A stretch of DNA of 64,000 nucleotides from contig NZ_VLLL01000006.1 in NCBI RefSeq assembly GCF_007994225.1, positions 806,001 to 870,000 on the forward strand, written 5' to 3'. Shown piece by piece: positions 1-64,000 of the stretch. The position numbers were made by a program, and so were the translations under genes. Below the pieces are notes generated by a model, which did no database searches, was not told the origin of the DNA, and saw only the letters and a program-made list of their open reading frames with translations. The stretch is from Stackebrandtia albiflava. GTDB lineage: Bacteria > Actinomycetota > Actinomycetes > Mycobacteriales > Micromonosporaceae. Each line of letters opens with the position of its first letter. Position 1 is the stretch's first letter.

Positions 1-731
1 CTGTCCTGAGTCTCCCGGAACGTCTGGTCCGCCACCGCGGAGGACTCCCGGCGCCGGTTGAGCCGCCGCATCCGCTCCAGGACCGCGCCGTGCGTGCCCG
101 CCGTGACGACGGTGGCCGCCGCCCGCACCGTCTCGGCGATCAGGGACGCGACCTCGGCGGCGTCCCGGGAGGCGGCCTCCCGCAACCGGCCCAGCCGCCG
201 GTCCATCAGCCGGGACCCCACGAGCACCGTCGCGAACGGCAGCAACACGCCCAGCCCCACCGCGGGGCTCAACCACAGCATGACGCCCCACATGGCGGCA
301 CCCCCGACGAACCGGGAGGCGATCGACAGGCTCCAGATCGGCAGCCGCCGTAGCTGCTCGACGTCGCGCCCGAACCGGCTCACGGCGTCACCCACCGGCA
401 CCCGGAGCGCGTCGGCGGCGGGCAGTCTCAGCAGGCTCGACATCCGGTCCTCGCGGAGCCGGGCGGTCAGGCCCATGGCGAACGGCATCTCCCATCTGCC
501 GAGCAGGACGTCCATCCACAGGACGGTCTGCGCGGTGAACACCCCGGCCACCGCCGCCAGCAGCCACCAGATCCGGGGCGCGTCGGGGTCGGTGGTGAGC
601 TGGTCGAAGACCGCCTGCAGCAGGAGCCCGCCGCCGACGACCATGACCCTGACCAGCAGCCAGAGCACCGTCAGGACGGTCATCGTCCTCGGCCGGAATG
701 TGAACAGGTCACGCAGGCGGGTGTGCCTCAC
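1..731 (-). CDS. ABC exporter permease/ATPase subunit, N-terminal part (runs off window)
   Basis: Reading leftward from a GTG at 731, about 243 codons stay open to the window edge. They encode an ABC exporter transmembrane domain. Hydrophobic segments are visible around residues 17-40 (TVLTVLWLLVRVMVVGGGLLL), 52-72 and 140-175. An intracellular-loop helix containing EAASRDAAEVASLIAETVRAAATV follows in pieces typical of type I exporters. The nucleotide-binding domain must lie beyond the left edge. The GTG start overlaps the stop of the upstream ABC gene by 4 bp (728-731), so the two are translationally coupled and probably form a heterodimeric exporter. Substrate is unknown. The paired arrangement is typical of actinomycete multidrug, peptide or siderophore exporters, which is an inference only. 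Confidence 0.85.
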   Translation of the reverse strand, partial: MRHTRLRDLFTFRPRTMTVLTVLWLLVRVMVVGGGLLLQAVFDQLTTDPDAPRIWWLLAAVAGVFTAQTVLWMDVLLGRWEMPFAMGLTARLREDRMSSLLRLPAADALRVPVGDAVSRFGRDVEQLRRLPIWSLSIASRFVGGAAMWGVMLWLSPAVGLGVLLPFATVLVGSRLMDRRLGRLREAASRDAAEVASLIAETVRAAATVVTAGTHGAVLERMRRLNRRRESSAVADQTFRETQD

Positions 732-2383
732 AATGCCTCCCCGGCGGCGATGAGCGCGGCGAGCCGGGAGTCTCCGTCGGCGAGCCGCCGGTATTCGCCC
801 CGTTCGGTGATCCGGCCGGACTCGACGACCGCGACCGAGTCGCAGTCGGCGACGGTGTCGAGCCGGTGGGCGATGACCACGACGGTGCGGCCCCGTGACA
901 GGGTCTCGACGGCCGAGGCGACGGCGGCGCGGTCCTCGGGACCGAGACGGGCGGTGGCCTCGTCGAGGATGACCAGTCCCGGGTCCCGCAGCAGGAGTCG
1001 CGCGATCGACAGGAGCTGTTCCTGTCCGGCGGACAGCCCGGCGTCCACACCCAGCCGGGTGTCGAGGCCGTGGGGGAGGGAGTCGAGCCAGCCGGTCAGG
1101 CCCACGGCCTCCAACGCGGTCAGGACCGCCTGGTCGGGCGCGGCGGCGTACAGGGTGACGTTGTCGCGGACCGAGGCGGCGAGCACCCGGACGTCCTGGG
1201 TGACGTATCCGACGGCGCGGCGCAGTGACTCCCGGTCGACGGAACGCGCGTCCACTCCACCGATGCGCACCGTCCCGGCGTCGGGGTCGAGGACGCGGGC
1301 GACCAGCCGGGCGAGCGTGGTCTTCCCGCCGCCGGTGGACCCGACCAGCGCCAACCGGTGCCCGGCGGGCACGGCCAGCGAGACGTCACGCAGCACCGGA
1401 CGACCGGTATATCCGAAGTGGACGTCTTCGAGGTCCACGGTCAGCGCCCCCGCAGGCAGGGTCGTCGTGCCGTAGGACATGCGGGGCCGTATCGCCAGCA
1501 GTTCGCGGCTGCGGCGGGTCGCGGCCATCGCGGCGTCGAACTCGTTGAGCTGACCGGCGATCACCATGAGCGGCACCCGCATGAGCATCAGGTACGCCAT
1601 GACGGCGTAGGCGTCGCCGACACCGATGGCCCCCCGGGAGTAGAGCCAGACCGCCGCGGCCAGGCCGCCGACGAGCGCGACGGTGTTGACGTGCTGGATG
1701 AGGGCGGGCCACTTGATCTGGTGGCGGGCGGCTCTGCTCGCGGCTCGCGTCAACGCATCGGACCGGTCGTTCAGGCCGGTCATGACTCCGGGGACTCCGC
1801 CGTTGGGTACCAGGTCCTCCAGGGCCCGCAGCCGTTCCTCGACGAAGCCGCTGACCTCCGCCGACCGCGCCGACACCTCCGCCAGCGCGGTGACCGCGAC
1901 CCCGACGAGCCGGCGCACCAGGAACAGCGCCACCACGAGCAGTAGCGCGAACCCGGCGCCGATGCGCCAGTCGACCGTGGTGAGCATGACGCCGATACCG
2001 ATCACCAGCAGGGAGTTCAGCAGCAGCATCACGAGCAGTTCCGACAGGAATCGGGACAGTCTCTCCACGTCGGAGTCGATGCGTTCGATGAGTTCGCCGG
2101 GGGAGTGGGTGTCGTAGAAGGACAGGTCCTGGTCGAGGCAGTGCGCCAGCAGATCCTGGCGCAGTGCGTTCCCGGCGCGCCACGCCAGCCTGCCGCCGAC
2201 CCACTGGACGGCGATGCGGCCGAGGGCGGAAAGGGCGGCCACGCCGATGTAACCGGCGCCGAGGGCGGCGAGCACCGCCGGGGTGCCCGAGGCCAGGACG
2301 GTGTCGACGAACCGGCCCTGGATGCCGGGGCCGGTCAGCTGCACGACCGAGGTGGCGACGGCGATGAGGACGAGCGCCACCAT
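728..2383 (-). CDS. ABC transporter, transmembrane plus ATP-binding subunit
   Basis: A type I ABC exporter half-transporter of at least 551 residues. The N-terminal half is a six-helix membrane domain (residues about 1-290). The C-terminal half is a nucleotide-binding domain with Walker A GSTGGGKTT, a degenerate signature LSAGQEQLL, Walker B LVILDEAT and an H-loop (AHRLD). The signature has A where LSGGQ has the first G, which is common in the degenerate partner of heterodimeric exporters. It is followed with a 4-bp overlap by a second ABC gene. The start is a problem. The frame upstream of this ATG reads a typical exporter N-terminus (DVLLRYIRPHWLL) back to a stop near 2470 with no ATG, GTG or TTG in frame. 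The true start may be a rare codon, or there may be a frameshift from the GTG at 2474. Confidence 0.9.
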   Translation of the reverse strand: MVALVLIAVATSVVQLTGPGIQGRFVDTVLASGTPAVLAALGAGYIGVAALSALGRIAVQWVGGRLAWRAGNALRQDLLAHCLDQDLSFYDTHSPGELIERIDSDVERLSRFLSELLVMLLLNSLLVIGIGVMLTTVDWRIGAGFALLLVVALFLVRRLVGVAVTALAEVSARSAEVSGFVEERLRALEDLVPNGGVPGVMTGLNDRSDALTRAASRAARHQIKWPALIQHVNTVALVGGLAAAVWLYSRGAIGVGDAYAVMAYLMLMRVPLMVIAGQLNEFDAAMAATRRSRELLAIRPRMSYGTTTLPAGALTVDLEDVHFGYTGRPVLRDVSLAVPAGHRLALVGSTGGGKTTLARLVARVLDPDAGTVRIGGVDARSVDRESLRRAVGYVTQDVRVLAASVRDNVTLYAAAPDQAVLTALEAVGLTGWLDSLPHGLDTRLGVDAGLSAGQEQLLSIARLLLRDPGLVILDEATARLGPEDRAAVASAVETLSRGRTVVVIAHRLDTVADCDSVAVVESGRITERGEYRRLADGDSRLAALIAAGEAL

Positions 2384-2474
2384 GAGCAGCCAATGTGGAC
2401 GTATGTAGCGAAGCAGGACGTCTCCCGGGGCGGACGGGTGGAGGTGGGCGCCCCTGCCGGGGCGGTATCGACAC

Positions 2475-2825
2475 TAGGGTGCTGACCTGCGGTTTTCAAG
2501 CCTGTCATTTCGCCGTGACGCCTGATAGGCTGGAGTGGAGAGACGGGGTCGGTCTCTTGTGGAATACATGACGGAGTGGCCTACTCGCCGCACGGGACGA
2601 CGGGGGCCTCCAACCTCCGCCCCATACTTCGAGCGTAGATCCGGATCGCTGAACGCAGCCTTAAATCGCCTTAACCGGACTTCAGGTGGCGTCGTGGCGA
2701 GAGGTGGGCGGTGTCGACGTTCCCGCTCGGTGGGCCGCGACATGACGGTGCGGTGCGTCGGGGGGCGCCCTCGCCGGTGCGCGACTTCACCCGGCCCGGC
2801 GGGCACCACACCGGTGACGGTTCGT
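2475..2825. other. Intergenic region, no gene seen
   Basis: About 350 bp lie between the start region of the ABC operon and the end of the DUF3885 gene. I see no convincing coding frame. The only structure noted is an imperfect inverted repeat, GCCTGTCA at 2500-2507 against TGATAGGC at 2523-2530 (7 of 8 pairs), 25-55 bp upstream of the ABC operon, which could be a regulator site. Base composition is lower in GC around 2640-2690 than in the neighbouring genes. Confidence 0.4.
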
Positions 2826-3416
2826 TCAGAGGCCGTCCTGGCGGGCGGAGAGCCAGTCGGCGTGCCGGTCGCGCAGCCGGTCCCGTTCCTCGGGAGTGGC
2901 CAGGAGGACGTCGGCGCCCCCGTCGTACGGATGGTGGATCCGCCGCATCCGCGTGTCGGTGACCATGACGCCCGCCCGGGTGAAGTCGGCGACCTCCCGC
3001 AACAGCGGATCCGCGCACCCGGTCCGCCACGGCCGCCGCGTCACCAACACGTGCTGGTACACCCGGAACTGCGGGTCCGGATCGTCGGTGACGGAGGTGA
3101 ACCAGTGGTGACGACCGGGCGCCGACGGCACGTCCGCGCTGTCCGTCCACACCGGAGTGATAAGGAGGACGTCGTCCCCGGCGAACAAGGTGTCGAGGAC
3201 GGTGTTGTACCGGTGCAACACGACCGCGTACTCCGCCTTGTTCCGCGGGTATCGCCGTGAACCGGGGAGGCTGTGGAACCGCACCCAGACGTCCCGGTAC
3301 GTATCGCGGAGCAGATGCGCCACCGGCGGACAGTCCGGCCACCGCCGCCGCCACAGCCGGGTCAGCCGCGCGTCGGCGTTCTCCGGGGGAATCCACTCGC
3401 TCACCGCGTCCACCAC
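2826..3416 (-). CDS. DUF3885-like protein
   Basis: A protein of about 196 residues with the core RYPRNKAEYAVVLHRYNTVL, then LFAGDDVLLITPVW, RVYQHVLVTRRPW and a C-terminal helix. This layout resembles the DUF3885 family, small cytoplasmic proteins of unknown function often found singly in actinomycetes and firmicutes. Three GTG codons (3416, 3413, 3404) are possible starts. I chose the outermost because the codons before it become Arg/Pro-rich and look non-coding. The gene is monocistronic and divergent from the SDR gene at 3631. No function can be assigned from the sequence, and the family call is from memory of its motif pattern. Confidence 0.65.
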   Translation of the reverse strand: MVDAVSEWIPPENADARLTRLWRRRWPDCPPVAHLLRDTYRDVWVRFHSLPGSRRYPRNKAEYAVVLHRYNTVLDTLFAGDDVLLITPVWTDSADVPSAPGRHHWFTSVTDDPDPQFRVYQHVLVTRRPWRTGCADPLLREVADFTRAGVMVTDTRMRRIHHPYDGGADVLLATPEERDRLRDRHADWLSARQDGL

Positions 3417-3630
3417 CCGGCCATCCTGCCCCGCGCCGTCCAGCGCGCGCACGCCAGAACGGGCCACGCGGCCGGGTTCGGTCCCGGTGCCCGGCGCCGT
3501 AACGCCGTGCCGCGGGGTGCGAGGGCCGCGCACCGCACCCGGTGGCGGATTCCGGCGCGTGGCCGGTGGTGATCCGGGCCGACACCGGTAAGAATCGAGA
3601 CCTCGAACTGTGAGGCGGAGGAGACCGACC

Positions 3631-4452
3631 ATGGCGAACATACTGATCACCGGAGCCAGCGACGGCCTTGGCAGGGCGTTGGCGGTGCGGCTCGGCCGGG
3701 ACGGCCACCAACTGTTGCTGCACGGCCGTGATCCCGGACGGGTGGCCGACGTGGCGGCGGCCGTCGCGCAGACGGGCGCGCCGGAGCCGGTGACCCTGCT
3801 CGCGGACCTCTCCGACCTGGCGCAGGTGGCGGCGCTCGCGGCCGAGGTCGCGGAGCGCACCGACCGGCTCGACGTGTTGGTCAGCAACGCCGGTATCGGT
3901 TTCGGCGAACCCGACGGCAGGGATCGGCGGACCAGTGTGGACGGACACGAACTGCGGTTCGCGGTGAACTACCTGGCGGGTTTCCGGCTCACCCTCGACC
4001 TGTTGCCGCTGTTGCGTTCCTCGGCACCTGCGCGCGTCGTCAACGTCAGCTCGCTCGGGCAGTACCCGCTCGACTTCGACGACCTGATGTTCACCCGTGA
4101 CTACAACGGCACCGACGCGTACCGCCGGAGCAAACTGGCGCAGATCATGTCGGCGGCGGAGTTCGCGGCCCGCGTACCGGCCGCCCACGTCACCTTCAAC
4201 AGCCTGCACCCCGCGACCTTCATGCCGACCAAGATCGTCACCGGGGACGGCATCGCGCCGATCGACTCGCTGTCGGCCGGGGTGACGGCGACGTACCGGA
4301 TCATCACCGACCCGGAGTTGGCGGAGGTCACCGGGCGTTTCTTCGACCGCACCGAACCGGCGGACCCGCATCCGCAGGCCGGGGACCCGGACGCCCGGGA
4401 ACTGTTGTGGCGTCGCAGCCTGGAGCTCGTCGGTCATGCCGGAATCGACTAG
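3631..4452 (+). CDS. Short-chain dehydrogenase/reductase (SDR)
   Basis: A 273-residue classical SDR. It has the N-terminal cofactor motif ITGASDGLG (residues 5-13), the NAG motif VSNAGIGFG, a serine strand NVSSLGQYP and the catalytic YRRSK (Y-x-x-x-K). The long stretch between the Ser strand and the Tyr matches the extended loop of retinol dehydrogenase/WW-domain oxidoreductase-like SDRs. The start ATG is preceded by a good GGCGGAGGAG ribosome site about 8 bp upstream, which rules out the in-frame GTG at 3610. Cofactor is probably NADP(H), from the basic residue in the HGRDPGR segment, and substrate is unknown. It converges on the FAD monooxygenase gene, whose stop lies 10 bp away. Confidence 0.9.
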   Translation: MANILITGASDGLGRALAVRLGRDGHQLLLHGRDPGRVADVAAAVAQTGAPEPVTLLADLSDLAQVAALAAEVAERTDRLDVLVSNAGIGFGEPDGRDRRTSVDGHELRFAVNYLAGFRLTLDLLPLLRSSAPARVVNVSSLGQYPLDFDDLMFTRDYNGTDAYRRSKLAQIMSAAEFAARVPAAHVTFNSLHPATFMPTKIVTGDGIAPIDSLSAGVTATYRIITDPELAEVTGRFFDRTEPADPHPQAGDPDARELLWRRSLELVGHAGID

Positions 4453-4462
4453 CGTCGGGGGT

Positions 4463-5641
4463 TCAGCCGTCGCCGAGCCGTCCCACCGAGACCCGTGACT
4501 TCCCGATCAGCGCGTTGCCGAAGCGCCGGTCGAGGCCGGGCAGGCGCATCAACCGTGCCGCGATCCTGCGCATCACGAGGCGGCCCCTGCTGTTCGGAAG
4601 GAACCAGTCGATCCCGCGTCTGGCGGTCTCCTGCCGTTCGGTGGTGACCGCGTGCCACCGCTCCTCGTACTGGGCGAGCGCGGTCTCCACCGAGTCGGCG
4701 GCGGCCAGTCTGCCGCCCAGGACGTAGGCCCCGGCGATCGCCAGCGACGCGCCCTGACCCGCCAACAGGGACACCGCCCCGCACGCGTCGCCGAGCAGCA
4801 CGATCCGCCCGCGGTGCCAGGTCGGCATCTCGATCTGGGCGACCTGGTCGTAGTAGATGTCGGCGTCCTCGGGGGCGTGGTCGAGGATCCGGGGCGTGAC
4901 CCATCCCAGTCCCGAGTAGACGTCGCGGATGTGGTCGCGCGGATGCGTGGGAAGTCCGGGGTCGTCGGTGCGGTGGACGGTGAACACCGCCGTGCCGCCG
5001 TCGCGCAGCGCGTACGCGCCCATCTGGCGGTCGACGCTGTCGGTGAGCATGAATCCGTCGCGGAGTTCGTCGGTCAGGTCGAGGTCGCGGGCGACGTACG
5101 CGGCGGTGTGCAGTCCGAGGTACCGCAGGTACTCCTCCTGTGGCCCGAACGCCAGCCGCCGGATGCGCGAGTGGACGCCGTCGGCGCCGATCAGGAGGTC
5201 GGCGTGCGCGGTGCCTCCGTCGCTGAATCGGACCGTGACCCGGTCGGGTTCGTCGGAGACCTCGGTGATGCTGGTGCCGTAGCGCAGGTCGATACTTCCC
5301 GTCACCGCCTCCCGCAGTACCGCCTCCAGGTCGGGGCGCATGATGCTGACCATCCGGCCGTCGACGGCCTTCTCGAACTGCTGGTACGCCATGCGGGCGG
5401 TGACGTGGCCGGCCCGGTTCACGTAGCCGAACCGGCGGATCCGGTAACCGACCTCCTTCAACCGGGGCAGTAGGCCCATGAGTGTGGCGGCCTCGTAGCC
5501 GGGACCGAAGAAGTCGATCATGTAGCCCTGCGGGCGTGGGCCGGGTGCGAGTTCGGCGACCGTGACCTCCCAACCCAGTCCCGCCAGCCGGTGGGCGGCC
5601 GCCAGGCCGGCGATGCCGCCGCCGCAGATGACGGCCTTCAT
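4463..5641 (-). CDS. FAD-dependent monooxygenase (PHBH-fold)
   Basis: A 392-residue group A flavoprotein hydroxylase. Visible motifs are the dinucleotide fold CGGGIAGLAAAHRLAGLG at residues 6-23, the DG motif IGADGVHSRIRR and the GD motif LLGDACGAVSLLAGQGASLA. Such enzymes use NAD(P)H and O2 to hydroxylate aromatic or polyketide substrates, and some inactivate tetracyclines or rifamycins. The substrate here cannot be read from sequence. The start ATG (5639-5641) overlaps the TetR stop by 4 bp, so the monooxygenase is co-transcribed with and likely controlled by that repressor. This suggests induction by its substrate or a related small molecule. Confidence 0.9.
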   Translation of the reverse strand: MKAVICGGGIAGLAAAHRLAGLGWEVTVAELAPGPRPQGYMIDFFGPGYEAATLMGLLPRLKEVGYRIRRFGYVNRAGHVTARMAYQQFEKAVDGRMVSIMRPDLEAVLREAVTGSIDLRYGTSITEVSDEPDRVTVRFSDGGTAHADLLIGADGVHSRIRRLAFGPQEEYLRYLGLHTAAYVARDLDLTDELRDGFMLTDSVDRQMGAYALRDGGTAVFTVHRTDDPGLPTHPRDHIRDVYSGLGWVTPRILDHAPEDADIYYDQVAQIEMPTWHRGRIVLLGDACGAVSLLAGQGASLAIAGAYVLGGRLAAADSVETALAQYEERWHAVTTERQETARRGIDWFLPNSRGRLVMRRIAARLMRLPGLDRRFGNALIGKSRVSVGRLGDG

Positions 5642-6234
5642 TCGTCCTCCTCGGTCTCGTCGCCGGTGGCGGCGGCGATGAGCCGCCGGAACACCGGCAG
5701 TGTCCGGTGCGCGTCGAGCGCCGGGTCCAGTGCCTTGTGGATCACGATCCCGTCGAAGGCGGCGAGCAGGACCGCCGCCGTGGCCGCGGGTTCGGGCACC
5801 CGGTGCCGGGCCAACAGGTCGGTGACGCGTCGCCTGAAGTCGTGGACCGCCGCGCGCAGCTCCCGGTGGAGTTCGGGGTCCCGGGTGGCGGCCAGGAAGG
5901 TCTCCGTCATCAGCAGGGACGCCGGGTCGTGGCCGGTGTAGGCGTCCAGCGCGGTGAGGATCTCGGCCACGGCCCGCTCGGGATCCAGGCCGTCCAGGCC
6001 GGTCTCGGTGTCGGCGAGTAGGCGCCGCACGTCGGTCATGGCGGCCTCCCGCAGCAGGGCGGGGAGGTTCGCGAAGTGGTAGTGGACCAGGCCGGGCCGC
6101 ACTCCGGCGCGGGCGGCGAGCACACGGGTGCTGACGGCCGTCCAGCCGAGTTCGGCTATCAGTTCGGCGGCGGTGGCCAGTAGTCGTCGTCTCACCTCGC
6201 GGCCCCGGTCGGTGCCCGGATGTGTGTTCGGCAA
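5638..6234 (-). CDS. TetR-family repressor of the adjacent monooxygenase
   Basis: A 198-residue TetR-family regulator. The N-terminal HTH occupies residues about 12-60 (EVRRRLLATAAELIAELGW, TRVLAARAGVRPGLVHYHF), followed by an all-helical ligand-binding domain. It is the first gene of a two-gene operon with the FAD monooxygenase. An almost perfect 10-bp inverted repeat 19-45 bp upstream of the ATG (6253-6279) is the likely operator, so autoregulation and substrate-induced expression of the monooxygenase are expected. The Tyr-His-Phe recognition-helix end (VHYHF) is typical of the family. Confidence 0.9.
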   Translation of the reverse strand: MPNTHPGTDRGREVRRRLLATAAELIAELGWTAVSTRVLAARAGVRPGLVHYHFANLPALLREAAMTDVRRLLADTETGLDGLDPERAVAEILTALDAYTGHDPASLLMTETFLAATRDPELHRELRAAVHDFRRRVTDLLARHRVPEPAATAAVLLAAFDGIVIHKALDPALDAHRTLPVFRRLIAAATGDETEEDE

Positions 6235-6252
6235 GGTCTCGGCCCTTCATGC

Positions 6253-6279
6253 TGGACGATCGTCTTGGTCGTTCGTCCA
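6253..6279. promoter_or_regulatory. Probable TetR operator, inverted repeat
   Basis: The arms TGGACGATCG (6253-6262) and CGTTCGTCCA (6270-6279) are complementary at 9 of 10 positions around a 7-bp spacer. The site sits just upstream of the TetR start at 6234, where a repressor would block its promoter. The size and symmetry suit a TetR dimer. The assignment to this regulator is by position. Confidence 0.7.
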
Positions 6280-6327
6280 ACTCTATCGCGAGACCTCCAC
6301 CCACCGCAACCGACGTCGTGAGGCGGA

Positions 6328-7164
6328 TCAGCGCGGCGGGATCTCCAGCAGGGCCGTGACCGGCCCGGTCACCCCGGGCATCCCGGCCAACAGCGGATGG
6401 AAGTGCGGATCCGTCACGTGGCCGTCGAAGACCAGCCGCGTCACGGGTGAACCGGCGAGCGCCGCCGCGATACAGCCCGCCAGCAGCGCCCGCGCGTCGG
6501 CGGCGTCCGGCGTCAGGCACTCCGCGATCGCCTCCGACTCGTCCGCACCGGACTCGAAGACGAAGCACGCGGCGACGACCCCGCCCGCCCGCAGCGCGAA
6601 CCGGGAACGCGCGGGAGTGAGCTCGTCCGTGATCATCGCGGTGAACAGTTCTCGGAGCCGCGCCCGAGGCGCGGTCGGCGACCATCCGGCGTGGATGAGC
6701 ACGTAGTAGTCCGTCCACAGGTCCAGCAGCCGGTCGGCGGTGAACGCGTCACCCGTCACCACGTCGTCGCGCAGGTGCGCCGCGATCCACCGCGTCATAC
6801 CCGCCGCCGTGGTGTCCACCACCGAGGGCGGGCACCGCTGGTACTCGACCGCGCCGAGCGCGCGGGCGAAGTGGTGACCGGTCGAGTCCGGCCGGACCTT
6901 CGCCGAGAACGGCCGGTCCGCGTGGGCGGACAGCTCACGCACCAGGGCCGTGCCCAGCCCCCGGCGGCGATGGCCGGGCCGCACGTACACCCACAGCGGC
7001 GACCGCCCGGGGTGGAACTCGTTGCGGGCGCAGCGGGCAACCGCCACCGGGCCGTCGACACCGTCCACCACATAGGACGCGTCGTCGGGTCGCCGGCGGT
7101 GCGGCCGGACCCAGTCGAGGTCGGGGAAGGCGACGGCGTCGTCCTCGGTGGCGGGTCGGATCAT
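6328..7164 (-). CDS. GNAT-family N-acetyltransferase
   Basis: A 278-residue protein whose N-terminal half is a GNAT domain. Residues about 60-85 read SPLWVYVRPGHRRRGLGTALV, which includes the acetyl-CoA pyrophosphate-binding R-x-x-G-x-G/A loop. The C-terminal half (FVFESGADESEAIAECLTP) resembles a second, degenerate GNAT fold, so this may be a tandem GNAT. The start at 7164 (MIRPATEDD) fits the usual GNAT opening strand. The gene is monocistronic and divergent from the large regulator at 7261. Acceptor substrate is unknown. Confidence 0.85.
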   Translation of the reverse strand: MIRPATEDDAVAFPDLDWVRPHRRRPDDASYVVDGVDGPVAVARCARNEFHPGRSPLWVYVRPGHRRRGLGTALVRELSAHADRPFSAKVRPDSTGHHFARALGAVEYQRCPPSVVDTTAAGMTRWIAAHLRDDVVTGDAFTADRLLDLWTDYYVLIHAGWSPTAPRARLRELFTAMITDELTPARSRFALRAGGVVAACFVFESGADESEAIAECLTPDAADARALLAGCIAAALAGSPVTRLVFDGHVTDPHFHPLLAGMPGVTGPVTALLEIPPR

Positions 7165-7260
7165 TCCGCCATCATGCGGGCCGCCTCCACCGTCCGCCAG
7201 TGGATTCCGGCCGGCGCCGGGCCGGGTGCCCGCCGCCCCGACCCTCCACACTCATGACCC

Positions 7261-10200
7261 GTGATCCGCTGTGACATATATGATCTCCTCGTGACGACCG
7301 GGGTGGGTCTACTGGTGTTGGGGCCGGTGCGCGTCACCGTCGGCGGCCGCGCCCACCTGCCCCGTCCCACCCAGGCCGACCTGCTCGCGGCGCTGCTGCT
7401 GCACCGCGGCGGCCCCGTCTCCGCCGTCGAACTGTCCACCATGGTCTGGGGCGAGTACCGCCGTTCGGCACTCCATCCGGCGGTCTCCCGGCTGCGCGGA
7501 TGGCTGCGAGAGGTCACCGCCGGTGCCGCCACCGTTGTCAACACCGTCAACGAGTACCGGATCGCCACCCACGGGCACACCGACACCCGCCGGTTCGACG
7601 ACCACGCCGCCGCCGCGGCCACCGGAACCGACGCCCGACGGCTCACCGCCTGGACGGCGGCCCTGGAACTCTTCCGGGGCGTACCCGCCGAGGGCGCCCG
7701 CGACGCGGTGCGGGAACACTCCACCACCCGTGAGTGGTCGCTGCGGCGCGCCACGGCCGTCACCGAGGCCACCCGGCTGGCCCTGCGACTGGATCGCGCC
7801 GACACGCTGCTCGACGCCGTCGGCAAGGCGTCGGCGCAACACCCCGACAGCGAGTACGTGCAGGCGTCCTGGGCGTTGCTGCTGGCCGCCACCGGTCGGC
7901 GCCCGGAGGCGCTGGACCACCTGGAACGGTTCAGGAACCGGTTGTCGGAGCGGTTCGGCACCGATCCGGCCTCCGACTACTTCCACACCGCGCAACGCCG
8001 CATCCTGCGGCAACGACCCGCCGGCGTGCCGGCCGCCACGGAGCGGTCACGACCGCACGAGTGGTGGGGCGACCGCATCCCCTCACCCGACTGCGTCGGT
8101 CGCGACGCCGACCTGGACGAACTCGACACGCTGCTGACCCGGCACCGGATGGTCACCCTCGTCGGACCCGGCGGGATCGGCAAGTCCACCCTTGCCGGGC
8201 GCCTCGCCGAACGGCAACGCGGTCGCCGGGGAATCGTCGGGGTCGCCCTGCAGGCGGCCGACGGCGCCGAAGACGTCACGGCGGCACTCGCCGCCGCCTG
8301 CGGTGTCGCCGGGGAACCGTTGCGGGAGCGGGTGACCGCCGCGCTCGCGGACACCGACCGGCTCCTGCTGCTCGACGACTGCGACCGCAACGGCGAGGCG
8401 GTCGCGGACCTGGTCGGCCGGTTGCGGTACGCCGCACCGGCCCTGGGGATCCTCGCGACCTCCCGTTCACCGCTGGGCGTTCCGGGGGAACAGGTGTGGC
8501 GGGTCGCGCCGTTGCGGACACCCGACCCCGGGGACCTCCTGGGCGAGACCGGTTCGGCGGTCGAGTTGTTCCACCGGGTCGCCCGCCGCTTCGACCACCG
8601 GTTCCGGCCCGACCGGACGGAACGCGAGGCGATCGCGCGGCTGTGCCGCATGGTGGACGGGATGCCGCTGGCCATCGAGATCCTCGCCAGCCGCATGCAC
8701 ATCTACTCGGCGCACGAACTGCTGGAGAACCTGTCGTCGTACGGTGCCGCACTCGACCTGCCGCACCCGGCGATCGACCCCCGCCACCGGTCGATGGCGA
8801 CCACACTGGACTGGTGCGTCGACCGGGTGCCCGAGGCCGCGCGGCGGTTGCTGGCGACCGTGTCGATCCTGTCAGCGCCGTTCACCACCGACCTCGCCGC
8901 CGCCGTCGCCGGCGAACCCGTACACCACGCCGCGGCGCTCCTGGCGCAGCTCACCGACCACTCGCTGCTGCGCCCGGTCCGCGACGGCGGCCGTACGAGA
9001 TTCCTCGCGCTGGAGCCGATCCGGCAACACGCCCGCCGCATGCTCGACGACGACGCGGCACGGGCGGCGACACACCGGCTCGTCGCGCACTGGTTGCGGT
9101 TCGCGCGCCGCCTCGACGCCATCCCCCGCTACGCCGACCGGATCGCCTACGCCGCCCGGTACCGGCACGACGCGCCGCACCTGACACAGGCCGTGCAGGC
9201 GGGCGACGGCACCGGACATCCGCACGCGGGCGCCGAGATCCTCGCCCGCGGCTACGAATACTGGATGTGCGGCTACGACCTGCCCGGACGTGGCCCGGCC
9301 CTGCTGGAGGCGCAACTGGCCGGTGAGGTCCCGGACCGGGAACTGCACTGCCTGCTGCGGTACCGGGCCGGCCTCCAGGCGGCGCTGCGCCACGACTACA
9401 CCGCCGCGCAACACATCCTGGAGTCCACCGTGGATGAACTCGCCGCGCACCGGCCGAGGGAGCACCGGCAGGCCCTCCTGATACTCGCCACCTGCGCCAA
9501 CTCCAGGCTCGACACCGACGCCATGGAACGCGCCCAGGCCGCGATCCGCGTCATCGGCGACGACGTCTCCGACGGCGCCCCGTTCGTGGCGGCGTGCTGC
9601 GGAATGGCGACCGCCATCGCGTGGGGCCGCCACGACCTGGCGACCGCACTCGCCGACCGCCACGACACCCTGGCCGCTGCCGCCGGTCACCGGCCCTCCA
9701 ACACATACCTGGCGTTGCGCACCGAACTCGCGGTCGCGGCCGGTGACACCGACGCCGCCGCCCGCCACAGCGCCGCGCTACTGCGCCGACTCGGTCAACC
9801 CGGCTCGGTCGGCGACGCCGAACCGGTCTACTGCGCGGTCACCCGCACCCACCTGGCCCGGGGCGGTGCGGCCGCCGCCGCCCGCACCGCCCGGCGCGGC
9901 ATCGCCTACCTGGAGGGCCGCTGGTCGCAGGCGACGTCCCGCACCCTCACCCTGCGGGTGTTGTACGCGGAGGCGTTGCGCCGCACCGGGGACACCGCGG
10001 GCGCGCTCGCGCAACTGCGGTACGTGCTCGACCACGCCGACGGATTCACCCGGGTGGCCGTCACCGCCGTCCCGGCCGTCGCCGCGGTCACCGGGGACAC
10101 CACCCTGGCCGGCGAATGGGAACGGTTCCGGTCCACGCGCGGCCTTCCGGTCCCGCCCGCACTCGTCGACGCCCTCACCGGTCTTCGGCCCGAACCGCGC

Positions 10201-10266
10201 GCCGCCGGGGAGACGTCGCCCGAGACGCTCGTCGCCCGTGCCCGCGAGGCGTTGCGGCATCGGTGA
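7261..10266 (+). CDS. AfsR/SARP-type regulator (SARP-BTAD-NB-ARC-TPR)
   Basis: A regulator of about 1000 residues with the full AfsR-like architecture. It has an OmpR-type winged-helix DNA-binding domain (residues about 15-95, beginning LLVLGPVRVTVGG), a BTAD helical domain (about 100-245), and an NB-ARC ATPase with Walker A GPGGIGKST near residue 302 and Walker B LLLLDDCD. A long C-terminal helical/TPR-like region follows. SARPs bind direct heptamer repeats of 11-bp period. Such a repeat starts at the very end of this gene (10264-10292), upstream of the ESX-like cluster, which is therefore a natural target. No clear ribosome site precedes the GTG at 7261. The GTG at 7291 is an alternative start nearer to the conserved domain. 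Confidence 0.9.
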   Translation: MIRCDIYDLLVTTGVGLLVLGPVRVTVGGRAHLPRPTQADLLAALLLHRGGPVSAVELSTMVWGEYRRSALHPAVSRLRGWLREVTAGAATVVNTVNEYRIATHGHTDTRRFDDHAAAAATGTDARRLTAWTAALELFRGVPAEGARDAVREHSTTREWSLRRATAVTEATRLALRLDRADTLLDAVGKASAQHPDSEYVQASWALLLAATGRRPEALDHLERFRNRLSERFGTDPASDYFHTAQRRILRQRPAGVPAATERSRPHEWWGDRIPSPDCVGRDADLDELDTLLTRHRMVTLVGPGGIGKSTLAGRLAERQRGRRGIVGVALQAADGAEDVTAALAAACGVAGEPLRERVTAALADTDRLLLLDDCDRNGEAVADLVGRLRYAAPALGILATSRSPLGVPGEQVWRVAPLRTPDPGDLLGETGSAVELFHRVARRFDHRFRPDRTEREAIARLCRMVDGMPLAIEILASRMHIYSAHELLENLSSYGAALDLPHPAIDPRHRSMATTLDWCVDRVPEAARRLLATVSILSAPFTTDLAAAVAGEPVHHAAALLAQLTDHSLLRPVRDGGRTRFLALEPIRQHARRMLDDDAARAATHRLVAHWLRFARRLDAIPRYADRIAYAARYRHDAPHLTQAVQAGDGTGHPHAGAEILARGYEYWMCGYDLPGRGPALLEAQLAGEVPDRELHCLLRYRAGLQAALRHDYTAAQHILESTVDELAAHRPREHRQALLILATCANSRLDTDAMERAQAAIRVIGDDVSDGAPFVAACCGMATAIAWGRHDLATALADRHDTLAAAAGHRPSNTYLALRTELAVAAGDTDAAARHSAALLRRLGQPGSVGDAEPVYCAVTRTHLARGGAAAAARTARRGIAYLEGRWSQATSRTLTLRVLYAEALRRTGDTAGALAQLRYVLDHADGFTRVAVTAVPAVAAVTGDTTLAGEWERFRSTRGLPVPPALVDALTGLRPEPRAAGETSPETLVARAREALRHR

Positions 10267-10292
10267 TTGCCGCTCGCTTGCCAACCGCTTGC
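10264..10292 (+). promoter_or_regulatory. SARP-type direct heptamer repeats upstream of ESX-like cluster 1
   Basis: CGCTTGC occurs at 10275-10281 and again at 10286-10292, exactly 11 bp apart. A weaker copy, TGATTGC (5 of 7), sits another 11 bp upstream at 10264-10270. Heptamers spaced by one helical turn are the known binding architecture of SARP activators. The upstream gene encodes a SARP and the downstream gene starts at 10404. Binding is inferred. The distance to the first gene is larger than in the best-studied SARP promoters. Confidence 0.55.
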
Positions 10293-10354
10293 ACACGACA
10301 CGCCGGCACCCGGAATGCCCGATAAGTACGTTCCGGTGTCGCCGCCGGACCCGC

Positions 10355-10373
10355 TCCGACTCCTAGAGTCGGA
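10355..10373 (+). promoter_or_regulatory. Inverted repeat over a TAGAGT -10-like element
   Basis: Arms TCCGACTC and GAGTCGGA (8 of 8) surround a 3-bp centre. The right half contains TAGAGT (10364-10369), a reasonable actinomycete -10 box, 35 bp before the ATG at 10404. No good -35 is visible, which would fit activator-dependent transcription. It could be an operator overlapping the promoter of the ESX-like cluster. Confidence 0.4.
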
Positions 10374-10403
10374 CTCACCGAACCGCGCACGAGAGGTGAC
10401 GAC

Positions 10404-10793
10404 ATGAGCGAGAAGCCGCTGATCGTCGACAAGGGCGGGCTCGCCGAGATCGCACAGGGCTGCCTGGCCATCGCCGACAAGCTGCACGAGGCACGGTCCG
10501 TCCACGGCGGCAGGTACCTCGGGCAGACCTGGCGGACCGACACCGGACCGTCCACCGAGCCGGCCGAGCAGCTCCTCGGCACCGCCGAATACCCGCATTC
10601 GGGGCGGCTCGCCGGGCAACGCCTCGCCGAGCACATCAGCCGGGGCGAGGCCGCGATGACCGCCGCCTCGGAGACGCTGCAGGCACTGGCGGCCGCGGTC
10701 CTGGAGGTCAAGGCCGACTTCGAAGCGGAGGACCTCGCCGAGCGCATGTCCACTCTGGCCGAGGAACTGCGGATCCCGGGGGTGCCGAAGTGA
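10404..10793 (+). CDS. ESX-like small helical protein
   Basis: A 129-residue, Ala/Glu-rich, all-helical protein without signal peptide or membrane segment. It opens MSEKPLIVDKGGLAEIA and ends in a long amphipathic helix (residues about 75-125). Size, helicity and position as first gene of the cluster match WXG100-like/ESX proteins, although a canonical W-x-G turn is not present (the closest is TWRTDTG near residue 52). A good GAGAGGTGA ribosome site precedes the ATG. Its stop overlaps the next start by 4 bp, so it is probably a partner or co-substrate of the proline-rich protein encoded next. Its shape resembles the 144-residue protein at 26372-26806. Confidence 0.65.
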   Translation: MSEKPLIVDKGGLAEIAQGCLAIADKLHEARSVHGGRYLGQTWRTDTGPSTEPAEQLLGTAEYPHSGRLAGQRLAEHISRGEAAMTAASETLQALAAAVLEVKADFEAEDLAERMSTLAEELRIPGVPK

Positions 10794-12502
10794 ACCAGTT
10801 CGAAGGGCTGACCGCCGAACAACTCATCGCCATCGCCGCACCCGACCACGCCAACCTGAAACCGATGCGCACCCAGGCGATGGCCGCGCGCAGGTACGCA
10901 ATCGAGCTCGACGAGGCGATCACACTACTGGCCGGCCTGGCCGACCAGGCCACCACCCGGTTGAGCGGCCGGTTCGCGGAGTCCTTCACCACCACGCTCA
11001 CCGACCTCTCCGCCGCGCTGGCCGAACACCGCCAGACGGTGAAGAACCACTCGTACGCCGTCGACGCCATCGCGGACGAGGCCGAAGCCGTCTACACCGA
11101 CCTGAAACGCTACGAAGCCGACCGGGAACGGCACCGCCAGGAGCACGCGGCGCTGTCACCGACGGAGGCGGCACTGGTCGACGAGATGGAGAACGAACTC
11201 GCCCGGCAACGGATGCAGGACGCCTCCGACTTCTACCTGGAACGGGTCGAACTACTCGAACCGCAGGACACCGGCCCCGCACTGCAGTCGACCGCCGCCC
11301 CGGCCGCCCCGGCGCCGGCCCCGGCGGCGGCGACACCCACGCCGCCCGGCGGCGGCACCGCCCCGGGACCGGTGCTCCCGCCGTCGCCAACCACCGGCGC
11401 ACCCACCGCCAACCAGCCGGCGACGACCTCGCCGCGCCCGATGACACCCAGCCCGCCCCGGCCCACACCCGGACTGACCGGCCCGCGTCCTCCCCTCGGC
11501 GCACCGGCCCCGGCCAGGACTGTCCCGCCGGTCGTCGGCAGGCGCTCCACCGCGCCGTCGTCCAAGCCCGCCGCGATCCGCGCGGTGCGCGCGATTCCGC
11601 CACCCGTCATCGGGCGACGCCCCACACCGGCGCCGGAACGGCGACCGGACTGGCGACCCACCACCAGAGGGCCGCGCGGGTACACCGAATCCGTACTCGG
11701 CCGGTCACGCGGCGGCGGCCTGACCACGACCCCGTTCAGCCGCACACCTGTTCCCCGCACCGGTGACGGCCTGAACCGGCCCGTCATCGGCGCCACCCGC
11801 GCCGCACCGGAACCCCGCACCGCAGCGCCGTCCTCGCCGGAACCCCGCACCGACGACATGTGGGCGGTCGGCACCACCACCGTCGCGGCGGTCATCGGCG
11901 GCCGGAACACCACCGGCCCCGCCCTGCACCACCCCGGCCCGGTCGCGTTGACCGGCGGATCCGGGCGCGAACTACCCACCGCCGCCCGGCGACCTGCCCC
12001 GGCCGCACCGGCCGGTGGGCTGCTCGACCGGATCCGCCGGGTCCAGGTCCGCACCGTCACCCGGGACCGGCGCGTGGCCGCCCGGCTCGGCGGCACCGGC
12101 GACCTCACCTTCGACCTCGGCAGGGTCGGCACCGACATGGGCGCGCTCGCCCGAGCGGTGCGGGCCGCGATGGTGGCCGCGCTGCGGGGCCGTGACGTCG
12201 CCACCGCCCGCATCGTCGGCGAACCGGTCGAGGCCGCGCCCGGCCGGGCCGACCCGCTGGACTCGGTGGAGGTCGAGGCCCGGTCCCGCCTGGGATACGT
12301 CCGGATCCGGTGGCATGGCCGCGACGACGTCACCGTCGACATCGACCCGCGCGCCCGTGGCCGCCTCACCGACGACCAACTGGCGTCCGAGGTCAACGAC
12401 GCCGCCGCGTCGGTACTCCGCCGCCACCGCGAACATCTCGCCGACGTCAACCGCCGCCTCGCCGCGGCACACACCACGGACGGAACCGGAGCCACGACAT
12501 GA
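10790..12502 (+). CDS. ESX-like N-terminus, proline-rich linker, YbaB/EbfC-like C-terminus
   Basis: A 570-residue protein in three parts. Residues 1-160 are a helical, coiled-coil-rich ESX-like domain opening MNQFEGLTAEQLIAIAAPD. Residues about 165-400 are a Pro/Thr/Arg-rich low-complexity linker holding repeated P-V-[IV]-G-x-R motifs (for example PPVVGRRST, PPVIGRRPTP, PVIGATRAAP, AVIGGRNTTG). Residues about 415-560 look like a YbaB/EbfC fold, with two beta strands (VEVEARSRLGYVRIRWHG, DDVTVDIDP) and a terminal long helix ADVNRRLAAAH. GTG start, coupled to the gene before and overlapping the next by 4 bp. YbaB-like domains near WXG100 genes are seen widely in actinomycetes, but their role there is not established. 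A paralogue lies at 24952-26409. Confidence 0.7.
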   Translation: MNQFEGLTAEQLIAIAAPDHANLKPMRTQAMAARRYAIELDEAITLLAGLADQATTRLSGRFAESFTTTLTDLSAALAEHRQTVKNHSYAVDAIADEAEAVYTDLKRYEADRERHRQEHAALSPTEAALVDEMENELARQRMQDASDFYLERVELLEPQDTGPALQSTAAPAAPAPAPAAATPTPPGGGTAPGPVLPPSPTTGAPTANQPATTSPRPMTPSPPRPTPGLTGPRPPLGAPAPARTVPPVVGRRSTAPSSKPAAIRAVRAIPPPVIGRRPTPAPERRPDWRPTTRGPRGYTESVLGRSRGGGLTTTPFSRTPVPRTGDGLNRPVIGATRAAPEPRTAAPSSPEPRTDDMWAVGTTTVAAVIGGRNTTGPALHHPGPVALTGGSGRELPTAARRPAPAAPAGGLLDRIRRVQVRTVTRDRRVAARLGGTGDLTFDLGRVGTDMGALARAVRAAMVAALRGRDVATARIVGEPVEAAPGRADPLDSVEVEARSRLGYVRIRWHGRDDVTVDIDPRARGRLTDDQLASEVNDAAASVLRRHREHLADVNRRLAAAHTTDGTGATT

Positions 12503-12810
12503 CCGACGAACTGCGGGCCAACCCGGAAAGCCTCGCCGCACTGGCACAGGCGACGCTGTCGGTGTCGGCCGGGGTACGCAAGGGGGGCGACTCGGTGCGC
12601 GGCATCTCGCTGCCCGCATCGGCCTTCGGGAACCTCACGGCGGCGGCGAAACTCGCCGACGGACACCGTGACGCGCAAGGGGACGCCGTGCGGGCCGTGA
12701 GCGACGTCGCCGACCGCGTGGCCGACTCCGCCGGTGCCGTCCTGACCACCGCGTTCGTGTACCAGACCACTGACGTCGACAACGGTGCCGACATCTCGGC
12801 GACACAGTAG
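12499..12810 (+). CDS. ESX/WXG100-like small protein
   Basis: A 103-residue Ala-rich helical protein (MTDELRANPESLAALAQATL...) with two predicted helices separated near residues 35-45 and no signal sequence. This length and two-helix layout are those of WXG100/ESX proteins, though no W-x-G is seen. The ATG overlaps the preceding stop by 4 bp (ATGA). It directly precedes the WXG-RTX-metalloprotease gene, so it may act as the partner or chaperone with which that effector is exported. The function is inferred from context. Confidence 0.7.
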   Translation: MTDELRANPESLAALAQATLSVSAGVRKGGDSVRGISLPASAFGNLTAAAKLADGHRDAQGDAVRAVSDVADRVADSAGAVLTTAFVYQTTDVDNGADISATQ

Positions 12811-12820
12811 GGGAGAAGTG

Positions 12821-14599
12821 ATGCCACAACCCACGATCACCGTCGCCGCCGACGTGTTCGACCTCGACGCCGACCCCGCCGCGATCGAGTCGGCGGCGGA
12901 CGCGTGGCGGGCGGCCGGCCCGAAGGCGGCGACCGCCGCCGCCTCGCTTCGAAGTGCCGCGAACAACGCCTATGACGACCCGTGGACCGGTGCGGCCCGC
13001 GATTCACACGAGGGCTTCGTCGGCAGGGTCTGCGCCGGTCTCGCCGAGTTCCCCGGCAACTGCGACACCGTCGCCGCCGCGTTGACCGAGGCCGCCGCCG
13101 TACTGCGCGACGGACAACGCGCCCTCACGGCGTTGAAGCAGGAGATCACGGCGATCGCGCCGATGGTCGGGGGTGGCTTCCAACCCGCCGATGCCGCTGG
13201 TACGGCGCTCGTGAAGGACAAGATCGAGGAGGCCAGGAAGGTCCGGGAGGGCGTCGAGACCGCGTTGAGCGGGATGATAATTGGGAAGGGCGTCGACTGG
13301 GCGACCCTCTCCGCCAGCATCGGCACCTTCCAAGGTCCGAAGGGCACCGGCGAGGTCGGCCTCATCGGCCTGCCAGACGGTGGCGTCGTCGTCAACGTCA
13401 ATGGTCCGGTGGCCCTCAGGCGCAACGAACACGGCGACACCGTCGTCGAGGTGCAGGGCGAGCTGATCGCCGTTCCCCAGGGCTCCTCCATCTTGCTCAA
13501 CGGTGGAGGCGGCGCAGACCGGATCACCATCGCCGACGGCGTCGTGCCGGTGACCGTACTGGGCAACGACGGAGACGACGAGATCCACGGTGGCAGCGGT
13601 GAGGATGTCGTGTACGGCGGCGCGGGCGACGACGAGTTGTACGGCGGCAAGGGACGCGACCACGTCTACGGCGGTGACGGCCGCGACTACATCGACGGCC
13701 AGGACGGCCACGACGTCCTCTCCGGAGGCAAGGGCGACGACGTGGTCTACGGCCTCGACGGTAACGACCGGATCGACGGCGGGGACGGCCGGGACTACCT
13801 GGAGGGCGCGGCGGGCGACGACTCACTCGACGGCGGCGACGGGAAGGACGTCGTCTCCGGAGGACGCGGCGACGACCACGTCCGGGGCGGCGACGGCGAC
13901 GACGTGCTCTACACCGGACACGGCCGTGACCGGGTCGACGGCGGCCACGGCCACGACACCGCGCACTACCAGAAGGGCCAGGACACCGTCTCCGCCGAGA
14001 CCCGCAAGCACGTCACGTTCGCCGACCACTCGTTCGTCACGTTCGCGGACGGTACGTCCGAGGAGTTCGAGGACCGGATCGAAGCCGACCTGGACATGCT
14101 CGCCGGGTCCACGACCGGTTCCACCATGTTGAACGAGCTGAAGGGCCTCACTCCCGGTCATGAGATGCGCATCGGCGAGTTCGACCGGGACAACGGCACC
14201 GCACGCTGGTACAACGGCCAGGCGGGCGACGCCCCCGGTCCCCACATCGAGATCAATCCGGAGTACCAGGGCGGCCAGCAGGACCGCAAGCCGCCGGTCG
14301 CGGTGCTCTACCACGAGATGGCACACGGCTACGGCTACCTGAGCGGCGAGATGGACCGCGATCCGCACGTCGACCCCGAGGACCCCGATCTCAAGTTCGA
14401 CGAGAAATCCGGGAAGTGGGTCCCCGTGCCGAATCACGAACGGCAGGCTGTCGGGCTGCCCATCGACCACGACTCCGACTCCACCACCACGTACGAGATC
14501 GACCCGCGGCATCGGTTCGCGCTCACCGAGAACGCCCTCCGGCAGGAGATGGGACTGGGGCCGCGCGAGCACTACGGCCGGGACAGGCCGCCCCGGTGA
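12821..14599 (+). CDS. Putative ESX effector: WXG-like domain, RTX repeats, M91-like metalloprotease
   Basis: A 592-residue protein with a toxin-like layout. Residues 1-150 are an ESX-like helical hairpin with a W-T-G turn at residues 55-57. Residues about 225-395 carry at least eight RTX (hemolysin-type Ca2+-binding) nonapeptides of the form GGxGxDxxx, such as GGAGDDELY and GGDGRDYID. The C-terminus has the zinc motif HEMAH (H498, E499, H502), then NHERQAVGLP with E540 as probable third ligand, and ENALRQEMGLGPREHY. This pattern matches the M91 (NleD-like) peptidase family. The ATG is preceded by a GGGGAGAAG ribosome site, 8 bp or so away. I infer a calcium-stabilised secreted protease delivered by type VII secretion. 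Target is unknown. Confidence 0.8.
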   Translation: MPQPTITVAADVFDLDADPAAIESAADAWRAAGPKAATAAASLRSAANNAYDDPWTGAARDSHEGFVGRVCAGLAEFPGNCDTVAAALTEAAAVLRDGQRALTALKQEITAIAPMVGGGFQPADAAGTALVKDKIEEARKVREGVETALSGMIIGKGVDWATLSASIGTFQGPKGTGEVGLIGLPDGGVVVNVNGPVALRRNEHGDTVVEVQGELIAVPQGSSILLNGGGGADRITIADGVVPVTVLGNDGDDEIHGGSGEDVVYGGAGDDELYGGKGRDHVYGGDGRDYIDGQDGHDVLSGGKGDDVVYGLDGNDRIDGGDGRDYLEGAAGDDSLDGGDGKDVVSGGRGDDHVRGGDGDDVLYTGHGRDRVDGGHGHDTAHYQKGQDTVSAETRKHVTFADHSFVTFADGTSEEFEDRIEADLDMLAGSTTGSTMLNELKGLTPGHEMRIGEFDRDNGTARWYNGQAGDAPGPHIEINPEYQGGQQDRKPPVAVLYHEMAHGYGYLSGEMDRDPHVDPEDPDLKFDEKSGKWVPVPNHERQAVGLPIDHDSDSTTTYEIDPRHRFALTENALRQEMGLGPREHYGRDRPPR

Positions 14600-14606
14600 G
14601 CGCGTC

Positions 14607-14942
14607 ATGACCGAACCGCATCGCACCGACGTCGAGGGAGTGCCGGTGACTTCGAGCCAGGTTTCGCGGGAGCACGTACGGCGGCTTGCCGACGAGGCCG
14701 ACCGCGTCGCCGAGCAGGTGCGGGACGCCGACCGGCCCAGGACCGGCGAACCGTTGCCGCCGGGTTGGCTGTTTTCGGCGGCGCTCCCCGAGGTGGAGGC
14801 GGGCTGGCACCTGGCGACCGAACGCTGCGCCGAGACCTGGAACGAGTTCGCCGGACTGCTGGACACCGCCGCCGACGAACCCGCCACCGTGGACGCCGAG
14901 ACCGCCGCCGTCATCGACTCACTGTTGAGGGGCCGTCCTTGA
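14607..14942 (+). CDS. Small acidic protein following the metalloprotease (possible immunity or accessory protein)
   Basis: A 111-residue acidic, helical protein with the conserved-looking segment PLPPGWLFSAALPEVEAGWHLATERCAETW. No signal peptide and no family recognised. It starts 7 bp after the metalloprotease stop in the same operon. That position is where an immunity protein or dedicated chaperone would be expected if the upstream product is a toxin. A GTG at 14643 is an alternative start. The assignment is positional only. Confidence 0.55.
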   Translation: MTEPHRTDVEGVPVTSSQVSREHVRRLADEADRVAEQVRDADRPRTGEPLPPGWLFSAALPEVEAGWHLATERCAETWNEFAGLLDTAADEPATVDAETAAVIDSLLRGRP

Positions 14943-14974
14943 ACCCGCCGTCCCGTCGCTGAGACGACGACACG

Positions 14975-15502
14975 ATGGACTACGTAGGACTCCGGGACAC
15001 CGACCCGGCGACACTGGAACCGGTCGTCGCGCACTGGCGGGGCACCGCCGCGCGGCTCCGGCACGCCGAGGACCGGGCCGCCGCCGTCGCCGAGGCGATG
15101 GCCTCGGGAGACTGGCACGGACCCGGTCACGACGCCGCCACCACCGCGCTTGGCCGTCACCTCGCCGTGCTCACGACCCGGCGCGCCGAGGCCGACGCGA
15201 TGGCCGACACCGCCGACCTCCTGCGGCGGCGGCTACGGGATGCGGTCCGGGAACTGGACGCGGTACTGGCGGAGATCGGCGCAGCCGACGACCTCACCGT
15301 GGACGACTCCGGCACGGTCCGTCCCCGCGACACCGACGCGCTCGCCGGACTGCTGCCACCGGAACGGTTCGCGGCGTGGCGACGGGAGACCGAGACGGCC
15401 GCCGCCGCGTGGACCGGCCGGATCGCCGAGGTCGTGGCGCGCGCCGACGCGGCGGACCGGGAGGCCGTCGCGGCCCTGCGGTCGGTGACCGGCGTGCCGT
15501 GA
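14975..15502 (+). CDS. WXG100-related helical protein
   Basis: A 175-residue, almost entirely helical protein. It has a W-H-G turn at residues 47-49 (SGDWHGPGHDAA), flanked by long Ala/Arg/Glu helices as in WXG100 proteins. A second helical hairpin (residues about 90-170) makes it longer than a canonical ESX protein. It is the last gene of the ESX-like cluster, 32 bp after the small acidic protein. It is likely secreted or a binding partner for the cluster's substrates. No enzymatic motif is seen. Confidence 0.65.
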   Translation: MDYVGLRDTDPATLEPVVAHWRGTAARLRHAEDRAAAVAEAMASGDWHGPGHDAATTALGRHLAVLTTRRAEADAMADTADLLRRRLRDAVRELDAVLAEIGAADDLTVDDSGTVRPRDTDALAGLLPPERFAAWRRETETAAAAWTGRIAEVVARADAADREAVAALRSVTGVP

Positions 15503-15561
15503 CCGGGCCGGCGGCCACCGTCACCCCGCCGGGGATGCGGGGGTTCCATACGATCGCCGTC

Positions 15562-16419
15562 ATGCCGAACGTCGTCCTGTACTGTGCCGACCCGCTGCGG
15601 CCCCGCGCGGTGGACTCGCACTTCGCGGCCGAGGCCCGCCGGGCGCGGGAACTGGGTGGGACCGTGGCGCTCGTCGACCACGACGCCCTCACCCGGGGCG
15701 ACGCGACCGCCGCCGTCGCAAGGGTTCCGAAGGACACCGGGCCGGTCTGGTACCGGGGCTGGATGGTGTCCGCGGAACGGTACGCCGCCCTGGACGCGGC
15801 GTTGCGGGAACGCGGCACCCGCCTGGCGACCACACCCGCGATGTACCGGACCGCGCACGAACTCCCCGGCTGGTACGAGGTACTCGCGTCGGTCACGCCC
15901 GAGAGTGCCTGGTTCGCAATGGAACCCGGCGCACGACCGTCCACGGCGGACGTCATGGCGGTGGCCGCGACGCTCCCGCCCGGGGCGGCGGTCGTCAAGG
16001 ACCACGTGAAGTCCCGCAAACACGAGCCCGACGCCTTCCACATCGCCGACCTCGCCGCCGCCGGTGACGTGCACGCCGTGGTGACCCGTTTCGCCGAGCG
16101 GCAGGGGACCGACCTGGCCGGCGGGATCGTCCTGCGCGCGTGGGAACCGTTCCGGGGAGCCGAATCGCGGGTCTGGTGGGTAGACGGCGTCCCGGTCGCG
16201 ACGGGACCGCACCCGGACGCGGACGGCGATCCGGAGCCCCCGGCACTCGACGCACTACGGGAACTCGTGCCGCGACTGGATTGCCGGTTCGTCACCACCG
16301 ACGTCGTGCGGCACGCCGACGGCCGCACCAGGCTGGTCGAACTCGGTGACGGCCAGGTCAGCGACCATCCCCGCGACCGGGACCCGACACCCTTGCTCAC
16401 CGCGCTCCTGGCCGCCTGA
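15562..16419 (+). CDS. ATP-grasp domain protein
   Basis: A 285-residue protein. It opens with a Rossmann-like strand (MPNVVLYCADPLRPRAVDSHF), and its C-terminal half looks like an ATP-grasp fold. That half includes GAAVVKDHVKSRKHE (ATP-binding lysine), GGIVLRAWEPF (adenine-side strand) and RLVELGDGQVSD (metal-binding E...D near the end). Several uncharacterised actinomycete ATP-grasp proteins have this size. Substrate is unknown. The start was taken at the ATG (15562), and an in-frame ATG at 15535 is also possible. It lies between the ESX-like cluster and the Hsp70-like gene without overlap, so co-regulation is uncertain. Confidence 0.7.
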   Translation: MPNVVLYCADPLRPRAVDSHFAAEARRARELGGTVALVDHDALTRGDATAAVARVPKDTGPVWYRGWMVSAERYAALDAALRERGTRLATTPAMYRTAHELPGWYEVLASVTPESAWFAMEPGARPSTADVMAVAATLPPGAAVVKDHVKSRKHEPDAFHIADLAAAGDVHAVVTRFAERQGTDLAGGIVLRAWEPFRGAESRVWWVDGVPVATGPHPDADGDPEPPALDALRELVPRLDCRFVTTDVVRHADGRTRLVELGDGQVSDHPRDRDPTPLLTALLAA

Positions 16420-16479
16420 GACACCGCGCGGGGGCACGCCCGAGCGGTGACGCCCGTCGCGCGGGCCGTGGCCGGTCAG

Positions 16480-16485
16480 TAGATT
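16480..16485 (+). promoter_or_regulatory. -10 element, probable leaderless start
   Basis: TAGATT lies 6 bp before the ATG at 16492 and no ribosome site is present. Transcription would begin at or next to the start codon, giving a leaderless mRNA for the Hsp70-like gene, a common arrangement in actinomycetes. Confidence 0.4.
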
Positions 16486-16491
16486 GACCAG

Positions 16492-18579
16492 ATGCCTTCC
16501 CCCGTCCATCTGGGTGTCGATTTCGGAACCTCGCACACCGTCGCGGTGCTCAGCCGGGACGACGGAAGCGCCACGCCGCTGTTGTTCGACGGTTCGCCGC
16601 TGCTGCCGTCGTCGGTGTACGCGCAGGCCGACGGCGAACTGTTCACCGGGCGCGACGCCCTGCACTCGGCCCGGATCGAGCCCGCAAGGTTCGAACCGCA
16701 CCCGAAACGCCGGGTGGACGACGGAAGCGTGATGCTGGGCGACGTGGAGCTCCCGGTCCAGCGGATGTTCTCGGCCGTCCTGTCGCGGGTCAGGGACGAA
16801 TGCGTCCGGGTCGCCGGTTCGCTGCCCCCCACCACCCTCACCCACCCCGCGGTGTGGGGGCCGGCGCGGCGACTCGTCCTGGAGGACGCCGCCACCGAGG
16901 CCGGGTTCGTCTCGTCCCGGCTGCTCCCCGAACCGGTGGCCGCCGCGACGTACTTCGTGCAGGGGGGCAGGAACGTCCCGGTCGGGTCCGGTGTGGTCGT
17001 GTACGACTTCGGGGGTGGCACCTTCGACGTGTCGGTGGTGGCGCGCACCGCTACGGGACTACAGGTCGTGGCGGTGGACGGTTCCCCGGACCTCGGCGGC
17101 GTCGACCTCGACCACGCGTTGTTCCACCACGTCGGCGCGCACTTCGCCGACAGCCCCGAGTGGGGCCGGCTCGCCGATCCCCGGTCGCCGGAGGACCGCA
17201 GGCATCATCGATTGTTCAGCGACGACGTCCGGCTCGCGAAGGAGCGCCTGTCGCGACACACCAGTGTGGACGTCATGGTGCCGATGGTGGACCGGCAGAT
17301 CCACCTGACTCGGGACGAGCTGGAGTCGGTGACCCGTCCACTGCTCGACAAGGCCGTCAGGTTGACCGAGGCCGTCATCCGGGTCGCCGGGCTCCCCGCC
17401 GCGCACACCGCGGGCGTGTTCCTCGTCGGTGGCGCGAGCCGGATGCCGCTGGTGGCGACGCTCCTGCACCAGGCGACCGGTATCGCCCCCACCGTCATCG
17501 ACCAACCCGAGATCGTGGTCGCGCAGGGCGCGACCCTCCCGAGTCCCGGCGACGCCAGGTTGTCGCCGCCACGGCAACGGGTCGCCGCGCCTCCGGTGGC
17601 CGCGCCGGTGCCCGCGGCGACGGGCATGCCGGGTTCCCCGCCGGTGTCGCCCGCCGCGGCACCGCGGGTGTCACCGTCCGCTTCACCGCCTGTCCGGGTA
17701 CCGCCATCCGTGTCACCGCCGAGGTCTTCCACGAACGACCGTCCCCGTACCATGACGATCGCGCTGGCGATCATGGTGTTCCAGACCGCGGCGTGGGCGT
17801 TGATCGGTCTCTTCAGTTTGGTCTACGTCCTGCAGGACGTCGCGGAGGGCGACAGGTCCGACGACTTCTTCATGCCCGGGTTCCCGTTCTTCGTCACCGC
17901 GGGTGTCGCCACCGGTATCGCGGCCTGGCAGCTCGGGCGTTCGTCGTCACCACGGCGCCGGCTCGGGCTCACCGCCGAGTACGGCGTGGCGGCGATGTGT
18001 TATCTCGCGGTGTCGCTGGCGATCATGGAGGTACCGGACGGCGCCTACCCGCTGGGTACCGTCCTGATAGCCGTGGCCTCGCTGCCCGCGATGGTGGTGA
18101 TTCCGCTCCTGCACCGGCCGGAGGTACGGGACCGGTGCCGTTCCGACGCGCCGCGACCGGGCTGGCTCATCGTCATCCAGGTCGTGATGTGGTCGCAGGT
18201 GATCCCGGTCGCGTTCGCCGCGTACGTGGGACTCATCGAGTTCGGCGGGTTGGACGCGGGTGAGACGGCGAGCCGGGGGAACGGCAGTCTCGCATACGGT
18301 TGGCCGATCTACGTGTTCGTCGTCGGTACCACCGTCGCCGGGGTGCTACAGCTCCGGCACCGTCAGCCGGTCAACCGCAGGCTCGCCCTCGCCGCGGAGT
18401 ACGTCATGCCGGTGTACATCTTCGCCATTCTGATCATGGTCTTCGAGGTCGGAATGGGTGGAGAGGACCCCGCACTGTGGTCGGCGTCCGTGTGCGCCGC
18501 ACCGCTGGCGTTCGTCATTCCGATGCTGCACATGCGTCGCGCCCGTGAGTGGTTCGATCACGCCCCCGACCACGAGTAG
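16492..18579 (+). CDS. Hsp70-like ATPase fused to a multi-pass membrane domain
   Basis: A 695-residue protein. Residues 1-350 are an Hsp70/actin-like nucleotide-binding domain with phosphate-1 motif GVDFGTSHTVAV, phosphate-2 motif VYDFGGGTFDVSVV and adenosine motif VFLVGGASRMPLV. The normal substrate-binding domain is missing. Instead a Pro/Ser-rich linker (about 360-415) leads to some eight hydrophobic segments (about 418-680), ending in a short basic tail. The two halves of the membrane region look alike (RRLGLTAEYGVAAMCYLAVS versus RRLALAAEYVMPVYIFAILI), suggesting an internal duplication. Role is unknown. A membrane-anchored Hsp70-like sensor or chaperone is an inference. Confidence 0.85.
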   Translation: MPSPVHLGVDFGTSHTVAVLSRDDGSATPLLFDGSPLLPSSVYAQADGELFTGRDALHSARIEPARFEPHPKRRVDDGSVMLGDVELPVQRMFSAVLSRVRDECVRVAGSLPPTTLTHPAVWGPARRLVLEDAATEAGFVSSRLLPEPVAAATYFVQGGRNVPVGSGVVVYDFGGGTFDVSVVARTATGLQVVAVDGSPDLGGVDLDHALFHHVGAHFADSPEWGRLADPRSPEDRRHHRLFSDDVRLAKERLSRHTSVDVMVPMVDRQIHLTRDELESVTRPLLDKAVRLTEAVIRVAGLPAAHTAGVFLVGGASRMPLVATLLHQATGIAPTVIDQPEIVVAQGATLPSPGDARLSPPRQRVAAPPVAAPVPAATGMPGSPPVSPAAAPRVSPSASPPVRVPPSVSPPRSSTNDRPRTMTIALAIMVFQTAAWALIGLFSLVYVLQDVAEGDRSDDFFMPGFPFFVTAGVATGIAAWQLGRSSSPRRRLGLTAEYGVAAMCYLAVSLAIMEVPDGAYPLGTVLIAVASLPAMVVIPLLHRPEVRDRCRSDAPRPGWLIVIQVVMWSQVIPVAFAAYVGLIEFGGLDAGETASRGNGSLAYGWPIYVFVVGTTVAGVLQLRHRQPVNRRLALAAEYVMPVYIFAILIMVFEVGMGGEDPALWSASVCAAPLAFVIPMLHMRRAREWFDHAPDHE

Positions 18580-18739
18580 TCACTGTGGACCGGGGCGCGG
18601 CGGCGCGGGCGCTTCGTGGTGCGACCACCACCACGACGTGAATCCGGGGCACTCCACGGCATTGAGGGATATCGATTTCTTGGTTACGCTGTCGCACAAC
18701 GGATCCCCGTGAACATGCCCGAACTGAAAGGCTTCCGCG

Positions 18740-18940
18740 ATGCGTCGAATGAACAGAGTGGGCGAATGGCTGCTCGATCGCCTGCTGCCCGAAACCACCG
18801 CATCCGCGACCGCGACCGTGGCCGCGACCTGTTACTGGTGCTACAACAACCGGGCGTTCTACCGCTGCCCCGTCGTGAACGGCGCCTGTCTTCACAGCGT
18901 CAGCAGTTGTACCTACCTCGGCCCCAACTGCATGGTGTAA
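18740..18940 (+). CDS. Small Cys-rich peptide 1
   Basis: A 66-residue peptide. It has a leader-like N-terminus (MRRMNRVGEWLLDRLLPE), an Ala/Thr linker ending TVAAT, and a Cys/Tyr-rich C-terminus with six cysteines (CYWCYNN...YRC...GAC...SSC...NC). A second ATG at 18749 is in frame and nearer to the conserved MNRVGEWLLDRLL. An AAAGG site precedes the first ATG. The C-terminal part aligns with the product of the next small gene (18989-19153). Features suggest a disulfide-rich or post-translationally modified peptide. No modification enzyme is visible nearby and no family was recognised. Confidence 0.6.
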   Translation: MRRMNRVGEWLLDRLLPETTASATATVAATCYWCYNNRAFYRCPVVNGACLHSVSSCTYLGPNCMV

Positions 18941-18988
18941 CCGCCCCGAACCCGACCCGAGGGATCGGGCGACAGGCGAGTGACCACG

Positions 18989-19153
18989 ATGATCGGCGCA
19001 CGGGTTCCGGGGGCACTGCTCCGGAGTCGATCAACGGCGGCGAACCGCAGCGGCACCTACTACGAACGCGAGGGGAACCACTGGTACCGGTGCGCCTTCG
19101 TAAACGGTCGGTGCACCGCCACGTGCACGGCGATCGGATCGTGCCCGGTGTAG
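18989..19153 (+). CDS. Small Cys-rich peptide 2 (paralogue of the preceding peptide)
   Basis: A 54-residue frame from ATG 18989 (or 57 residues from the in-frame GTG 18980) to TAG at 19151. The C-terminal part, GNHWYRCAFVNGRC then TATC and GSC, aligns with NRAFYRCPVVNGAC and SSC...NC of the preceding peptide, with the same Y-R-C-x-x-V-N-G-x-C core. The N-terminus differs: it lacks the GEWLLDRLLPE leader and is Arg/Ser-rich. It may therefore be a diverged or decaying copy. The shared core in the same orientation, about 50 bp downstream, argues for tandem duplication. Confidence 0.5.
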   Translation: MIGARVPGALLRSRSTAANRSGTYYEREGNHWYRCAFVNGRCTATCTAIGSCPV

Positions 19154-19301
19154 CGCCCTTCGACGTGTGCCGGCGGTGCCGGAACCGACGTCATCACACC
19201 GGTGCCGGCACCGGCGACGCCACGACCGAGCCCGTCCCCGCCGCCACCGGGACGTCACACCTCGCCCGAACCGGCGGCGCCCCGTATACGGCGGAACGTC
19301 G

Positions 19302-19904
19302 TTACGGACGCGCGTCACCGCGCGGGCCGAGCACGGTGAACCGCAGGTGGGTGGCGTTCCGCGTCGCGACGACTTGAGTACGTTCCAGCGGTATCGGCCC
19401 GCCGAGGTGTTCCAGAAGCCGAGTGCCGTCGCCGAGTATCACCGGTGCGAGGTGAATCTGGATCTCGTCCAACAGTCCGGCGGCGAGGCACTGCCGTGCC
19501 ACACTCGCGCCGTGCACCGCGACCACCTTGCCGCCGGCGACGGCCTTCGCCCGGGCCACCGCCTCGTGGAGACCGCCCGTCACGAAGGTGAACACCGACG
19601 GCGCCCGGACCGTCGCCGGATCCGGAGCGGTGTGGGTCACCACGAAACACGGCACCGGTCCGACCGGTCCGCCGTCACCCCACCCGCCGTCACCCTCGGC
19701 CAGGTCATAGGAGCGGCGGCCCATCAGCACCGCGCCGGCGCCTCCGCCCATGCCCGCCAGCAGCGCCGCGTCCTCCGGGTCGGGGTGCTCCAGCCACCGG
19801 TGCAGAACCTCGCCGCCGTCTCCCAGTTGCGTCTCACGCGTCACGTTCGGCCCGGTCACGAACCCGTCCAACGACATCGAGATGCCCGAGATCACCTTGC
19901 TCAT
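19302..19904 (-). CDS. RibD C-terminal-like dihydrofolate reductase family protein
   Basis: A 200-residue protein of the RibD_C/YyaP-like reductase fold. It opens MSKVISGISMSLDGFVTGPN, has VLMGRRSYDLAEG, then GGKVVAVHGASVARQCLAAGLLDEIQIHLAPVILGDGTRLL in order. These are the NADPH-binding and active-site regions of this family. A strong GAGGAGG ribosome site precedes the ATG at 19904. Substrate is uncertain, as in most of these single-domain homologues. A broken second copy of the same gene type lies at about 21425-21655, beyond the next membrane-protein gene. Confidence 0.9.
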   Translation of the reverse strand: MSKVISGISMSLDGFVTGPNVTRETQLGDGGEVLHRWLEHPDPEDAALLAGMGGGAGAVLMGRRSYDLAEGDGGWGDGGPVGPVPCFVVTHTAPDPATVRAPSVFTFVTGGLHEAVARAKAVAGGKVVAVHGASVARQCLAAGLLDEIQIHLAPVILGDGTRLLEHLGGPIPLERTQVVATRNATHLRFTVLGPRGDARP

Positions 19905-20388
19905 CGAGTCCTCCTCGAACCCCTGTATCCCATGCGCGGGGTGTGGCCTCGGCGGCCGCGCCCCACGCGTTCCTACCATGACGTCGTACGGCGAAAGCGC
20001 GGATCGACATCGGTGCCGAAGAACCTCGTGAGTGGATCCGGTGCCGTCTCCCCCGACACCGACGACTCCGGACCCGCCCCGGGAACCGCGCGTCCACGCG
20101 TGCCGACGCGCGATCACGACGCCCACTCGACCGGTTACCCGAGACCCGACGAGCCCCGGCCGGCCGGCAGCGTCTCTCCATGAGAGATTCACATCGGCGG
20201 CGACGGTTCCGGCTCGCCGCCACGTGGTCGACCGCAGGTCGCCGGTACCACCGTCCGGGCGGGATCGGCCGGTCCGCGCCGCGGCCGTCGTGTCCACGGC
20301 GGTGGGCGGACGACGCCTCGTCCGGATCGTTCGGTCGGGACAACGATTGTGGGACAACCGATCGGGCCGAATGCCGTAGCCTCGACGC
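19905..20388. other. Divergent intergenic region, no gene seen
   Basis: About 480 bp between the divergent reductase (leftward) and membrane-protein (rightward) genes. Both strands contain only short, Arg/Pro-rich frames typical of chance open frames at this GC content. Promoters for both genes must lie here. No convincing repeat or RNA structure was seen. Confidence 0.4.
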
Positions 20389-21360
20389 ATGACCGCCGGT
20401 ATTCACCGCTTCGGACCTCTCACCGTCGCGGCCGTGGCCGCGATCTGGTGGGGCTTCGCCATCACCGTGCTGCAGCCGGCGAGCGAGCCGCCGAACCCAC
20501 CCGCCCCCGACATGAGCGTCGGCAACAACGTCTACTGGGTCCGTGAGACCCGGTGGGCGATGATCGTGCTCGTCGTCCTGGCGTTCGTGTGGGCGCACCG
20601 GGGGAACCACCGGCGCACACTCACCGTCGCGCTTCCCGCCGGAATCGCCTGGATCGCCGCCGACATCCTCCTCGACCGCGCCGACGTCGCCGGGATGGCC
20701 GCCACCGCGATCACCACCGTGGTCGCGCTCGCGGTGGTCGCGGCGGGCGCCTTCTGGAGCGCCTCTGTTCCGGCGGCCAGACCACAACAGTCCGGGCTGC
20801 TGGCGGCGTTCTGTGTGGCGGCGGTGCTGATGCCCGCCGCGGCGGCCATCGAATCACCTACCGACGTCGAACCCGCGCTGCACTGGGCGGGTGCGATCGG
20901 TGGCCTGTTGTCCCTCGCCGTGGCGCTGGGCTGCGCCGTCGCGGCTAGCTCGACCCCGGTGAAGGTACCGGTGGTGGCGGGAATCGCCGTCACCGGTGTG
21001 TTGCTGGTGGCCGCCGCGCGGCTGGCGTCGCCGGACGGCCAGGCCAGGCCCTTCGTGACCGTGGCGACCATCGCACTGCTGCTGGTCGCCGGGTACCTCG
21101 TGGCGGTCCACGGACCCGGCCGCATCGGACAGGCGATGGTCCTACTGGTGTGCGTGCCGGTGGTGTCGCTGCCGCTGCTCATGGCGGGCATGCTCTTCAC
21201 CGGCGTCGCGGCGAGTCTGACCGCGCTGGCCGGGAACGCGCCCATCAACGCGGCCGACTCCGACGTCATCGTCACGGCGCTCGCCGTCGTGGTCGGTCTC
21301 ATCCTGGGCGTCGTCGCGGTGGGGCTGTCCCGGTTCGGCGACAACAACAGGCTCACCTGA
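20389..21360 (+). CDS. Multi-pass membrane protein of unknown function
   Basis: A 323-residue protein with about nine or ten hydrophobic helices (for example residues 10-28, 56-70, 80-97, 102-124, 135-152, 167-187, 194-210, 220-240 and 247-272) and short charged loops. No family was recognised. An extracytoplasmic loop is probably at residues 29-52, which is rich in Pro and Asn. Part of its middle (around AAAAIESPTDVEPALHWAGAIGG) recurs as a truncated fragment at 23960-24065. It is divergent from the RibD_C reductase gene, and the two seem to have been duplicated together. Confidence 0.75.
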   Translation: MTAGIHRFGPLTVAAVAAIWWGFAITVLQPASEPPNPPAPDMSVGNNVYWVRETRWAMIVLVVLAFVWAHRGNHRRTLTVALPAGIAWIAADILLDRADVAGMAATAITTVVALAVVAAGAFWSASVPAARPQQSGLLAAFCVAAVLMPAAAAIESPTDVEPALHWAGAIGGLLSLAVALGCAVAASSTPVKVPVVAGIAVTGVLLVAAARLASPDGQARPFVTVATIALLLVAGYLVAVHGPGRIGQAMVLLVCVPVVSLPLLMAGMLFTGVAASLTALAGNAPINAADSDVIVTALAVVVGLILGVVAVGLSRFGDNNRLT

Positions 21361-21380
21361 CCGGGAGAGGCCGGCGGCCG

Positions 21381-21466
21381 GCGCGGCCCGTCGAAGCCGC
21401 CGACCGGGGCCGCCTCGGCTTAGGGGCCACAAGGGATCAGCGCGGCCCGTCGAAGCCGCCGGCCGG
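21381..21466. repeat. Short direct repeat flanking the start of the reductase remnant
   Basis: A 27-bp unit beginning GCGCGGCCCGTCGAAGCCGC occurs at 21381-21407 and again at 21440-21466 with a single mismatch. It lies just after the membrane-protein stop and within the start of the degraded reductase copy. It may mark a recombination or duplication junction. Confidence 0.6.
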
Positions 21467-21655
21467 GTGCTCTCATCGAGGATCACCGGTGCCGGGTGGA
21501 TCCGGATCTCGTCCACAGCCCGGTGGTCGGGCATCGCCATGCGCCGTGCACCGTGACCACCTCGCCGTCGGCGTCGGCCTTCGCGCGTGCGCCCGCCTCA
21601 TGGCGCCACCTTCACAGAAGACGAACGCCGATGGGGCGGGTGTCGTGACGGTCGT
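21425..21655 (-). pseudogene. Remnant of a second RibD_C-like reductase
   Basis: Read leftward, the fragments APSAFVFCEGG, then ARAKADADGEVVTVHG in a second frame, then VDEIRIHPAPVILDEST in a third, align in order with the C-terminal half of the intact reductase at 19302-19904 (APSVFTFVTGG, ARAKAVAGGKVVAVHG, LDEIQIHLAPVILGDGT). At least two frameshifts and loss of the N-terminal half show that the gene is broken. Confidence 0.75.
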
Positions 21656-21767
21656 GGGCGGACGGATGTGAATGCGGGTGTGGCCTCCGCGTCCGCCGGG
21701 TGTCGGCGCCGGAGGGCCGGCTGTGGCCCGGGAATGTGGCCGGGGGCACCGGCCCGCCGGGGCCCAA

Positions 21768-21808
21768 TTAGTTGTACTATCGTACAAGTAGTACGAGAGT
21801 ACAACTAA
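21768..21808. promoter_or_regulatory. 41-bp palindromic operator upstream of MFS exporter
   Basis: Two 18-bp arms (TTAGTTGTACTATCGTAC at 21768-21785 and its near-perfect complement at 21791-21808, 17 of 18) flank a 5-bp centre. The site ends at the ATG 21808 and lies 20 bp before the better-supported GTG start of the exporter. It is AT-rich compared with its surroundings. It is the natural binding site for the TetR regulator encoded by the second gene of the cassette. Confidence 0.75.
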
Positions 21809-21828
21809 TGACGAGCCGAGGAGACCCC

Positions 21829-23373
21829 GTGGTCACGGAACGATTCACACGCGCCGGTTGGCGGGAATGGGCCGGTCTGGCATTGTTGGCCTTGCCGACC
21901 ATGCTGCTCGGACTCGACCTCACCGCGCTCTATCTGGTCGTTCCGAGCCTCACCGCGGATCTGACGCCGACCGCGACGGAGACGCTGTGGATCATGGACG
22001 TCTACGGATTCCTCATCGCGGGATTCCTCATCACCATGGGAACGCTGGGCGATCGGATCGGCCGCCGACGCCTGCTGATGATCGGAGTGGCCGCCTTCGG
22101 CGTGGCCTCGATGTTCGCGGCGTTCGCCCCCGGCGCCCCGGCCCTGATCGTGGCGCGGGCACTGCTCGGCGTAGCCGGAGCCACCATGATGCCCTCCACG
22201 CTGTCATTGATCAGCACCATGTTCGCCGACGCTCGACAACGGGCACTCGCGATCGGAATCTGGGCCACGATGTTCGCCCTGGGTATGGCGGCGGGCCCGG
22301 TAGTGGGCGGGGCACTGGTGGCCGAGTTCTGGTGGGGTGCGGTCTTCCTCATCGCCATACCGATCGCCTTCCTCGTGCTCGCGGGGGCGCCGGCACTACT
22401 GCCCGAATCGCGGACCCGCGCGGGCCGACTCGACCTGTGGAGCGTCGTTCTGTCCCTCGTGGCGATGCTGACCGTCATATACGCGGTCAAGCACGCCGCC
22501 GCCGAAGGCGTCGACGCCCGATCGCTGGTCGCGGCCGTCGTCGGTGCCGGTTCGGCGATCGCCTTCGTCCGTCGGCAACTCCGCCTGCCGCAGCCGCTGT
22601 TGGACATGGGCCTCTTCACCAGCCGTGCGTTCTCCGCGGCGTTGACGGTCCTGCTGATCGGCCTCGTCGGCTTCGGCGGGATGATGTACCTGGTCACCCA
22701 GTATCTTCAGCTCGTCGCCGAACTCTCGCCCGGCACCGCCGGACTGTGGATGGGGCCGCCCGCACTCGCCATGCTCATCGGGGCCATCGGTGCCCCGCTG
22801 CTGGCCGGCCGCATCTCACCAGGCGTGATCATGTCGGTGACCCTGGCCGTGTCCGTCTCCGGATACGTCCTGCTCGCCTTCGCGGGCACCGACAGCACGT
22901 TCAGCGTGGTCGGCGGATTCGCGTTCGCCTATCTCGGGCTCGGGGTGATCGCCGCGCTCGGCACCGACATCGTCGTTGGCGCGGCACCGGCCGAGAAGTC
23001 CGGATCAGCCGCCGCACTGTCGGAGACCGTGCAGGAACTGGGCATCGCGGCGGGAGTGGCGCTCCTCGGCAGCCTCACCACGGCGATCTATCGCCACACG
23101 ATCACCCCGCCGACCGGACTGCCCACCTCCGTGGCCGAAGGTTACGACGACAGCCTCTCCGGCGCGACGTCCGTCGCCGAACAACTCCCCGAGTGGGCCG
23201 TCGAATCGGCACGTGCCGCGTTCACCGACGGTCTCAACATCGCCGCGATCACCGCGGGCGTCGTGACGGCTGCGGCGTCACTGCTCTGCTTCACGACACT
23301 GCGGCACGTCCCTCCCCTCGGCGACGAAGACCCACGGCCGGCCGATAGCCTCGACTCACTCGGGCGGCGATGA
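21829..23373 (+). CDS. MFS drug/proton antiporter, DHA2 (14-helix) family
   Basis: A 514-residue major facilitator of the EmrB/QacA type. It has about 14 hydrophobic segments and motif A in loop 2-3 (GTLGDRIGRRRLL). Helix 1 carries LDLTALYLVVPSLTADL, close to the family pattern LD-T-VN-ALP. It probably exports cationic or hydrophobic drugs using proton motive force. The GTG at 21829 was chosen because a GAGGAG ribosome site lies 6 bp before it. The ATG at 21808 lies inside the palindromic operator and has no such site. It forms an operon with a TetR gene 12 bp downstream and is probably inducible by its own substrate. Confidence 0.9.
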   Translation: MVTERFTRAGWREWAGLALLALPTMLLGLDLTALYLVVPSLTADLTPTATETLWIMDVYGFLIAGFLITMGTLGDRIGRRRLLMIGVAAFGVASMFAAFAPGAPALIVARALLGVAGATMMPSTLSLISTMFADARQRALAIGIWATMFALGMAAGPVVGGALVAEFWWGAVFLIAIPIAFLVLAGAPALLPESRTRAGRLDLWSVVLSLVAMLTVIYAVKHAAAEGVDARSLVAAVVGAGSAIAFVRRQLRLPQPLLDMGLFTSRAFSAALTVLLIGLVGFGGMMYLVTQYLQLVAELSPGTAGLWMGPPALAMLIGAIGAPLLAGRISPGVIMSVTLAVSVSGYVLLAFAGTDSTFSVVGGFAFAYLGLGVIAALGTDIVVGAAPAEKSGSAAALSETVQELGIAAGVALLGSLTTAIYRHTITPPTGLPTSVAEGYDDSLSGATSVAEQLPEWAVESARAAFTDGLNIAAITAGVVTAAASLLCFTTLRHVPPLGDEDPRPADSLDSLGRR

Positions 23374-23385
23374 ACTGGTGACACG

Positions 23386-23955
23386 ATGGCGGCGGAACAA
23401 GAGACGGTCGACGGACGTAGGCTCCGCGGCGAACGCCGTCGTGCCCAGATCATCGAGGCGACGCTCGCGATCGTCCGCCGCGACGGCGCCACCGGTGTCA
23501 CCCACCGAACCGTCGCCAAAGAGGCCGGTATCACCACCAGCCTCACCCTCTACTACTTCGCCACCCTGGACGATCTGCTGGTCGCCGCACTCACCAGCGT
23601 CACCGACACCTACACCCACCGCATCCGCCGACTGATGGACACCGACGAAGACCCGCTCGACGGCCTGGCCCACCTCATCGCGGAATCCGCCGGCCCCGGC
23701 CGTGAACGTGCTCTGGCCGAGCGGGAACTGTCCACTCTCGCGGCGCGCCGACCCGCGCTACGTCCCATAGCGCGACGCTGGCGCGACAACGTCGCAGAAC
23801 TCGCACGCACCCGAAGCGACGACGAGGACGCGATCGAGGCGTTGGTCGCACTGACCGACGGCCTGTGCACGGCGATCCTGCTCGACGACCACGAAGCCGA
23901 TCCCGACCACATCCGGGCCCTGCTCGGCAAGACCCTCTTCGGGGACGCACCCTGA
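23386..23955 (+). CDS. TetR-family regulator of the MFS exporter
   Basis: A 189-residue TetR protein. The N-terminal HTH (residues about 15-65: RRAQIIEATLAIVRRDGATG, HRTVAKEAGITTSLTLYYF) is followed by a helical ligand-binding domain. It starts 12 bp after the exporter stop and is co-transcribed with it. The 41-bp palindrome at 21768-21808 is its likely operator. The gene's stop codon is followed within 5 bp by a fragment homologous to the membrane protein at 20389-21360, marking a junction between unrelated sequences. Confidence 0.9.
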   Translation: MAAEQETVDGRRLRGERRRAQIIEATLAIVRRDGATGVTHRTVAKEAGITTSLTLYYFATLDDLLVAALTSVTDTYTHRIRRLMDTDEDPLDGLAHLIAESAGPGRERALAERELSTLAARRPALRPIARRWRDNVAELARTRSDDEDAIEALVALTDGLCTAILLDDHEADPDHIRALLGKTLFGDAP

Positions 23956-23959
23956 GCCG

Positions 23960-24065
23960 CCCGCCGCGGCGGCTGTGGAATCACCCGTCGACGTCGAACC
24001 CGCGCTGCACCGGGCGGGTGTGATCGGCGGCCTGCCGTTTCCCGCCGTGGCGCGCGTTCCGTGCC
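23960..24065 (+). pseudogene. Fragment of the membrane-protein gene
   Basis: This stretch aligns without gaps to positions about 20831-20940 of the intact membrane-protein gene. By hand count, 66 of the first 75 bases match. It encodes ESPVDVEPALHRAGVIGG against ESPTDVEPALHWAGAIGG. No start codon context or continuation on either side survives. It begins 5 bp after the TetR stop. Confidence 0.75.
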
Positions 24066-24121
24066 GTGTCACCGGTGGCCGCACCGCACACGGTCGGTCC
24101 GTGCGCGGTGCGGCCGGCGGT

Positions 24122-24535
24122 TCAGTCGCCGATCGCCTGGTGGATTCTGGCGGTCATGTCGGTGGTGGCCGGCGTCGGCGCGGGGTCGGCGGTGCGGAGG
24201 GCGGTGTCGACGATGTGCCGGAAGTCCGCAGCCAGGGCGGGATCGGTGGCGCGCAGCAGCCGGCCCGCCTCGCCGAGGGCGGCCAGCACCCGGTCGGCGA
24301 TGGCGGCGACGGACTTACCGGTGAGGTCCCGGCCCTTGGGGTACCGCGCGAGGACGTGACCGATGGGGCCGGTGGCCGCCCCCAGGGCGATGGCACCCCG
24401 GGTGGCGGTCTTGTGGGGCGAGCCGCTCGCCGCCGCCGCGGCGGCCAGCAGGGTGACGGCGCCGTAGGCGGCGACGCGGATGGTGTTCTTCTCGGTGTCG
24501 GAGAACCGGGCGGTGATGGTGTCGTTGTTCGTCAT
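24122..24535 (-). CDS. Conserved-looking small protein, function unknown
   Basis: A 137-residue protein, MTNNDTITARFSDTEKNTIR..., with one hydrophobic Ala-rich segment at residues about 22-42 (VAAYGAVTLLAAAAAASGS). A helical C-terminus follows, with RVLAALGEAGRLLRATDPAL. Codon bias is typical of real genes in this window. The start at 24535 is the only ATG that leaves out a Cys/Arg-rich, probably non-coding, upstream stretch. It is monocistronic. No family was recognised. Confidence 0.6.
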   Translation of the reverse strand: MTNNDTITARFSDTEKNTIRVAAYGAVTLLAAAAAASGSPHKTATRGAIALGAATGPIGHVLARYPKGRDLTGKSVAAIADRVLAALGEAGRLLRATDPALAADFRHIVDTALRTADPAPTPATTDMTARIHQAIGD

Positions 24536-24717
24536 GTCCACAACGATCGCCGCGCCGCCTTTCACCGCCCTGACCCGGCACTGACACCACCTCTGACACC
24601 GTGCCTTCCCCCCGGCGAAGGGGCCACGGCGATGCCGCCACCACCGGAACGGTCTGGGGTTCAAGGCTCGGGGAGTACCGATCGACGCCAGAGCGACCGC
24701 CTCGGTGACCTGGTTGC

Positions 24718-24741
24718 GACTCTCGGCGGTATCAGACGACC
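24718..24741. repeat. Dispersed 24-bp exact repeat, copy 1
   Basis: The 24 bases starting GACTCTCGGCGGTATCAGAC are identical to those at 32972-32995. Both copies are intergenic and bracket ESX-like cluster 2 and its regulator and kinase genes in the same orientation. The bases immediately outside differ, so the exact match is limited to 24 bp. Confidence 0.8.
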
Positions 24742-24780
24742 GCGGCTCGGCGTGGCGGCGACCTGGCCCAACCCGACCTG

Positions 24781-24841
24781 CTTGGTCCCCGCCAGGTCGC
24801 GCCTGGTCCCCGCCAGGTCGCGCTTGGTCCCCGCCAGACAG
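24781..24841. repeat. Three tandem 21-bp repeats
   Basis: The unit C[TC]TGGTCCCCGCCAGGTCGCG occurs at 24781-24801 and 24802-24822 (one difference). A third copy starting at 24823 matches for the first 15 bases and then diverges. An inverted copy of the first 12 bases (GCGGGGACCAAG) is at 24911-24922. This could be a binding-site array or a slipped-strand expansion. Confidence 0.75.
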
Positions 24842-24951
24842 GCATGAACAGGCGCAAACAACGCGAAACGGTCGCGATTGGCTCACTGGGAGAGGACCAA
24901 GCGGCACCGGGCGGGGACCAAGGACTGCGGCGTCCGCGTCGCGCCGAAGCC

Positions 24952-26409
24952 CTACCTCAGTCGGCGGGATTCGTCTCCGAGGGAGTAGGCGGTGATGACC
25001 GGTCCCGTGTCATCGCCGTGATACGGAATCGGTGGTTCGGGGCGTTCCGAGTTCCGGCCCCTGATCACCGTGGGCGTCGTGACGATGTCGGGAAGCCATT
25101 CACGCCCCGGGTCCGTCGCCTCGACGGGATCGTCACACCGCACGGTGGCCGGTGGTACCGGGCGGCGAGGGAGCCGGCCGTTTCCGATCACCGCACGGTT
25201 GGGTCGATCATCACCCCCGTGCCGGATTCGAGGTGCCCGATCGAACCGGGGAGCCGGCGGTGGCGCGGGGGCCGCCGAGGGCGGCCGCGCGGTGATGACC
25301 CGACCGCTCGCCACGACGGTCGGCCGGATCCGGTAGCGGAGGCCGCTTCCGCGCGGTGATGCCGGGGGCGTCCCGGTTGATGACGGCACGGAGGCGAACC
25401 CGGGTGGGATCGCACGGTTGCCGATGGTGGGTGGCAACACCCCGGAGGCGGCGAATCCGGGGCGCGGAGCGATCACGGGGGCCTGACCGGTGCCGCGTGC
25501 GCCGATGACCGGCGACGTCACCGAACGATCCGGGACGAAGGTGGTCATCGAGGGTGTGACGGGCGGCCGCGGCGTGACCCGGGGTGTGAGACGCACCGTC
25601 CGGGTCGCGTCGGCGGGTCCGGTGTTGCCGGGCCTGCCGTCGTCCACAACGGTGTTACCGCCCGGTTCGGACTTCGGGCCGCTCCCGGTGGCGTTGTCGA
25701 CGATGACCACGTCGCTCGTCCACGTGCCGCCCTGCAGGGTCGGGCCGATGTCCACCGACTTCGAACTCCGCCAGGTCCGTTCCTGAAGCAGCCGCTTGTC
25801 GCTGTCGGGTTTCCACCGGTGCCGTGCCGCCCCATCCGAACCCGCCGGCTCCACCGGCGGCAATGTGTCCACAGTGGCGCGATAGTCGGTCGCGGCTCCG
25901 CTGAACCGTTCGCGTGCGAGCCGGTCGTAGTGCAGGTCGACGGCGTCGGCGGTACCGGCACCGGATCCGAACCTGGAGACCAGTTCGGGGTCCGACGGAT
26001 TCGTCGACAGGGCGAGCCTCGTCTCGTCCCGTTCGGTGACCAGCCGCTGGATCTCGGCGTTCACCACGTCGGCCCGCCCGGCCAGTTCGGTGAGGACCTC
26101 CGGTTGCGGTACGACCTGGTGATGCCCGGTGCCGCCGCGTCGCGACAACTCGTCCAGCCGGTCCACCGTCGCGGCCGCACTCAGGCCCGCGAACAGCCTC
26201 TCGATCTGCCGGCGCCCCTCCGGGTCCGTCCGTTCGGTGAGGGCCGTCCGCGCGGCCCGGACCGCCGTGACCGCCGCGTCGACCCGGGCCGCCACGGCGC
26301 GGATCGCCCGGGCCTGGGCGTGCAACTCGCCCGAGTCGGCCGCGTCGGCGGCGGTGAGCCGGGCGATGTCGTCAAGGGTCAGATGCCCGTAACCCGTCGA
26401 GTCGGCCAC
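24952..26409 (-). CDS. ESX-like N-terminus with proline-rich tail (paralogue of 10790-12502)
   Basis: A 485-residue protein. Residues 1-185 are helical and open YGHLTLDDIARLTAADAAD, aligning with FEGLTAEQLIAIAAPD of the protein at 10790-12502. The remaining 300 residues are Pro/Arg/Thr-rich, with motifs SPVIGARG, APVIAPRPG, PPTIGNRA, RAVIGNGR and PTVIRGRN that match the P-V-I-G-x-R motif of the paralogue. It lacks the C-terminal YbaB-like domain, which in this cluster is a separate gene (27045-27593). The ATG lies 38 bp inside the end of the preceding gene, so the two are tightly coupled. It is probably a secreted or cell-surface component of an ESX-like system. Biochemical role is unknown. 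Confidence 0.7.
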   Translation of the reverse strand: MADSTGYGHLTLDDIARLTAADAADSGELHAQARAIRAVAARVDAAVTAVRAARTALTERTDPEGRRQIERLFAGLSAAATVDRLDELSRRGGTGHHQVVPQPEVLTELAGRADVVNAEIQRLVTERDETRLALSTNPSDPELVSRFGSGAGTADAVDLHYDRLARERFSGAATDYRATVDTLPPVEPAGSDGAARHRWKPDSDKRLLQERTWRSSKSVDIGPTLQGGTWTSDVVIVDNATGSGPKSEPGGNTVVDDGRPGNTGPADATRTVRLTPRVTPRPPVTPSMTTFVPDRSVTSPVIGARGTGQAPVIAPRPGFAASGVLPPTIGNRAIPPGFASVPSSTGTPPASPRGSGLRYRIRPTVVASGRVITARPPSAAPAPPPAPRFDRAPRIRHGGDDRPNRAVIGNGRLPRRPVPPATVRCDDPVEATDPGREWLPDIVTTPTVIRGRNSERPEPPIPYHGDDTGPVITAYSLGDESRRLR

Positions 26410-26806
26410 CGGATTCCACTCCCTCCACTGAGACGCCGGTCAGGTCCTCGACGATTCGGCCGAGTTCGGTCGCGGTGACGGTGTCGGCGGCGTCCAGCGA
26501 GTGCCTGACCTCGTCCACCAGCGTGCCGAGCTCCCGCACACTCGCCGCGAGTCCACTCGCGAGCGTCAGACTCTCCGATACCCGCAGGGCCAGGAGTTCA
26601 CCGGTGTCGGCGGCCCCGTGATCTTCGCCGAGGGTTCCAAGGGCGACCCGCACCCCGTGGCGCCGCTTACCGGGGTGGCCGGCGTCGTCGCCGGAGCACA
26701 CCCGGCTGGCGTGCGCGTACACCTCCTCGAGATCGCCCGCGATGAGCTCCATCCGGTCGGTGAAGTCACGCAGCGCGTCGCGGTCGAACCGGACCACGTC
26801 TGTCAT
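26372..26806 (-). CDS. ESX-like small helical protein
   Basis: A 144-residue helical protein (MTDVVRFDRDALRDFTDRMELIAGDLEEVY...) of WXG100-like size, without signal peptide and without a W-x-G turn. It is first in a leftward operon with the proline-rich protein. This is the same pairing as the 129-residue and 570-residue proteins of cluster 1. It overlaps its downstream neighbour by 38 bp, long for this genome. An AAGGGACCTGAG ribosome site precedes the ATG. It is divergent from 27045, and the shared upstream region contains SARP-type heptamers. Confidence 0.65.
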   Translation of the reverse strand: MTDVVRFDRDALRDFTDRMELIAGDLEEVYAHASRVCSGDDAGHPGKRRHGVRVALGTLGEDHGAADTGELLALRVSESLTLASGLAASVRELGTLVDEVRHSLDAADTVTATELGRIVEDLTGVSVEGVESGGRLDGLRASDP

Positions 26807-26915
26807 CTCAGGTCCCTTCTGGTCGCCGAGGCGCCGGTCTGCGCGCCGAATCCGGTTCGAACGTTAGGATGCCCGCCTTCCGCCGACATCGTCCGAAAGG
26901 ATGAGACGCGGCTGA

Positions 26916-26975
26916 TGGTAGGCGTTTGGTAAGCAGGCGTCGCCTCCCTTCCGCGAGTGGTAAGCCGGTGGTAAG
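26916..26975 (+). promoter_or_regulatory. Two pairs of SARP-type heptamers between divergent ESX-like operons
   Basis: TGGTAGG at 26916-26922 and TGGTAAG at 26927-26933 form one pair. TGGTAAG at 26958-26964 and 26969-26975 form another. Within each pair the spacing is exactly 11 bp start to start, and the pairs are 42 bp apart (four helical turns). This is the direct-repeat layout bound by SARP activators, and a SARP gene ends 2 kb away at 28973. The sites lie 70-130 bp from both divergent starts (26806 and 27045), so one array could activate both operons. Binding is inferred. Confidence 0.7.
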
Positions 26976-27044
26976 AGAGGCCCCGGACACTCGGGATTCC
27001 ACCGGTGCACGCGCCCGGGGGACAGCCACACCGAGGAGTCCTGA

Positions 27045-27593
27045 GTGGATCGCCACGTCACCGCATCACCCGCCGGCGCGAGCCCGGCGGACCTCGACCT
27101 GTTGGAACGGTTGGCGAGGTTGAACGTGTCGGCCACGTCGAAGGAGGGGACGGTCACCGTGTCACTGACGGGACCGAGACTCGCCGTCCGGCTGCATCCC
27201 GAACAGGTGGTCCGGATGGCGCCGGCGCTGCTCGCCGACACGGTGGTCCGGGTCTTCACCGGTCTGTTGCGCGGAAGGTCCACCGCCGAGGAACGGGTCT
27301 GGAGCCGACACGAGACGGACGCCGGCCCACCCCCGCCCGCCACAAGCGAGACCGCGCGGCTGCGCGCCGCGGTCGCCGGCATCGACGTGACCGCCGGCAG
27401 TGACTCCGGGGAGGTCTCGGTGAGGTGGCGAGGCGACGGCGACATCCGCTTGACCATCGCGCGCCCCGTCACCCGGCCGTCACAGGTGCCGGAACTGGAG
27501 GCGGCGATCGCTCAGGCGCTACGACGTGCCAACCGTGAATACGCCGCCGCGACGCGGGCGGCGTTCCGGCACCACCGAAAGGAGACGACATGA
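27045..27593 (+). CDS. Double YbaB/EbfC-like domain protein
   Basis: A 182-residue protein of two similar halves, residues about 15-85 and 105-178. Each has strands such as SATSKEGTVTVSLTG or TAGSDSGEVSVRWRG and then a helix. The second half ends AIAQALRRANREYAAATRAAF, as in YbaB/EbfC folds, and resembles the C-terminal domain of the 570-residue protein in cluster 1. No signal peptide. It is first in a rightward operon, its stop overlapping the next ATG by 4 bp. YbaB proteins bind DNA as dimers. Whether this one binds nucleic acid or acts as a chaperone for ESX substrates is unknown. Confidence 0.65.
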   Translation: MDRHVTASPAGASPADLDLLERLARLNVSATSKEGTVTVSLTGPRLAVRLHPEQVVRMAPALLADTVVRVFTGLLRGRSTAEERVWSRHETDAGPPPPATSETARLRAAVAGIDVTAGSDSGEVSVRWRGDGDIRLTIARPVTRPSQVPELEAAIAQALRRANREYAAATRAAFRHHRKETT

Positions 27594-28942
27594 GCTGGGA
27601 TCCGATGGGGAAGGCCGCCGAAGTGCAGAAGGCGGCCATGGCCGCGCTCAAGGCAGAGAAGGCACGCGACCAGGTGCGGGGGCGGCAGGACGTCCACCCC
27701 GGTCCCCCGGCATACGACGACACCGACTTCCTGCTGATCGCCGCGCTACCGGCGGCGTTCGCGTGGCTCGAGCCGCGCGACCCCTCCGGACTGCTCGCCA
27801 AGGCGGCCGCGCTGGAATCGGCGTCGGACACGTTGAAGGGCGCGTCCACCGGCACCGAGGTGATGACTACCACCCTGTTGACCCAGTTCTCGTCGTCCAC
27901 GGTGCACGCGTTCTGCGCATACGCCGGGAAGATGGGCCGAGTGTCGGTGCGGCAACACATGTTGGCCGGGGAACTGGCCAACGCGGCCCGCAACATCGAG
28001 GGCTACCTCCGCTCCGCCGCGCACGACGTCGACGACGCCGCCGACAAGGCCATCAAGGCGCTCCACCACATCGAGACACACGGCAGTGGCACCGGCGGCG
28101 ACTCCCTGCGCCGGGCCCTGGCCGGTACCGTGCTGGGAGTCCTCGGTGCCGCCGTTCCGGCCAGTCGGGGTGTCTCGGTGCTCTTCGCCCTCATCGACGG
28201 AATCCAGGGGGTGATCGGCACGACGGCGCCGGAGACCGGCCCCGACCTCGGTGGCGACACCATCGGCGACGTCGTGGCGAACCTCGTCTCCACGCTGACC
28301 GCCCGCCGCCGTGAACTGTCCGACCTGGACGACGAGATCTCCGGCATCCTCGAGAAGGACGCCGCCACCGTCGCCGGACTGGGTGAGAAACTGTGCCCCA
28401 GCCGGCAACTGATGTCGGACGGCCGAGGCGACCTGCGGCCCGAACCCGGCGGCATACTGGCCGACCTCGGCAAGCTCTACTTCTACGCGACCGACATGTT
28501 GCCGACCCTGGCCAGTGAGTTCGCCGCCGCCAACCGGAGTGTGGCGGCCGCGCACGGTGGTGGTCCGGCGATGGGACCGGCCGCCGGCGTCTGGGACGCG
28601 CTGTGCCTGGAACTCCAGCAGGCGACCGGGAACACGGCCGACAACCTGCACGACGCCGCCGACGTGCTGGAGCGGGCGGCGCTCGATTTCGGTGACGCGG
28701 ACGGCTTCACCCGGACACGGATCGAGGAGTCCGCCGACGACGCGCGCGGCATCGTGGCACCGGACGAGATCTACGATCCACGCGGCGACGAGGTACTTCC
28801 CGTGATCCCGGACGGCCCCAGCTGCCTCGGCGACTACACAGGCCCGCCCGACATCGTCCCGGACCTGCCGGGCGGCGACACGCGGCCCGACACCGGAGCC
28901 GACGGCCTCGCCCAGCTGCTCGTCCCACCGGTGGCGCGGTGA
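27590..28942 (+). CDS. Large helical ESX-cluster protein, possible secreted substrate
   Basis: A 450-residue protein, mostly helical in residues 1-385, with a Pro/Asp-rich C-terminal tail (PDGPSCLGDYTGPPDIVPDLPGG). A hydrophobic stretch near residues 180-210 (ALAGTVLGVLGAAVPASRGVSVLFALIDG) could insert in a membrane. There is no cleavable signal. It is coupled to the YbaB-like gene by a 4-bp overlap. The long helical body with an acidic tail resembles large ESX substrates such as LXG/PPE-type proteins in general shape only. No catalytic motif was found. Confidence 0.6.
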   Translation: MSWDPMGKAAEVQKAAMAALKAEKARDQVRGRQDVHPGPPAYDDTDFLLIAALPAAFAWLEPRDPSGLLAKAAALESASDTLKGASTGTEVMTTTLLTQFSSSTVHAFCAYAGKMGRVSVRQHMLAGELANAARNIEGYLRSAAHDVDDAADKAIKALHHIETHGSGTGGDSLRRALAGTVLGVLGAAVPASRGVSVLFALIDGIQGVIGTTAPETGPDLGGDTIGDVVANLVSTLTARRRELSDLDDEISGILEKDAATVAGLGEKLCPSRQLMSDGRGDLRPEPGGILADLGKLYFYATDMLPTLASEFAAANRSVAAAHGGGPAMGPAAGVWDALCLELQQATGNTADNLHDAADVLERAALDFGDADGFTRTRIEESADDARGIVAPDEIYDPRGDEVLPVIPDGPSCLGDYTGPPDIVPDLPGGDTRPDTGADGLAQLLVPPVAR

Positions 28943-28972
28943 CGACCCGTGACCGGCGGGCCGCCCCGCCGG

Positions 28973-29758
28973 TCACGTCGCATACGCACAGGGCTCGTCA
29001 CGGAGTATCGACACGTAGTGGCGACGCAACCGCGGCGAGATGTCGAGCCCGTACCGCTCGTCGAGGACGGTCCGGCACCGGTGGAACGCGTCGACGGCCT
29101 CGGCGGTGCGGCCACACCGGTGAAGCGCGGTCATTCCGGCGGCCACCAGCCGCTCGCGGGTCGGGTGGACGCGAGTGAGATCGGCGAGCTTGGAAGCCAA
29201 CAGTTCGTGCCGGCCCAGCGCCAGCTCCGCCTCCGCCAGCAACTCCCAACCGGTCAGCCTCAACTGCTCCAGTTCCGCACCCAACCGGGCGCGTAGACCC
29301 GGGTCGGCGGCATCCGCGAGTACCGGACCCCGCCATTGGCGCAACGCCTCACGCAGTACGACCGACCGTCTCCCGGGATCCTCCATACGATGCGCACGGT
29401 GCACCGCGTCGGCGAACCGGTGCGCGTCGACCCGGTCGGGCGCGACATCCAGCCGGTACGTGTCATACCGGTGCGGCAGCGCTCCCGGCGGCAGGCACGC
29501 GCGCAGCCTCGACACGTACACCTGCAGGGTGGCACGCGGCCGACCGGGCGAGCGGTCACCCCACAACAGATCGACGAGCCGTTCCACCTCCACCCATCTC
29601 CCCGCCTCCAGCAGCAACACCCCCAACAACAGGCGCTCCTGCCGACGCAGCCCGGTCACCGGTTCGCCCGCGACCCGCGCCGTCACCGGACCGAGTAGCC
29701 GGAAGCTCACATCGACGTCGTCCGAGGCGAGGTGAGTCGTCGTACGGTCTGCTCGCAT
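28973..29758 (-). CDS. Stand-alone SARP transcriptional activator
   Basis: A 261-residue SARP. It has an OmpR-type winged helix at residues about 18-105 (SFRLLGPVTARVAG, QERLLLGVLLLEAGRWVEVERLVDLLWG, LQVYVSRLRACL) and a BTAD domain at about 110-255 ending RTVLDERYGLDISPRL. A GAGGAG ribosome site sits 7 bp before the ATG at 29758. It lacks the NB-ARC/TPR part of the regulator at 7261. A separate NB-ARC protein is encoded divergently at 29970. It is convergent with the ESX-like operon ending at 28942 and is the best candidate to bind the heptamers at 26916-26975. Confidence 0.9.
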   Translation of the reverse strand: MRADRTTTHLASDDVDVSFRLLGPVTARVAGEPVTGLRRQERLLLGVLLLEAGRWVEVERLVDLLWGDRSPGRPRATLQVYVSRLRACLPPGALPHRYDTYRLDVAPDRVDAHRFADAVHRAHRMEDPGRRSVVLREALRQWRGPVLADAADPGLRARLGAELEQLRLTGWELLAEAELALGRHELLASKLADLTRVHPTRERLVAAGMTALHRCGRTAEAVDAFHRCRTVLDERYGLDISPRLRRHYVSILRDEPCAYAT

Positions 29759-29969
29759 CACATTGCTCCTCGTCGGTGGGCCGTCAACCGCCCGAGTGTC
29801 CCTCCGGGACGGGCGCGGGCGGCGCTTTCCGAACACCCCGAACACCCGCCGTCGGCTTGCGGCGGCCGGATACACTCGGCACGATTCCGGACGCCCGGGC
29901 ACCGCTGCCCACTCGGTGCGCCACGGGGGTCCGTCGGGACAGTCGGGTCCGCACAGCCGGGAGGGATCG

Positions 29970-31385
29970 ATGGCCGAGGCACCGCCACGCCCAGTCGGCG
30001 CCGTCCCCGACCCGGCACACATCCACGACATCGCCGGCCTGCTCGCCTGGCTACGCCGACTTCACGAGTCGAGACTCCCGGCGATCTCCTACCGGCGCCT
30101 TGCGGGCATGGTCAACAAGGCACGAGCCGGAAACGCGCCGGCCGTCGGAATGACCACCGTGTACGACCTGTTGTCCGCCAAGGGAACCCGCAGCCGGGTG
30201 GACGGGCGCCTCGTCGAAGACGTCGCGCGGGTGCTGGGCGCCGACGACATCGTGCTGCACCGACTGCGCCAGATCGTCGCGGCCATCGAGATCGCCGACC
30301 GTCCCGGCACACCCGTCGACGCGTCGGCCGCCATCCCGGCCGCCGATCCCCACTTCACCGGCCGCACCGAGGAACTCCAGCACATCGCCACCGGACTGGT
30401 CGCCTGCCACCGGGACGGGCGGCCACCGGTCGCGGTGATCGACGGCCCGCCCGGTATCGGGAAGAGCGCCCTGGCGATTCACACCGCGCACGGACTGCTG
30501 CGCCGCTCACATCCCGGTGTCCGGCGCTTCCACGTCGACCTCCACGGTTTCGATCCGGAGAGACCGGCCCCCGGCGTCGACTCGGTACTGGCTCGGCTGT
30601 CGACATTGGCGGGAATGCCCGCCGAGCAGGCCGACGATCGGAGCGTGCCGCTCGCCGAACGCGTCGACAGATACCGCAGGCGCATGGCCCGGGCGCCGTC
30701 CGTGTTGGTGATCGACAACGCCGAATCGATCGACTCGGTACGCCCGCTGTTGCCCGGTGTCCCCGGATGCACGGTCATCGTGACCACCCGCAGCCGCTGT
30801 GTCGACCCGTCGGTCGTCGCGGTGACGTTGCGGCCGCTGCCGGGCGCCGACGCACTGCGGCTGTTGCGCCACGCCGCCGGCGACCGTGTCGATTCCGATC
30901 CGGCCACCGCCCGGCACCTGGCCGAACGGCTGTGCTTCGGTCACCCGTACCACCTCAAGATGCTCATCGGCCTGCTGCGGGACCCCGCCAAACGGGAATG
31001 GACCCTCGGCGACCTCGGCAAACTCATCGAGAAGCAACCGGCCGACGACCCGTCACGACGACTGTTGTCCACCGTGCTCGAATCGCTGCCGGTGCGTGAT
31101 CGTCGAGTGTTCTGCCTGCTGGGCCTGTTGGCCGGCCACGGGTTCACCGCCGCCGACACGGCGGTCCTGGCCGACGTGTCACCGTCCGAGGCGCGACACC
31201 GGCTGGCCCGGTTGCACGACCGGCACCTCCTGTCGCGACCGGAGCCCGGCGTGGACCGGTTCCGTATGCACGACATCACGGCGGCCTTCGCCCGCCGCAC
31301 CCTCGACGACACCGTCCCGCACAGCGAACAGCAGACCGCGTTGCACCGGTTGTACAACACCGAGACCCGCCGCCACCGGCGTTGA
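29970..31385 (+). CDS. HTH-NB-ARC (STAND) ATPase
   Basis: A 471-residue STAND protein. Residues about 15-90 form an N-terminal helix-turn-helix-like region (ISYRRLAGMVNKARAG, VGMTTVYDLLSAKG, EDVARVLGADD). An NB-ARC domain follows, with Walker A GPPGIGKSA (residues 159-167) and Walker B-like VLVIDNAES, and then a winged-helix/ARC2 part that ends at MHDITAAFAR. No TPR array follows, so it is shorter than AfsR. The ATG has a GGGAGGGA ribosome site. It is divergent from the SARP and 25 bp upstream of the kinase gene, with which it is likely co-transcribed. It probably acts as a nucleotide-dependent switch for the SARP or kinase, which is inference. Confidence 0.85.
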   Translation: MAEAPPRPVGAVPDPAHIHDIAGLLAWLRRLHESRLPAISYRRLAGMVNKARAGNAPAVGMTTVYDLLSAKGTRSRVDGRLVEDVARVLGADDIVLHRLRQIVAAIEIADRPGTPVDASAAIPAADPHFTGRTEELQHIATGLVACHRDGRPPVAVIDGPPGIGKSALAIHTAHGLLRRSHPGVRRFHVDLHGFDPERPAPGVDSVLARLSTLAGMPAEQADDRSVPLAERVDRYRRRMARAPSVLVIDNAESIDSVRPLLPGVPGCTVIVTTRSRCVDPSVVAVTLRPLPGADALRLLRHAAGDRVDSDPATARHLAERLCFGHPYHLKMLIGLLRDPAKREWTLGDLGKLIEKQPADDPSRRLLSTVLESLPVRDRRVFCLLGLLAGHGFTAADTAVLADVSPSEARHRLARLHDRHLLSRPEPGVDRFRMHDITAAFARRTLDDTVPHSEQQTALHRLYNTETRRHRR

Positions 31386-31410
31386 CCCCTTTCGCGACCA
31401 GGAGACCACC

Positions 31411-32916
31411 GTGGAGCAACTCGACGCGGTCGATCCCGAACGGATCGGCGACTACCGGATATTCGGCCGGCTGGGAAGCGGCGGCATGGGCACCGTCTAC
31501 CTCGGTCTGGCGCCCGATCGCCGGCAGGTCGCCGTCAAGACGCTGCGTTCCCCGATCCCGGCGACACCCTCGGCCGACCGCCGGCGCTTCCACCGCGAAG
31601 CCGAGGCACTGTCCAGGATAGACAACCCGTACCTGGTGCGGATTCTGGACGCCGACACCACCGGCGACCCGCCGTGGATCGCCATGGAGTACCTCAAGGG
31701 CGACACCCTGTCACGGTACGTCGGGCAGCAGGGCCCCCTCACGGAACAGGCGCTGGGCACCCTCGCACTGTGCCTGTCGGAGGCGCTGACGACCCTCCAC
31801 GAGCACGGCATCCTGCACCGCGACCTCAAACCCGACAACGTCATGCTCACCGACGACGGCGCGATCGTCATCGACCTCGGCATCACACTGCTCGACGAAT
31901 CGACCAGGTACACCAGCGTCGGCGTCGTCGTGGGAGTGCCGGCCTACCTCCCGCCCGAAGTGTGGCGGGGCCACCCGGCCGGACCGGCCGGCGACGTGTT
32001 CGCGATGGGCGCCGTCCTGCATTGCGCCGCCACCGGCCGGAGCCTGCTGGGTGAGGGCACCCACGGCGAACTGGCCGCCCGCGGCGCCGGCGGAACCTAC
32101 GACCTCTCCGGGCTGCCCCGCCCGTGGGCCGCGATCGTCACCGAGTGCGTAGCCACCGACCCGGCCCGCCGCCCCTCCGCCGCCGACATGTTCGACCGGT
32201 TCACCGAGCGGATGGGCGTGGCACCGCCGTCGCCGGGATGGTGGCGGCGACACCGTGACGCGCCGTCGTCACCCGTCGATCCGGCAGCCATCACCACCGT
32301 GCTGCCGCGGCCACCACGACGGCGCCGCACGATGATCACCGCCGTAGCCGCCGCCTGCGTCCTGTCGCTGATGGCGGCCGGGATCACGGCGTGGCGGCCG
32401 TGGCCGACGGACGCGGCGTCGTTCATCACGGGAGCCGGCCCCTCCCCGTCGCCCGACGACACCGCCGCGCCGACGGATTCCGGCGAGGTGCAACTGCACA
32501 ACGTCGCCACCGGACTGTGCCTGTACGGCGACGCCCTCGGCGGGCACGACGACGGCGAGTACGGGGCCGTGCTGACCCGCCAGTGCGACCCCGACAGCGG
32601 CGACGCCTTCCTGTGGGAGCGCACGGACCTCGGTCAGTACCGCAACGTGGAGACCGGGCTCTGCCTCGCCGACAAGGTCGACATGGAACCGGCCGTCACG
32701 TTGCCCTGCGACAAGACCCACGAAAACCAGTTCTGGCGCGAATACCGGGATCCCGACCTCAAACTGAAGAACGACAAGACCGGGCTGTGCCTGCACAGCC
32801 GCAACATGGCCGGCGACGACGGCGCCGTGTACGGCGAGGTCAAGACCAAGGAATGCGTCACGGACGGCGAATACCAGAGCTGGGAACCACACGAGGTCGC
32901 CACCCGGACACCGTGA
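31411..32916 (+). CDS. Receptor-type Ser/Thr protein kinase with lectin-like extracellular domain
   Basis: A 501-residue membrane kinase. The cytoplasmic kinase domain (residues about 13-265) has glycine loop GRLGSGGMGTVYLG, K43 (VAVKTL), catalytic HRDLKPDN (D138) and a DLG magnesium motif (D155) in place of DFG. PPE stands for APE. A single membrane helix lies at about 308-328. The extracytoplasmic C-terminus (about 355-495) has three similar Cys-containing units (NVATGLCLYG, NVETGLCLAD, NDKTGLCLHS) like ricin-type beta-trefoil repeats, suggesting it senses carbohydrate or cell-wall fragments. The GTG start has an AGGAG site 8 bp upstream. It is likely co-transcribed with the NB-ARC gene. 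Confidence 0.9.
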   Translation: MEQLDAVDPERIGDYRIFGRLGSGGMGTVYLGLAPDRRQVAVKTLRSPIPATPSADRRRFHREAEALSRIDNPYLVRILDADTTGDPPWIAMEYLKGDTLSRYVGQQGPLTEQALGTLALCLSEALTTLHEHGILHRDLKPDNVMLTDDGAIVIDLGITLLDESTRYTSVGVVVGVPAYLPPEVWRGHPAGPAGDVFAMGAVLHCAATGRSLLGEGTHGELAARGAGGTYDLSGLPRPWAAIVTECVATDPARRPSAADMFDRFTERMGVAPPSPGWWRRHRDAPSSPVDPAAITTVLPRPPRRRRTMITAVAAACVLSLMAAGITAWRPWPTDAASFITGAGPSPSPDDTAAPTDSGEVQLHNVATGLCLYGDALGGHDDGEYGAVLTRQCDPDSGDAFLWERTDLGQYRNVETGLCLADKVDMEPAVTLPCDKTHENQFWREYRDPDLKLKNDKTGLCLHSRNMAGDDGAVYGEVKTKECVTDGEYQSWEPHEVATRTP

Positions 32917-32971
32917 CCGGCGCGGTACCGCCTATCGGCGGCGAGAGGTGTGAGCGCGAGTCTCGGTGAGA

Positions 32972-32995
32972 GACTCTCGGCGGTATCAGACGACC
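32972..32995. repeat. Dispersed 24-bp exact repeat, copy 2, next to a hairpin
   Basis: Identical to 24718-24741. It is immediately preceded and overlapped by a hairpin (GAGTCTC at 32958-32964 pairing with GAGACTC at 32970-32976, 5-nt loop), located 42 bp after the kinase stop, where it may help terminate transcription. The other copy has no such hairpin. Confidence 0.75.
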
Positions 32996-33147
32996 TCGGC
33001 AAGCCCCATGTTGTCGGAATGGTCTGCGATGCGCAGAAACACCCCGAACGGCTGGCGACCGACGATCTCGGCCCTGAGCCGCGCATCGATGGGCAAGGCG
33101 GGACGGTGTCCTCCCCAGACCGGCACCGATTCGGCGAGTCCCGCCAC
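32986..33147 (-). CDS. Short S1-like protein or remnant
   Basis: A leftward frame of 53 codons from GTG 33147. It reads ALPIDARLRAEIVGRQPFGVFLRI then NMGLAEVV. The G-x-Q-P-F-G-V-F stretch is typical of the first two strands of an S1/OB fold. There is no good ribosome site, and its stop codon lies inside the 24-bp repeat. It may be the truncated end of a formerly longer gene. It lies in the otherwise gene-free stretch 32917-33252. Confidence 0.35.
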   Translation of the reverse strand: MAGLAESVPVWGGHRPALPIDARLRAEIVGRQPFGVFLRIADHSDNMGLAEVV

Positions 33148-33252
33148 GAGTAGCCGTCCGCAAGAAGACCTCCAGCGACGACCGGCCACCCTACCCACCG
33201 GCCCTCACACCGACCGAGACAAGATCTGGGGGAGAAGCAGAGGAATGGTGAT

Positions 33253-33714
33253 ATGGCAACGGATGTGACCGATTCGCCGGAACCGAACGAGGCGCTGGCA
33301 CCGTTGGTCGGTAGGGCCCCTTGGCGGGTTCGGCTCGGGCATGGCAGTTTCGTCACGTTCGACTTCGGAGCGAGGGTGACGTCGGAGGGACACGTTCGCG
33401 GAGAATGGCATCTGTGGACCTGCGTGTCGGCTTGGCGGCTCGACTCGACGGTCGGCATCGTGGCCGGGTCGGAGGACGGGCGGGAGGACATGGCGCAGGC
33501 GTTGGCGACTCTGGAAGGTACGGTGCTGGAGAGCGCAGAGGTCGTGAACAACGGCATGGACCTCAACCTGTACTTCCCGGGGGCCGTGTTCCGTGTGTTC
33601 CCGGTGACCGGCCGGGAGTATGAGCACTGGATGCTCTACGAGCCGTCCGGATGGGTACTGGTTGCCGGGCCGGGATCGAGCTGGCACCGTGAACGGGCTG
33701 ATGGCGGAGGGTGA
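33253..33714 (+). CDS. Hypothetical cytoplasmic protein
   Basis: A 153-residue protein rich in beta strands and tryptophan: VRLGHGSFVTFDFGAR, GEWHLWTCVSAWRLD, LNLYFPGAVFRVFPVTG and HWMLYEPSGWVLVAGPG. No signal peptide. A GAGAAGCAGAGGA ribosome site precedes the ATG. This small beta-rich, Trp-rich layout recalls immunity-type proteins found alone in actinomycete genomes, but no family could be named. It stands alone between the kinase region and the tRNA gene, with no gene seen from 33715 to 33963. Confidence 0.65.
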   Translation: MATDVTDSPEPNEALAPLVGRAPWRVRLGHGSFVTFDFGARVTSEGHVRGEWHLWTCVSAWRLDSTVGIVAGSEDGREDMAQALATLEGTVLESAEVVNNGMDLNLYFPGAVFRVFPVTGREYEHWMLYEPSGWVLVAGPGSSWHRERADGGG

Positions 33715-33963
33715 AACCCAGGAGGCGTCAGGAGGCCACAACGCCGCCCTCACCGCTTCGTCCCGAACTTCTACCGGCGGACAACACCAGTGGACGCGAT
33801 CGCGCCGACAACCGGGAACCACCGAACCGGGAAGGCACGGTGCGCCTCTGGTACCGCCGCAGCCGGGGACATGACAGCCGAGCATCGTACGACTCCGGGC
33901 CGATCCATGCCAGGCCGTGGCCCTGACGAACGGTTGGCACGAGCCGGAGCCGACGGGAACATC

Positions 33964-34003
33964 AAAAGGGCCACCGACCTGTTTAGCAGGTCGACGGCCC
34001 TTT
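33964..34003 (-). terminator. Intrinsic terminator downstream of tRNA-Ala
   Basis: Read leftward, GGGCC-GTC-GACCTG pairs with CAGGTC-GGT-GGCCC around a 5-base loop and is followed by TTTT. It sits 8 bp past the 3' end of the tRNA. It is palindromic enough, with flanking A and T runs, to act in both directions. Confidence 0.8.
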
Positions 34004-34010
34004 GCTCGGG

Positions 34011-34083
34011 TGGAGCTGAGGGGACTCGAACCCCTGACCCCCACACTGCCAGTGTGGTGCGCTACCAGCTGCGCCACAGCCCC
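34011..34083 (-). tRNA. tRNA-Ala (anticodon GGC)
   Basis: Read leftward, the 73 bases fold into a cloverleaf. The acceptor GGGGCTG pairs with CAGCTCC (one G-U), with discriminator A at 34011. The D-arm is GCGC...GCGC, and the anticodon stem CCACA/TGTGG encloses loop CTGGCAG, giving anticodon GGC. The T-arm AGGGG/CCCCT has loop TTCGAGT. CCA is not encoded. It reads GCC, and GCU by wobble. Confidence 0.95.
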
Positions 34084-34163
34084 GAGAGTGCTGACGTCGT
34101 TGACGACCGGATCAGTTTACATACGCCGCGGGGCCGTCGCCAACCGGGTTCTTTCCGAGTGCG

Positions 34164-35183
34164 GTGAATGCCGGAGGCGACCCGGCACCCGACGCCACGT
34201 ACGGTGACCCGGTGCTGGATCTCGACCGCCCGGTGACCGACCGGCTGCTGCTGCGCACGGTGCCCGGGGCCGTGGACTACCTGGCGGAGGAACTGCGCGA
34301 ACTGCCCACGGCCGGGATCGTCGGTCGCCGCCACGACGGGGTGGTGATCGAGTTCGCCGGTCCGTTGCGTGACCTGGCCGCCAACCGCTACTACACCACC
34401 TTGGCGGTGTTGACCGCCGATGACGCCGGCATCGCCCGGTCCCGGGAGTCGGGCGCGTTGGCGGCGGTACCGGAGCCGCCGAGGTTCCGGGTCGGGCGGC
34501 TGGGGGAGCGGCGTTGGCCGCTGCGTGACCGGCTCACCGCCTCGGGCTGGCGCAACGCGCCGGGCGACTGGGACGTCAACTTCGAGCCCGATCCGGAGGG
34601 CACGGCCGCCGAACTCGGCGGCATGTACTGGACGAGCCGGTTCGGGGAACTCGTGCGGGCACCCGCCTCCACCACGCCGGTCATCGCCACCGTCATGCTG
34701 CGGTTGGCCAAGGTGCAGGAGGGGCAACGGGTGCTCGACCCGTTCTGCGGCGCCGGGACGTTGCTCGTCGAGGCCGCCCGAGGCGGCGCCGGGCGGTTGC
34801 TCGGTGCCGATCACGACCGCCGCTGGGTGCGCTCCACCCGGGAGAACCTGGCCGGCGCGCACCCGCCGGTGACCCTGTGGCGGGGCGATGCCCGTGCCCT
34901 CCCGCTTCCGGACGACCACGTGGACCGGGTGGTCGCGAACCTGCCGTTCGGGAAGCGGGTCGGTTCCCATCGCGGCAACACGACCCTGTACCCGGCGGCG
35001 CTGGCCGAGATCGCGCGGGTCCTCACCCGGACCGGGCGCGCGGTGCTGTTGACCGAGGACAAGCGGCTGTTCACCGAGACTGTGCAGCGCACCAGGGGCG
35101 TCAGGATCGTCAAGCAGATCACCTTCACCACCGGCGGCGCGCACCCCAGCGCCTACGTCGTCACCACGCGAAGGGGCCGGTGA
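34164..35183 (+). CDS. THUMP-type RNA methyltransferase (Trm14/RlmL-like)
   Basis: A protein of up to 339 residues. The N-terminal region (about 17-150) is THUMP-like. The C-terminal Rossmann methyltransferase has SAM motif I LDPFCGAGTLLVEAARGG, an acidic LGADHD at the end of strand 2 and catalytic motif IV NLPFGKR. N-[LP]-P-[FY]-G motifs belong to N2-guanine or N6-adenine RNA methyltransferases. The protein is likely to modify guanine N2 in tRNA or rRNA. Starts GTG 34164 and GTG 34212 (before LDLDRPVTDRLLL) are both possible, and no strong ribosome site decides. It is divergent from tRNA-Ala. Confidence 0.85.
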   Translation: MNAGGDPAPDATYGDPVLDLDRPVTDRLLLRTVPGAVDYLAEELRELPTAGIVGRRHDGVVIEFAGPLRDLAANRYYTTLAVLTADDAGIARSRESGALAAVPEPPRFRVGRLGERRWPLRDRLTASGWRNAPGDWDVNFEPDPEGTAAELGGMYWTSRFGELVRAPASTTPVIATVMLRLAKVQEGQRVLDPFCGAGTLLVEAARGGAGRLLGADHDRRWVRSTRENLAGAHPPVTLWRGDARALPLPDDHVDRVVANLPFGKRVGSHRGNTTLYPAALAEIARVLTRTGRAVLLTEDKRLFTETVQRTRGVRIVKQITFTTGGAHPSAYVVTTRRGR

Positions 35184-35298
35184 ACCTGAAGCCCCGCTGA
35201 ATAACCCCTTGACCACTCGGTCGCCACCCGGTGACACTTCGTATCAGGGCCGGCCCGCCCCCGGTCGGGGTGGGGCGTGACAGTGTCACGTCGCGCCG

Positions 35299-36423
35299 TC
35301 AATCCGGCCCCGGGCCGCGGTGCTCACCGGCCAGGCCGTGCTGGACCGCCCACAACGCCGCCTCGGTACGGGACGCGGTGCCGGTCTTGCGCAACAGGTT
35401 GGACACGTGGACCGTGACGGTCCGGACCGAGATGTCCAATGCCCGGGCCACCTGCCGATTGGTCATCCCGGCCGCGAGGCACGACAACACCTCCCGTTCC
35501 CGCCCGGTCAGATCGCCGATCGTCCTCAGTGTCTCGGAGAGCCGGGCCGCCTCCGGCTCCCCGGCGGCGGCCCGCACCGCCGACTCCGCGTCCTCCGGCC
35601 GCCCCAGCCGCAGCAGTGTCTGCGCCAACACGAGCTGGGTCGCCGCGCCGTCGGTCTCGGACGGCGGCGGTCCGGCCAGACACTCCTCGATGAGCCGCCG
35701 CGCCGCCGCGGCCTCTCCCGCCGCGAGCAGCCCCGCCGCCCCGTGCAACGCCGCGACCGCCGCCTCCTCGTGGCGACCGATGGCGTGGGCGTACCTCGCC
35801 CACACCGCCTCCGTCCCCGCCACCGTGGCGGCGTCGACCGGCGGCACCGTGAGCCGGACCGCGTCGGTGAGCCGGTCCAGCAACGCCGTCTGCGCGGCCG
35901 GGCTCGGCCCGGAGGCCGCCGGTCGCGTCGCGATGAAGAGCATGACCGGCAGCCCCTCGGTGGTCGTGAGACGTTCGACCAGCGCCACGCTCGCCGGATC
36001 CAACGCCGGGAAGTCCTCCACGACGACGACCCCCGGATCCCCGCCGACGAGATGGCGGACGACCTCCGTCGCGGCCCGCAGCAGACTCGTCGGCTCCATC
36101 CGGCGGGGCGGCGCGTCGCGGCTCTGCGTCAACCAGGCCAGGGTGTCGGCCGCGACCGGCAGCCCCGAGACGTCCCGCCGCCGCAACGCCGTCGCCAGCC
36201 AGTCGTACGGGGCCGGCCCGGGACGGCCCGCGTGACCGATCAGGACGACTCCGGGCGCGGGCGTGAGCCCCGCGACGGCCTCGGCGATCAACCGGCTCTT
36301 CCCCGCCCCCGGGGGGCCGGTCAGGACGACCGTCTGCGGCCGCGTGCCTGTCCGCGCCTGCCGCCATACCTCGCCGATCGTCTCCAGCTCCCGGGTGCGG
36401 CCCGTGAACGCCCTCGACGACAC
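35299..36423 (-). CDS. LuxR-family ATPase regulator (short LAL-like)
   Basis: A 374-residue regulator. It has an N-terminal AAA/STAND ATPase with Walker A VVLTGPPGAGKSRLI (residues about 32-46) and Walker B VVVVEDF. A short helical region follows, and then a C-terminal LuxR HTH (about 312-368) reading LTGREREVLSCLAAGMTNRQ then VARALDISVRTVTVHVSNLL. It is much shorter than typical LAL regulators (about 900 residues) because most of the TPR-like middle is missing. Targets are unknown. It is divergent from the PP2C phosphatase gene across 73 bp. Confidence 0.9.
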   Translation of the reverse strand: MSSRAFTGRTRELETIGEVWRQARTGTRPQTVVLTGPPGAGKSRLIAEAVAGLTPAPGVVLIGHAGRPGPAPYDWLATALRRRDVSGLPVAADTLAWLTQSRDAPPRRMEPTSLLRAATEVVRHLVGGDPGVVVVEDFPALDPASVALVERLTTTEGLPVMLFIATRPAASGPSPAAQTALLDRLTDAVRLTVPPVDAATVAGTEAVWARYAHAIGRHEEAAVAALHGAAGLLAAGEAAAARRLIEECLAGPPPSETDGAATQLVLAQTLLRLGRPEDAESAVRAAAGEPEAARLSETLRTIGDLTGREREVLSCLAAGMTNRQVARALDISVRTVTVHVSNLLRKTGTASRTEAALWAVQHGLAGEHRGPGPD

Positions 36424-36496
36424 GTCCCACCCTTCCGTGCGCTACGCACAACTACGTATGGACACCGGCTTTCGGCACCTGGCATGCTTCCTAAGT

Positions 36497-37252
36497 ATGG
36501 TTACCCTGCGAATCGCCGCGTCCAGCCACCCGGGACTGATCCGGGAGCACAACGAGGACGCCTACGTGGCGGGGAGGCGGTTGGTCGCGGTCGCGGACGG
36601 AGTCGGGGGAGAGGCCGCGGGTGAGGTGGCCTCGGCGTTGACGGCGTCCGCCCTGGAACCCCTCAACAAGGGGAGGCCGCCGCGTGAGCCGATGGAGGTG
36701 TTGCGGGCCGCGATCGAGGAGGCCAGCCGCGACATCAAACGGTCGATCGTCAACAATCCCGAGCAGCACGGCATGGCCACGACCGTGACGGCCTTGCTGT
36801 TCGCGAACGAGTCGGTGACGATCGCGCACGTGGGGGATTCGCGGGCCTACCTGCTGCGGGACGGTGAGATGAGCCAGCTCACCAGGGACGACACCTACGT
36901 GCAGGTGCTCATTGAGCAGGGCAGTCTCACCGAGAACGAGATAAGCAGTCACCCGTACCGGTCGATGGTGACGCGGGTGGTGTCGGGGCAACCGGTGGAG
37001 GCGAAGCTCAGCACCCGCCCGGTGCAGGTGGGCGACCGGTACCTGATCTGCAGTGACGGCCTCCCCGACGCCACCGATGCGGACGACATCGCGGCGGCGC
37101 TCCGCGACGGCGGTGAGCCGCAGGGGTGTGTGGACCGGCTGATGGAACTGGCGATGGCGGGCGGCGCACCCGACAACGTGACCGTGATCGTCGCCGACGT
37201 CGTCGATTCCGGACGGAGACGGGGCATTCGCGGATTGCTACGCCGAGGATAG
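36497..37252 (+). CDS. PP2C-family Ser/Thr protein phosphatase
   Basis: A 251-residue single-domain PP2C (PstP/Stp-type without membrane anchor). Metal- and phosphate-binding motifs are HNEDAYV, VADGVGGEAAGE, GMATTVTAL, HVGDSRAYLLRDG, LICSDGLPDA and GAPDNVTVIVADV, in canonical order. It should dephosphorylate Ser/Thr-phosphoproteins and oppose kinases such as that at 31411. The ATG at 36497 immediately precedes the conserved domain. There is no ribosome site, and a CATGCT -10-like element sits 8 bp upstream, so the transcript may be leaderless. Confidence 0.93.
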   Translation: MVTLRIAASSHPGLIREHNEDAYVAGRRLVAVADGVGGEAAGEVASALTASALEPLNKGRPPREPMEVLRAAIEEASRDIKRSIVNNPEQHGMATTVTALLFANESVTIAHVGDSRAYLLRDGEMSQLTRDDTYVQVLIEQGSLTENEISSHPYRSMVTRVVSGQPVEAKLSTRPVQVGDRYLICSDGLPDATDADDIAAALRDGGEPQGCVDRLMELAMAGGAPDNVTVIVADVVDSGRRRGIRGLLRRG

Positions 37253-37440
37253 TTGCGATCGGTGGGAACCGATCAGGCATGATGGTGCGTCTAGAGAGTG
37301 TCCGGCACCGATCGGTGGGCACCTGCTTGGATCCTCGGCACAGTAGGTGACGGCGAGTACCGGTACCGGGCGCTTGACAAGCCCTTTCCGCTGCTGGAAC
37401 ATCGACGACCCACTGCCCCGCCCAGCCCAAGGAGTGTCGC

Positions 37441-39087
37441 GTGAGACGCGCACTGTCCGCCGCGGCCGTCATCGCCCTAATGTCGGCCGTGTTCAGCATC
37501 CCCTCAGCCGCCCAGGCCCACCACGACGTCCCCGAGGAGTTCGGTTCCGACTGGGACGACCCGCGTACGGCGGTGGCGCCCGTCGAGACCCCCGACACCG
37601 AGTCCTGCGAGGTCGGGATCGTCTCGCACGCCTTCGACGACTTCACGCCCTACGAGAGCACCTACACGCCGCCCACCGAGTGCGGCGACGACTGGTCGAA
37701 GATCGTGCTGCGCCTGGACGGTGCGGTGGAGGGCAGGCAGTACGACCGGCTCGGCAGCCTGTCCATCGGCGGCGTCCCGGTGTTCAAGACCTCCACGCCG
37801 CAGCCGTCACCCGAGGGCATCGAGTGGTCGGTGGAGGCGGACCTGACCCGGTACGCGGGACTGCTCGACAGCCCGCAGCCGGTCCGGATGGAACTGGGCA
37901 ACGTCGTCGACGACGTGCACACCGGCGTCCTGGACGTCGACGTGACGCTGGTCTTCTACGCCTCCGACGAGGACAACCCGGCGGCCGAGGTCGCGGACCT
38001 CGTACTGCCGCTGGCGGAGCAGGACGAGTCCGGTACCGGCCTGACCGGTGAACTGGAGGTGCCCCGCAACTCGGAGCGGCTGCTGGCCGACGTCTACGCG
38101 ACCGGTTCCGGTGGCGGCTGCGAGGAGTTCTGGTACCTGACGGCGCCCGCCGACGCGGGGTACTCCTGCACCTCGGCCGACGGCCCGTACCGGGAGGTAC
38201 AGGTCCTCATCGACGGCGAGGTCGCGGGGATCGCGGCGCCCTACCCGCACGTGTACACGGGCGGCTGGTCGAACCCGTTCCTGTGGTACACGCTCCCGGC
38301 GCCGCGCGCGTTCCACATCCAGCCGATCACCTACGATCTGACGCCTTACCTGGGGCGGCTCAACGACGGTGAGGCGCACGAGGTGTCGGTGCGGGTGCTG
38401 GGACTGGACGAGGGGATCACGGGCTGGTCGACGCCCGTCGGGTTCCGGGTCTGGCAGGACGCGGCCAGCGAGGTCGTGGAGGGCGGTGTACTGAGCACCC
38501 AGACCACGGCGCTGTCCAACGACTCGCGGGTCGAGGTGACGGACGGCGAGACGGAGGTCGTGACCGACGCCGGGCACCGTCACACCGTCACCGGTTGGCT
38601 GAACACCTCGCGGGGCCGCGTCATGACGACGGTGGACCGCGTGGTGGGGCACCACTCCCGGCACGTGTTCGGGCCGGAGGAGAACCCCGACGCCCTGGCG
38701 GGCGAGTGGTTCGACGTGGAGACCCGCACGGTGCTGAACGGCCGTTCGGGGGCGGAGGTTCGCAAGGTGGAGCGGACGTACGGCATCGACGGCCGGATCA
38801 GTGTGGACGCCGACGGCAGGTTGACCACCGAGATCGAGTTGACCGACGAACTGTCCACACTGGTGTCTTCGGCGCACCGCACCGTCAGCGGCGGGAGCGT
38901 CCGGGACCACTACACCGGTGAGGCGTCGTGGGACCTTTACGCACCTCGGCCGGACCGGCACGCGGTCGGCGTGTCCACGCACCGGTACACGGTGCTGTCG
39001 GGAACCGGTATGGGGAACGAGGAGTGTTACGACAGGCAGTTGCGCACCCGCAACGGGTTCGTCGTGTCGGATCGGCGTCGCTGCTGA
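37441..39087 (+). CDS. Secreted PNGase A-like peptide:N-glycosidase family protein
   Basis: A 548-residue protein with a signal peptide (residues 1-26, cleavage near SAAQAHH). The body resembles peptide-N4-(N-acetyl-beta-glucosaminyl)asparagine amidase A. It has GGCEEFWYLTAPADAGYSC in the second domain, PHVYTGGWSNPFLWYTLPAP and ITYDLTPYLGRLNDGEAHEV, and ends in a Cys-containing segment. Family members release N-glycans from glycopeptides. They are known from plants and some bacteria, and actinomycete members are little studied. GTG start, with AAGGAG site 8 bp upstream. It is monocistronic, with Cys pairs suggesting extracellular disulfides. Confidence 0.8.
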   Translation: MRRALSAAAVIALMSAVFSIPSAAQAHHDVPEEFGSDWDDPRTAVAPVETPDTESCEVGIVSHAFDDFTPYESTYTPPTECGDDWSKIVLRLDGAVEGRQYDRLGSLSIGGVPVFKTSTPQPSPEGIEWSVEADLTRYAGLLDSPQPVRMELGNVVDDVHTGVLDVDVTLVFYASDEDNPAAEVADLVLPLAEQDESGTGLTGELEVPRNSERLLADVYATGSGGGCEEFWYLTAPADAGYSCTSADGPYREVQVLIDGEVAGIAAPYPHVYTGGWSNPFLWYTLPAPRAFHIQPITYDLTPYLGRLNDGEAHEVSVRVLGLDEGITGWSTPVGFRVWQDAASEVVEGGVLSTQTTALSNDSRVEVTDGETEVVTDAGHRHTVTGWLNTSRGRVMTTVDRVVGHHSRHVFGPEENPDALAGEWFDVETRTVLNGRSGAEVRKVERTYGIDGRISVDADGRLTTEIELTDELSTLVSSAHRTVSGGSVRDHYTGEASWDLYAPRPDRHAVGVSTHRYTVLSGTGMGNEECYDRQLRTRNGFVVSDRRRC

Positions 39088-39533
39088 GCGGCGCCGGCGG
39101 CGGGCCGGTCCGGGCGCGGGTGGATCACGGTCTCCGGGGTACCGCGGCGCATCGGGCACCCGGTGCGGCGGCGCGGGTCGCACGGTGGCCGGTGCGTGAT
39201 GCGGGATCGTGGCGGGAGTGGGAGTTCCCTCCCGGCGACGGGGCGTGGATGCCGTGCGGCCGACCATGGTTCCGTCCGGTGGTCTGGCGGCGGCACTGTA
39301 CGTCCCCACCCCGACCGGGGGCAAGCCACCCCGGAATGCGAAGTGTGACGAATCGGGTGATTCGGTGTCAACCGGTTATTCAGCGTGGCTTCAGGCGACG
39401 GCACCCGGCACGAGGTGCTGGCCGCGCGGACGCCTCCGAGCCGGCGCGCCGCGGCCCCGCTGACCACCCGGCCGCGGCGCCGGCGGGTCGTGCCGAAGCC
39501 GCTCGGTCGTCGTAGGGGCCGGGCGCCCCGGTG
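39088..39533. other. Intergenic region between convergent genes, no gene seen
   Basis: About 445 bp between the converging PNGase A-like and Ppx/GppA genes. Only short Arg/Gly-rich chance frames are present. A small perfect hairpin (CGAATC-GGGT-GATTCG, 39349-39364) could contribute to termination. Otherwise nothing recognisable. Confidence 0.4.
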
Positions 39534-40448
39534 TCACCTGATGCTCGCGGCGATGCCGTCGAGGATGTCGTGTTCGCTGGCCGTCACCCGGTCCAGCCCG
39601 GCGCGTTCCATGATGATCCGAAGCACCAGCGCCCCCGCGCCGATGACATCGGCGCGACCGGGGTGCATGACGTCGGATTCGAGCCGTTCGGCCCGGGTCT
39701 GCCGCAGCAGCCGGTCGGTGACCTCGGCGACCAGCTCGTAGCCGATCTCGGCGTGGTGGATTCGTTCCGGCCGGTACGAGTCGAGCCCCAACGCCAGCGC
39801 CGTCACGGTCGTCACCGAACCCGCGAGCCCCACCAGGGTCTCCGCCGACCGGCGCGGGTCGGCGATGGCGAGGGCGGTGTCGACGTGCGCGATGATGTCG
39901 GCCTCGGCGGCGGCGATCTGTTCGGCCGTGGGCGGGTCGGAGTGCAGGTGGCGTTCGGTCATGCGGACGCACCCGATGTCCACGCTGTGCGCGGCGTCGG
40001 CCCGCCGCACCCCCCGGACGAACTCGGTGGAGCCGCCGCCGATGTCGACGACCAACCGGACCCGGCCGTCGTCGGGGAGGTCGGCCACGGCGCCGCCGAA
40101 CGACAGTCGCGCCTCCTCGTCGCCGGTGATGACCTCGGGCGTGATGCCGAGCCGGGCCATCACGAGGTCGGTGAAGGCGTCCGCGTTCGTCGCGTCGCGG
40201 CTGGCGCTGGTGGCGACCATGCGGACCGCGCGCGGCGCGTGTTTCTCGATGACCTCCGCGTACTCGGACAGGGCCTCACCGGTGCGTTCGAGTGCGGCGG
40301 CCGAGATCCTGCCGGTGGTGTCGATGCCCTCCCCGAGCCGCACGATCCGCATGGTGCGGACGACGTCGGTCGGCCCTTCGGGGCCGTCGGCGGAGATCAG
40401 CAGGCGGATCGAGTTGGTGCCGCAGTCGATGGCGGCGACGGTCGTCAT
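39534..40448 (-). CDS. Exopolyphosphatase / Ppx-GppA family phosphatase
   Basis: A 304-residue protein of the short (Ppx2-like) actinobacterial type. It has the ASKHA phosphate-1 motif AAIDCGTNSIRLL (residues 5-17), phosphate-2 VVDIGGGSTEFV, and VGLAGSVTTVTALALGL with the adenosine-side glycines. It hydrolyses terminal phosphates of polyphosphate and/or (p)ppGpp. The ATG overlaps the DUF501 stop by 4 bp. The ftsB-DUF501-ppx order is a conserved actinobacterial arrangement. Confidence 0.92.
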   Translation of the reverse strand: MTTVAAIDCGTNSIRLLISADGPEGPTDVVRTMRIVRLGEGIDTTGRISAAALERTGEALSEYAEVIEKHAPRAVRMVATSASRDATNADAFTDLVMARLGITPEVITGDEEARLSFGGAVADLPDDGRVRLVVDIGGGSTEFVRGVRRADAAHSVDIGCVRMTERHLHSDPPTAEQIAAAEADIIAHVDTALAIADPRRSAETLVGLAGSVTTVTALALGLDSYRPERIHHAEIGYELVAEVTDRLLRQTRAERLESDVMHPGRADVIGAGALVLRIIMERAGLDRVTASEHDILDGIAASIR

Positions 40449-40945
40449 GTCTCCTCCGGGTTGACGCAGGGGCCGTCGGCCCACCACGGGCCGATCGCCT
40501 CGCGGGTCTCGTCGCCGAACGGGTTCACGCCGGGGCCGGCCGCGAGGCTGTGCGCGAGATGTACGTGCAGGCACTTCACCCGGTCGGGCATGCCTCCGGC
40601 GGAAACCCCGGCGATCTCGGGCACCTCACCGAGTTCGGCCCGCCGGGCGAGGTAGGCGTGGTGTGCCTCGCGATACCGCTCGGCGAGCGCGGGGTCCTCG
40701 GCGAGGCGGGTGGTCATCTCGCGCATGACCCCCTCGCCTTCGAGCCTTCCGACCGCGGCGGCCGCCTTCGGGCAGGTGAGGTAGTAGGTGGTGGGGAACG
40801 GGGTGCCGTCCTCCAGGCGGGGCCGGGTCTCGGTCACCGCCGGAAGCCCGCACGGGCAACGGTATGCGATCGCGTTCACCGATCGCGGCGGCCGACCGAG
40901 CTGTGCGGCGATGGCCTCCCGGTCGGTCTGGGATGGTTCTGTCAC
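40445..40945 (-). CDS. DUF501 family protein
   Basis: A 166-residue protein with the DUF501 signature: QLGRPPRSVNAIAYRCPCGLPAV at the N-terminus (given as a Cys-rich CPCGLP motif), FPTTYYLTCP, RCL-type VKCLHVHLAHSLAAGPGVNPFGDE and a C-terminal ADGPC. The conserved Cys (C31, C33 and later CP) could bind metal. Its function is not known. GTG start 1 bp after the FtsB stop and 4-bp overlap with ppx, so all three are one transcript. Confidence 0.93.
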   Translation of the reverse strand: MTEPSQTDREAIAAQLGRPPRSVNAIAYRCPCGLPAVTETRPRLEDGTPFPTTYYLTCPKAAAAVGRLEGEGVMREMTTRLAEDPALAERYREAHHAYLARRAELGEVPEIAGVSAGGMPDRVKCLHVHLAHSLAAGPGVNPFGDETREAIGPWWADGPCVNPEET

Positions 40946-40946
40946 G

Positions 40947-41468
40947 TCACTCGGATTCCTCGAAGTCGTCCCACAGGTCGTCGTACCAGGGGTCCGCCGG
41001 TTCGGCGTCGGGTGTCTCCCCGGCGTCGGCGGCGGCGCCCTCCGGGTCGTCGATGATGATGATCAGGCCCTCTCCCGGTTCGACCAGCAGCAGGCGGTCT
41101 CGCGCCTGGGCCTTGACGTACTCGGGATCGTTCCACTTCGCGCGTTCCGCCTCCAGCGCGGCGATGCGGTCGGCCTGGTCGCTCTGCGAGTCGCGCAGCG
41201 CGTTGATCTCGGCGCGCTGTTCCAGGTAGGTCCGCACCGGATACGCGTAGGACAGTGCCAGCGCGGAGAGCACCAACGCGACGACGGCGGTACGGCCGGA
41301 CATCCGCCACGGGGGTCTGATGCGGACCCGCCGGATGCGTGGCCCGGGGGCGGCGGACTCGGTGGCGCGCGTCGTCTTGCGCGACGACCGCGGCACGGGA
41401 CGGGTACGGCCGCGGCCGGGCCTGCCGCCACGGGGACCCTGGCCGCTGGGGCCTCGACGAGCGCTCAC
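40947..41468 (-). CDS. ftsB: Septum formation initiator FtsB/DivIC-like
   Basis: A 173-residue bitopic protein. It has a long basic, Arg/Pro-rich cytoplasmic N-terminus (residues 1-56), one membrane helix (about 57-76, GRTAVVALVLSALALSYAYPV) and a coiled coil (YLEQRAEINALRDSQSDQAD and onward). The conserved WNDPEYVKAQARDRLLLVEPGE follows, then an acidic tail. It is part of the divisome complex with FtsL/FtsQ. It heads the ftsB-DUF501-ppx operon. Enolase, which often sits directly upstream in actinomycetes, is here separated by the sod and M14 genes. Confidence 0.92.
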   Translation of the reverse strand: MSARRGPSGQGPRGGRPGRGRTRPVPRSSRKTTRATESAAPGPRIRRVRIRPPWRMSGRTAVVALVLSALALSYAYPVRTYLEQRAEINALRDSQSDQADRIAALEAERAKWNDPEYVKAQARDRLLLVEPGEGLIIIIDDPEGAAADAGETPDAEPADPWYDDLWDDFEESE

Positions 41469-41610
41469 CCGACCATTCTGCCCGGTGGTCCGGCCGGTGA
41501 CCGGCGGGGTCGCCGGACGCCCGGGTGTGTCGCGGCCGTCACGGGTCGTCGGGCCTCGGGTCGGGCGGCCCGTGACGGCGCGGGCCGCCCGACCCGTGAC
41601 GGCGCGGCCG

Positions 41611-42219
41611 TCAGTTCGCGACGCCGCGCGCGGCGTCGAACCGGGCGGTGACGTCGGGCCAGTTCACCAGGTCCCACAGACGTTCGACGTAGTCGGGGCG
41701 GACGTTGCGGTACTGGAGGTAGTAGGCGTGTTCCCAGGCGTCGAAGACCAGTAGCGGGGTGGTGCCCTGCCCGACGTTGCCGTGGTGGTCGTAGACCTGT
41801 TCGACGAGGAGCCGCCCACCGAGCGGTTCCCAGGACAGCACGCCCCAGCCGGAGCCCTGTACGCCGGTGGTGGCGGCGGTGAGTTGGGCGGAGAACTTCT
41901 CGAACCCGCCGAGGTGTTCGTCGATGGCGGCGGCGAGTTCCCCTTCGGGGCGTCCACCGCCCTCGGGTGTGAGGTTGTTCCAGAAGATCGAGTGCAGGAC
42001 GTGCCCGGACAGGTGGAACGCCATGGACTTCTCCAGACCGACGAGTCCGGTGTGGTCGCCCCTGTCGCGGGCCTCGGCGAGCCGGTCCAGGGTGTCGTTG
42101 GCGCCCTTGACGTAGGCGGCGTGGTGCTTGTCGTGGTGCAGTTCGAGGATCTCGCCGGACATCGCCGGTTCGAGTGCGCCGTAGTCGTAGGCGAGGTCGG
42201 GGAGCGTGTAGACGGCCAT
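41611..42219 (-). CDS. sod: Superoxide dismutase (Fe/Mn family)
   Basis: A 202-residue cytoplasmic Fe/Mn-SOD. Metal ligands are visible: H28 ([11 protein letters not shown]), H76 ([16 protein letters not shown]), and D and H in [12 protein letters not shown] near residues 163-167. The [11 protein letters not shown] segment is also conserved. It converts superoxide to H2O2 and O2. The metal cannot be decided from sequence, although the GSGW and DAWEHAYY pattern is common in Mn-type actinobacterial enzymes. It is monocistronic by spacing (142 bp to ftsB, 188 bp from the M14 gene). Confidence 0.95.
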
Positions 42220-42361
42220 GGTGTCCCTATCGTCCGGTGACGGTTGTTGCCCATCGAATGTTATTGCAAACTACTGGCGATAAGGGCGATCGGGTGGTGT
42301 GTCTCGCGCAACGGCGGAACACCGCGGTGCGGGAGTCCACCCTCCACCGACGAACACGACA

Positions 42362-42394
42362 CCGGCCGGGACCGCGTCGTGCGGTCCCGGCCGG
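42362..42394 (-). terminator. Hairpin terminator after the M14 peptidase gene
   Basis: A perfect 14-bp GC-rich stem (CCGGCCGGGACCGC against GCGGTCCCGGCCGG) with a 5-base loop lies 14 bp past the M14 stop. No T run follows, as is frequent for actinomycete terminators. Confidence 0.7.
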
Positions 42395-42407
42395 GTGGCG
42401 GAGCGGG

Positions 42408-43709
42408 TCAGGCGGCGTAGGGTGCCGCGGCGGCCTGGGCGGCGGTCATGAGCGCGCCCCGGTTCTCCGGCCACAACTGCGAGTCCACACAGTCGTAGGC
42501 GGGTAGGAAGCCGGAGCAGGAACCCCAGCCGCCGTCACCGATCTCGAAGGTGAAACTCGCGACGCCGAGTTCGCCGTACGTCATGTCGTCCGTCGTACCG
42601 CTCGTCGAGTAGCCGACGGTGTCACCGTTGGTGCCCACCAGGTAGCCGTTGGACTCGGCCATCGCCGCGCCGAGGCCGCGCAGCGCGGCGTCGTTGGGCG
42701 AGGTGTCCTCGGTGTATCCCCACGGGACGATGATGTAGTCGCCGTAACTGTGCAGTGAGACGAACACGTCCCGAGCGTCCACCGGTGCCGGATCGGTGGG
42801 GTTCGTGCCGCGTTGGTCGGGGTGGATCCGCCGGAACAGGTCCTCCAGCGCCGTGACCTCGGGCTCGGAGGCCGCCTGCGGCCCCTGGTAGGTCTGGGCG
42901 CAGGGGTTGGACGAGTCGGCGCCCCATTCGAAGCTGGAGTTGCGGTTCAGGTCGACGCCCACGCACGAGCCGTCGGAGTCGTTGGCGTTCTTGCGGTGCA
43001 GGACGGGCTGGTCGCCGCCGGAGGCGACGATGTCCACACCGTCGGGGTTGGCGATGGGCACGACCCACATCTCGGTGGTGTCCATGAGCGTGGTGACGGC
43101 CGGGTCGGTGCCGTACCCGTTCACCAGGCTGTCGATCCACTTCCAGGCGATCTCACCGGTGGCGACCTCGCGGGCGTGGATCTGGGCGACGACGGTGAAC
43201 CGCGGTTTCGCGGAGTCGGGTGACAGGGCGCAGTCGCCGTCGGTCTTCCTGGTCAGGCAGATCGCCTTGATGTCGTGTCCGCCCCTGCCCTGCGTCTTGA
43301 GCCAGGAGTCACCGATGTCGTAGACGGTGGCCAGGTCGGGATGTGCGGCCGCGACCTGGTCGAGGTGGGCCTCGTGGGCGTCCACCGTGTGGTATCCGCC
43401 GTAGTAGGTGTCGGCGGCGGTGGTGACGGGTGCGGGGTCCTTGTAGACGGTGTCGTGGAACGACGGCGTGAAGCCGTCGGCGCGGAGCCGGTCGGCGACC
43501 CGGGAGTCGCCCAGGACGACCGCGTCGCCGTCGTGATAGCGGACGACGTCGTAACCGTCGGCGGTCAGTCCGGCCAGCGCGTCGAGTGTGACGCCGGTGA
43601 TCTGCCAGGTGACCGGCGTGTCGTCGCCGGGGTCGGAGTGGGCCGGTCCTGACGCCACCGCGATGAGTGCGGCGGCACCGGCCAGGCTGAGCAGCCTTCG
43701 CAATGCCAT
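42408..43709 (-). CDS. Secreted zinc carboxypeptidase, M14 family
   Basis: A 433-residue secreted protein. The signal peptide covers residues 1-25 (SGPAHSD) and a propeptide-like region runs to about 105. The M14 domain has zinc ligands H and E in QIHAREVATGE and H in SLHSYGD, the VDLNRN substrate-binding motif and general base E in FTFEIGDGG. It resembles the SupT/CPT-type carboxypeptidases of actinomycetes and probably trims C-terminal residues extracellularly. Paired Cys (CLTRKTDGDC, GSCSGFLPAYDC) suit a secreted enzyme. GGAAGGAA ribosome site, 6-8 bp before the ATG. Confidence 0.93.
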   Translation of the reverse strand: MALRRLLSLAGAAALIAVASGPAHSDPGDDTPVTWQITGVTLDALAGLTADGYDVVRYHDGDAVVLGDSRVADRLRADGFTPSFHDTVYKDPAPVTTAADTYYGGYHTVDAHEAHLDQVAAAHPDLATVYDIGDSWLKTQGRGGHDIKAICLTRKTDGDCALSPDSAKPRFTVVAQIHAREVATGEIAWKWIDSLVNGYGTDPAVTTLMDTTEMWVVPIANPDGVDIVASGGDQPVLHRKNANDSDGSCVGVDLNRNSSFEWGADSSNPCAQTYQGPQAASEPEVTALEDLFRRIHPDQRGTNPTDPAPVDARDVFVSLHSYGDYIIVPWGYTEDTSPNDAALRGLGAAMAESNGYLVGTNGDTVGYSTSGTTDDMTYGELGVASFTFEIGDGGWGSCSGFLPAYDCVDSQLWPENRGALMTAAQAAAAPYAA

Positions 43710-43920
43710 ACGGATTCCTTCCGGTGGCGGGCGGTGTCGGCGCCCGCCGGAACGAGTATCGAAACATCGAGCCTACTGAATATTCACTCGGCGGGGGTGT
43801 CCGCGCACACCCGTCACCGCCGTCGACGGGCACATGACCGACCGGCCACCTCCACCGGAGTCACCGGCCGGAGGGTCCGGCCCACACTCCACTGTCCCCG
43901 ATCCTCCCCGGACACGACGA

Positions 43921-43948
43921 AGCCCGCCGGAATCCGTTCCGGCGGGCT
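43921..43948 (-). terminator. Intrinsic terminator after enolase
   Basis: A perfect 12-bp stem (AGCCCGCCGGAA against TTCCGGCGGGCT) around TCCG lies 16 bp after the enolase stop. In the leftward direction it is followed by TCGTCG rather than a T run. Confidence 0.8.
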
Positions 43949-43963
43949 CCGCGGACGTGGACG

Positions 43964-46297
<2,334 letters not shown>

Positions 46298-46311
46298 CCC
46301 ACCTTTCATGG

Positions 46312-46414
46312 GGCTTGGTTGGCCGTACGACCATCGACATGCCTCGAATAGGCCCTGATGTCCGGTTTTTCACCGTCGTATGACCAACCAAGCCGGCATT
46401 TTGACCAACCAAGC
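46312..46414. repeat. Inverted repeat with extra direct copy between convergent genes
   Basis: A 19-base arm beginning GGCTTGGTTGG (46312-46330) is complementary at 17 of 19 positions to 46376-46394. A further copy of TGACCAACCAAGCC lies at 46401-46414. The element fills the 123-bp gap between the convergent lipoprotein and DUF885 genes. It may be a bidirectional terminator, or the trace of a small mobile or repeat element. Confidence 0.65.
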
Positions 46415-46420
46415 CGCGGA

Positions 46421-48034
46421 TCAGACGCCGAGTAGGGTGCGCAGGTGCCGGGGTGAGGGGTTGCCGTGTGCGAGCATCGCGTCGTGCCAGGCCCGGTCGG
46501 GGCGCCCCGTCGGGCACGCCGCGGCGATCTCGGCGACCTCGGTGTGTCCGACGAAGTAGGTCGACAACTGCGTCGAGGACAGCAGCGCCCGCCGCCACTT
46601 GCCCGCCGCCTCGCCCTCGGACTGGAAACCGCGCTCGGTCATCAGCGCCATCGCCTCGTCCTCCGTCATACCCTCACAGTGGACGAGCTGGTCGATCAGC
46701 GCGTTGATGACCATCCGCAGCTGCATCTTCAACTGCTGCATCCGCACCGGCAGGCCACCGAACCCGTGCGAGGCCATCAACTCCTCCGCGTAGACGCCCC
46801 AGCCCTCCACGAAGGTGCCGCTGAACGACACCGCGCGCACCCGGGTGTAGCCCCGGTACCGGCGGGCGTGCGCCAACTGCAGATAGTGCCCCGGCATCGC
46901 CTCGTGGACCGTGAGGTTCCGCAGCATGTGGTCGTTGTACTCGGCGTAGAACGACTCGACCCTCGCGGCGTCCCAGTCGGCCGGGGTGGGCGAGATGGTG
47001 TAGAACGTCGGGACCTTCGCCGTCTCCAGGGAACCGGGCGGGTCGCAGTAGGCGACGGCGAGGCCGCGCGCGAACTCCGGCATCTCGATGATCTCCAGTG
47101 GATCGTCGAGCAGGGTCACCAGGTCGTGTGAGGCGACGAACTCGGTGGCCTCGGCCATGGTCCGGCGCGCCAACGGCACGATCGTGTCGTCGTCGGGGCG
47201 CTGCTCGGCCAGGGTGCGCAACGCCCGGGCGGCCACCTCGGGGGACGGCGGCTCGCCGAGCAGTTCACCACCGGCCTCGGCGATCTGCGTGGTCACCTCG
47301 TCCAGTCGCCGCCACGCGCGGTCCAGCAGTTCCCGCGCCGACAACGGCGTGTCGAGGGTGTGCCACAGCTTCGCCTCCCACTTGGCGCGGCCCAACCGGG
47401 GCTCGCCGTCGTGCGGTTGCGTCGTCAGCCACTCCCCGAACTCCCGGAGGGCGGCGACCGCCTGGTCGGTGGCCGCCGACGCGGCCGACGACATCCCGGG
47501 CACCTCCGCCGCCAACACCGGCACCTGGGACCGGACCAGTGCCGCGGTCCCGGCGAACTGTCCCACGGCGGCCTGCACGTGGATCTCGGGCATGTCGCGC
47601 AGTGTCCGCCGGGCGGTGGCGAGGCTGTCGGGCAGTGCCCGCAACTGGGCGAGCAGCGCCGTCAACCGCACCTCGGCGGTGTCGGTGGGCCGCAACAGCA
47701 GCGAGTTCAGCCGCATCCCGGGGTTGTAGGTCAGCGGATTCCACTCGTGTTCGCGCAGGTCGGTGAGCGCGAACAGCCGGGACGCGACCTGGTTGGTCAG
47801 CAGTTCCAGGTCCACCGCGTCGGGCGTCGCCAGTTCGTCCCCGTCCACCTCGGCGAGCGTGTGGGACGCCTCCCGCAGCATCGCCACCTGCGCGGCGACC
47901 CCGTCGGCCGAGTAGTCGGGCACCCGGTCGTCGAAGCGGTGGTCCCCGGCCCACTGCGCCGTGTCGGGGTCGTGTTCCAGGATCGCGTCGATGATGCGCT
48001 CGGCGCGGGAGATGAACTGTTCAGCCATCCCCAC
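46421..48034 (-). CDS. DUF885 family metallopeptidase-like protein
   Basis: A 537-residue cytoplasmic protein of the DUF885 family, which has a gluzincin-type fold. The zinc motif is H-E-A-M-P-G-H (LTVHEAMPGHYLQLAHARRY), followed some 25 residues later by FVEGWGVYAEELM with the third ligand Glu. The N-terminal helical half includes DAVDLELLTNQVASRLFALTDL. Family members are presumed peptidases, with few characterised. The start may be the ATG at 48028 (MAEQF) rather than 48034. It is monocistronic and 18 bp downstream of the first LicD-like gene. Confidence 0.9.
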   Translation of the reverse strand: MGMAEQFISRAERIIDAILEHDPDTAQWAGDHRFDDRVPDYSADGVAAQVAMLREASHTLAEVDGDELATPDAVDLELLTNQVASRLFALTDLREHEWNPLTYNPGMRLNSLLLRPTDTAEVRLTALLAQLRALPDSLATARRTLRDMPEIHVQAAVGQFAGTAALVRSQVPVLAAEVPGMSSAASAATDQAVAALREFGEWLTTQPHDGEPRLGRAKWEAKLWHTLDTPLSARELLDRAWRRLDEVTTQIAEAGGELLGEPPSPEVAARALRTLAEQRPDDDTIVPLARRTMAEATEFVASHDLVTLLDDPLEIIEMPEFARGLAVAYCDPPGSLETAKVPTFYTISPTPADWDAARVESFYAEYNDHMLRNLTVHEAMPGHYLQLAHARRYRGYTRVRAVSFSGTFVEGWGVYAEELMASHGFGGLPVRMQQLKMQLRMVINALIDQLVHCEGMTEDEAMALMTERGFQSEGEAAGKWRRALLSSTQLSTYFVGHTEVAEIAAACPTGRPDRAWHDAMLAHGNPSPRHLRTLLGV

Positions 48035-48052
48035 ACGGTAACCCGGGGGCGG

Positions 48053-49159
48053 TCACAACCGGTCGAGCCAGTCTCCCTCGCCGAGGTCCCGCAGTAGGGC
48101 GCCGTACCGGGCGATCTTCGCCGGATCCTGTTTGACCACACCGTCCAGCAACGCGAAGTACGAGAGCGTGTCGAGGAAGTCCCGGTCGGTGACCTCCGCG
48201 TTCGGCGCGTCGAGCCGGGCGTCGAAACCGGGTTCGGGGACCCGCCAGTCGCCGTAGTTCTCGTCCAGGTACCGCTCGGGCGGGTCGGGCACGAACTGCG
48301 GCCGGCCGAGGAAGTCCACGGTGGTCAACTCGAACGGCGTGTTCCACCAGCGGGTCGCGGTGCCGTCGTGCCAGACGCGCCCGTCGGTGTCGTGGTAGTG
48401 CGGGAACAGGTCGATCATCATGCCGTTGCGGTGGTTGACCCGCAGCCGGTCGGTGTTGAAGTCGAGCCGCCTGACGTGGAACGTTTTCGACCGTTCGAAC
48501 GACCGCTCCAGGTCGGCCGCCGACATCTCCGAGGTGAAGAACCCCAGGTCGATGTCCTTGTCCCAACTGATGAACCCGCCCTCGCGGACGTATCCGAGCA
48601 GGGTGCCCGAGATGAGGAAGCCGCGCACCCCCAGGGCGGCGAACTCGGCGTCCAACTCCGGAAGCGCCTCGGCGGCGCGGGGTTCGAAGGAGTCGGCGTC
48701 GTCGCCGGGCGTGACCTGCTTGACCTGCCTGATCGCGCCGTGCTTCAGGCGGCCGAGCCGGGCGCGGATCCGTTTGGCGCGCATGCCCTGCAGTACGGTC
48801 GCCTTGCGCAGGATGGTGCGGGCCTCGTCGTGTTCGCCGGCCGCCGCCGCCGCGCGGGCGATCGTCGTGTGCAACGGGACGACGCCGTGGCAGCTCCGCG
48901 GGCTGTCCCACCACAACCGGCGGATCCGCCGGTAGTCGGCCGGTTCCTCCATCATGGACCGCAGCTCGGTCCACAGCCGGGCGTACCGCCACAGGCCGCC
49001 CCGTATCGCGTCGGTCAGCCGCCGCTCGGCGGCGTCGCGGTCACCGGCGGCGCGCAGTGTGCGCGCGACCGTGAGGTGTTCCTGTGCCAGCCGTTCGAGT
49101 TCACGCGGGTCGTCGGGCAGTGTCGCGGGTGCCGTGCCGTCGGTCGTCGCCATTCTCAT
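48053..49159 (-). CDS. LicD-like phosphotransferase/nucleotidyltransferase-fold protein (1)
   Basis: A 368-residue protein. Residues about 1-140 are helical, TPR-like. Residues about 165-330 carry LicD features: LISGTLLGYVREGGFISWDKDIDLGF, with G-T-L-L-G-x-x-R and the D-x-D metal site, then MMIDLFPHYHD and a W-N-T-P-F-E-L segment. LicD proteins transfer phosphocholine or similar phospho-groups to surface polysaccharides and teichoic acids. It overlaps the next LicD gene by 4 bp and belongs to an operon with the nucleotidyltransferase at 50549. This suggests modification of a cell-wall glycopolymer. Donor unknown. Confidence 0.85.
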   Translation of the reverse strand: MRMATTDGTAPATLPDDPRELERLAQEHLTVARTLRAAGDRDAAERRLTDAIRGGLWRYARLWTELRSMMEEPADYRRIRRLWWDSPRSCHGVVPLHTTIARAAAAAGEHDEARTILRKATVLQGMRAKRIRARLGRLKHGAIRQVKQVTPGDDADSFEPRAAEALPELDAEFAALGVRGFLISGTLLGYVREGGFISWDKDIDLGFFTSEMSAADLERSFERSKTFHVRRLDFNTDRLRVNHRNGMMIDLFPHYHDTDGRVWHDGTATRWWNTPFELTTVDFLGRPQFVPDPPERYLDENYGDWRVPEPGFDARLDAPNAEVTDRDFLDTLSYFALLDGVVKQDPAKIARYGALLRDLGEGDWLDRL

Positions 49160-50511
49160 CCACCGATCCGAGCCGCCAGTTCCGGTTCCCCCGCACGCTC
49201 CAGCTCGGTAGCGGCGGCGGACGTGTTCCCCTTGGAGAGTTGTTTGTACCCACGCCGGATGAAATGCAGGCGCATGTAGTCCGGCCAGGTCACCTCCACG
49301 TTGGGGGCGTCGCCGTCGAAGAAGGCGTCGAATCCGGGGTACGGGGTCCGCCAGTCGCCGTAGTTCTCCGTCAGGTATCGGTCGGCGTCGGCCGGGAGCG
49401 GCAGGTCGAGGCCGCGGATGTCGCGTCGTTCGACCTCGAACGGCGTGTTCCCCCAGCGCACGAACACCGCGTCGTGGTAGACGAGGTCACCGTCGGAGTA
49501 GAACCGGAAGACGTCGATGGGGGAGCCGCCGCGGTGGCGCAGCCCGAGCTTCTTGGTGTGCGGGTGTACGACGTCGAAGTCGAAGCGGGGGTTCTTGGCG
49601 AACAGCTCCACCAGTGCGTCCCGGTCGAAGTCGGCGTCGAAGACCCCCACGTCGATGTCGTTGTCGGCCGACAGCGGCCGCCCCTCGCGGACGAGCCCCA
49701 GCGCGGTGCCCGCCGCGATGAAGTACGGCACCCCGGCGCCGTCGAGGGCCTGGTGGAGGTCTTGGAACGCCGTCCAGGCGCCCTTGCCCTCCAACTTGCC
49801 GTCGACAATCGGGCCGCCGAGTTCGGCCCCGTCGAGGACCAGCCGGATGGCGCGCCGGTAGAGGTCGACACCGGCCTCGATCTCACCGGCGCGGGCGGCG
49901 GCGGTGGCGAGCTGGCGTACCGACTTGAGGAGCCGCTCCGGCTCCGGCACCTCCTCGTGCCACGCGGCGTCGAGCCTGCGGAACTGTTCGGAGGAGTCGC
50001 ACTGTTTGCACACCGCCCACAGCACCTCGCCGTTGACGGGGAAGCGGCGCAGGGCCGCCACCGCCGCCTGGTCGGCCTCTTCGGTGGGGAGTACGCGGTA
50101 GCCGTACTGGACCATGCGGGCGACGGCCCCGGCGTGGGACGGTTCGAGCAGCCGGCCCTGCCTGGCCGAGGCGAGCGCCCGCGGGTAGTCGCCGTAGTAG
50201 GCGTGGAAGTCGGCGGCGAGCGCCTGGACGTCGGGGGATTCGGGGAACCGCCGTTCCAGCGTCGTGAGCGTCTCGGTGAGCAGGTCGTCGGCACCGGCCC
50301 GGAACACCGCCTTGGCCGCGACCAGGGCGGTGGAGAGGTGCCGGGTGGGGATGCCACCGGACTTGCGGATGAACCGGGTGATCTCCTCACCGCCGGCGTT
50401 CTCGCCCAGGTATTTCAGGGCCGCGTAGGTGCGTACCGCACCGTTGGGGAGTGCCCGGTAGACGGGAGTCCTGCTGAAGACCCGGACGACGGACTGCTTG
50501 GCGGATGGCAT
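49156..50511 (-). CDS. LicD-like phosphotransferase/nucleotidyltransferase-fold protein (2)
   Basis: A 451-residue protein with the same layout as its downstream neighbour. A helical repeat N-terminus (about 1-220, with CKQCDSS) precedes a LicD-like domain (about 240-410): FIAAGTALGLVREGRPLSADNDIDVGVF, GGSPIDVFRFYSDGD and WGNTPFEVERRDIRGL. The two are paralogues from an old tandem duplication. It is located between the LicC-like gene and the other LicD gene. It likely uses the CDP- or NDP-activated donor made by the former. Confidence 0.85.
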   Translation of the reverse strand: MPSAKQSVVRVFSRTPVYRALPNGAVRTYAALKYLGENAGGEEITRFIRKSGGIPTRHLSTALVAAKAVFRAGADDLLTETLTTLERRFPESPDVQALAADFHAYYGDYPRALASARQGRLLEPSHAGAVARMVQYGYRVLPTEEADQAAVAALRRFPVNGEVLWAVCKQCDSSEQFRRLDAAWHEEVPEPERLLKSVRQLATAAARAGEIEAGVDLYRRAIRLVLDGAELGGPIVDGKLEGKGAWTAFQDLHQALDGAGVPYFIAAGTALGLVREGRPLSADNDIDVGVFDADFDRDALVELFAKNPRFDFDVVHPHTKKLGLRHRGGSPIDVFRFYSDGDLVYHDAVFVRWGNTPFEVERRDIRGLDLPLPADADRYLTENYGDWRTPYPGFDAFFDGDAPNVEVTWPDYMRLHFIRRGYKQLSKGNTSAAATELERAGEPELAARIGG

Positions 50512-50548
50512 ATGCGCTCTCTCGTGAGTGGACGGTCTCCGGCGCGGG

Positions 50549-51241
50549 TCAGAACGTGTCGTTGGCGCGTGCGAGGTCTTCGGCGAAGTCGACCTCGATC
50601 ACGGGGTGTGCCGAGATGTCGAGTGCCTCGATCTTGAGGCCGTCCTTCTCGATGGCGAGCTCCAGGCCGCGCTCGAAGTAGTCCTGGTCGTCGCACTCCT
50701 CCAGGCGCCTGGTCAGCATGGCGCGGTCACCCGAGGAGATGAAGTTGATGCCGACGGCCTCGCCCAGCGCGCCCTCGTGGACGGTCTTGGAGAGCTGCGC
50801 GACGTAACCCTCGGAGTCCAGTGTGTACTTGACCTCCTCCTCGGCGACGGAGGCGGTGTTGACGCACACGAACGACCTGTCCATGGCGATGTGCGGCAGG
50901 AGGTCGTCCAGCACCTCCTCGACGAACACGACGTCCCCGTTGAGCCACAGGACCCCGCCCGGCCCCGCGATAGTGAGCGCCTTCAGCAGGCTCTTGGACG
51001 TGTTGGTGTCGCCGTACGCCTGGTTGTACATGAAGCCGACGTCGGGGACGGCCTCCATGATCATCTCCTTCTTGAACCCGACGACCAGGTGGATGGAGTG
51101 GCGGCTGAATCGTGACACCAGCAGGCGCAGGCACCGGTGGAGGATGGTCTCCCCCGTCGACAGCGGCGTGAGCGGCTTGGGGTGGGGCCTGCCGAGCCGG
51201 GAACCGACCCCGGCGGCGAGGATCACGATGTTGTTGGCCAC
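50549..51241 (-). CDS. LicC-like nucleotidyltransferase
   Basis: A 230-residue NTP-transferase. The N-terminal signature is VILAAGVGSRLGRPHPKPLTPL (G-x-G-x-R and catalytic K), followed by GVLWLNGDVVF (metal-binding D) and IEVDFAEDLARA with the terminal metal ligand. This matches the sugar-phosphate/choline-phosphate nucleotidyltransferase family that includes LicC (CTP:phosphocholine cytidylyltransferase). It is the first gene of an operon with two LicD-like genes. An extended -10 lies about 100 bp upstream. The exact substrate, choline-P or a sugar-P, is not determined. Confidence 0.88.
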   Translation of the reverse strand: MANNIVILAAGVGSRLGRPHPKPLTPLSTGETILHRCLRLLVSRFSRHSIHLVVGFKKEMIMEAVPDVGFMYNQAYGDTNTSKSLLKALTIAGPGGVLWLNGDVVFVEEVLDDLLPHIAMDRSFVCVNTASVAEEEVKYTLDSEGYVAQLSKTVHEGALGEAVGINFISSGDRAMLTRRLEECDDQDYFERGLELAIEKDGLKIEALDISAHPVIEVDFAEDLARANDTF

Positions 51242-51339
51242 AGATACTCCTCCAGGAGACGTCCAGTCCGCGCGAGACGTCTCGGGCGGATCTGCCGGGG
51301 TGAACTGCTCATATGGGGCGAAGCGCTGAGTGTCGAGAG

Positions 51340-51348
51340 ACTATATCA
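51340..51348 (-). promoter_or_regulatory. Extended -10 promoter of the LicC/LicD operon
   Basis: Read leftward, TGATATAGT has the extended -10 form TGnTAnnnT. It lies about 100 bp upstream of the LicC-like start in an AT-richer stretch, implying a 5' leader of about 90 nt. No strong -35 is visible. Confidence 0.5.
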
Positions 51349-51440
51349 CCGACGGGGGCGCCGGAATCCTCGCAGCGATACACCCGCATGACCGTATCGT
51401 GACCGATTCGTTACCAAATCCGCAGGTGGTCGCGGTGATG

Positions 51441-52370
51441 TCACCCGGTGGAGGTGGCCGGCAGCGGCTCGGCAGCGGCCCGGCGGGCGGCGCGCAGCCG
51501 CCGCCCGTGCCCGAAGGCGTCCACCGTGAACGCCAGCAGTGCGAGCCACACCAGCCCGAACCCGATCCAGCGGGCCGCCGGCATCGCCTCGTGGAACACC
51601 GCGACACCGATCACGAACTGGATGGACGGCGCGATGTACTGGCCCATGCCCAGCGCCGTCATCGGCAGCCGCGACGCCGCCCCGGCGAAGAACAGCAACG
51701 GGATCGCGGTGACCAGACCGGCGCCCGCCATCAGCAGGCCGTGACCGAGCGACACGGTGCCGAAGGTGCCCTCACCGGTGGCGTGCAACCAGACCAGGAA
51801 CCCCGCCGCCGGAAGCGTGACCACGGCGGTCTCGGCGAACAGGCCGTCGGCGGCGGGCATCCGCACCTGCTTCTTCAGCAGCCCGTAAGTGGCGAACGAG
51901 CAACCCAGCACGAGCGCGATCCACGGCAGGCGTCCGTAGTCGAGGGTCAGCGTCACCATCGCCACCGCGCCGATCCCGACCGCCGCCCACTGCAACCGCC
52001 GGAGCCGTTCCCTGAGCACCACCACACCCAGCAGCACCGTCACCAGGGGGTTCAGGAAGTACCCGAGCGCCGACTCCACGACGTGACCGGAGTTGACGCC
52101 GTATATATAGGTACCCCAGTTGACGGTGATGATGACGCCCGCGAGCACCAGCGTCACGACGGTCCGCGTGTCGCGGAGTGCGGCGCGCAGGTGCCGGAAC
52201 CGGCGCAGTCCCACCAGCAGCAGCCCCGTGAACACCGCCGACCACACCATCCGGTGCGCCAGGATCTCGAAGGCCGTGCTGGGTTGGAGCAGCTTCCAGT
52301 ACAGCGGGAACAGACCCCACAGGCCGTAGGCGGCGCTGGCGAAGACGTAGCCGCGTCTGAGTTCGGGCAC
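51441..52370 (-). CDS. rarD: EamA/RarD-type transporter
   Basis: A 309-residue protein with ten hydrophobic helices in two EamA repeats. RarD-specific segments are YVFASAAYGLWGLFPLYWKLL, HRMVWSAVFTGLLL, GTYIYGVNSGHVVESALGYFLNPL and GMGQYIAPSIQFVIGV. It is a drug/metabolite transporter superfamily member with poorly defined substrate. GTG start without clear ribosome site. The frame of the upstream galK gene runs 217 bp into it, so translation may depend on coupling. Confidence 0.92.
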   Translation of the reverse strand: MPELRRGYVFASAAYGLWGLFPLYWKLLQPSTAFEILAHRMVWSAVFTGLLLVGLRRFRHLRAALRDTRTVVTLVLAGVIITVNWGTYIYGVNSGHVVESALGYFLNPLVTVLLGVVVLRERLRRLQWAAVGIGAVAMVTLTLDYGRLPWIALVLGCSFATYGLLKKQVRMPAADGLFAETAVVTLPAAGFLVWLHATGEGTFGTVSLGHGLLMAGAGLVTAIPLLFFAGAASRLPMTALGMGQYIAPSIQFVIGVAVFHEAMPAARWIGFGLVWLALLAFTVDAFGHGRRLRAARRAAAEPLPATSTG

Positions 52371-53605
52371 GGCGCAAACCTATGCCCGGTCCCGCTCCGG
52401 TATGTACTGCCACGAACGTGGTCTCGGTCACGGGGTAAGTCGGCGAGCCGGTGCGCTCCCGCCGCCGGTGTCGCCGTGTAGAACCGCGGTTCCGGGAAGT
52501 CCTGCCGCGCCGCGACCTCCGCGACGTGCCGGCACATCTCCTCGCTCCGGTCGCTGTTGACCAGGCAGATGACGCTGCCGCCGAAGCCGCCGCCGGTCAT
52601 CCGGGCGCCCCAGGCGCCGCCCCGCAGCGCGGCCTCCACGGTGTGGTCGAGCTCCGGGACGGTCACCTCGAAGTCGGCGGCCAGGCTCAGGTGCGACTCC
52701 AGCATGAGTTCACCGAGGAACCGCAGGTCGGTGTCCCCCGCGCGGAGCCGGTCGGCGGCGGTGCGGGTGCGGTGGTTCTCCGACCGCACGTGCCGGACCC
52801 TCCTGCGCAGCACCTGGTCGGGGAGGGTCAGCGCCTCGCCCCGTCGCACGTCCCGCAGCGAGTCCAGGCCCAGCAGTTTCGCGGCGCGTTCGCAGTCGGC
52901 ACGCCGGTCGGCGTACTCGCCGTCGCTGTGCCGGTGCGGGGCGCGGGTGTCGACGACGATCATGTCGAGACCGGACTCCGCCAGCGGAAACGGCAGCGCC
53001 TCCACCACGCCCGACCGGCAGTCCATGAACAGCACCGAGTCCGGCAGCGACCGCAGCGACGCCGTCTGGTCGAGTATGCCGGTGGGCGCACCGACGTACT
53101 CGTTCTCGGCGTGCTGCGCGACCAGTACCTTGTGCTCGTCGGGCAGGTCCACGCCGAACAGGTCGCACAACGCCAGCAGGACCGACAGTTCCAGCGCCGC
53201 CGAGGACGACAGGCCCGCACCGGTGGGCACGTCGGAGGCGATCGCGATGCGGGCGCCGCCGACGGGGGCGTCCGCCATGTGCCGCAGTGACCAGACCACG
53301 CCCGCGACGTAACCCGCCCAGCCCGACACCGCCTGGTCGCGGGGCAGTTCCTCCCGGACCCGCCCGGGGCCGAACGTGACGGTCTCCCCGGTGGCCTCCG
53401 ACCACACCTGCCAGGTGGGGCTCTCCGACCTGGCGACCGCCGCGACCGTGTAGTACGGGATCGCGTACGGCAGGACGTAACCGTCGTTGTAGTCGGTGTG
53501 TTCGCCGAGGACGTTGATGCGGCCGGGCGCGGCCCAGCAGCCGTCGGGTTTACCGCCGAACGCGCGGGTGAAGCCGTTGCGGGCCCGTCTGATCAGGTCA
53601 TCCAT
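52154..53605 (-). CDS. galK: Galactokinase with abnormal C-terminal extension
   Basis: GHMP kinase with GRINVLGEHTDYNDGYVLP (galactokinase signature, residues about 28-46), DVPTGAGLSSSAALELS (ATP loop) and MTGGGFGGSVICLV (motif 3). It phosphorylates galactose to Gal-1-P in the Leloir pathway. The family normally ends near FYTATPAAGAHRL (residue about 388). Here the frame continues about 95 residues with a composition unlike any domain (SSPAPPTACGVCSRCTGSC), overlapping rarD. A one-base shift would end it at a TGA a few codons after HRL. It overlaps galE by 8 bp. Confidence 0.9.
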   Translation of the reverse strand: MDDLIRRARNGFTRAFGGKPDGCWAAPGRINVLGEHTDYNDGYVLPYAIPYYTVAAVARSESPTWQVWSEATGETVTFGPGRVREELPRDQAVSGWAGYVAGVVWSLRHMADAPVGGARIAIASDVPTGAGLSSSAALELSVLLALCDLFGVDLPDEHKVLVAQHAENEYVGAPTGILDQTASLRSLPDSVLFMDCRSGVVEALPFPLAESGLDMIVVDTRAPHRHSDGEYADRRADCERAAKLLGLDSLRDVRRGEALTLPDQVLRRRVRHVRSENHRTRTAADRLRAGDTDLRFLGELMLESHLSLAADFEVTVPELDHTVEAALRGGAWGARMTGGGFGGSVICLVNSDRSEEMCRHVAEVAARQDFPEPRFYTATPAAGAHRLADLPRDRDHVRGSTYRSGTGHRFAPCPNSDAATSSPAPPTACGVCSRCTGSCSNPARPSRSWRTGWCGRRCSRGCCWWDCAGSGTCAPHSATRGPS

Positions 53606-54593
53606 GTCTGTGGAACTCCCAGGCGTCGGCGACCATGTCGGTCAGGTCGGGGTGGTGGCGCCGCCAGCCGAGTTCGGTCTCGGCGCGGTGGGACGCGGCG
53701 ACCAGGGTCGCCGGGTCGCCCGGGCGGCGCGGGGCGGCCTCGACGGGTACCGGGCGGCCCGTCACCCGGCCGACGGTGTCGAGGACCTCCCGGTTGGAGA
53801 AGCCGACGCCGTTGCCGAGGTTGTACACCAGGTGCCTTCCCGGTACGGCGGCGTCGACGGCCAGCAGGTGGGCGCGCGCGAGGTCGGCGACGTGGATGTA
53901 GTCGCGGACGCAGGTGCCGTCGGGCGTGTCGTAGTCCTCGCCGTACAGCCGCAGCGGTCCGCCGGTGCCGGTGGCCGCCGCCAGGGCGAGTGGGATCAGG
54001 TGGGTCTCCGGCAGGTGCCGTTCGCCGTGCCACCGGCCGCCGAGGTCCCGGTAGGCGCCGACCACGTTGAAGTACCGCAGGCTCACCGCGGCCAGGCCGT
54101 ACGCGCCCGCGTAGGAGGCGACGGCGTGGTCGGCGGCGAGCTTCGTCGCGCCGTACGTGCTGGTGGGCGCGGTGACGGCGGACTCGGTGACCGGCAGTTC
54201 GGCGGGGTTGCCGTAGACGGCCGCGGTGGAGGAGAACACCAGCCGGGGCACTCCGGCGGCCCGCATCGCGGTGAGCAGGGCCAGGGTCCCGGTCGTGTTG
54301 ACGTGCCAGTACTTCTCGGGTTCGGTCATGGACTCGCCGGCGGCGATGAGCCCCGCGAAGTGGAACACGCCGTCGAAGTCTCCGGTCAGGACGGACGCCG
54401 CCTCGTGGACCGACGCGGTCACCAGTTTCGCTCCGGCGGGGACCGCCTCGGCGTGGCCGGTGCTGCAGTCGTCGAGCACGACGACCTCGTGACCGGCCTC
54501 CAGCAGCATGGTGGCGACGATTCCGCCGATGTAACCGGCGCCGCCGGTCACCAGGTACTTGCGGCCGGGTCCACCGGCTTCGGGTCGTTTCAC
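53598..54593 (-). CDS. galE: UDP-glucose 4-epimerase
   Basis: A 331-residue extended SDR. It has NAD motif LVTGGAGYIGGIVATMLL (residues about 14-31), Ser in FSSTAAVYG, catalytic Y-x-x-x-K in STYGATKLAADH and the substrate loop LRYFNVVGAY. It interconverts UDP-Gal and UDP-Glc. The short N-terminal MKRPEAGGPGRK extension precedes the first strand, so the start could be internal. It is placed 27 bp after galT and overlaps galK by 8 bp in a galTEK operon. Confidence 0.95.
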   Translation of the reverse strand: MKRPEAGGPGRKYLVTGGAGYIGGIVATMLLEAGHEVVVLDDCSTGHAEAVPAGAKLVTASVHEAASVLTGDFDGVFHFAGLIAAGESMTEPEKYWHVNTTGTLALLTAMRAAGVPRLVFSSTAAVYGNPAELPVTESAVTAPTSTYGATKLAADHAVASYAGAYGLAAVSLRYFNVVGAYRDLGGRWHGERHLPETHLIPLALAAATGTGGPLRLYGEDYDTPDGTCVRDYIHVADLARAHLLAVDAAVPGRHLVYNLGNGVGFSNREVLDTVGRVTGRPVPVEAAPRRPGDPATLVAASHRAETELGWRRHHPDLTDMVADAWEFHRHG

Positions 54594-54620
54594 TGTGCCT
54601 CCCGTGTCGATTCGGATGCG

Positions 54621-55724
54621 TCAGGCTCGCGGCGTGACGCCGTTGAGCAGTTCCGCGGCGACCTCCGGCGGGACGTCGTTGACGAACCCGCCCATGGCCG
54701 ACTCGGAGCCGGCGAGGTACTTGAGTTTCCCGGCCGCGCGGCGGACGCTGAACAGTTGCAGGTGCACCCGGAAGGGTGCGCCGGTGTGGCCCGCCGGGGC
54801 CTGATGCCACGCCGACACGTAGGGCATCGGTCCGTCGAACAGGGCGTCGAAGCGGCGCAGCACGTCCAGGTAGATCGGGCCGAAGGCGGCGCGGTACTCC
54901 GGCGGCAGGCTCGGCAGGTCGGGGGCCGCGATGTGCGGGTGGAAGTGGACCTCGAACGGCCAACGGGCCGCGTGCGGCACGAACGCCGTCCAGTGGGAGT
55001 CGGCGGCGACGACGCGCCCGCCGTCGCGTTCGGCGCGCAGCAGGTCCTCGAACAGGTCGGCGGAGTCGCCGTGCTCCCGCCGGTACCGCGCGGACTGGGC
55101 GAGCATGGCGCGGGTCACGGGCGTCACGTACGGGTAGCCGTAGATCTGGCCGTGCGGGTGGTGCAGTGTCACCCCGATCTCCTCGCCGCGGTTCTCGAAG
55201 CAGAACACCTGGGCGACGCCGGGCGTGCGGGAGAGTTCGGCGGTCCGGTCGGCGAGCGCGTCCACGACCAGCCTCGTCCGTTCGGGGGAGAGGTCGGCGA
55301 ACCGGGACCCGTGGTCGTCGGTGAAGCACACGACCTCGGTGCGGCCGGTGGCGGGCGCGACGATTCCCGGACCGGGGGGAACGTCGGCGGCCGGTGCGGC
55401 GTGTTCCTCGCCGGCGAAGGACGGGAACCGGTTCTGGAACACCGCGACCTGGTACCCCGGGGCGGGGATCTCGGTCGCCGCGCCGGGTCGCGACGGGCAC
55501 AACGGGCACTCGTCGCTGGGCGGCAGGAACGGCCGGTGCTGCCGGGCCGCGGAGATGGACACCCATTCGCCGCGCAGCGCGTCGAACCGCATCTCGCCGC
55601 CGGGTGCCCGTGGCGGCAGGTCGCGGGTGTCGGCGTGCGCGTCGCGGTGGTGTCCGGGTTCGGTGTCGTAGTAGTACAGCCGCCGGCCGTCGGCCAGGTC
55701 GATTCCGGTGCGGGTGAAGGTCAC
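54621..55724 (-). CDS. galT: Galactose-1-phosphate uridylyltransferase
   Basis: A 367-residue GalT. The active-site HPHGQIYGYPYV contains the nucleophile His of H-P-H, and the N-terminal zinc-type Cys pair is ECPLCPSRPG. WTAFVPHAARWPFEVHFHPH and the RVHLQLFSVRR strand are also conserved. It transfers UMP from UDP-Glc to Gal-1-P. The GTG start overlaps the DeoR stop by 4 bp (GTGA), so galT expression is coupled to its regulator. Confidence 0.95.
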   Translation of the reverse strand: MTFTRTGIDLADGRRLYYYDTEPGHHRDAHADTRDLPPRAPGGEMRFDALRGEWVSISAARQHRPFLPPSDECPLCPSRPGAATEIPAPGYQVAVFQNRFPSFAGEEHAAPAADVPPGPGIVAPATGRTEVVCFTDDHGSRFADLSPERTRLVVDALADRTAELSRTPGVAQVFCFENRGEEIGVTLHHPHGQIYGYPYVTPVTRAMLAQSARYRREHGDSADLFEDLLRAERDGGRVVAADSHWTAFVPHAARWPFEVHFHPHIAAPDLPSLPPEYRAAFGPIYLDVLRRFDALFDGPMPYVSAWHQAPAGHTGAPFRVHLQLFSVRRAAGKLKYLAGSESAMGGFVNDVPPEVAAELLNGVTPRA

Positions 55725-56506
55725 GCCTGTTCGTCCTGTTCTCCCGCGATGACGAGCCGTCCGACCGTGCCGCCGAAGGCCGACCGCGCCGACTGGGGCA
55801 GCCCGGTGTCGCTGATCAGGACGTGGGCCTCCTCGGGCCGGGCGATGGTGCGGATCCCGACTATCTCCCACTTGGTGGAGTCGGCGACGACGACGAGCCT
55901 GCGGGCGGCCCGGATCAGTGCCCGGTCGGTCTCCGACTCGTCGATGTTGGGGGTGGTGAACCCCTCTGGGGAGATGCCGTGCACGCCGAGGAACAGGGTG
56001 TCCACGTTGATGGTCTCCAGCATCGCGACCGCGAACGGCCCGACGAGGGCGTCGGAGGGGGTGCGGCGGCCACCGGTGAGGATCACCGACTGGTCGGCGC
56101 GGCCGGAACGGTAGAAGGTGTCGGCGACCGGTACGGAGTTGGTGACGACGGTGAGACCGGCGACGCCCAGAAGGTGCTGTGCGAGCGTCCACGTCGTGGT
56201 GCCGCCCGACAACGCGATGGCCTGGCCGGGGGAGACGAGGGTGGCGGCGGCCCGGGCGATGGCCTCCTTGGCCTCCTTCTCCCGGACGGACTTGGCGGCG
56301 AAGCCGGGTTCGTCGGTGGGGTTCATGTCGACGGCGGTGGCTCCACCGTGGACCTTGGAGACCAGGCCGCGTTCGGCGAGGCTCTCCAGGTCACGGCGGA
56401 TCGTCATGTCGGACACGCCGAACTCGTCGACCAGTTCGGCCACCCGGACGGCACCGGTGCGGCGGACCCGTTCGGCGATGACGGACTGCCGTTGGGGGGC
56501 GAGCAT
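55721..56506 (-). CDS. DeoR-family regulator of the galactose operon
   Basis: A 261-residue DeoR/GlpR-type repressor. The N-terminal winged HTH has the family signature RVAELVDEFGVSDMTIRRDL then LVSKVHGGA. The C-terminal sugar-phosphate sensing domain includes LSGGTTTWTLAQHL, VTNSVPVADTF and LFLGVHGISPEGFTT. It is the first gene of the gal operon, so it most likely responds to a galactose-derived phosphate and controls galTEK. The ATG at 56506 has an AGGAGGA ribosome site 5 bp upstream, which is better than the ATG at 56521. Confidence 0.93.
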   Translation of the reverse strand: MLAPQRQSVIAERVRRTGAVRVAELVDEFGVSDMTIRRDLESLAERGLVSKVHGGATAVDMNPTDEPGFAAKSVREKEAKEAIARAAATLVSPGQAIALSGGTTTWTLAQHLLGVAGLTVVTNSVPVADTFYRSGRADQSVILTGGRRTPSDALVGPFAVAMLETINVDTLFLGVHGISPEGFTTPNIDESETDRALIRAARRLVVVADSTKWEIVGIRTIARPEEAHVLISDTGLPQSARSAFGGTVGRLVIAGEQDEQA

Positions 56507-56674
56507 GGCTCCTCCTGACAAGGGCTGGGGTGAGGGCTCCCGGGCGCCGGACGGTCCGGCGGGGAGCCCGGGTGGTGTGTCCGGTGGCGGCGTCGTCGGG
56601 GCGGCGGGCGTTCACCACCCGGGCCTCCGCCTCGCCGGGACGTCGATGTCACGGGAACACCGCGGCGGCCGTGA

Positions 56675-57802
<1,128 letters not shown>

Positions 57803-58068
57803 CCGCCGCCCGCGACGGCCGGGCCTCGTCCGTCGTTGCGGCACGACCCGGCCGGCCGGGCCGGTATCTCGACCAACCCGGCCGTTGTGGGACAACTGTC
57901 GTGCGCACGACCGGCTTTCGACCCACCAGGCGTTACAGTCGGGGAACCCGGCCGCCGACGGTGCCGAACGCGCCCGCCCGACCGGGCGCCACGCCGCCGC
58001 GCGACCGGGATGCGCGTCGACGGGTGCCCCCGCGCGGCGGACGACATGAACGACCTGCGAGGAGTTAG

Positions 58069-58590
58069 GTGAAGGCTGTGACGACCGTAGGGGTGGCGAT
58101 CCCGATTCCCCAGCCGTGGGGGCGGCAGCTGGACGAGGCCCGGGCGCGCACCGGTGACCCGCAGGCGCCCCACGTCCCCAGCCACGTCACCCTGTTGGGG
58201 CCCACCGAGGTCGCCGCCGAGCGGATGGACACAGTGGAGCAGCACCTCGCTCGGGCGGCCGCCGACCACCACGCCTTCGAGATCCACCTGCGCGGTTCGG
58301 GCACCTTCCGGCCGGTCACCGAGGTCGTGTTCGTGACGGTCGCGCGCGGCATCAGCGAATGCGAGAAGCTTGAGGCGGTGGTCAGGTCGGGTCCCCTCCA
58401 GAAGGAGCTCACCTACCCGTACCACCCGCACGTCACGGTGGCGCAGTCGGTGCCGACCGAGGCGCTCGACGCGGTCTTCGAGGAACTGGCCGACTTCGAG
58501 GCCCGGTTCGCCGTCGCCGGCTTCACCCTCTACACCCACGACGCCGACGCCACCTGGCGGCCACGGCGCGAGTTCGGGTTCGGTGAGTGA
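58069..58590 (+). CDS. 2H phosphoesterase / 2'-5' RNA ligase family protein
   Basis: A 173-residue protein with the two H-x-T-x motifs of the 2H superfamily: HVTLLGPTEV (residues about 39-48) and HVTVAQSVPT (about 121-130). These flank a four-stranded half each, and RGSGTFRPVTEVVFVTVARG lies between. Members act as 2'-5' RNA ligases or cyclic phosphodiesterases, and substrate here is unknown. The GTG start is preceded by CGAGGAG, 7 bp away. It lies between trpS and the YihY gene, same strand. Confidence 0.9.
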   Translation: MKAVTTVGVAIPIPQPWGRQLDEARARTGDPQAPHVPSHVTLLGPTEVAAERMDTVEQHLARAAADHHAFEIHLRGSGTFRPVTEVVFVTVARGISECEKLEAVVRSGPLQKELTYPYHPHVTVAQSVPTEALDAVFEELADFEARFAVAGFTLYTHDADATWRPRREFGFGE

Positions 58591-58693
58591 CCTCCCGCCG
58601 ACCCGCGAGGAGCCGTCTCCGCGTCCCGTCTAGCCCCCTCGGGCAGGCGCCTGAGGCACGCATGGGCGGCTTCTCGCGGCGTGACGTGTCCCG

Positions 58694-59941
58694 ATGGGTC
58701 ACGATAGGCGCGTGAGGTTTCCCGACGTCGAGGCGATGTTCGACCGCGCCGTGGAGTGGCTGCGGTCCCGCTCCAAGCGGTTCGACCACTTCTGGCGCGC
58801 ACAGGAACGGTTCTTCGAGGTGCAGGCCGGACTGTTCTCCGCCGCGATCTCCTACTACGCGTTCTTCGCGGCCCTGTCGCTGTCGCTGCTGGCGTTGTCG
58901 GTCCTCGGTTACCTGCTGGAACTGCAGGAGCTGTACCTGATCGTGCAGCAGTGGCTCAGCGAGAACCTGCCCATCATCGAGGCCGACAGCATCGCGGCGT
59001 CCCGGCAGACCGCCGGGATCATCGCCCTGGCGGCGCTGACCGTCACGGGTGTGAGCTGGGTGCAGAGCATCCGGTCGTCGATCCGTGCGGTGTGGCTGCT
59101 CGATCCCGAGCCCGGCCACCCCGTCTGGCGGGTGCTGGTCGACTTCGCGATGCTGATCGGCCTGGGCGTGCTCCTCATCGCGACGCTGACCGTCACCGCC
59201 GGTGCGGAGGTCGCGTTGGCGTGGCTGGGTGACGGCCACCAGGAGGGTTGGCTCGGACAGCTCATCGCGTGGGGCGGTACGGCCGTCGGGATCCTGGTCA
59301 ACACCATCCTGGCGGCGGCGCTGCTGACCGGACTGCCCCGGCTGGCCCTGCCGTTGAAGCGGGTCCTGCCACCGGCCCTGTGGGTGGCGCTGGGGCTGGA
59401 ACTGCTCAAGACGCTCGGGACGCTGTACATCGTCCGCGTGGAGAGCCGAGCCGCGTACCAGGCGGTCGGCACCGCCGTGGGCCTGCTGATCTTCCTGTAC
59501 GTGTTCAACCAGATGTTGCTGTTCGCCGCGTCGTGGACCGCCACCAGTTCACGGGGGAACGTGCTGGACCTCGCCGACGAGCGCCGCCGGGTGGACACCG
59601 GCTGGATCGGCCGGCTCGCCGCCCCCGCCCCCGCACCCGCCGACGACCGGCAGGACGCCGAGGACCGCACCGAACGTGAACCCCCGGCCGCCGACGAATC
59701 GCCGGACCGGGACGCGATCGAGCCGCCCGAGCCGGAGGCTCCCCGGGACGAACCGGAACCCGGCCCCGGAGCCGGGCCGGAGTCCGACGCCGACGATGCG
59801 CCGGAGCCGCCCGACCCGGGGCCCGAGGCGCTGCGGATCTGGCCCGCCGAGCCCGACGCCGACGACGCCTCCGGTTCCCGCTCCGCGACCCGCGCCGCCC
59901 GTGGTGGCCGGGACGCCGACCCCGGTGATGACAGCCGGTAG
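58694..59941 (+). CDS. YihY/BrkB-type membrane protein
   Basis: A 415-residue protein. Residues about 40-300 contain six membrane helices, with the YihY/virulence factor BrkB features VQAGLFSAAISYYAFFAALSLSLL near the N-terminus, WVQSIRSSIRAVWLL, and AYQAVGTAVGLLIFLYVFNQMLLFAASWTA near the end. The last 110 residues are an acidic Pro/Asp/Glu-rich cytoplasmic tail. It was once called ribonuclease BN. It is now regarded as a membrane protein of uncertain function. ATG 58694 and GTG 58712 (VRFPDVEAMF) are both possible starts, and neither has a ribosome site. Confidence 0.88.
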   Translation: MGHDRRVRFPDVEAMFDRAVEWLRSRSKRFDHFWRAQERFFEVQAGLFSAAISYYAFFAALSLSLLALSVLGYLLELQELYLIVQQWLSENLPIIEADSIAASRQTAGIIALAALTVTGVSWVQSIRSSIRAVWLLDPEPGHPVWRVLVDFAMLIGLGVLLIATLTVTAGAEVALAWLGDGHQEGWLGQLIAWGGTAVGILVNTILAAALLTGLPRLALPLKRVLPPALWVALGLELLKTLGTLYIVRVESRAAYQAVGTAVGLLIFLYVFNQMLLFAASWTATSSRGNVLDLADERRRVDTGWIGRLAAPAPAPADDRQDAEDRTEREPPAADESPDRDAIEPPEPEAPRDEPEPGPGAGPESDADDAPEPPDPGPEALRIWPAEPDADDASGSRSATRAARGGRDADPGDDSR

Positions 59942-60043
59942 CCGGACGGGTCCTGCCCACGCGCGCGTCCGCCCGATTGGCTATCGTTAGGGGCGGGTCG
60001 CCCGCGCGTTCACGCCGGGTGGCCGGATTGCCCGCCCAGCCTG

Positions 60044-60076
60044 AGAAGTTCTGATCACGGACTTCTGAGGTATGCT
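60044..60076 (+). promoter_or_regulatory. Probable secE promoter region with inverted repeat
   Basis: GAGGTATGCT contains TATGCT at 60071-60076, a good -10, about 73 bp before the secE GTG. Just upstream, AGAAGT (60044-60049) and ACTTCT (60061-60066) form an inverted repeat across the -35 position, which could bind a regulator. Confidence 0.5.
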
Positions 60077-60148
60077 GTGCCGGCTGCCACCGTGACCGTG
60101 TGGCACCATCGCACCGCACCACCGCCCCACGCATGGAGGAACGCCGCC

Positions 60149-60565
60149 GTGGCCGACGACGAAAGCCGCAACGAGGACGCCGAGAAGCGTCCGGGCAAAG
60201 CCTCCAAAAAGGACTCGAAGTCCGAGGGGAAGCGTGATGCCGAGGCCGGCGCCGCCAAGAAGTCCGGTAAGAAGGCCGTCGCCAAGGACGCGAACGGTGA
60301 GGGCGAGTCCGACAAGGCCGTGAAGACGACCACCAAGAAGACCGCCCCCAAGAGCGACACCAAGCGGGTCGGACTGTTCCGCCGGATCTTCCGGTTCCTG
60401 CGCGAGGTCGTCGAGCAGCTGCGCAAGGTGGTCTACCCCACCCGCAAGGAACTGCTCACCTACACCGCCGTCGTGCTGGTGTTCGTGGCGTTCATGATCA
60501 CCGTCATCTCGTTGCTCGACATGGGCTTCTCCGAGCTCAGCCAGCTCGTCTTCGGCGTCGATTAA
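60149..60565 (+). CDS. secE: Preprotein translocase subunit SecE
   Basis: A 138-residue SecE. It has a long Lys/Asp/Glu-rich cytoplasmic N-terminus (residues 1-75), then the amphipathic FRFLREVVEQLRKVVYPTRKEL and one membrane helix (TYTAVVLVFVAFMITVISLL). It is the essential clamp of the SecYEG channel. The GTG at 60149 has a TGGAGGA site 8 bp upstream and gives the start VADDESRNED. The long charged extension is usual in actinobacteria. Confidence 0.95.
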   Translation: MADDESRNEDAEKRPGKASKKDSKSEGKRDAEAGAAKKSGKKAVAKDANGEGESDKAVKTTTKKTAPKSDTKRVGLFRRIFRFLREVVEQLRKVVYPTRKELLTYTAVVLVFVAFMITVISLLDMGFSELSQLVFGVD

Positions 60566-60629
60566 CAACCGGTCGCCGCGCCGCGCCCGGTGGCCGCTCC
60601 GGCCGCCGGTGCCGTGACCGCGCGAACCG

Positions 60630-60658
60630 TTCGACGGTGTCGCAGGCCGGGGTAGGCT
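60630..60658 (+). promoter_or_regulatory. Candidate promoter upstream of nusG
   Basis: TTCGAC (60630-60635) and TAGGCT (60653-60658) are separated by 17 bp, a typical housekeeping arrangement in actinomycetes. The start would be about 140 bp before nusG. The gap from secE to nusG (236 bp) is long enough for a separate promoter. Confidence 0.5.
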
Positions 60659-60801
60659 TGTGGCTCCGGCCGCGGCGTGAGTCCGTCACGCCGCCCGATG
60701 GGTGGGGTCCGTTGAAGCGGTAAACTTCGACCGCAGAGCGTATTGATCGTGGCCGCATCGGTACGGCCAGTTTTTTCGGTGAATCAGAGAGATTGTGAGC
60801 C

Positions 60802-61497
60802 TTGAGCGTGTCCGAGATCGACGAGACCGCCCCGCAGCCCACCGACGTGCCCGACGCGCCCGTCGAGGACGTGAAGGTCGACCCGGTGGAAGAGCTGCGT
60901 CAGGCGTTGCGGTTCGCCCCCGGCGAGTGGTACGTCGTGCACTCGTACGCTGGCTTCGAGAACCGCGTGAAGACCAACCTGGAGGGCCGGATCGCCAGCT
61001 TCGACATGGAGGACTACATCTTCCAGATCGAGGTGCCGACCCAGATGCAGGTGGAGATCAAGAACGGCAAGCGGTCCCGGGTCCAGGCCAAGGTGTTCCC
61101 CAGCTACGTGCTGGTCCGGATGGAGCTGACGCCGGAGTCCTACTCCGTGGTGCGCAACACGCCCGGTGTCACCGGTTTCGTCGGCGCGACCGACCGCACC
61201 GACCGGCCGTCGCCGCTGCCGTTGGACGAGGTCGTCAAGTGGCTCGCGCCGACCGTGGAGACCGAGGAGACCGCCGGCACCGCGAGCACCGAGGGCGAGG
61301 GCGGAATCGGCAAGCCGGAGATCAAGCTCGACTTCGCGGTGGGCGACTCGGTGACCGTCACCGACGGGGCGTTCGCGTCGCTGCCGGCGACCATCTCCGA
61401 GATCAACCCCGATCAGCAGAAGCTCAAGGTGCTGGTCTCGATCTTCGGCCGGGAGACCCCGGTCGAGCTGAACTTCAACCAGGTCACCACGCTGTGA
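60802..61497 (+). CDS. nusG: Transcription antitermination/elongation factor NusG
   Basis: A protein of 229-231 residues. It has an acidic N-terminal extension (1-38) and then an NGN domain (about 40-150: [45 protein letters not shown]). A linker rich in Glu/Thr/Gly and a KOW domain (about 175-230: [39 protein letters not shown]) follow. It binds RNA polymerase and, through KOW, ribosomal S10 or Rho. Starts TTG 60802 and GTG 60808 are both possible. A GAGAGATTGTGAG site favours either weakly. Confidence 0.96.
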
Positions 61498-61638
61498 CCT
61501 GCTGAGGGTCACTCTCCGCCGCGTTCGGTGGGGGGCTAGACTCGACGAGTTGTCCGCGGGGCGGCCTCGCCGTGCCCGCGTTCACCACCTGACCCGCCCG
61601 GCTGGGCCGGTCACGAATCCACAGCCCAGGAAGAAAAC

Positions 61639-62070
61639 ATGGCTCCTAAGAAAAAGCTCACGGTGACGTTCAAGCTGGAGCTGACCGCGGGCCAGGCGAC
61701 CCCGGCTCCGCCGGTGGGTCCCGCCCTCGGTCAGCACGGCGTGAACATCATGGAGTTCTGCAAGGCGTACAACGCCGCCACCGAGGCACAGCGCGGTGAG
61801 ATCGTCCCCGCCGAGATCAGCGTGTACGAGGACCGCTCGTTCACGTTCGTCCTCAAGACGCCTCCGGCCGCCAGGCTGCTGCTGAAGGCCGCCGGCGTGG
61901 AGAAGGGCTCGGGCGAACCGCACCGCGAGAAGGTCGGTTCGGTCACCCAGGCCCAGGTGCGCGAGATCGCCGAGAAGAAGCTCGCCGACCTCAACGCCAA
62001 CGACCTCGACGCCGCCAGCAAGATCATCGCCGGCACCGCCCGCTCGATGGGCATCACCGTCGACGCGTGA
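61639..62070 (+). CDS. rplK: 50S ribosomal protein L11
   Basis: A 143-residue L11 with [33 protein letters not shown] and the C-terminal rRNA-binding [20 protein letters not shown] and [15 protein letters not shown]. It forms the GTPase-associated centre with 23S rRNA, needed for RelA-type stringent sensing and the target of thiopeptides. It has a CCAGGAAGAAAAC ribosome site. It is followed by rplA after 222 bp, an unusually wide gap for this pair. Confidence 0.97.
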
Positions 62071-62292
62071 CCCGGTTACGGGATCGTCGGAGACCTCCGC
62101 TCGACGGCCGACGCCGCGGCGAACCGGTCTCGGGGCCGGCGTGCCCCGGCCGCGCGGCCGCCTCGACAGGCGACGGCGTGAACGATCCCCTCGGTGGCAC
62201 GGCGACCGGGACCCCACCGGTCGCACCGGAAGTGGCGGGGTGTGCGTACAGCCCTGACCACGACATCCACAACAGACACACAAGGATGCGAA

Positions 62293-63000
62293 ATGCAGCG
62301 CAGCAAGAACTACCGCAAGTCTGCGGATCTGATCGACAAGACGCGGCTCTACGGCCCCTTGGAGGCCTCGACCCTCGCCAAGGAGACCAACACCGCGAAG
62401 TTCGACGCCACCGTCGAGGTCGCGATGCGGCTGGGCGTCGACCCCCGCAAGGCGGACCAGATGGTGCGCGGCACCGTCAACCTGCCGCACGGCACCGGTA
62501 AGACCGCGCGGGTCATCGTGTTCGCCGCGGGCGAGAAGGCCGAGGCGGCCGTCGCCGCCGGCGCCGACGAGGTCGGTTCCGACGACCTGATCAAGCGGGT
62601 GCAGGACGGCTGGCTCGAGTTCGATGCCGCCATCGCCACCCCCGACCAGATGGCCAAGGTCGGCCGGATCGCGCGGATCCTGGGCCCGCGCGGCCTGATG
62701 CCGAACCCGAAGACCGGCACCGTCACCATGGACGTCGCCAAGGCGGTCGGGGACATCAAGGGCGGCAAGATCTCCTTCCGGATCGACAAGCACGCCAACC
62801 TCCACACCGTCATCGGAAAGGCGAACTTCACGGCCGAGCAGCTGGCCGAGAACTACGCCGCCGTCGCGGACGAGGTGCAGCGGCTCAAGCCCGCCTCCTC
62901 GAAGGGCAAGTACGTCAAGAAGGTCACCATCTCCACCACGATGGGACCGGGCATCCCGGTGGACCCGGCCAAGATCCGCGAGACCGTCGAAGCCGCGTAA
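62293..63000 (+). CDS. rplA: 50S ribosomal protein L1
   Basis: A 235-residue L1 with [55 protein letters not shown] and [20 protein letters not shown]. It binds the L1 stalk and, in other bacteria, its own mRNA as a repressor. The ATG at 62293 was chosen because an AAGGA site lies 6-7 bp upstream and the protein then has the normal N-terminus [16 protein letters not shown] strong terminator follows at 63094. Confidence 0.97.
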
Positions 63001-63093
63001 CGGACACGGCGGAGGACCACCCGCTCACGGCGGGTCACGCCATCGCCCGAAACGCCTCCGTGGCACGGTATCGGTATGACCGAGCTGACACGG

Positions 63094-63134
63094 GCGCCCT
63101 GCCTTCTGGTATGAAGGCAGGGCGCTTTTTCTTT
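63094..63134 (+). terminator. Strong intrinsic terminator of the rplKA operon
   Basis: A perfect 13-bp stem (GCGCCCTGCCTTC against GAAGGCAGGGCGC) with a 6-base loop is followed by TTTTTCTTT. It separates the ribosomal operon from the protease gene at 63180. Confidence 0.95.
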
Positions 63135-63179
63135 CCGGGTACCGACTCTGGGATCCCCACTCACGACTGGAGGCAACGG

Positions 63180-64000
63180 ATGCGGCGTGGCGCTGTGGCG
63201 GTGTTGTTGGCACTGGTCCCGGTGTTGTTCGTCGTACCGCTCGCCGACGCGGAGCCGGCGCAGAGCGACCTGTGGTACCTCGACGCCATGAAGGCCGTCG
63301 AGGCGCAGGAGGTGTCGCAGGGTGAGGGCGTCACCGTCGCCGTCGTGGACACCGGGGTGGACCCGGAGCACATCGACCTGCGAGGCCGGGTCCTGGAGGG
63401 CGCCGTCATCACCGCCGACGGGCCGCAACCGGGCGACACCTCCGACCGAGACGGGCACGGCACCGCCATGGCCGGCCTCATCGCCGGTTCCGACACCGAT
63501 TCCGACTCACTCATCGGGATCGCACCCGAGGCGCGGATACTCCCGGTGCGCATCGACCGCGACGCCGACGGCACACTCGACCAGGACCTCGTCTACGAGG
63601 GCGTCCGGTGGGCCATCGACCAGGGCGCGCAGGTCGTCAACCTCTCGCTCACCGGCAGGGGACAACACGACGACGCCTGGAAACGCGAACTCATCGAGTA
63701 CGCGCTTGAACACGACGCCGTCATCGTGGCGGCCGTCGGCAACCGGACGCCGGAGTCCGCCGAAGTCGGAGAGCCCGCCGCGATCCCCGGTGTCATCGCC
63801 GTGTCCGGCATGGGCAAGGACGGGGAGGTCTGGTCCGGCTCGCTGACCGGCGACCAGGTGGTGCTGTGCGCGCCCGCAGAGGACCTGCCGCACCTGCGGC
63901 CCGGCGGCGGCATGCGGATGGCGTCCGGCACCTCGGCGGCGACCGCGTTGGTGTCGGGCACCGTGGCGCTGATCCGCTCCGCGCACCCCGACGCCTCGGC
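63180..64000 (+). CDS. Mycosin-like subtilase (S8), partial at window end
   Basis: The first 273 codons of a secreted or membrane-anchored serine protease. The signal peptide covers residues 1-24 (AVLLALVPVLFVVPLADAEP). The S8 domain has catalytic Asp in VAVVDTGVDPEHIDL, His in DRDGHGTAMAGLIAG and Ser in ASGTSAATALVSGTVALI. The opening DLWYLDAMKAVEAQEVSQGEGVTVAVVD and compact size are typical of mycosins (MycP), the proteases that accompany type VII secretion systems and are usually anchored by a C-terminal helix, which would lie past the edge. Ribosome site TGGAGGC, 6 bp before ATG. It is separated from rplA by a terminator, so it has its own promoter. Confidence 0.88.
   Translation, partial: MRRGAVAVLLALVPVLFVVPLADAEPAQSDLWYLDAMKAVEAQEVSQGEGVTVAVVDTGVDPEHIDLRGRVLEGAVITADGPQPGDTSDRDGHGTAMAGLIAGSDTDSDSLIGIAPEARILPVRIDRDADGTLDQDLVYEGVRWAIDQGAQVVNLSLTGRGQHDDAWKRELIEYALEHDAVIVAAVGNRTPESAEVGEPAAIPGVIAVSGMGKDGEVWSGSLTGDQVVLCAPAEDLPHLRPGGGMRMASGTSAATALVSGTVALIRSAHPDAS

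Follow-up and report, generated by a model that had tools for sequence, protein, structure and literature searches.

A probable SARP operator-promoter ahead of a plausibly ESX-like operon in Stackebrandtia albiflava

To our knowledge, SARPs have been studied almost only as activators of antibiotic clusters. A group of four direct heptamers between two divergent operons of Stackebrandtia albiflava, which had been picked out from the letters alone (here, the sequence-only reading), raises the question of which regulator recognizes these repeats and which genes it would control. We addressed this question by computational comparison, with the window, meaning the whole 64,000-nucleotide stretch of DNA that was analyzed, as the point of departure. 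We put a probability of about 0.8 on the reading that the array is a SARP operator-promoter, bound by the SARP encoded at 28973-29758 and activating the operon at 27045-28942. The features concerned are as follows; G004 and G001 (Candidatus Stackebrandtia faecavium) are congeners.

24952..26409, - strand: proline-rich protein of 485 aa, encoded second in the divergent operon, with relatives in both congeners
26372..26806, - strand: protein of 144 aa, modeled as a helical hairpin and encoded first in the divergent operon; G004 and G001 have relatives
26916..26933, + strand: pair 1 (predicted distal operator), TGGTAGG-CGTT-TGGTAAG, 42 bp (four helical turns) upstream of pair 2
26958..26975, + strand: pair 2 (predicted proximal SARP operator), TGGTAAG-CCGG-TGGTAAG, matching the operator of the SARP clade
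26986..26991, + strand: predicted -10 element GACACT, 10 bp 3' of pair 2, fitting the NANNNT rule of the relatives
27045..27593, + strand: YbaB/EbfC-family protein of 182 aa (PF02575, E 1.2e-10), first gene of the predicted target operon
27590..28942, + strand: mostly helical ESX-like protein of 450 aa, second gene of the predicted target operon, with a 4-bp overlap with the YbaB gene; G004 and G001 carry orthologs
28973..29758, - strand: SARP activator of 261 aa (winged helix and BTAD; BTAD E 1e-31, Trans_reg_C E 2e-08), predicted binder
29970..31385, + strand: AfsR-like NOD (nucleotide-binding) protein, divergent from the SARP (AfsR model positions 279-628, E 5.1e-29, under the family cut-off)
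31411..32916 (start approximate), + strand: AfsK-like Ser/Thr kinase with a C-terminal ricin-B lectin domain (data from ORF 30886-32916)

The geometry first described for the array, four heptamers in two pairs of 11-bp period offset by 42 bp, is borne out by positions, shuffles, simulations, and a genome search. On the + strand, TGGTAGG starts at 26916 and TGGTAAG at 26927, 26958, and 26969, with 11 bp within each pair and 42 bp between the starts of the pairs. Lone TGGTAAG heptamers are mildly unusual in the window (3 seen, 0.95 expected; at least three in 7 of 100 shuffles), and the double pair with 11-bp period, allowing at most one mismatch in all, occurs once there and in none of 100 windows simulated with a second-order Markov model. 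Throughout the 5.55-Mb genome, TGGTAAG-N4-TGGTAAG with 0 to 1 mismatch is found as pair 1 and pair 2 only. At up to two mismatches there are three sites, the array pairs and C2:63119 (2 mismatches), and because a backward-read control pattern gives nine matches at that tolerance, the rarity of the array is meaningful at 0 to 1 mismatch only.

A SARP gene had been noted about 2 kb away, and this holds: counted from the end of pair 2, its stop lies at 1998 bp and its start at 2783 bp. The protein has the domain order that defines SARPs, an N-terminal OmpR-type winged helix (Trans_reg_C at 36-93) followed by BTAD (110-252). Since the genome contains 33 BTAD loci, a SARP beside the array is in itself not very improbable. 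We searched for the window SARP in 354 genomes of the same GTDB family (Micromonosporaceae; NCBI taxonomy puts Stackebrandtia in Glycomycetaceae) and collected, with flanks, 40 of the 48 best matches from other genomes, the eight left out including the one from G183.

De novo counting of identical heptamers with an 11-bp period found 50 positions upstream of the relatives, in 22 of the 40 loci, versus 1 in control stretches; the count scanned periods 7 to 23, and some other periods were commoner in controls than upstream (e.g., period 9, with 36 control and 12 upstream positions). The commonest of these heptamers, CTCACCA, is the complement of TGGTGAG. Likewise, TGGTRAG-N4-TGGTRAG or a close variant (pair score of at least 24) lies upstream of 23 of the 40 relatives, versus none of the 31 upstream stretches taken from the remaining SARPs of the S. 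albiflava genome (30 genes, one fetched twice) and 0 of 39 downstream control stretches, while 60 column-permuted motifs matched a mean of 0.28 of the 40 loci (largest, 6). As for the spacer, a gap of 4 gives 23 of 40 at score 24, but a gap of 6 gives 7 of 40; we suppose that in the latter matches the second half falls on CGGTGA letters of the -10 region. One locus (L094) has three CGGCAAG heptamers in a row.

The relatives also share a promoter element at a fixed place. Among 39 distinct high-scoring sites, drawn from the 40 SARP loci and five exact-pair loci, 27 have NANNNT at a distance of exactly 10 bp from the second heptamer, downstream of it, compared with 0 to 2 at any other offset from 2 to 21. 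When the SARPs were clustered at 65% identity and one was kept from each cluster, 9 of the 19 lineages had a pair scoring at least 23 with the -10 rule somewhere in the locus; the other 10 had no such pair at score 23 in the loci read, with the L088 group (22.9) and L114 (21.0) lying near the threshold. Because the score matrix was written after the first 30 loci had been viewed, the motif-score, -10, target, and lineage counts are not blind; the de novo heptamer count and a plain IUPAC pattern search serve as checks on it. A first look at those 30 loci for TGGTAAG pairs with up to three mismatches gave 22 matches, against 18 for the control GTGATGA and 0 to 3 for four other controls. In a quick tree, the window SARP is the only SARP of its genome inside the branch of the 40 relatives (SH-aLRT 94, just below the 95 at which branches were starred). 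The genome's 32 rows in that tree represent 31 genes, one having entered twice, and none of the 30 alignable SARPs other than the window one lies within the site-bearing clade; the weak BTAD loci C6:12248 and C2:946629 gave no match to the window SARP and were left out.

The same association emerges when the search begins with the motif. Exact pairs occur at 6 sites in 5 of the 354 genomes, the S. albiflava genome included, versus 2 for a control. Four of the five exact pairs from other genomes have NANNNT 10 bp downstream; three of these four stand upstream of genes whose products begin like secreted proteins, and the remaining one precedes a giant LamG/RHS gene. Relatives of the window SARP (48% and 39% identity) lie next to two of the five, and another BTAD gene lies next to a third. 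The exact pair of L045, which overlaps a gene end and is followed by no -10 element, looks non-functional. The pattern TGGTRAG-N4-TGGTRAG gave 39 matches in the 354 genomes, versus 23 for the backward control. Loci were available for 33 of the 38 matches from other genomes, and 32 were counted, L181 being set aside since its site was off-centre; one of the five matches that had no locus (G366:C48) is a SARP-flanking pair without a -10. Of these 32 sites, 14 combine a SARP within the 3-kb locus with the -10 element, 15 have neither, 1 has the SARP only, and 2 have the -10 only (Fisher p 7e-6, with close orthologs counted separately); one of these last two, in L041, is an exact TGGTAAG pair beside a BTAD gene that fell short of E 1e-5 against the window SARP. 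NANNNT is found at +10 in 16 of the 32 and at any other offset from 2 to 23 in 0 to 1. In these comparisons, the TGGTRAG motif with its -10 offset goes with the clade of the window SARP. The proposal that the heptamers form a SARP operator, with the nearby SARP as the likely binder, is strongly supported through the de novo repeats upstream of relatives and the shared, fixed position of the -10.

In the window, pair 2 has the clade motif and obeys the -10 rule, and the window SARP is the genome's sole member of the clade. Pair 2 therefore probably serves as an operator-promoter that drives the YbaB/ESX-like operon to its right, at 27045-28942. Its candidate -10, GACACT, differs from TANNNT in the absence of the leading T; if this hexamer is set by convention at -12 to -7, the first bases of the two pair 2 heptamers are -40 and -29, and transcription is predicted to start at about 26998, some 47 bases before the YbaB start codon. 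The sequence GAGGAG (27033-27038) lies 6 bp ahead of the GTG of 27045-27593. SARP operators are defined by direct repeats with an 11-bp (or 22-bp) period, according to passages of PMC10936776, and the array has such repeats; its 3' repeat also lies at a set distance from the -10 element. The literature gives this distance as 8 bp, and counting from the last base of TGGTAAG gives 10 bp here, a difference that hinges on which base is regarded as the end of the repeat; with this placing, the repeats are in register with those of the afs box. Behind pair 1 there is no fitting -10 hexamer, and this pair is probably a distal operator. A second pair is likewise present in 19 of the 40 relatives' loci, 64 or 73-77 bp off and often weak (score 20.5 up).

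We infer binding, activation, its direction, and the role of pair 1 as parts of one mechanism. The two heptamers of pair 2, at -40 and -29, would be occupied by two adjacent SARP molecules, which would substitute for a poor -35 and bring RNA polymerase to GACACT, so that the YbaB protein and the ESX-like protein of 27045-28942 would be switched on. Pair 1, in phase four turns upstream, would take up a second SARP pair and make binding firmer. More speculatively, the signal could come from the split AfsR-like ATPase and the AfsK-like lectin kinase, and a type VII machine could export the products. That the genome has one clade SARP and one array counts for the SARP-operator reading, and the 2.8 kb between the array and the SARP start count against it. 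The SARP's own promoter shows no operator motif (best upstream score, 18).

The genes next to the SARP deserve description of their own. Within 28973-32916, a SARP, a NOD ATPase, and a lectin-bearing kinase are encoded by separate genes, a split AfsR/AfsK-like layout. The kinase ORF (30886-32916) matches Pkinase (E 3.9e-37), the AfsK model (E 1.3e-50, under cut-off), and Ricin_B_lectin (E 1.9e-12). It is possible that the NOD protein is a partner of the SARP and that the lectin kinase provides an upstream signal.

How ESX-like are the flanking operons? Three of the four array-flanking proteins, the 485-aa protein (24952-26409) among them, have no match in Pfam or NCBIfam, and no WXG100, PE, PPE, or Esp family domain was found in the window proteins of 24952-28942. 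Relatives of these proteins give sub-threshold matches to T7SS_ESX_EspC (E 0.035) and WXG100_ESAT6 (E 0.056). An AlphaFold2 model of 26372-26806 has a weak likeness to PE25 and EsxA, with probabilities of 0.80-0.82 against PE25 chains but nonsignificant E values of 2.0-2.4, and a model of 27590-28942 has no structural match at E 0.001; both models are poor (mean pLDDT, 66 and 53, respectively). An EccC ATPase gene, by which a type VII secretion locus is recognized, is absent from the cluster: five EccCa loci exceed the cut-off in the genome, none of them within the window, and the nearest on the same contig is about 270 kb away. Membership of genes 24952-28942 in a type VII/ESX system is plausible but weakly supported, by the sub-threshold relatives, the hairpin model, and the five distant EccC loci. 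The label "ESX-like" given to both operons on first reading is softer than the array itself, and the first rightward gene is of the YbaB/EbfC family.

A profile of the 450-aa family matches 49 of the 354 genomes, with E values below 1e-190 in S. albiflava itself, G001, and G004, the last of which has two more copies at about 1e-77. Contig 1 of the S. albiflava genome also holds a paralogous cluster (L161; G000:C1:1259000-1272000, 5741-10051), unidirectional and beside PTS-like genes, whose products are, in order, of 146 aa, 588 aa, 194 aa (YbaB-like), 139 aa, and 349 aa; the first three were matched by eye, the 146-aa one also by alignment, and there is no SARP among the genes called there. 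Its 139-aa and 349-aa neighbors match the C- and N-terminal parts, respectively, of the 450-aa family, and because these separate relatives lie side by side, the 450-aa protein of 27590-28942 looks like, and probably is, a fusion. Farther left in the window are a short tandem repeat in overlapping frames (24770-24845; LVPARSR on the + strand, GGDQARP on the - strand) and, at 21772-23373, a gene for an LfrA/QepA-like MFS efflux transporter that scores under NCBIfam cut-offs.

The expectation that the heptamers would be conserved upstream of orthologous operons failed in both congener clusters. Neither a SARP nor the heptamers were found in the 15.0 kb read around the G004 cluster or within the 5.4-kb contig that holds the G001 cluster, so the exact promoter is not conserved at the ortholog level. 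The site goes with the SARP rather than with the ESX-like genes, and SARP control of the ESX-like operon therefore looks lineage-specific.

What the clade controls elsewhere can be predicted by the same rule. For 16 sites outside the window, in loci hand-picked to span the lineages and with a -10 match required (L104, which has no -10, was dropped), we called the next downstream gene. Twelve of the 16 products have export-type N termini, signal peptides being judged by eye, and include an Amidase_2 protein, an I36 inhibitor, a 5'-nucleotidase, and a LamG giant; the other four are an HTH-NOD ATPase, a cytosolic-looking protein, a doubtful ORF call, and the product of a giant LamG/RHS gene with an ambiguous start. 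A Pfam scan of 10 of the 16 left four, all small, with no match. One recurrent gene encodes a conserved protein of about 175 aa that looks secreted; it is divergent from a clade SARP, with one or two operator pairs ahead of it (L079, L087, L089, L090, L097-L102, L105, L106, L109, and others), and the L079 member has no Pfam match. The ESX-like operon would fit this theme of export but would use another route. A broader idea, tentative and at somewhat less than even odds, is that the clade is devoted to switching on genes for exported proteins (cell-wall amidase, peptidase inhibitor, nucleotidase, LamG giants, and small secreted proteins) that acts via TGGTRAG-N4-TGGTRAG-N10-NANNNT and has here been captured by an ESX-like operon, where it might time type VII-like export, possibly with the lectin kinase sensing extracellular sugar.

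Other explanations of the array have to be set against these results. That it is a chance repeat without function is very improbable: TGGTRAG pairs do arise by chance in GC-rich genomes, as the backward control shows, and nearly half of the motif-first sites had neither SARP nor -10, but two phased pairs arose in none of the 100 simulated windows, and here they come with a -10 at the right offset and an adjoining clade SARP. PhoP-, GlnR-, AfsQ1-, and MtrA-type response regulators have their DNA-binding fold and 11-bp periodicity in common with SARPs, so that one of these winged-helix regulators could in principle bind such direct repeats. The repeats that AfsR and PhoP recognize overlap at afsS, as described in passages of PMC10972967. 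A global regulator, however, should have many sites, and at 0 to 1 mismatch the genome has such pairs nowhere else; the motif and its -10 offset travel with one SARP clade, and we consider binding by another kind of regulator improbable. Scarcely less improbable is that the array is a SARP operator whose binder is a different SARP of the same genome. The number of BTAD loci favors it, as do the other SARP-like gene of the window (ORF 7261-10266; 1001 aa, BTAD match of 55.9 bits) and the L041 pair, but none of the 30 alignable SARPs outside the clade has the motif upstream at a score of at least 23 (31 stretches).

The claim that the SARP controls both divergent operons fared unevenly. Its rightward half stands as a prediction, since the site is directional and points to direct control of 27045-28942. 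That the array also activates or represses 24952-26806 is unlikely, if clearly less so than the alternatives above: the array does lie between the two operons, and the unidirectional order of the paralogous cluster suggests joint expression, but the heptamers, all four of them, and the -10 are oriented rightward, and the sole leftward pair in the window scoring at least 23 is far off, at 57553, and has no -10. The SARP operator-promoter driving the rightward operon thus remains the preferred reading. If it is true, the clade's operator-plus-promoter rule predicts base by base which promoter the SARP drives, the targets of uncharacterized SARPs become readable from sequence, and type VII-like genes outside mycobacteria gain a concrete regulator. 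Most of the predicted clade targets examined look exported, and one is an ESX-like operon.

A link between SARPs and type VII secretion had been thought undescribed, and among the papers listed in searches of the open-access literature, a scope that takes in few subscription papers, we too found none that puts type VII-like genes (WXG100, T7SS, type VII secretion) under the control of a SARP; PMC3897704 names SARP once, in another sense. The nearest precedent, a partial one for SARP control of an exported protein, is CcaR, the cephamycin-clavulanic acid SARP. Its deletion lowers expression of genes for a secreted protein and for beta-lactamase-inhibitory proteins, and blip is preceded by a putative heptameric site; the target genes differ in being tied to the beta-lactam pathway, and the passages concerned contain no ESX term (PMC3992018). 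Closest in descent is the sister SARP of a member of the same genus (G003, locus L077; 56% identity, starred sister), which has TGGTAAG-N4-TGGAAAG with GAAACT at +10 and differs in its predicted target, a Tat-type Amidase_2 gene rather than ESX-like genes.

The type of operator and the mechanism are themselves already known. PimR, SanG, and PolR use CGGCAAG repeats, two C-to-T transitions apart from TGGTAAG, and the operator of PimR at the pimM promoter resembles the array in its heptameric direct repeats, its 4-bp spacers, and its main and secondary operators; as passages of PMC5930380 describe it, the main operator differs in having three repeats and no overlap with the -35, and the target is a regulator gene of an antifungal pathway. 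SARP-LAL proteins of the PimR/SanG type also carry a fused, large ATP-binding LuxR-like half, which the 261-aa window SARP lacks. The AfsR system of Streptomyces coelicolor is similar in another way. Its afs box spans -40 to -19, with two 11-bp repeats, the upstream one at -40 to -30, and a suboptimal -10, CACTGT; the repeats are occupied by two neighboring SARP molecules, which engage region 4 of sigma (passages of PMC10936776). The AfsK kinase gene near by and the NOD ATPase part extend the likeness. The AfsR repeat, CGTT(T/C)ATCGNN (passages of PMC10972967), is a different sequence, and AfsR joins SARP, NOD, and TPR in one chain, whereas the window has separate SARP and NOD genes, both of which score far below the cut-off of the NCBIfam AfsR model and so do not qualify as AfsR.
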